Below are positions 1 through 25,439 of a stretch of 25,439 nucleotides of DNA, piece after piece. Origin of the DNA: a virus; IMG/VR virus record IMGVR_UViG_3300010885_024095, positions 1 through 25,439 of that record; one strand, 5' to 3'. Numbering within the stretch: position 1 is the first letter of the stretch; each line of letters begins with the position of its first letter. The notes beneath the pieces were generated by a model, which was not told the origin of the DNA, searched no databases, and saw nothing but the letters and a program-made list of their open reading frames with translations. The position numbers were made by a program, and so were the translations under genes.

Positions 1-1
1 A

Positions 2-175
2 ACCAAATCTAAATCATTTAAACCAGTATTAAATAATGGAACAAATATGATGAATTCTATTACAAATTTTTATAAGGGATCTCTTGGTAGTGGATTAGGT
101 GCTAGTGGATTGGGTGGATTAACAGGTCTTGCTGCACCACTTACTCCACCAAGTGGTTTAGGTGGTGTGTTATGA
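2..175 (+). CDS. 3' end of an unidentified gene upstream of the spike gene (partial)
   Basis: An open frame enters from the left edge and stops with TGA at 173-175. It gives 57 residues and no start is needed inside the window. The visible tail has a short polar part and then a Gly/Leu/Ser/Pro-rich end (repeated GLG and GGL steps) typical of a flexible linker or C-terminus. The stop overlaps the ATG of the next gene (ATGA at 172-175), which points to translational coupling. By position it could be a tail-tube or hub protein (gp48, gp54 or gp53 type), or the hub/OB-fold part missing from the following spike gene. Nothing visible decides between these, so no function is assigned. Confidence 0.7.
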   Translation, partial: TKSKSFKPVLNNGTNMMNSITNFYKGSLGSGLGASGLGGLTGLAAPLTPPSGLGGVL

Positions 176-194
176 GTCTGGGTGGTTTAGGTGG
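154..194 (+). repeat. 12-bp direct repeat flanking the gene junction
   Basis: TGGTTTAGGTGG occurs at 154-165 and again at 183-194, 29 bases apart. Each copy is read in the same phase by its own gene, giving GLGG in both proteins, although the two genes lie in different frames. Loss of one repeat unit (29 bases) would therefore fuse the upstream gene to the spike gene in frame. Glycine-rich coding can produce such repeats by chance. Confidence 0.6.
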
Positions 195-2334
195 AGCATC
201 AGATTCGTTAAGTGGATTAGATCCACTACTAGCAGTAGGTAATTGGAATGAACCAAAGACTGCTTACGGTAAAGTAAAAGGTAAAAAGATAAAAAAGAAA
301 AAGGGTAAAACTAGCACAATTTATCCGTTTAATAAAGTTCAAGAATCAGAATCTGGTCATATATTTGAAATCGACGATACTCCTGGTTCTGAAAGAATAC
401 ATTTATTTCATCGTTCTGGTACTTTTCAAGAAATCCATCCAAACGGAGATTCTGTAACTAAAGTTGTTCGTGATAATTATACAAGTATTTTAAGAGATGA
501 TTATGTTCATATAGATGGTCATTGCAATGTTACAATAGACAAAGCATTAAAGATATTAGTTAATGCTGATAAAACTCCAAATCCTTCTAGCAGTGCAGTA
601 AATTTTGATATAGAAGTTGGAGAAAATGCAAATGTAAATATTATTATAAATCGTGGAAACTGCAATGTTCGATTAAAAAATGGAGATGCAAATTTTCTTT
701 TAAATCATGGAGATGTGAATATTCGCCAAGAAGCAGGAAATTATAATCATTTTGTTAATGGTGATTATAATTTAGAAGTTGCTGGTCATATGCATATGGT
801 TGTTGGCGAAGATCACGTTACAGAAATTGGTGGTAATAGAGATGTTAGAGTAGATGGAACTTTTGATAATTTAATGTTAACCATGGGGTACAAAGAAACA
901 ACTATTCTATTAGGTGATTTGAAATGTAATATTCTTGCAGGTAATAAACAATTATTTGTAGCAAAAACATATTCACAAACTATAGGAGTAACCAAATTAA
1001 CTAATATATTAGGATTAGAAGAAAAAACTGTTGGAATAAGTTATTCTCTTAGTTCTCCTATTATAAGTTTAAACGGAATAGTTGGCGCAGGTGGGCCTGG
1101 TATGGGGTTTGATATAACACCAACCGGTTATACAATTTCACATCCAATGAGTATAAATTTTGTTTCTCCTGTGATCTCAGTAACAGGAACTACATCTGTT
1201 GATATTTTTTCACCAGGAACAGTAAGAATGAATAGTGGAATAGATACACACATATTGTCTGGTGGATTATTGAATATGACTTCTGGTATTTCTTTAAATC
1301 TTTTATCACAAGGCACTGTCAACACTCTTGCATCTGGTGGTATATTTACTACAGGATCTTCCATTAATCTTAACGGAATACCTGCTGTTCCAATTCCTGC
1401 TGAACCAGCAATAGGTGGTATAATGGGATTGAGTACTTTAAGAATTACTCCACCATTAGTTCCAACCATACCAGTAATACCATATGTTCCTGGTTCTATG
1501 GGTGTATGGAGAAGAACTATAAATGGTGTAACTCCTATGATACTATTACGAACATCTATCATGTCTTTAAAGGCTCAATTAGCAGTATTGGATACTGCAG
1601 CAAATACAATTGCGGGTTTAAAAGGTCAAACAGGAGGAATTGCAGATTCTTCAACAATATTAAAATCTATAACAGAAGGAATTGGATCTGCGCTTTCTCC
1701 TGTTACAAAAGTTATGGCAGATGTTACAAACGGAGCAGCAGAAGTAGTTGCAAATGTTCAGGGTGCGGTTGATAATGTCACAGGTACAATTCAAGACATT
1801 GCAAGTATTCCTCAAGAAGCAATGCAGGCAGCTATGAGTGAAGTAACAGCACTAACAGAAGAGAATGGATTTATAGAAGGAATTAAAGGAGCATTGGGTG
1901 CTGTTACTGGATTTATTGGAGATATAGCGCAAACTATAACTGATATTATGTGTACAATAATGGATGCTATTGGTGGAGCATTAGATGCAGTTATGAAAGC
2001 AATAGATGATGCCATAGCAGCAATTATGAAAGGCATTAACGCAGTTTTGGATACAATAGGAGCAGTTATCGACAAAGTTATGGAAGTTATTGGTAAAATC
2101 ATTAAAGCTATAACAGATGCTATTGCTAAGGTATTTGATGCAATTGGCGGATTCATAGATGATATTATGGCGGGTATTGATGATATTTTCAGTTCTCTTG
2201 GAGGAAAGCCTATTGGATGTGGACAATCTGTTCAAGCCGAAGCAACAGAAACAGCAAATCAGAAAGATTATTCTGCAGCACTAGCAAATGGTGAAATTTC
2301 TGCGGATGAATATGATAGATTGGTTAACGGTTAA
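172..2334 (+). CDS. 5: Baseplate central spike protein, gp5-like beta-helix (no OB-fold or lysozyme domain in this frame)
   Basis: 720 residues. Residues about 50-100 match the entry to the gp5/VgrG C-terminal beta-helix: an ESGHIFEIDDTPG motif, then IHLFHRSGTFQEIHPNGD. Residues about 145-235 carry degenerate repeats with Gly every 7-8 residues and alternating hydrophobic strands, the pattern of the trimeric needle that pierces the outer membrane. Residues 34-46 are a lysine cluster. T4 gp5 (575 aa) has an OB-fold and a lysozyme domain before its needle; only about 50 residues precede the needle here, so both are absent from this frame. Residues about 565-680 form a long hydrophobic amphipathic helical run (Ile/Val/Ala spaced 3-4, with Asp and Lys between), unusual for a spike. 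The start is the ATG overlapping the previous stop; no strong Shine-Dalgarno is seen, consistent with re-initiation. Spike assignment is secure; the role of the C-terminal helices is unknown. Confidence 0.85.
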   Translation: MSLGGLGGASDSLSGLDPLLAVGNWNEPKTAYGKVKGKKIKKKKGKTSTIYPFNKVQESESGHIFEIDDTPGSERIHLFHRSGTFQEIHPNGDSVTKVVRDNYTSILRDDYVHIDGHCNVTIDKALKILVNADKTPNPSSSAVNFDIEVGENANVNIIINRGNCNVRLKNGDANFLLNHGDVNIRQEAGNYNHFVNGDYNLEVAGHMHMVVGEDHVTEIGGNRDVRVDGTFDNLMLTMGYKETTILLGDLKCNILAGNKQLFVAKTYSQTIGVTKLTNILGLEEKTVGISYSLSSPIISLNGIVGAGGPGMGFDITPTGYTISHPMSINFVSPVISVTGTTSVDIFSPGTVRMNSGIDTHILSGGLLNMTSGISLNLLSQGTVNTLASGGIFTTGSSINLNGIPAVPIPAEPAIGGIMGLSTLRITPPLVPTIPVIPYVPGSMGVWRRTINGVTPMILLRTSIMSLKAQLAVLDTAANTIAGLKGQTGGIADSSTILKSITEGIGSALSPVTKVMADVTNGAAEVVANVQGAVDNVTGTIQDIASIPQEAMQAAMSEVTALTEENGFIEGIKGALGAVTGFIGDIAQTITDIMCTIMDAIGGALDAVMKAIDDAIAAIMKGINAVLDTIGAVIDKVMEVIGKIIKAITDAIAKVFDAIGGFIDDIMAGIDDIFSSLGGKPIGCGQSVQAEATETANQKDYSAALANGEISADEYDRLVNG

Positions 2335-2338
2335 TTTT

Positions 2339-2623
2339 ATGCAACCAGCCGCCAGAATAGGTATAGATACGGTTTTTGGTGGAATATTGATAAATGGTTC
2401 TCCCACAGTACTTGTAAATTCTTTACCTGTTGCTGTTTTAGGATCTTTTGTTGGTCCACATAGTCCATGTGGAGATGATGGTCAAGAACAGCATTGTTCA
2501 AGTAATATTATAACTGCTTCATCTACAGTATTTGCTGGCGGAATTCCCATTGCTAGAATGGGTGATTTTTCATCATGTGGTCATTTTATAGTAACAGGAT
2601 CACAAAATGTCTTTATTGGATGA
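2339..2623 (+). CDS. PAAR-domain spike tip protein
   Basis: 94 residues, the usual size of T4 gp5.4 and other free-standing PAAR proteins, which form the sharp metal-bound tip on the gp5/VgrG needle. The start is placed at ATG 2339, which begins MQPAARIG and so carries the canonical PAAR N-terminus. An earlier ATG in frame at 2288 would add 17 residues lying wholly inside the spike gene and unlike the family. Repeated strand motifs (INGSPTVLVN, TASSTVFAGG, VTGSQNVFIG) are typical of the fold. Candidate metal ligands are the His and Cys of GPHSPC, EQHC and SSCGH. It lies 4 bases after the spike gene, as expected for a partner that caps it. Confidence in family is high. Confidence 0.93.
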   Translation: MQPAARIGIDTVFGGILINGSPTVLVNSLPVAVLGSFVGPHSPCGDDGQEQHCSSNIITASSTVFAGGIPIARMGDFSSCGHFIVTGSQNVFIG

Positions 2624-2672
2624 ATTACTCACTCATTCTTATAAATAACCATACTATTATAAAGGAATTTTT
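2624..2672 (+). promoter_or_regulatory. Intergenic leader with T4 late promoter-like box and Shine-Dalgarno
   Basis: This is the longest gap in the window. It holds TATAAATA at 2640-2647, identical to the T4 late promoter -10 consensus recognised by gp55/gp33-modified RNA polymerase, 25 bases before the next ATG. AAAGGA at 2661-2666 is a good Shine-Dalgarno with 6 bases before ATG 2673. No hairpin or terminator is visible. In DNA this AT-rich the octamer is expected several times per window by chance, so the support is its intergenic position rather than its presence. Confidence 0.6.
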
Positions 2673-3299
2673 ATGCAATTTAGTAATTTTTGGTTTGATA
2701 CTGGTACGGTTGTTGTTTCCTTTATTATGGGAGGAATTTTGGTATTTATGACAAATATTAAAAAAATGATAAAACCAACCGAAAATACCCCATTAGTAGT
2801 AGATTGTGATAAATTAACTAAAGAAAACTCAAGAATAAATGAAATTTTAACAGAATTACGAATAGTCTCTAATTGTAATAGAGCATCTATATCACAATTC
2901 CATAACGGTGGTCATTTTCTAGATGGCAGTTCTATGCTAAAAAGTTCTATTACACATGAATCATCTGATATATTAACTCTTCCCACAATAACCGATTATC
3001 AGGGTGTTCTTCTTAGTAGATTTAATGTACTTATGAATATTTTACATAAAGGTGATATAAGTATTCAATATGTTAGAGAAATGAAAAGTTCATTATGTAA
3101 ATACTTTATGGAATCTAAAGGAGTTGAGATATTTGCAGTTGTTTCTATTCATTCTTTGGATGGATTAAATATTATAGGGTATGCTTCTGTTGAATGGACA
3201 GATGTAGATATTAAGATTAATACTGATCTTGTACATAAACAGATGTTAGAAACACAACGACTGTTACAAATATTTTTAAATACTAAAAAAGGTTTCTAA
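2673..3299 (+). CDS. Membrane-anchored protein of unknown function with a possible GAF-like domain
   Basis: 208 residues. Residues about 8-28 form one hydrophobic segment followed by KKMIK, consistent with a single N-terminal transmembrane anchor and the rest in the cytoplasm. Residues 45-70 look helical (LTKENSRINEILTELR). They lead to RASISQFHNGGHF and then SSMLKSSITHE, a motif I associate with GAF/PAS-like sensory folds in bacterial and phage hypothetical proteins. That association is from memory and not proven here. A central beta-rich part (EIFAVVSIHSLDG, IIGYASVEW) fits such an alpha/beta fold. It has its own promoter-like box and Shine-Dalgarno, and its stop shares a base with the start of gene 25 (TAATG). 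Finding it within baseplate genes is odd; a role in membrane-linked assembly, lysis or sensing is possible but unsupported. Confidence 0.75.
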   Translation: MQFSNFWFDTGTVVVSFIMGGILVFMTNIKKMIKPTENTPLVVDCDKLTKENSRINEILTELRIVSNCNRASISQFHNGGHFLDGSSMLKSSITHESSDILTLPTITDYQGVLLSRFNVLMNILHKGDISIQYVREMKSSLCKYFMESKGVEIFAVVSIHSLDGLNIIGYASVEWTDVDIKINTDLVHKQMLETQRLLQIFLNTKKGF

Positions 3300-3673
3300 T
3301 GATAGTAAGAGATATAGATTTAAATTTTGATAAAAACATATTAACTGGAGATGTTAGTGTATTAACAGATTCTGCTGCGGTCAAGCAATCTCTAAAAACA
3401 TTAATGTTATTAGGATTATATGAAAAGCCATTTATAAATGATTTAGGGCCAAATATAACAGGATTTATGTTTGAAAATTATCTTATAGGATCTGACGCAA
3501 AATTAAAAACAAAAATAAAAAACGTAATAACAAAATATGAAAAAAGAGTAAAGATTAAGAATTTAAACGTAGTAGTTAATGAATCTTCAAATTCTATTGA
3601 TATTCAATTAGAATATTATTTTTCAGGAAATCTTACAGATTTTTTCGAAATACGATTAGAAAGAACAAAATAA
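3299..3673 (+). CDS. 25: Baseplate wedge protein gp25 (gpW/gp25 family)
   Basis: 124 residues against 132 in T4 gp25. The family pattern is present: an N-terminal DIDLNF stretch, the helix VKQSLKTLMLL, the conserved acidic FINDLGPNITGFMFEN region (T4 has FDPEFGCDLSDQLFEN), then TKIKNVITKYEKRV and a final beta-sheet ending IDIQLEYYF. Gp25 sits in the inner baseplate with gp6 and gp7 and has a fold shared with sheath initiators of type VI secretion and R-type pyocins. Its start overlaps the preceding stop, with AAAAGG six bases upstream, and gene 6 follows after one base. Confidence is high. Confidence 0.95.
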   Translation: MIVRDIDLNFDKNILTGDVSVLTDSAAVKQSLKTLMLLGLYEKPFINDLGPNITGFMFENYLIGSDAKLKTKIKNVITKYEKRVKIKNLNVVVNESSNSIDIQLEYYFSGNLTDFFEIRLERTK

Positions 3674-3674
3674 C

Positions 3675-5573
3675 ATGAATGAAAATCGACAAAATATAAG
3701 CAATTTAGATTTTATATCAATTAAAAGTTCTCTTATTGATTTCTTAAGTAATCAAACAGAATTTAAAGGATATTCGTTTGAAGGTGCATCAATGAACGTA
3801 TTGATGGATCTGTTATCATACAATACTTATTACAGTGCATTTTATAACAATTTAGCAATAAATGAATCATTTTTAGATTCTGCACAAAAAAGAAATTCTG
3901 TTATTTCTATTTCAAAAAATTTAGGATATATTCCCGCATCTTCTGTTTCTGCAAAGGCTAAAATAAATATTAAAATTGCTGCAGAGGATTATACAGGAGA
4001 AAAAATTCTTAGAAATACTGTGATTACTGCTATAAATTCTGCAAATGAAACAATACCGTTTACAGTTATGACAGATCACACACTATCTCCTTATGAATAT
4101 GATATAGATGATCCTACGGTTATTGTATCGTATGCTGCTACAGATGTTGACATTCGTCAAGGCGTACTTGCATCATATACACATATTGTATCGGATCCAT
4201 TAGCAAAAATTAAACTACCATATACTAATATAGAAACGGATACCATTAGAGCAATGGTTCTCTTAGGAATCAATGATGTTCTTGGTTTTCAGAATGAGTG
4301 GAATAATGCAAAAAATATTACAGAAGTAGATTCTGAATCTAAAATATTTTTTACCAATGAAGAAAATAATGGAATTTATCAAATACAATTTGGAGATGGA
4401 ATTTTTGGCAAAAAACTAAGTGGAGGAAATGTTGTTGTTTTTGAATTTCTGATTACATCTGGACTTGCAGGAAATGATATAGGTAAGATGGATACACAAG
4501 TAACTAGTTCTTTCACACTCTCAGGATATGAAATAGAAACCGTTCAATATTCAAATAACGGATCAAATAGAGAAGGCATTGAAAGTGTTCGCCGAAACGC
4601 ATTAAAAAACTTTTCTGTTCAAGAAAGAGCAGTTACTGCTAGTGATTATGAAGCAACTTTTATTAAATTATTTCCAAATATTGAATCAATACGATGTTGG
4701 GGTGGAGAAGATAGTATTCCACCACAATACGGCACAGTCATAGCTTCTATAAAACCTAAAAATGCTCCGTTCTTAACGAGCAGTGAAAAGATGGAAATCA
4801 TAGAACAAATTTCTAGAACTAAAGCAATAGTTGGTACAAATATACAAATAAAAGATCCTGATATTTTATATTTAAATGTTATTCTTAATGTTAAATATGA
4901 TCCATCAATAACCTTGGATACAGAAGAAAACATTAAACAAGTCATAATAAACAAATCTACAGCATACGTTTATAGCAATTACAAAGGATTTGATGATGAT
5001 TTTTATTCTTCAGATTTTATAAAGAATTCCGTATTTTTTCATTCAAGTATTGCTTCTGTTCTTATTGATGCAAAAATTGAAAAACGAATATATCCAGTAT
5101 TGGGAATTTCTAATGGATATACCTTAAAATTTGGAAATAAATTATACAAACCAAATTTAGAATATACCACAGTATCTTCTAATGGTTTTTACACTAATAT
5201 AATATCTAACGGAGCACTGATCAAGAAGGTATCATATATTGAAGATTCTAATGGTATTTTAAATGTTTATTATTATGATCTAGATGCAGTAACTGCAAAG
5301 ATTGTAAAGGTATTAATCTCTACTATTGGAACTGTAAATTATGAAACAGGAGAAATGATCATTAATCGTTTAACGGTTGATGGATTTTATAATGATATAA
5401 ATCATGTTGCAATAAAATGTATAACCGATGATGATGATGTTTTTACCGACAAGAATACTGTATTTGCATTTGATAAATATTCTATGGATAACATAGTGGT
5501 TAATATGAAAAAAGTTACAAAAAATACTTTAAATAATATCTCTGCAGCAAATAGGATATACGGTAATACTTAA
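3675..5573 (+). CDS. 6: Baseplate wedge protein gp6
   Basis: 632 residues against 660 in T4 gp6. The N-terminus matches the family: a NISNLDFISIKSSLIDFL motif, then YSFEGASMNVLMDLLSYNTYY, NESFLDSAQKR and LGYIPASS, which together define the gp6/baseplate J-like N-terminal helical part. The middle has FGDGIFGKKLSGG and RRNALKNFSVQERAVTASDYE, also typical of J-like baseplate proteins. Gp6 dimerises into the continuous inner ring of the baseplate, joining neighbouring wedges, and binds gp7 and gp25 through a core bundle. The TAA stop shares its last base with the ATG of the next gene, so the two are probably translationally coupled. No truncation is seen. Confidence 0.93.
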   Translation: MNENRQNISNLDFISIKSSLIDFLSNQTEFKGYSFEGASMNVLMDLLSYNTYYSAFYNNLAINESFLDSAQKRNSVISISKNLGYIPASSVSAKAKINIKIAAEDYTGEKILRNTVITAINSANETIPFTVMTDHTLSPYEYDIDDPTVIVSYAATDVDIRQGVLASYTHIVSDPLAKIKLPYTNIETDTIRAMVLLGINDVLGFQNEWNNAKNITEVDSESKIFFTNEENNGIYQIQFGDGIFGKKLSGGNVVVFEFLITSGLAGNDIGKMDTQVTSSFTLSGYEIETVQYSNNGSNREGIESVRRNALKNFSVQERAVTASDYEATFIKLFPNIESIRCWGGEDSIPPQYGTVIASIKPKNAPFLTSSEKMEIIEQISRTKAIVGTNIQIKDPDILYLNVILNVKYDPSITLDTEENIKQVIINKSTAYVYSNYKGFDDDFYSSDFIKNSVFFHSSIASVLIDAKIEKRIYPVLGISNGYTLKFGNKLYKPNLEYTTVSSNGFYTNIISNGALIKKVSYIEDSNGILNVYYYDLDAVTAKIVKVLISTIGTVNYETGEMIINRLTVDGFYNDINHVAIKCITDDDDVFTDKNTVFAFDKYSMDNIVVNMKKVTKNTLNNISAANRIYGNT

Positions 5574-8500
5574 TGTCTGATTCTATAATAGATATAAAAT
5601 TTCCAACAGAATCATATAACTTATATGGTAATTCTTTAAATTTTAGATATACTATTAATAATAATATACAGAATACAAACATTTATAAAGTTGTATTATC
5701 GTTAGATGGTAACAGTGAAATAGAAATTGATCTATTTGATAAGGGTTATAATTTTACGTTTTTAAGTGCTGGCAGTCATGTTCTAACTGGATACATTAAA
5801 AGAATAAAAACAGGAAAAATTGAAAAGTCTGATTTTAAAATAACATTTAATGTGGTAGGAGAAAAATATAATCCAGAATCTCCAACGTGGTTCTTAATAA
5901 AAGAAAAAATTCCACAATTTATTAGGGAAGATTACAAATTATTTACTCGTTTCGTAGAAGCGTATTATGAGTGGCTAGACAAATCTAATAATCCTGTCTA
6001 TTCACAATTCTCCTTGGAAAATATTTCAGATGTAGATACCACTCCAGATATATTTTTAGATACATTTAGAACACAATATCTTAATGATTTTCCTAAAAGT
6101 ATTTCAGATATATCAGAATTAAATTTACGACAAATTATAAAAAATATTAAACAGTTTTATGTGCGAAAAGGTACAGAATCTGCTTATAGATTTTTGTTTA
6201 GGTTGTTATATAGAACATATATTGAAATATATTATCCTAAAAATACTTTGATGAAGGCTTCTGGTGATTTATGGATTCAAAAAAATACAATAAAGGTTAG
6301 AGGATTAACCGAAAAAACTGCACTACTGGTTAAAAATTGTATAATTTATCAGAAAAAATCTAATAATACAACTCAGGCTTATGCAAGAATAATAGAAGTA
6401 GTATTAAATGATATACCAAATGAAAATATTTATGAATTAACATTATCTAATATATCAGGTAAATTTGGAATTAAAACCGATGAAGAAAATTGGCTAGATT
6501 ACATTAAAGGTATTTTAGGCGAAACTGTTTACGTTGATATTCAATTAGATGACGCTGACAACACTATAGAATTAAAAATAGTACCAGTAATTGATACTAT
6601 TGATTTTACAAGTGGTGGATTTTCTGTTGGAGACACAATTGTTATACCAAATAGACCAGTAAAAAATGAAACTGGAGATTCATATTTGGCTTTAGTTACA
6701 AAAATACAAAAACCAGAACTTGATGATAGGAGACACTTATTTATAAGTGATTTGGAAAATCCTGATGGATTGTGTGCTGGTATGCCTATTATTGATACTA
6801 TAGAAAAATATGAAAGATGTATGGAAAATTTTGCTATTCCTACAACCTCCACAACTTCAACCTCTACTTCCACCACCTCTACCTCCACCTCTACCTCAAC
6901 GGCAGCACCAACCTCTACTACCTCCACCTCTACCTCAACAGCAGCACCAACCTCTACAACATCTACTTCTACATCCACCACATCCACTACTTCTACTACA
7001 TCCACTACTTCCACCACCTCTACATCTACCTCTACCTCAACAGCAGCACCAACTTCCACCACCACTTCTACAACATCAACCACTACAGCAGCACCACAAA
7101 ATTTACCAACATTTTCGATATCAGGATGGGGAACTTTTTCATGGAGTACTATAGAAGGAACAGATTGGAAGAATGAAGAAATTAATACTAGTACTTCAAC
7201 TTATCAAGATAACACTGGTAGACTTACTCAACTTGGTGGACAGATAGAAACCACTGCAGTATCTGTAGTAACTGGAAATCAGTTTGCAACAGCACTCTTT
7301 AATCATAATCCTGCAAGAGATACTTTAATAGGATTACATGCGTTAAGTTGGGGAAATGACAATGCTGGTGGATATCTTAGCAACCAAGACGCTGCGTATA
7401 GAAGCAATCAGATAAATCAAAGACTTAATCCTAATATGGTATCTTCTGGTTTTTCTCATACTGTAGCAATTATGAGTTATAATAGTGCAACTCTTGGAGC
7501 AACCGCAAGTATTGAAAGTTGGGGCAGACCAACGGGATCTATGCCATACGGTTTAGATACTCCGCCAATAAAGACTGAAGAGGGCGGAACTACTGGATTC
7601 AGTAATAATGATTACCTCAATATTACAAAAGTAGTAGCGGGTCATTATCATAATGTATTATTACATAGCGATGGAACAGTTTCAGCATTTGGTTTTAATT
7701 TGTATGGAAGATGTAAAGGTACTGGAGTTGGTGGAGTTAAAATACAGACAACTCCATGGAATGAAGCAAATGTGCAAGCATCATTAGATGCAGGAATAAA
7801 TCCTGGAGGATGGAAAGTAATTATTGATAATGTTATATTACAAAATGTTGTAGATATTGCAGCAGGAGAAAATCATACCATGGCTTTAAAATCTGACGGA
7901 TCAATTGTATGTTGGGGAGCAAGTAATGAGAGTAATGGCTTTGGTCAATGTAATGTTCCATCAATACTAAGAACTGCAAACAGTGAAAATATTATTAAGA
8001 TTACTTGTGGCAGCGCCACTTCTCATGCAGTTAGAGCAAATGGAACAGTTATTTCGTGGGGAAATAACGGTAAAGAACAATGTGGTACAAAAGCAACAAG
8101 TATTGGTACGCCTAATGATGAAATTTACACAGATTCAACATCAGGATCTGGTAATTGGGGAGAATCTAATAGTAAAAATGGTTTATATTGGATTAAAACC
8201 ACACTTCAGGGTAGTGATATTGTAGACATTCAAGGAGGTACAAATCATACGGTAGTACTATTAGATAATAATTCAGTGTTTGCTTGGGGTGACAATCTTA
8301 AAGGTCAATGCACCGTTCCAGGAAATTTACAAGGAGGAATACATTCTATTTCTTGCAAAGGCGACCACACTATGGTTTTATATAAAGATCCTATGGAAAA
8401 AAAATTAAGATTTACAACAAGCACTTTACCAAATGAATATACACCATGGACAGATTTGGGTTGTGGATGTGACGGAAATCGTACTAGAAAAGAATCAACA

Positions 8501-9247
8501 GAAGGCAAAATAGAAGAATTAAAAATAATAAATTCTGGTTATGATTATAGATTGGCAGTTGATGGTAATTTTGTAATTAAAAAGAGAAATTCTAAGGGAG
8601 AAGAACGAATTGTAAACGGTACTCCTCGTATATCTCCAATTACACATTATGCTGGATATTGGAAGACAAATGCATCTTCTGCTAGTTCTGGTGGTATTCT
8701 TAGAGATAATATGAAAAATCAAGAATTATCATATGTTCTAAGAACGGACTTAGATCCTACAATTTTCCTAGATGTAGTTAAACGTATAATCCATCCAGCG
8801 GGTGTTGGAATATTTACAGAATCTCTACTTAAACGAAATGAACTTATTTCATGGAAAAGAAATTTACAATTTGATATAGCATTTACTCCAAAAATAGGTA
8901 ATTACATAGCGTATCAGATCAATTCATCCCTTAATTTAAGAAATACTGGCAATCTAGATTATCCTGATCTTTATCCAAATGGATATGACTATTTTGCAAA
9001 TAAACCATCACAAACCGATGAAGAAGGTTATTTTATACACAAACCTAGTACAAATGGTGCTATTGATTATAATATTGAAAATATGTATTTTTTGTATATC
9101 CCTGAAGTATCGGATAGCGAAAATATTTATAAATATTGGGTAGTATATCCTCACATTAATAGTTTAATACAGAATACTGGTGTAGAAATGAAAGATTTAA
9201 AAATTAGCGATATGATCGATATTCCTTTGCAAATAGTAATTCCATAA
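5573..9247 (+). CDS. 7: gp7-like baseplate wedge protein with inserted Thr-rich stalk and RCC1-like beta-propeller
   Basis: 1224 residues (T4 gp7 is 1032). Residues about 1-95 look like an Ig or FN3-type beta domain. Residues about 110-235 are the conserved helical core: IPQFIREDYKLFTRFVEAYYEWLD, then FYVRKGTESAYRFLFRLLY and IEIYYPKNTLMKASG, matching T4 gp7 FYSTKGIEASYKFLFKVLY. The second core segment, VVKRIIHPAGVGIFTESLL near residue 1070, matches T4 VIRFVHPVGFGF. Between them lie a Thr/Ser/Ala-Pro low-complexity stretch (about 424-508) and an RCC1-like repeat domain (about 515-940). Gp7 joins gp6 and gp25 in the wedge core and reaches to the baseplate periphery. Start is TAATG overlap with gene 6; the next gene begins after one base. 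Core identity is firm; the inserted domains are the unusual part. Confidence 0.85.
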   Translation: MSDSIIDIKFPTESYNLYGNSLNFRYTINNNIQNTNIYKVVLSLDGNSEIEIDLFDKGYNFTFLSAGSHVLTGYIKRIKTGKIEKSDFKITFNVVGEKYNPESPTWFLIKEKIPQFIREDYKLFTRFVEAYYEWLDKSNNPVYSQFSLENISDVDTTPDIFLDTFRTQYLNDFPKSISDISELNLRQIIKNIKQFYVRKGTESAYRFLFRLLYRTYIEIYYPKNTLMKASGDLWIQKNTIKVRGLTEKTALLVKNCIIYQKKSNNTTQAYARIIEVVLNDIPNENIYELTLSNISGKFGIKTDEENWLDYIKGILGETVYVDIQLDDADNTIELKIVPVIDTIDFTSGGFSVGDTIVIPNRPVKNETGDSYLALVTKIQKPELDDRRHLFISDLENPDGLCAGMPIIDTIEKYERCMENFAIPTTSTTSTSTSTTSTSTSTSTAAPTSTTSTSTSTAAPTSTTSTSTSTTSTTSTTSTTSTTSTSTSTSTAAPTSTTTSTTSTTTAAPQNLPTFSISGWGTFSWSTIEGTDWKNEEINTSTSTYQDNTGRLTQLGGQIETTAVSVVTGNQFATALFNHNPARDTLIGLHALSWGNDNAGGYLSNQDAAYRSNQINQRLNPNMVSSGFSHTVAIMSYNSATLGATASIESWGRPTGSMPYGLDTPPIKTEEGGTTGFSNNDYLNITKVVAGHYHNVLLHSDGTVSAFGFNLYGRCKGTGVGGVKIQTTPWNEANVQASLDAGINPGGWKVIIDNVILQNVVDIAAGENHTMALKSDGSIVCWGASNESNGFGQCNVPSILRTANSENIIKITCGSATSHAVRANGTVISWGNNGKEQCGTKATSIGTPNDEIYTDSTSGSGNWGESNSKNGLYWIKTTLQGSDIVDIQGGTNHTVVLLDNNSVFAWGDNLKGQCTVPGNLQGGIHSISCKGDHTMVLYKDPMEKKLRFTTSTLPNEYTPWTDLGCGCDGNRTRKESTEGKIEELKIINSGYDYRLAVDGNFVIKKRNSKGEERIVNGTPRISPITHYAGYWKTNASSASSGGILRDNMKNQELSYVLRTDLDPTIFLDVVKRIIHPAGVGIFTESLLKRNELISWKRNLQFDIAFTPKIGNYIAYQINSSLNLRNTGNLDYPDLYPNGYDYFANKPSQTDEEGYFIHKPSTNGAIDYNIENMYFLYIPEVSDSENIYKYWVVYPHINSLIQNTGVEMKDLKISDMIDIPLQIVIP
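6838..7098 (+). repeat. Low-complexity Thr/Ser repeat tract, almost G-free on the coding strand
   Basis: The tract is built from threonine and serine codons (ACN, TCN) in which G appears only in the Ala-Ala-Pro punctuations (GCAGCACCA). A unit of 24 bases, CTCTACCTCAACRGCAGCACCAAC, is split here as CTCTACCTCAAC plus RGCAGCACCAAC and occurs at 6889-6912, 6928-6951 and 7030-7053. The first copy has G at the variable position. It encodes STSTxAAPT-type peptide repeats. All three forward frames and one reverse frame stay open across it, as expected from a sequence almost unable to form stop codons. Unit copy number could change by slippage without breaking the frame. Confidence 0.93.
7108..8392 (+). 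other. RCC1-like repeat domain inside the gp7-like protein
   Basis: Successive repeats carry the RCC1 signature of a Gly-rich turn, His-Thr, a strand ending in DG, and then a W-G pair: SSGFSHTVAIM (7439), VAGHYHNVLLHSDGTVSAFG (7630), AAGENHTMALKSDGSIVCWG (7856), TCGSATSHAVRANGTVISWG (7998), QGGTNHTVVLLDNNSVFAWG (8228) and SCKGDHTMVLYKD (8347). An earlier ALSWGNDN at about 7340 suggests a first blade. Six to seven blades fit one closed propeller. Such domains bind proteins or glycans; a receptor-binding or decoration role here is inference. Confidence 0.85.
9122..9137. promoter_or_regulatory. Possible late promoter box in a 16-bp palindrome near the end of the gp7-like gene
   Basis: AATATTTATAAATATT is a perfect palindrome and contains TATAAATA (9128-9135) on the forward strand and the same octamer on the reverse strand. 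The forward box lies about 113 bases upstream of gene 8. It is inside coding sequence, so chance in AT-rich DNA is a serious alternative. Confidence 0.25.
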
Positions 9248-9248
9248 T

Positions 9249-11588
9249 ATGATAAAAAATAACTTTAAAAATATATTAATAAAGTCTTTTAGAGATAGTT
9301 TTTCAACGTTTTCAAAAACTGAAAATTTCTTATTTTTAGGTAGAACTTTACCGTGGGAACGCGATAATACCCCACCATTGGCTAATGACTCGTATCAAGA
9401 AGAATTAGAAGCATGGAAAAACATGATTTTTTGTAAAAAACTTGCACCAAATGAAGTAGCGTTTGGTGTTAAAAAGATTGTTTGGGAATATGGTACAGTT
9501 TACAGTCAATATGATGATGTTGAAAATCTATCACAAGATGATCCATTATACAACTTCTATGTGATGACAGAACAAAAAAATGTGTATAAATGCATATCAA
9601 ATAATAATAATTCTATTTCCATATTCCCACCAACAGGAATTGCTAATACAGATACTATCATTACTTCAGATGGATATATTTGGAAATTTATGTATACTAT
9701 ATCAGAAGATTTACAGAAGTTTATAACAAATGATTTTATTCCTGTTGATTTTTTAGATACAAATATATTTGATCCTCTTGATGTTAGAAATGATCAATTG
9801 GTAGTTGAAATTGATGCAAAAAATAAACACGGTGGAGAAATTAGTAATATAGTTATCACTCAAACTGGTGGACAGTATCCTTTTGCAGTTGATTACGACG
9901 AATCTGTTATAATTGATGTTCCAGAATTTGCACATAAAGTACAATATTCTTCTTTTACAGCAGGAACAGCAAATCAAAGTATTATTAGATTAAATACAAG
10001 ATTACCAGATATAGATAGAACAAATACAATCTATCCGAATAATTATTGTATTTATATGTGTGATGGTATTTGTGGTGGTCAGGTAAGAAATATTGTAGAA
10101 TACAATGGTGCGACTGGTGAGATTGTGACTGATACTAAATTTTCGGCCCAAGATTTACGGGGAGATTCTTATAAAATTTTACCAAGAATTGAAATTACAG
10201 GAAATGGTATAGGAGCATCAGCAATACCTATTTTTAATTTAAATACACGCAGAATTAAAGCAATTAAAATTTTAAATCGTGGTCTATATTACACAGAATG
10301 TTCTGCTGAGATACTTAAATCAGGATCAAAAGTAGAAGAATCTACTAAACTAAGAGTTATAAAATCTCCTGTTTTGGGTCATGGTCATTTGGCTTTTGAC
10401 GAGTTACAATGTAGACATTTAATTATTTCTGTAAAATTAAATAAAACAAATGCGGATTCTATGTTAGAATTTTTAAACGATTTTAGACAAATTGGTATTG
10501 TGCAAGACGTGCAATTACAATCAGGAAAAACATATTCACCGCAATATTCTTTAGAAATTGAATCCTTTGATTCTTCTCAGGATATTAATTTTTCATATAG
10601 TTCTTTATCATCTGGTCATCCATTTTCAAATCCTAATAACCTTTCTCAAAAAGTATTTAAACAGGGAACTGGTGCAAATCAAGCAATAGGAATATTTAAA
10701 AGTTTTAATACTACAACTAAAATTTTATCATTGCTACCAGTACAAAATAGATTTTCTTCATATTCTTCTTCTACCTTCCCTATAGTAGTAGAAGATTATC
10801 CAGGAATAGGTAACACATATGTATTAAATGATGTGGTCGCAACAACAGTAACTATTAATAACTTTTTTGATGATAATACTTTTAAAACTGGTGAATATAT
10901 CATTGGTTCTCAGACTAATACAACAGCGCAAATACTCTCATGGGAACCTAATAAAAATTTAGTAATGGGTGAACTAATTGTAGATAATGTAAAAGGATTA
11001 TTTTCTCAATCATATTTTGATGGTTTTGGTGTTTTAAAATCAGGAGAAATTGTTACATCATTTTATAGTGATAAAACAGATCCGAGAGTTATAATTTCTA
11101 ATGGTGCTTCAAAATCTGGTGTAATAAATAAACTTCTTCCAAGAAAAATACAAAATGATGATGCAGCAGATACAGTATATCGTGCTACCGTACTACTTGT
11201 TATTAAAAGACCTGCTGGCAGTACTGTTCCATTCACCGCTACTTCGTTTTCTAGAGATTTAAATATCATTCAAAAAAATTCTAGTGGAAGAAATATTGCT
11301 AGTGGAACAGTAATAGATTGGGCTATAAATACAAATGATGGAACAAACACAACAGGACTATTGATTGTTAGTATGATATACGGTGTATTTACAACTTCTC
11401 TTGTTGATAATTTATGGAAATTAGAAAATAGTATTGAAACATTTATAGAACAATCCATAGTTTGCGATGTGCAAGCATCAGAGGTTGTAAGATATTCAGG
11501 AAAAATGATATATATAGAAAACATAAAGCCAATAGCACACGGAACAGATAGTAAATTACAAGTAAAATTAATAATAGGAATGGGGTAA
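9249..11588 (+). CDS. 8: Baseplate wedge protein gp8 with large internal insertion
   Basis: 779 residues against 334 in T4 gp8. Both ends match T4. Residues 29-36 FLGRTLPW correspond to T4 FGRSEPW, followed by TPPLANDS, AWKNMI, VWEYGTVY and YNFYVMTEQKNVYKC. SDGYIWKFMYTI near residue 140 corresponds to T4 GDGYVWEYLFEI. Residues about 746-765, VRYSGKMIYIENIKPIA, match T4 MRHSGEMIYMENRPPI. About 450 residues of beta-rich, unrecognised sequence lie between these anchors. Gp8 dimers bind gp7 in the wedge and help hold the outer fibres. It starts one base after the gp7-like stop and ends 4 bases before the next gene. Confidence 0.9.
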   Translation: MIKNNFKNILIKSFRDSFSTFSKTENFLFLGRTLPWERDNTPPLANDSYQEELEAWKNMIFCKKLAPNEVAFGVKKIVWEYGTVYSQYDDVENLSQDDPLYNFYVMTEQKNVYKCISNNNNSISIFPPTGIANTDTIITSDGYIWKFMYTISEDLQKFITNDFIPVDFLDTNIFDPLDVRNDQLVVEIDAKNKHGGEISNIVITQTGGQYPFAVDYDESVIIDVPEFAHKVQYSSFTAGTANQSIIRLNTRLPDIDRTNTIYPNNYCIYMCDGICGGQVRNIVEYNGATGEIVTDTKFSAQDLRGDSYKILPRIEITGNGIGASAIPIFNLNTRRIKAIKILNRGLYYTECSAEILKSGSKVEESTKLRVIKSPVLGHGHLAFDELQCRHLIISVKLNKTNADSMLEFLNDFRQIGIVQDVQLQSGKTYSPQYSLEIESFDSSQDINFSYSSLSSGHPFSNPNNLSQKVFKQGTGANQAIGIFKSFNTTTKILSLLPVQNRFSSYSSSTFPIVVEDYPGIGNTYVLNDVVATTVTINNFFDDNTFKTGEYIIGSQTNTTAQILSWEPNKNLVMGELIVDNVKGLFSQSYFDGFGVLKSGEIVTSFYSDKTDPRVIISNGASKSGVINKLLPRKIQNDDAADTVYRATVLLVIKRPAGSTVPFTATSFSRDLNIIQKNSSGRNIASGTVIDWAINTNDGTNTTGLLIVSMIYGVFTTSLVDNLWKLENSIETFIEQSIVCDVQASEVVRYSGKMIYIENIKPIAHGTDSKLQVKLIIGMG
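11324..11331 (+). promoter_or_regulatory. Possible late promoter box before the DUF4815 gene
   Basis: TATAAATA matches the T4 late consensus and lies 261 bases upstream of the ATG at 11593, inside gene 8. Similar octamers at 13848-13855 and 23573-23580 sit deep within genes and show that chance matches are common here. Confidence 0.2.
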
Positions 11589-11592
11589 ATAA

Positions 11593-14500
11593 ATGCCGTA
11601 TACGCATAACTCACTTTTGCAAAATGATCCTTATAATGATGATTTTGATGATTATAAGAATTTTTTAAGAATTCTGTTTAAACCAGGTTATGCTGTACAG
11701 GCTAGAGAACTTACTCAATTACAAACTATATTACAAAATCAAATATCAAAATTTGGAGATCATATTTTTAAAGATGGAAGTCTTGTAACTGGTGGATTAA
11801 CAAGTTTAAGTAAAGTTTCTTTTGTTCGTTTATATGGCAATTATCAAATTGATAATTTAAATAACCTTGTTGGTCATTTTCTAATTGGAGACGTAAACCC
11901 TAACAATAGAGCAAAAGTTATTGCTGTGTTGCCAGCGACTGTCTATGACAATTACGCTATTGTTTTCTTGCAATATTGGTCAGACACTACTCTATCATAT
12001 TCTGAAAATTTATATGTTGATACCTTTCTTCAGACTCTTAAGGATTTTTTAGGATCAACAAGTGCTACTATAAGAATAAAACCATTAAATACTGATAATG
12101 ATTCTATAGGAAATGCAACTGCAGTAACCATTGATGATGGTTTATTTTATGTTGATGGATTTTTTGTTAATACTGTTTCTCAAATTCTACCATTGTATAC
12201 TACTACTTTTGACGGAAAAAGAATATTCAATTCTCCTACAAATATTTTTGGTTTTACTATAAACAAAAGTGCTATAACTACAAAAACTGACACTAGTCTA
12301 ACAGATCCTGCAAACGGGTCTTATAATTTTGCTGCTCCTGGTGCGGATCGTTATAGAATAGATTTAATACTAAATTCTTTACCATATGACGGAAATACTT
12401 CTATTGATAATTCTTCTCAAATTTCTGCTGAAAATTTTATAGAAATTGGAAGAATTTTAGATGGTAAATTAATATTTGTTAAAAACACTCCAAATTATTC
12501 AGATATAATAGATTTGTTGGCTAAAAGAACTTTTGATGAATCTGGTTCATATACCACAAAACCTTTTGAAATTGAAATTAAAAATCATATTAGAAGAGAT
12601 ATGGTTTCTGCAAATATCACTCTTCTTTCTGAAAATGCATATACAGAAACTCCAACACCTTCTATTACCAGAATTCCATTCACATACCCTGCAGCTAGTG
12701 ATACTCCGTATATTATAGATAATCAGGTATCAGATAATCTTCCTCCTACTGTTGGTGATATTCTTATAGAATCATCTACTGGTATAGAATATAAAATTAT
12801 CAAGGTTAGTGATATATTAAAAAATTCTTTTGAGAGTAATACTACTATTGTTGGAACAGTAAATGTTGTATTACAGCCATTAGATTCTTATGTGTATAAA
12901 TTTAAAAATCGTACTGGTGCAGAAAATAATCCATATACACTATTAAAGGCTAATGAAAATAAATTTGCATTAAAAAGATTAGGAAATACTAATACTCAAC
13001 AATCTTCCTGCTATTATGTTACAAATTCTGTTCCATTTATTATTGCTGATAATACAGGTACAAATTCTATTTTAGACACAGTTACTGGTGATCCTGATAA
13101 ATTTTCTATTGTAGTTAAACCTGGTAAAGCATATATTTATGGATATGAATTTGAAACATCTTCTCCTGTATATGTTAGTTCGGATAAACCTAGAGATTAT
13201 CTAGTTGTTGAAAATAATATTATAGATACAACAATTGGTAATTATTTAAAAATAAATTCAACTGTATTGGGTGATGATCCTTCATTTTTCTATTTTTCTC
13301 CTAAAGATGTTAATGATAGTTCAACTGGTAAACATGATACCTCTATACAATTTGATAAATTACCAGATGTAACTTTAAAAAGTAATATATCTTCTATTTT
13401 ATTCCCAAGAGGAGATGATATTTTTACAGTACTTAAAGTTTTATATTGGTCTCCAAGCATTAAAAATATTCAAAAACCTAACGATTTTACATCATTAGTA
13501 TCTCAACCAATGGTTATTGGAATTGCTAATTACAGAGATATGTATGATACTGGTGCTATATCTTATACTAAAACAAATTTGTATCAAAGTGTTTTATTTA
13601 TTGCTCATAAAACAGATGTAGGACGACCAGTATTGTTTGGTGAAGCAGGATCTGATTCAGAAAATAGTTTTATAGATTCTAGAACAACCAAAGATAAAGG
13701 TATTTTAAAATTAGGAAAAAATACACCATCTATTAAAATATTAGATAATTCATATAGAACTGAATTTAATATTTCTAGACTAGTATTCAGTGAGTTGTAT
13801 CATGGAGATTTTACTACAGCATATGATACATTAATTAAATCTACAAATATAAATAATATTTTAGACTCTGCTCATAGAACATATGAAGACAATGAAAGCA
13901 ATTATGTTTATCAGGTAGATTATTTAAATATTGGTTCTTTCCCCCAATCGCCAACAACTTTAACAGATATACAATCTCATATCAGAGTAAAGCAAGCAAA
14001 TACTAGGAGATGGATTCCTGGTGGCTCATATCAAGGACTAACCTCTCCTAGTACTCTTTATGTTGAAATACCGGAATATAATGTTATGTTTGGCCCATCT
14101 GCTGATATGAATCAGACATATCAATCATTTAGTTTACCAGGAGATAATACTTCATACGAATCTGGTTGTATATTTAATCCTACTTCAGAGTTCAATATGT
14201 CTTATGGTACAAGTATAGTTCATTCTATAGATGAAAATGATGTATGGGAAATAAAATTAACAACTAGTCCTACTTCAGGTGGAGCATCATGTGTTGAAGA
14301 TATTGGAGCTCAAACTGTTAGAGGTATAGGTGCGTATGTTGTTGGTCGTCAAGTAAGACAGGTATATTACTTTAATAATGAATTAGTAGAAGCAACAGGA
14401 ATAATTATGAAAGTGTTGAATTCTACAGGATCTCATACAGTATTTGTTAAGAAACAAGGAAATGGTGATTTTATTCCTCAAAGTTTAGATGGTACAACAC

Positions 14501-17500
14501 TATATGATGGTATTAGTGCATTAGTCATGCAGGATACTCCTCAAGGTCAAATTTGTGCATGTTATAGTATTGCAAGTGCTTCTCTAAGAGAAGAAGCTAG
14601 TCCGACATGTGGTCAATATACTAGTATTAAATTTTCAGAACAATCAAACAGCGGAGATTTTGTAGAAGGTAAAACAGTATATCAATATAATCTTGACGTT
14701 GTTCCAACAACAAATGATTCAAATCAAAATTTACAAAATCTAATTGCTGTTGGTATAGTTGTTAATTGGGATAAAACTACATCCGAATTAACAATATTAA
14801 CAACCAAAAATCAATTTAATGCCAAATACGGATGGATCTTTCAACAAGGAACTACTGTTAGATATGGTGGAAGAGGATGGGTGAATAATTTACATTTAAC
14901 TGAAAATATTTCTAGTAAAATAGGCATAAAGAAAAGTTATGGTATATTTGTAGATCTAGAACAAGTTGATAATTATCAAGAATTTTCAGATTCTTTGGAT
15001 ACTAGTGCTTCTATAGATGAAAAAATAGCAACGCAATTACGTGTAAATATGGATTCTATTTTAACACCTAATGCATTAACGGGTTTACCTTCTACACTAT
15101 TACCTGATGGATTTATTGATAGTTCAATGATTGGTAATAAAGTTTATCAAGAAATTGAAGGAATTATTTCAGAGGGTGAAGTTGTTTATTTTGATAGAGG
15201 AACTCCTGAGAATGGTTATTCAATTTTAACAATTAAAGAAATACCAGGAAAAACTTTTGAGTTTCAAATTGGTGTTCCATATGATATAACTTATAATGTT
15301 CCAAATACAGATCCTACTGCAGCTGTAGAGGTAATACATTTTAATACAATTAATTCACAAGTTGCAAACCCACTGTCAACAATGAATACTACAGTTAATT
15401 TTGATCCAAATGCTCCTATTGTTTCTATGGTTTTGCCAAAATCTACTATAGCAAAGGCAAAATTAAAACAAATTAAATATTATCCAAATGATGGTGATAA
15501 AAATTCAAATGAATATTATTTGTACTTATCTGATATTGTTCCGTTTATTGTTCCAGGATCAAATAATATTTATGAAATAACAAACATTAATTCAGTTTTT
15601 GTTACTCCAAAAGGTGGAGGACCATTAAACGAAATACAATTATTTAAAGTAGCAACAGATTCTCCAAATTTATCTTCCCCTACAAATAATACTCTTTTAT
15701 ATAAACCCGAATTAGGTGTTAGAATAAAAGAAATAACAAATCTAACCTATGAACTTCAAACAGATTTATTGGGTAGTTATATTGCAGGTTCTAGTACTAT
15801 TTCTTTTAAATTGGGTATTGCTGCAAATTGTAAATTTAAAGGTTCACATAATTCTAAAATAACTACAGATATTTTAAGTACTGATTATATTTTAATTTCA
15901 AATACTTCTAGAGTTATAAATTTAGCAGATAATAAATATGTTTCTTCTACTAATATTTCAGTAGATAACATAACCTTAACTGTTAATTTAACACCTGAAG
16001 GTATATCTAAGATGGAAGCAGGTACTTATAGATTATTGTGTCCTGTTGCAGTAACAGGATCTCTTTCTTCGAATATAAGAACAAAAACAAAAAAGAAAAG
16101 AATTGAAGTTACATCATTTAACGATGCTACAGGAATTATATCTTTAAGAAGTTCTGATGTTATTTCCATAGATTCGTGTGTTGATTTGGATACTAATACA
16201 CAAATTCCTTTGGAAATTTTACAATTAAATACAAATCAGACTCAGAATATGTACAAACTTTCCACAGTAACTGCAAAAGAAACATGGAGAGATTATAATT
16301 TTCCAGATTCTACAAGAACTTTTGTTAAAGCAGTTCCAAATGGAACTCCTTGTTTGATTTCATATACGTATTTTGATCATGGTACAGAATCTGGTCCTAT
16401 TATTCCAGCATCATATATTGATGGTTATGATCAAAATCCAATACATTTAGATCCTAGTACAAATCAAAAAATACAATTAGATTCTGTTATAGATTTCAGA
16501 CCATATCAATACATATCGGATATTGGTAATATTGAAACTGCTGGAATAACAGGAATTCCTATAACTGGTTCTACTATGAATATATCATATTCATATTATC
16601 TTCCTAGAAAATATAAATTAGTATTGTCGCGCGACAAGACAATGAGTTTAATTGGTGGAGTTTCTTCATTAGATCCAACTTTTCCAAGTGATCAGTTATA
16701 CAGCATGACATTATTTAAAATAGAAGTGCCAGCATATTTTGGAGAAACCGATACAGCAAAATTGGTTAATATTAATCATCAAAGATATACCATGGATGAT
16801 ATTCGCGTATTGGAAGAACGTATTGAAAATATAGAATATATTACAAAATTAAATTATCTAGAACAATCTGCACAAAGAACTGTTATATTGAATGATATGG
16901 AAAAAGAAAGACCAAAAACTTCTATTCTTGTTGATTCATTTATAAATCATGAAATTGGTGATACATTAAATCCTGATTATAATATCTGTATAGATTCTGA
17001 TAAAAACATTCTAAGACCAACATTTGATTGTAAATTTATTAATATGGAATTAAATCAGCAAAAATCTACAGGATTGTATCGTGTTATTAGAGAATATCAA
17101 CCAGCAGGAAATAGTCAATTTACTATTGCTCCAAATTTAGTAACTTTAAATTTTTCAAGTATTCCTGAAATACAACAATTACAATACACAGATATAATGA
17201 AAATATCTCCATTTTCTATAGATATGTGGATAGGTGATATTAGTCTTTCTTCTAATGGAGATTTTGTATACGATGCTTCAGTAACACCAGATGTTGTTAG
17301 TAATTATAATGGAGAAAATGATACATTTCAGAATATGAAATATTCTGCATTAAATAACAATTTAGGAGCGTTTGGTACTAAATGGAATTTCTGGAAAAAA
17401 AATTGGCAAGGTTATTCTGAAGATAGTAAGGGAGAAACTCAATTTTTAGGACACTTAGATGAAAGAATAAAAGTACAAACTCCAAAAATTTCTAAAAAGA

Positions 17501-19176
17501 AAATAGGAGAAAATACAATAGATATTGATATTGTTCCATATGTTTCTTCAAAGACAATTAATATGTTTGTCCGAAAGATGAAACCTAATACTAGAATTTA
17601 TCCATATTTTGATGGTGTTCGTGTTGATTCATATTGTTCAAATATTATAAATCCTGCATCTAGAATATTTACTACAGATTCTGTTGGTTCTATTAATTTA
17701 CAATTTACTATTCCACAAGGGGAATTTAAAACTGGTCAAAAGAATATTATTGTTATGGATAATGAAAACTATGAACCATCTTTAGCAACAACTTATGCAC
17801 AAGCCGATTATACTACAAATGGATTTATTACAGAATTAAATGATCATTTATCATCATATCAAACTAAAAATGTATCATTTAATGGTTCTGGTCAACAAAC
17901 CATATTGGCTCAAACATTTTCAGTAGATGTAAATAAATATCCTAATGGTATGTTTATAAGTAAAATTGATATGTATTTTGCAAGTAAAGATCAAATATTA
18001 CCAATAACATTAGAAATCAGACCAGTATCTTCAGGTGTTCCTGTTATCGGTGAAAATGCATATGCATATCCATCTTCAACGGTTTCAAAATCACCATCAC
18101 AAATTACAACGGTTTCTGCTCCTACTTCTGCTAATGGAACATCATTTGAATTTGATGCACCTGTGCATTTATTACCAGGAGAACATTCTATTGTTTTATA
18201 TACAAATAGTGATATGTATTCGGTATGGACTGCTGAGAGTGGAAAGATTATTCAAAACAGTTCAAATCGAGCATCTACTCAACCATATGCTGGTAAGTTA
18301 TTTAAAACTAATAAAAATTCTAATTGGATTTCATATGAAAATATAGATTTATCGTTTCAAATGCACAGATGTCAGTTTGAAACATCTGCGGAATTAATTT
18401 TTAACGAAGAATCTATATTGAATTTTTCAGGTTATGAATATTCTCTTGCAAATATAAATCTTTCACATTTTGATTTTAGTTCTAACATGACAGAGATTGG
18501 TATAAAGGTTATTGATCAAATTGGGGATGATATATATTCTGAAGCAATTCCTCAACAAACTATAAATCCAAATACAAATATTTATTTTGATTCAAAAAAA
18601 CAATTATTATATAACGGTTCTAGTGTATTGTTATCTGTTAAATTACACAGTGATGGTGTAATTGCTCCATTAATAGATCTTGATAGATTAAAATTGATAA
18701 CTGTTTCAAATATAATATCTACCATGAAAGAACAAACATTTACTAGTTCTGGTGGTATGGTGACTAGAGAAAGAAATGAATTATATCCATTCTCAACATC
18801 TCATACAGATTTTATTAATGCTAGGTATATTACAAAAACTGTTGAACTTGATCCTCAAATGCAAACTAAAGATTGTTATGTGTATTTAAAAATAAATAGA
18901 CCAGAAGGAACGGGACTAAACGTATACATCAAACGTCAATTTATTGATACTGATACAGGGGCTAAAGATTTACCATACGAACTATTAGAATCTGTGGTTA
19001 TTGATACTCCTACTAGTGATCCTAATAAATTTACAGATATTACTTTTAAGATTCCTGAAACGGCGGTAAACAACACATTTATGAGATATTCTATTAAATT
19101 GGTATTGTATGCAAATGAAAAAAATAGCCATGTAGTACCAAAACTTAAAGATTTAAGAATAATCACAGTAGCATAA
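11593..19176 (+). CDS. Giant DUF4815-type virion structural protein
   Basis: 2527 residues. The N-terminus (DPYNDDFDDYKNFLRILFKPGYAVQARELTQLQTILQ, read in parts, then FGDHIFKDGSLVTGG) is the hallmark of DUF4815 proteins, found in T4-like phages of marine bacteria as large baseplate or fibre components. Further landmarks are KPGKAYIYGYEFE near residue 507, AKAKLKQIKYY near 1286, LDSVIDFRPYQY near 1636, a predicted coiled coil (VLEERIENIEYITKLNYLEQ) near 1735, and MFVRKMKPNTRIYPYFDGV near 1990. The stretch of about 700 residues between the second and third landmarks looks like an insertion and is not recognised. Position after gene 8 suggests an outer baseplate role similar to gp9/gp10, by inference. 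AGGA lies 12 bases before the ATG. Confidence 0.85.
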   Translation: MPYTHNSLLQNDPYNDDFDDYKNFLRILFKPGYAVQARELTQLQTILQNQISKFGDHIFKDGSLVTGGLTSLSKVSFVRLYGNYQIDNLNNLVGHFLIGDVNPNNRAKVIAVLPATVYDNYAIVFLQYWSDTTLSYSENLYVDTFLQTLKDFLGSTSATIRIKPLNTDNDSIGNATAVTIDDGLFYVDGFFVNTVSQILPLYTTTFDGKRIFNSPTNIFGFTINKSAITTKTDTSLTDPANGSYNFAAPGADRYRIDLILNSLPYDGNTSIDNSSQISAENFIEIGRILDGKLIFVKNTPNYSDIIDLLAKRTFDESGSYTTKPFEIEIKNHIRRDMVSANITLLSENAYTETPTPSITRIPFTYPAASDTPYIIDNQVSDNLPPTVGDILIESSTGIEYKIIKVSDILKNSFESNTTIVGTVNVVLQPLDSYVYKFKNRTGAENNPYTLLKANENKFALKRLGNTNTQQSSCYYVTNSVPFIIADNTGTNSILDTVTGDPDKFSIVVKPGKAYIYGYEFETSSPVYVSSDKPRDYLVVENNIIDTTIGNYLKINSTVLGDDPSFFYFSPKDVNDSSTGKHDTSIQFDKLPDVTLKSNISSILFPRGDDIFTVLKVLYWSPSIKNIQKPNDFTSLVSQPMVIGIANYRDMYDTGAISYTKTNLYQSVLFIAHKTDVGRPVLFGEAGSDSENSFIDSRTTKDKGILKLGKNTPSIKILDNSYRTEFNISRLVFSELYHGDFTTAYDTLIKSTNINNILDSAHRTYEDNESNYVYQVDYLNIGSFPQSPTTLTDIQSHIRVKQANTRRWIPGGSYQGLTSPSTLYVEIPEYNVMFGPSADMNQTYQSFSLPGDNTSYESGCIFNPTSEFNMSYGTSIVHSIDENDVWEIKLTTSPTSGGASCVEDIGAQTVRGIGAYVVGRQVRQVYYFNNELVEATGIIMKVLNSTGSHTVFVKKQGNGDFIPQSLDGTTLYDGISALVMQDTPQGQICACYSIASASLREEASPTCGQYTSIKFSEQSNSGDFVEGKTVYQYNLDVVPTTNDSNQNLQNLIAVGIVVNWDKTTSELTILTTKNQFNAKYGWIFQQGTTVRYGGRGWVNNLHLTENISSKIGIKKSYGIFVDLEQVDNYQEFSDSLDTSASIDEKIATQLRVNMDSILTPNALTGLPSTLLPDGFIDSSMIGNKVYQEIEGIISEGEVVYFDRGTPENGYSILTIKEIPGKTFEFQIGVPYDITYNVPNTDPTAAVEVIHFNTINSQVANPLSTMNTTVNFDPNAPIVSMVLPKSTIAKAKLKQIKYYPNDGDKNSNEYYLYLSDIVPFIVPGSNNIYEITNINSVFVTPKGGGPLNEIQLFKVATDSPNLSSPTNNTLLYKPELGVRIKEITNLTYELQTDLLGSYIAGSSTISFKLGIAANCKFKGSHNSKITTDILSTDYILISNTSRVINLADNKYVSSTNISVDNITLTVNLTPEGISKMEAGTYRLLCPVAVTGSLSSNIRTKTKKKRIEVTSFNDATGIISLRSSDVISIDSCVDLDTNTQIPLEILQLNTNQTQNMYKLSTVTAKETWRDYNFPDSTRTFVKAVPNGTPCLISYTYFDHGTESGPIIPASYIDGYDQNPIHLDPSTNQKIQLDSVIDFRPYQYISDIGNIETAGITGIPITGSTMNISYSYYLPRKYKLVLSRDKTMSLIGGVSSLDPTFPSDQLYSMTLFKIEVPAYFGETDTAKLVNINHQRYTMDDIRVLEERIENIEYITKLNYLEQSAQRTVILNDMEKERPKTSILVDSFINHEIGDTLNPDYNICIDSDKNILRPTFDCKFINMELNQQKSTGLYRVIREYQPAGNSQFTIAPNLVTLNFSSIPEIQQLQYTDIMKISPFSIDMWIGDISLSSNGDFVYDASVTPDVVSNYNGENDTFQNMKYSALNNNLGAFGTKWNFWKKNWQGYSEDSKGETQFLGHLDERIKVQTPKISKKKIGENTIDIDIVPYVSSKTINMFVRKMKPNTRIYPYFDGVRVDSYCSNIINPASRIFTTDSVGSINLQFTIPQGEFKTGQKNIIVMDNENYEPSLATTYAQADYTTNGFITELNDHLSSYQTKNVSFNGSGQQTILAQTFSVDVNKYPNGMFISKIDMYFASKDQILPITLEIRPVSSGVPVIGENAYAYPSSTVSKSPSQITTVSAPTSANGTSFEFDAPVHLLPGEHSIVLYTNSDMYSVWTAESGKIIQNSSNRASTQPYAGKLFKTNKNSNWISYENIDLSFQMHRCQFETSAELIFNEESILNFSGYEYSLANINLSHFDFSSNMTEIGIKVIDQIGDDIYSEAIPQQTINPNTNIYFDSKKQLLYNGSSVLLSVKLHSDGVIAPLIDLDRLKLITVSNIISTMKEQTFTSSGGMVTRERNELYPFSTSHTDFINARYITKTVELDPQMQTKDCYVYLKINRPEGTGLNVYIKRQFIDTDTGAKDLPYELLESVVIDTPTSDPNKFTDITFKIPETAVNNTFMRYSIKLVLYANEKNSHVVPKLKDLRIITVA

Positions 19177-19184
19177 GGCATAAT

Positions 19185-19391
19185 ATGAAAAATATACCAG
19201 TTGAAGGAAATGTTAATTTAATACGAGATACATATTCTAGAGCCATACTTAATACTAATGTTTCTGAAATTAGAAAATTTGTAAAGGGTAAAAAAGACGA
19301 GAAACATATGATAGATATGGAAAATGATATAAAAATATTAAAACAAGAGTTAAATAGTTTGAAAAATATGTTACAAGGTAAAAATAAATGA
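19185..19391 (+). CDS. Small conserved T4-like phage protein with C-terminal coiled coil
   Basis: 68 residues. The N-terminal part VEGNVNLIRDTYSRAILNTN resembles a short protein that recurs in marine T4-like phages, where it has no assigned function. Residues about 40-65 form a probable coiled-coil helix with leucine/isoleucine spaced by 3-4 (MENDIKILKQELNSLKNML). TAAGG at 19174-19178 ends 6 bases before the ATG and overlaps the previous stop, so the start is well supported. It shares ATGA with the following fibre gene. A role as a small structural or assembly factor for the flanking large proteins is inferred from position only. Confidence 0.8.
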   Translation: MKNIPVEGNVNLIRDTYSRAILNTNVSEIRKFVKGKKDEKHMIDMENDIKILKQELNSLKNMLQGKNK

Positions 19392-22300
19392 GCACAGATA
19401 ATCCTACTGATATTACTCCAAATATTGAAAAATTACAATTATCTGATGATTTTTATACTTGGTTTTTAGCAACAAATAAATTAATAGATTATGTAAATCC
19501 TATAAGTTTGTACGATGTTATTCTTAATCGTGGATTATATGAAGCAAGAAATAATGGAGTAGTTACTATTGGATTAAATATCGGCAAAGGTGTTAAATTA
19601 TATCCCGATGTTGGTAGTGCTGATATTACTCTTGACCTTGAAGGTATTTTTTCATCTTCTGCTTCTGTAAGAAATGATGATTATATCCTTTTAGAAAGAT
19701 CTGCTACAGGTTCTTCAAATTATTTATTTTCTGTTTTATCTTCTGATATACTTCCTCCAATTATTAATTCAAATCATGAATTTTTAGGAGAAATAACAGT
19801 TGCTAGTTTAAATTCTGTGGATCATCAGTTAAATTTAGGACACGATAATCCTGTTGTTTCTAATAATTCTGGTATAGTATTACACACACTAACTCCTGAT
19901 ACTAAAATTAGTTTCTTATATAGTACCACAAAATCTGCATGGATATCAAATAGAGGTATAGGAATATCTTCAGATTATGCATTTATATCTGATAGTATTA
20001 ATAAAGATGCCTATTTTAATTTTGCTAGTTCAGGTACACAATACGATGTTGTTATTGATCTTTCTATGGGGTATTTTGGTACATCTTCGGATGATCATGC
20101 TTGGTCGTTGACAGCGAGACATTACTTTAATAGATTAGATTTTATCTATAGAAAAACTGGAGAATCGTATTCTGATACTGATGCTAGTGAAAATATTACT
20201 TTTTCTTCCATTATAGACACAATTAGTCCTATCACAAGTACATTTTTAATTACTGATAAGATTCAAATTGGAAATGTTGGTGGATCCACAACTAATTTTA
20301 AACAAGCAACAGATTATACACAATACATTATTCCTGTTAGTAATTCTAATGGTATTTTGGATTCTAAATGGACAAATAGATATGTAACTGCAAATTATGA
20401 TTCTAGTATTGTTGTTGGAGATGTTGTAAGAATATACGATAATACTGATACTACTGCAAAAATTGTAAAATGTGCATGGACAACTGCAGCAGATCCTATA
20501 GAATCTACAGTTTTAGGTATTGTTGAAAGAAAAAGCGATGGAAAAATATGGGTTGCAGTTTCTGGAGAATTTACATTACCAGTTTCAAATTTAAATACTG
20601 GTGCTATATATTATCTTTCTTCTGGTTCACCAAATTATAGTGTAACTAAACCATCTGTTGGAGTAATAAAACCACTATTCACTGCAACAAGTACAAGTAG
20701 TGGTATTGTAATACCAATAGGTTCTGGTCAGGGTGGACTTTCTTTTGGTTCATTTAATGCAATAGACAATGCAGAAAATGGAATACTTGTTGGAGCAGGA
20801 GCAACAGTAACTTCTGATGGGTCTACTGGTAATTTTACTTTTGTTGCAGGTGAAGGAATATCATTACAGACAGATCCTTCTTCTAAGCAATTAATACTCA
20901 GAGCACTGATTCCTGGATATCAACCAACATATTCTTCAATTTTTTCAAATAGTGGAGATGTTTTGCAAGCGGTTTCTGCAAATGACTCTTTTAGTGTGTT
21001 AGGTGTTGGTGGAGTCGAGGTTATTGGTGAAAACCATACTTCTGGTGATACTCTGTATATTCGTGGAAAATTCTTTAGAACAGTTTCTTGGAGCGGTGAT
21101 TCAACTACAAATGATACTCCTGGATCACTTACCGCAACGGATTACGATGATAATATTAATGTATATGCTGGTACTGGAATTTCAATACAATCTTATGCGG
21201 ATGGATTTAGAATTGATGCAACAGGTCTTGCTGTCCCTGTTATTGGACAATATAGTTTTGGTATAGATAGACTAATTAAACAATTCAAAAATTCTATTCT
21301 TTATACACCAGATGATGCTAGTTCTGTTAGTGCAATAACAGCATTACAATCCACTAATAATTCGTTTGTAACAAGTGATACTGGCGGAGTAATTCATTGG
21401 GAAACTTCTTTAAGTGTAGTTGCAAATAGATTTGCAAACACAGAAGCTACTAAATTTATTGATAAATTTAATTCTGCTGTATATAATCAAGCATTTTATG
21501 GTGTTACTACTAGTGATAATTTTAATAATTGTAGAAATTTTGGAATTATTAGAATTCCTAATGGTAAAACTACTTTACCTGGAATATTACCAATTGATGT
21601 TGCTGCATTTAGATATAATACAACAAATACTATTAATTCTGCTTTGGTGGGATTACAAGAAGGAGATGGTATAGAATTAAGTACTTTTAACAGTATAACC
21701 AATTCTATTTCTGGAATACCTACAATAAAAATTTCAAACAAATATGGAGCAGCATTTAATGCAATTAAAATATTAGATACTGCAGAAACTATTACTGCAA
21801 GTTCTGTGCAAAAACGAACAGTAACTAATTATATTGCAAAAAGTGATACTCTAGGATTTGATCAGACATCTAATATAACGGTTGATACTTATAGTGGTGG
21901 TTCAAATACTAGTGCTTATTATGGGCCTTATGGATATGGTGGCACCATAACAGGTACTAAAATTAATTCTATAACTGGACCAAATAGTACAACAGTAAAT
22001 ATAGGACAAGTTGCTTTAGGTTCTAACAATGTATCTGGTTATTATTTTGTTATGCCAAATCATATAGCAAATACGCGTTATACTTATTCGATATATGCAA
22101 AAAACAAAACTGCAGGTGAAGCAAATTCTGTTAGATTTCAATTATCGTATTGGAATGGATCATATAATTCTGCTGTATATTCTGAAGAATTTACAACATT
22201 AGCAGACAACACATGGAAAAGATTTACTTTCACATTCATTCTTCCTACTACAGAAACAATTTATAAACCAGGTACTCCTCAAACCCGTGGTGATGGAATA

Positions 22301-24334
22301 TTGAGATATTGGACATTTGCATCAGGTGGTCAAGTTAAACTGACATTTAATGGATCTCAGACTGGTAAAGAGTGTTATTTTTATGGTGCACAATTAGAAG
22401 AAGGTCAATTTGCAACTGATTATATTTCTTCTGAAAATAAACAATATTTATTGACTGCTGGTGATGGTGTGGTTGGTAACACTGCAAACAGATGGGAATT
22501 TGATTTTGCTACCGCCGAGTATACCATGCCAGAAAGCCACGGAACTCTGCAAATGAGTACTGCAGGATCTCCATTATTTTTAGATGCTACTTCAACTGAT
22601 ACTATTAATTTTGGTATTTCTACCAATTCTATAACAAATAGTTATCTTGCTGTAATGGCAGATAATACAGTAAAGGTAGGAATTAGTAATACTAATTCCA
22701 ATACAACACCATCCGATTTATTAATTCAGCCAAATGGTATTCTTGGAAGATTTGGATCTAATGATTTAACATCATTAGATGCTTCTGATGTTTTGGCAAT
22801 TTTAGGGTTTTCTGATAATAATTTTTTCAAAACTATAACTACAAATTCTGGTTCAATTTCTGCAAACACAACAGAAAGTTTTGGTATAGTTGGTGGATCT
22901 GGTATTAATGTTACTGTAAACGATACAAATCATTCTATTGTTATTACATCTTCAATTGCTTCTACTGGTGATTTAGGAATTAACACAATAGGAACAAGTG
23001 ACTGGGTTGATCAAGTCATTCCAGAATATACCACAGTACTTACACAATTGGATAAATTGTATTATGCTACTGGTGAATTAAAATATACCATTACTCCAAC
23101 ATTTGGTCTTAACGCTATTCCAAATTCTGCAGTGCTAACCGCATCCATTAATTGGGGATCTTTAGGTAAAATTGCAGGAGATTCTTTAAATAATGCAGGA
23201 GATGGTTCTGGTATATTATACGGATATTCAAATGGTGCTCAATTTGAAACTAAATTTTTACAAACAGATCCAAATAATTCATCATTTATGTATTTTGAGG
23301 GTAATGAATTAAAATTCATAACTGTAAACGATGCTCCTCTTGGTGGGTTGGGACAAGGTATATTACAGTTTAATGTATTAGGTTCTATGGAAAGAACTTT
23401 TGATTATACAAGATATATAATTTCTAGTATAGTGGGATTAAGTGTTACAAGAAATACTGATGATAATACATCTCCTTCATATTCATTGTTTAAGTTGGAA
23501 ACATCTCAAATCACACCAATTAAATTACAGGCAGTCCAATCTCAACAAGGTGCATATTATGGTATAAATAGAACTTCAGGAATTATACTAGGTGCATCTG
23601 GAAATATGATTGCTTTAGCATCATCTAGTGGTAGGGTAGCATTTACATCTCTTATGTCTCTAGATTTTAGTGGTTATAATTTAGCACAACAGTCCGATGG
23701 TACAAATTACAACAATTCAACAAATTGTTCTATAACTTCTAGAGTATTCAATACCAGTTGGTATAACTTAAGCGATGATGCTTCTATGTGCCTACCAACC
23801 ACACTATTAATTGGTACTGGACCAGCAGGATCAAGTAATTCAATTTCTTCAGGTTACATGTTGGAAAATAATGCGTCTAAGGGGTTAATGCTTACTAATT
23901 ACAATTTTAATACAGATGGATCAAAAACATTAGAACAAGATTATAGTTCAAAAATTACTCTACAAGTATTAAATGTTGACGCAAGTTCAAACTATCGTCA
24001 AACAAGTAAAACAACCGCATCACTTGTGCATTCATATACAGTTCCAGATTCTTCAAAAATTATTGATAGAATTGTTCACGGATCTGCTAGAAAGAGTATA
24101 AAATATTTAATTCAAGCAGTATCTGATACTGGCAAGTTATTTACTACAGAGTTCCTGTTACAGATAAATGGTGTTACTAGCACCACTGGCAACTTTATTC
24201 AATATGCAAGTGTGGTAGAAGATGGTGGATTTACACTAAATATAGTTGCAGAAGTTGGTGCAACATATGCATATGTTAAATACACAAATTCAGTAACTGT
24301 AAGTCTTATAAAGGTACTTAAACAAGAAATTTGA
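19388..24334 (+). CDS. Long fibre-like virion structural protein with carbohydrate-binding-like domain
   Basis: 1648 residues, rich in Ser, Thr, Asn and Gly and beta-strand-like throughout. The start region LQLSDDFYTWFLATNKLIDYVNP is a common N-terminus of T4-like marine phage tail proteins and probably the baseplate attachment part. At least five GxGI-type fibre repeats (residues about 486, 539, 592, 755 and 1166) have the form VAGEGISLQ, loop, LILRA. Residues about 807-1017 look like a jelly-roll carbohydrate-binding domain ending YGAQLEEGQFATDYI, a hallmark of phage tail modules. The last 110 residues, with ARKSIKYLIQAVSDTGKLFTTEFLLQING, match a C-terminal domain recurring in such structural proteins. 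The start overlaps the preceding stop; AAGG lies 9 bases upstream. Likely a side or tail fibre that contacts host glycans, by inference. Confidence 0.82.
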   Translation: MSTDNPTDITPNIEKLQLSDDFYTWFLATNKLIDYVNPISLYDVILNRGLYEARNNGVVTIGLNIGKGVKLYPDVGSADITLDLEGIFSSSASVRNDDYILLERSATGSSNYLFSVLSSDILPPIINSNHEFLGEITVASLNSVDHQLNLGHDNPVVSNNSGIVLHTLTPDTKISFLYSTTKSAWISNRGIGISSDYAFISDSINKDAYFNFASSGTQYDVVIDLSMGYFGTSSDDHAWSLTARHYFNRLDFIYRKTGESYSDTDASENITFSSIIDTISPITSTFLITDKIQIGNVGGSTTNFKQATDYTQYIIPVSNSNGILDSKWTNRYVTANYDSSIVVGDVVRIYDNTDTTAKIVKCAWTTAADPIESTVLGIVERKSDGKIWVAVSGEFTLPVSNLNTGAIYYLSSGSPNYSVTKPSVGVIKPLFTATSTSSGIVIPIGSGQGGLSFGSFNAIDNAENGILVGAGATVTSDGSTGNFTFVAGEGISLQTDPSSKQLILRALIPGYQPTYSSIFSNSGDVLQAVSANDSFSVLGVGGVEVIGENHTSGDTLYIRGKFFRTVSWSGDSTTNDTPGSLTATDYDDNINVYAGTGISIQSYADGFRIDATGLAVPVIGQYSFGIDRLIKQFKNSILYTPDDASSVSAITALQSTNNSFVTSDTGGVIHWETSLSVVANRFANTEATKFIDKFNSAVYNQAFYGVTTSDNFNNCRNFGIIRIPNGKTTLPGILPIDVAAFRYNTTNTINSALVGLQEGDGIELSTFNSITNSISGIPTIKISNKYGAAFNAIKILDTAETITASSVQKRTVTNYIAKSDTLGFDQTSNITVDTYSGGSNTSAYYGPYGYGGTITGTKINSITGPNSTTVNIGQVALGSNNVSGYYFVMPNHIANTRYTYSIYAKNKTAGEANSVRFQLSYWNGSYNSAVYSEEFTTLADNTWKRFTFTFILPTTETIYKPGTPQTRGDGILRYWTFASGGQVKLTFNGSQTGKECYFYGAQLEEGQFATDYISSENKQYLLTAGDGVVGNTANRWEFDFATAEYTMPESHGTLQMSTAGSPLFLDATSTDTINFGISTNSITNSYLAVMADNTVKVGISNTNSNTTPSDLLIQPNGILGRFGSNDLTSLDASDVLAILGFSDNNFFKTITTNSGSISANTTESFGIVGGSGINVTVNDTNHSIVITSSIASTGDLGINTIGTSDWVDQVIPEYTTVLTQLDKLYYATGELKYTITPTFGLNAIPNSAVLTASINWGSLGKIAGDSLNNAGDGSGILYGYSNGAQFETKFLQTDPNNSSFMYFEGNELKFITVNDAPLGGLGQGILQFNVLGSMERTFDYTRYIISSIVGLSVTRNTDDNTSPSYSLFKLETSQITPIKLQAVQSQQGAYYGINRTSGIILGASGNMIALASSSGRVAFTSLMSLDFSGYNLAQQSDGTNYNNSTNCSITSRVFNTSWYNLSDDASMCLPTTLLIGTGPAGSSNSISSGYMLENNASKGLMLTNYNFNTDGSKTLEQDYSSKITLQVLNVDASSNYRQTSKTTASLVHSYTVPDSSKIIDRIVHGSARKSIKYLIQAVSDTGKLFTTEFLLQINGVTSTTGNFIQYASVVEDGGFTLNIVAEVGATYAYVKYTNSVTVSLIKVLKQEI
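21809..22440 (+). other. Carbohydrate-binding-like jelly-roll domain in the fibre protein
   Basis: The segment has alternating beta strands with aromatic residues (YYFVMPNHIANTRYTYSIYAK, read in parts), a WKRFTFTF strand and the ending FYGAQLEEGQFATDYI. The ending is a recurrent signature of concanavalin- or CBM-like domains in phage tail proteins. A tyrosine/glycine-rich loop (AYYGPYGYGG) precedes it. The fold is inferred from motif memory. Confidence 0.7.
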
Positions 24335-24337
24335 TAA

Positions 24338-25439
24338 ATGTCTATAGATAAATTTAATTCAACTAGTGGATTTGAATTTGATATTGATAATATTATATCA
24401 AAAATTAGATTAGATTTTGATACTAATGTAATTGATCCTGTTGATTATTTGCTTGGTGTGGATGCAGCACAATCAAAATTCATATTGGTATCTCCAAATT
24501 CTTTGCAATCCACTAATTCATATATTACAAATATGGATTTAAAAATAAGAAGCAATGATATTGTTGGTAGTGTTAATAATTATGTGTTTGGAAAGATGAT
24601 AAATCCATCAACTGCTGGCTGTTCTAATTGTGATTCCACTACTGATATTCAATCAGCATTTATAGATAATGGAAGAATACCAAATATTAATAAAGAAGTT
24701 ATTGGCGAATTTGAAATTAGTCCAAATGCTTCTCATACTTTTGAAATTGATTTAATTGGTCACAGAAAAATATGTGATGAAACTGGTCATTGCTACGATT
24801 CTTGGTATGATGGAACCCCTGTTACACATAAAGATTTAGTTAATCAGGTATATCCCACAACAGGTGTAACGGGTGATGATGATTACTCTTTTTCTGCAAA
24901 TCGGTTTATTGACTATTCTTGCTGTCCATGTTGTGATGCTTTTCAAAAAATAGGAACTGGTGAATTAACAGAAGCAGAAGCGGAAAATATTTGTACATCT
25001 TCTAATAATTACATAGAGATTGATGGTGTTGTTATTACTAGTTTTATGCAGTACTGCAATGAAATTGCAGTTCAACTCATTGACAAAGATGGAGTATCTT
25101 CCACAACCCAATGTGGTCTTATTGAAAAAACAGGTCAAGAATTTGGTGAAATGCCAGATGCTTCTCTTCTTACATGCAGTCTTCCTAGTTTCTCAGAACC
25201 TTTTAGGTTTAACTCAAATCGTCAAGGATTTATTTCTGGACCACCTCAAGCCTTTAGAGGGGGTGGTTGTTTTTGTTATGCGCTATTGGAAACAGATCCT
25301 TATACATGTAATCAGGGGCCAACACCATTTCCATGTGACTACTTTATTGGATGCGAAGATGTTAATTGTGCTGATCAAAATAATGGTTCAGATACTAATG
25401 ATCCAGGATGTTGTTATTTTATAAATGGTGATGGAAGTA
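24338..25439 (+). CDS. Cysteine-rich protein, probably structural (3' truncated by window end)
   Basis: An open frame of 367 codons starts at ATG 24338, three bases after the fibre gene stop, and runs off the right edge without a stop. The N-terminus (MSIDKFNSTSGFEFDIDNI) is acidic and beta-like. The protein has 20 cysteines by hand count, against very few in its neighbours: C95-x2-C98, a CCPCC cluster at 195-199, CFC at 311-313 and a terminal CC. FEIDLIGHRKICDETGHCYDSWYDG is another notable stretch, read in parts. I do not recognise the family. Placement next to the fibre gene suggests a virion or fibre-associated protein; the cysteines could bind metal or form disulfides after release. No strong Shine-Dalgarno is seen. 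Confidence 0.85.
   Translation, partial: MSIDKFNSTSGFEFDIDNIISKIRLDFDTNVIDPVDYLLGVDAAQSKFILVSPNSLQSTNSYITNMDLKIRSNDIVGSVNNYVFGKMINPSTAGCSNCDSTTDIQSAFIDNGRIPNINKEVIGEFEISPNASHTFEIDLIGHRKICDETGHCYDSWYDGTPVTHKDLVNQVYPTTGVTGDDDYSFSANRFIDYSCCPCCDAFQKIGTGELTEAEAENICTSSNNYIEIDGVVITSFMQYCNEIAVQLIDKDGVSSTTQCGLIEKTGQEFGEMPDASLLTCSLPSFSEPFRFNSNRQGFISGPPQAFRGGGCFCYALLETDPYTCNQGPTPFPCDYFIGCEDVNCADQNNGSDTNDPGCCYFINGDGS

Follow-up and report, generated by a model that had tools for sequence, protein, structure and literature searches.

Analysis of a 25,439-nucleotide stretch of viral DNA (IMG/VR record IMGVR_UViG_3300010885_024095; hereafter, the window) confirmed that the open reading frame at positions 172–2334 encodes a needle protein akin to T4 gp5C, which has neither an OB-fold nor a lysozyme and carries a long amphipathic helical C-terminus. 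Fairly probably, this ORF provides the needle portion of a T4-type central spike without lysozyme, divided between genes and furnished with a helical rod. The features on which this reading is based are as follows.

1..175, plus strand: 3' end of the OB-fold gene (whole gene, L001:8973–10004, 343 aa)
172..2334, plus strand: needle gene, gp5C-like, 720 aa (profile and T4 gp5 matches)
307..861, plus strand: part alignable with T4 gp5C, residues 46–230 (phmmer)
862..1377, plus strand: probable continuation of the beta-helix, residues 231–402, ending in INLNG
1378..1509, plus strand: Pro-rich linker, residues 403–446, with a PGxxGxW motif at its end (G441 and W446 invariant)
1510..2241, plus strand: helical extension, residues 447–690 (periodicity and AlphaFold secondary structure)
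1870..2217, plus strand: hendecad amphipathic helix, residues 567–682 (98.5–99.5 degrees in 23/23 homologues)
1951..1953, plus strand: Cys594, invariant in the alignment of 23 homologues
2218..2220, plus strand: Cys683, invariant in the same alignment
2339..2623, plus strand: PAAR tip protein (Pfam PAAR_motif, 1.5e-13)

The needle gene and its neighbours

The 720-aa product of ORF 172–2334 (plus strand, ATG start, verified), the start of which is closely preceded by AGGTGG, a sequence resembling a ribosome-binding site, had been taken for a spike protein in a sequence-only reading, and this identification was borne out: the protein matches the gp5 profile PHROG_430 (1.4e-40), exclusively at profile positions 324–505, and residues 50–219 align with residues 386–554 of T4 gp5 (phmmer, 8.8e-14). 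The accompanying claim that this chain contains no OB-fold or lysozyme also holds, Pfam searches at E ≤ 1 having recovered no family of either kind. Cultured phages gave no match to residues 231–402, none of 1885 matching cultured-phage records covers 80% of the protein, and a scan of species genomes using one segment of the needle yielded no relative.

Genuine loss of the OB-fold can be ruled out because the adjoining upstream gene encodes one, which rewards the earlier advice to seek the missing hub domain in upstream genes. The window holds only the last 175 bases of this gene; its complete form is found on a separate contig, IMGVR_UViG_3300027754_000728 (L001), on which the spike gene is 100% identical and which reaches further upstream. 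The 343-aa product matches Pfam Gp5_OB (1.2e-14) and positions 14–145 of PHROG_430 (1e-41), and the OB and needle proteins represent the two ends of the gp5 profile, with positions 146–323 uncovered. Neither protein contains a lysozyme or other muralytic domain detectable in PHROG and Pfam profile searches. The OB gene and the needle start overlap by four bases (ATGA). Further upstream, L001 encodes a PHROG_350 tail protein in the place of gp27, a gp53-like protein and a tail-tube protein, the gp27-like hub, OB-fold and needle being three separate phage baseplate genes.

A scan of IMG/VR with the needle alignment (A4) yielded 80 loci, in 61 of which a separate OB gene is located directly 5' of the needle gene; 7 others begin too late on their contigs to show an OB gene, 11 have a 5'-cut needle ORF, and L139 encodes the sole fused OB–needle chain. 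Of these 61 loci, 60 have OB/needle junctions between −4 and +18 bases, the remaining one (−101, in L095) probably reflecting an early start call. A sequencing frameshift is ruled out as the origin of the split by its recurrence in many contigs with short junctions; on these sequence comparisons, the split is a trait of the lineage, recurrent in relatives. When the phmmer register (residue 50 on T4 386) is extrapolated across a variable linker, the needle start codons fall at approximately T4 positions 336–351. T4 gp5 is cut between Ser351 and Ala352, and both pieces remain associated (PMC3004832). On this approximate mapping, the split would lie near the T4 maturation cleavage. A literature search returned no title or abstract opening that names a gp5 split between genes or one with a hendecad extension.

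Splits are seen among more distant loci too, and in some of these the OB gene also encodes a GH19 domain (L042, 8.6e-7). In cyanophage S-RIM44 (L168:3962–7962), a gp5-like gene of 973 aa is overlapped by the start of the next gene, of 359 aa and annotated as ‘baseplate lysozyme’, the product of which matches a haemagglutinin repeat family (1.3e-5) and not lysozyme; this pair is possibly another split needle.

Downstream of the needle, the PAAR gene probably starts at ATG 2339 (MQPAARIG...; the mechanical ORF begins at 2288, and homologues are about 93–97 aa long) and is followed by gp25-like, gp6-like, further wedge and gp8-like genes, the closest cultured gp6 proteins (~30–33% identical) being those of Caulobacter, cyanobacterial and Pelagibacter phages. 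Between the PAAR and gp25 genes, positions 2673–3299 encode a 208-aa protein with a weak match to PHROG_30125 (2.6e-5); in L117 and L138, both this gene and the PAAR gene are absent between the needle and gp25-like genes. The product of 5573–9247 is a baseplate wedge-like protein (PHROG_17744, 4.7e-40) with RCC1-type propeller repeats at residues ~590–936 (Pfam 1.2e-38, below the model cut-off; RCC1_2, 7.2e-30), and the 2527-aa product of 11593–19176, which matches DUF4815 (4.5e-48), is probably a tail fibre or baseplate protein.

The helical extension

Single-chain gp5 proteins end in IDLNP (Mosig and V45v66), INLN (X1), INLG (IME13) or IFLN (S-RIM2), and the needle described here has 318 residues (403–720) beyond its INLNG tip motif (398–402). 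An Ile/Val/Ala-rich amphipathic C-terminus had been proposed at residues 565–680. Its amphipathic character stood up well, residues 568–682 displaying a hydrophobicity period of 99 degrees that none of 300 shuffles equalled, but the span had been drawn too narrowly, the real extension covering about residues 447–690 and being appended after INLNG. In an alignment of 23 of the 26 distinct 3'-complete hydrophobic C-termini (L091, L121 and L129 were left out), the residues invariant from the tip onward are I398, N401, G402, G441, W446, L470, C594, I596, I640, G659, I662, C683 and G684. Related chains without helices (nine chains; L139 apart) stop soon after a similar W motif, and the helical block therefore looks cleanly appended.

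An 11-residue (hendecad) repeat runs without break through residues 567–676 and is present in all 23 aligned homologues, each of which has a single coherent period of 98.5–99.5 degrees over 110 residues, with a normalised power of 24.2–39.0. Shuffled segments reached a power of at most 10.1 (100 shuffles); the gp5 proteins of X1, IME13 and Mosig, the OB protein and the virus's own probable tape measure gave 7.2–13.9, and the gp5 of cyanophage S-RIM2 gave 17.4, at 102 degrees. By this spectral measure, the periodicity is that of an 11/3 (hendecad) repeat, for which the ideal value is 98.2 degrees. The invariant I596, I640 and I662 occupy one and the same register position, which is also the least variable.

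All 23 modules carry a net acidic charge, and no clear transmembrane helix was found in any of them by either hydrophobicity maxima or insertion sums. The 19-residue Kyte–Doolittle maxima range from 1.42 to 2.36, and the insertion sums (biological scale) from 2.2 to 7.2, that is, positive and unfavourable, so that this measure went against the suggested membrane insertion of the region around residues 565–680. The hydrophobic arc is ~200 degrees wide, and contact with lipids is possible for a helix of this make-up.

AlphaFold models of the monomer include helices at residues 455–478, 508–544, 546–562, 570–621 and 626–675. The mean pLDDT is 46.6 for the whole chain and 44.5 for the extension (modelled with 20 of the 23 sequences), with residues 565–680 mostly below 50, and the models therefore show no packing. 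Residues 696–720 (window 2257–2331), with two short helices at pLDDT of about 71–88, are the sole confidently modelled part of the extension; they give weak SHOCT and VbhA matches and are not conserved in homologues. A conserved SHOCT-like tail (residues 696–719) was ruled out, the region past C683 being variable in the 23 homologues.

Within the clade, the extension tends to occur with the PAAR gene. The count covered the 67 loci in which the needle is 3'-complete and followed by at least 400 bases; it left out 8 loci because their needles are 3'-incomplete, 4 because too little sequence follows (L089, L098, L135 and L164) and the fused L139. The window, which has both extension and PAAR gene, is represented in the locus set by the short L089. 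A PAAR gene lies directly 3' of the needle in 28/30 loci with the extension versus 0/37 without it (24/25 versus 0/28 among unique sequences), counts that span related loci and are therefore not independent, the extension amounting to about two changes on a tree of 49 loci and 3 distant outgroups. Two joint changes of extension and PAAR would still be expected if the two were functionally linked. In L105 and L106, however, no PAAR gene lies near the extension, and the fused L139 has PAAR and lacks the helices. Beyond the clade, many T4-like phages encode PAAR without helices; judging from these distributions, PAAR does not need the extension, whereas the extension, in this clade, seems to accompany PAAR.

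Origin and possible role of the extension

By analogy with T4, the OB-fold recognised in the upstream gene product would dock on the gp27-like hub, the needle gene would provide the trimeric beta-helix and the PAAR protein would form the tip, with the near-zero gene spacing holding synthesis of the OB and needle proteins about equal. Past the tip motif, the Pro-rich linker leads into the hendecad helices, three copies of which most likely associate into a straight rod or bundle of helices packed through Ile, either at the spike tip or folded back along it. Such a rod would stand in for the lysozyme domains found alongside the T4 needle, and contraction of the sheath would carry it into the periplasm together with the spike. 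That it acts there mechanically, as a collar, tether or conduit, and not as an enzyme is a proposal we make tentatively, with nearly as much to be said for it as against it.

One competing account concerns origin. The block could be a relocated module, whereby the helical block situated between the OB-fold and the needle in cyanophage gp5 moved to the C-terminus after the gene split. The OB protein (9.9e-33) and residues 551–662 (5.8e-9) each match PHROG_694, the top profile alignment places C594 on the invariant C328 of the cyanophage proteins, and in each family the helices are followed by an invariant Cys. However, the reversed segment retains a PHROG_694 match (3.7e-5), the hhalign probability of 86.5 for the extension against the cyanophage block compares with 84.5 and 76.0 for reversed controls, BLASTP gives 0.023, and the cyanophage period is weaker and lies at 102 degrees. 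We consider such a relocation somewhat unlikely.

The sequence-only reading had offered two roles for the helices, perturbation of membranes or a trimeric bundle around the tip. On the former, the helices would settle on the cytoplasmic membrane, or insert into it, once the outer membrane had been crossed and help to open a path for DNA. A comparable role has been proposed for portions of the tape measure proteins of other phages, and 11/3 amphipathic helices occur on lipid surfaces too; the wide hydrophobic face, the 11/3 periodicity and the best sequence look-alikes all fit this picture. When used alone, the C-terminus matches 159 cultured-phage records (Lactococcus, Arthrobacter and Streptococcus phages), and the 40 of these that were listed are all tape measure proteins. 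Yet these matches persist when the segment is reversed (2.7e-11 forward versus 2e-9 for the best reversed match) and the similarity therefore reflects composition and period; tape measure homology of the block is thus ruled out, the reversed control scoring nearly as high. Moreover, the virus has a probable tape measure of its own, the 832-aa product of L001:584–3082 (minus strand), which has no PHROG match, adjoins genes for gp26/gp51-type and tube-cap proteins and has a hydrophobic peak of 1.84 at residues 313–347. The low hydrophobicity maxima and positive insertion sums also speak against membrane action, as do the invariant, register-locked isoleucines, which suggest specific packing. Given the net acidic modules and the absence of a clear transmembrane helix, we favour an oligomeric helical rod over a membrane-perturbing peptide; of the two roles originally offered, the data lean to the bundle, and membrane action is unlikely.

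It is quite unlikely that the extension merely assists assembly, by helping the needle to trimerise or fold from its C-terminal end or by holding PAAR or cargo, with no role at the envelope. Fibrous proteins commonly have C-terminal folding domains, as described in PMC4576200, and extension and PAAR occur together in this clade, but related needles dispense with it in 37 of the 67 counted loci, and T4 gp5C, as characterised in PMC3004832, trimerises without such an extension. Finally, by analogy with the phiX174 H tube, the helices, ~165 Å long if straight, could form a periplasm-spanning conduit or tether at the tip that replaces the T4 cell-wall enzyme, provides the tail tube or DNA with a path to the inner membrane and depends on the PAAR tip for delivery, a very improbable extrapolation.

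Cell-wall enzymes of relatives and known spikes

In several relatives, enzyme-like sequences are found in the spike genes. L053 (5425–7218, T4-like) encodes a single OB–needle chain in which a GH19 domain follows the needle (2e-7), and a PAAR gene adjoins it; by analogy with ‘evolved’ VgrGs, which carry cargo, the needle protein of the window would fill this slot with a helical rod. In L056 (884–3888) and L073 (1233–4141), gp5 is split and, by eye, both halves end in peptidase-like sequence, the OB half of L056 matching VanY at 9.4e-4, below the family cut-off, and the copy on its needle having no Pfam support. A muralytic scan of six longer contigs of the clade found Phage_lysozyme in 1/6 and SLT in 0/6 (OB control, 6/6). 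The single hit (7.8e-8) is at the end of a 369-aa ORF (L172:895–2004), the long N-terminus of which is unrelated; this ORF shares a 118-kb contig with L110 but is located about 36 kb away from the hub.

The presence of a helical rod at a position that in relatives is often taken by a cell-wall enzyme suggests a different aid to passage through the bacterial envelope, and makes this spike a candidate for crossing of the cell wall by a contractile tail without a spike lysozyme. The needle end of a phage can serve as a cargo slot, occupied by the rod here and by GH19 in a relative, as in evolved VgrGs. Furthermore, in a recurrent, uncultured T4-like lineage, gp5 is divided between two genes, apparently near the point at which proteolysis divides it in T4, which would make the T4-style two-chain state reachable without a protease.

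Comparison with known systems places the spike close to T4 gp5 and gp5.4 in its OB-fold, needle and PAAR parts and in its baseplate gene neighbourhood. The T4 product also ends as two chains, gp5* and gp5C; T4, however, derives them from one cleaved chain, whereas here there are two genes, no lysozyme, a longer needle and the 318-residue extension past the tip motif. Phage P1 gp5, as described in PMC9024508, consists of an OB-fold and a needle only, the muralytic domain being thought to reside on the tape measure; it thus resembles the present spike in the lack of lysozyme and in the PAAR-type tip protein but, in that description, is a single, short chain without a helical extension. In the cyanophage gp5 proteins (S-RIM2 and six others), no lysozyme is recognised, and a hydrophobic helical block with invariant flanking cysteines is present; that block, however, is located between the OB-fold and the needle of one chain, not at the C-terminus. 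In type VI secretion, evolved VgrGs carry a domain appended to the needle end that travels with the PAAR-capped spike (PMC7043769), as the extension would here; VgrG combines gp27-like and gp5-like parts in one chain encoded in a secretion locus, whereas we describe a phage baseplate in which the gp27-like hub and the OB-fold are separate genes and the extension is helical and apparently non-enzymatic. The phiX174 H tube, 170 Å long and built of hendecads and heptads, is long enough to span the cell wall (PMC7354561). The likeness to this long helical coil with 11/3 repeats is one of analogy only, the H tube being, in that account, a decamer of a separate pilot protein with three hendecads followed by heptads and an amide-rich inner face.
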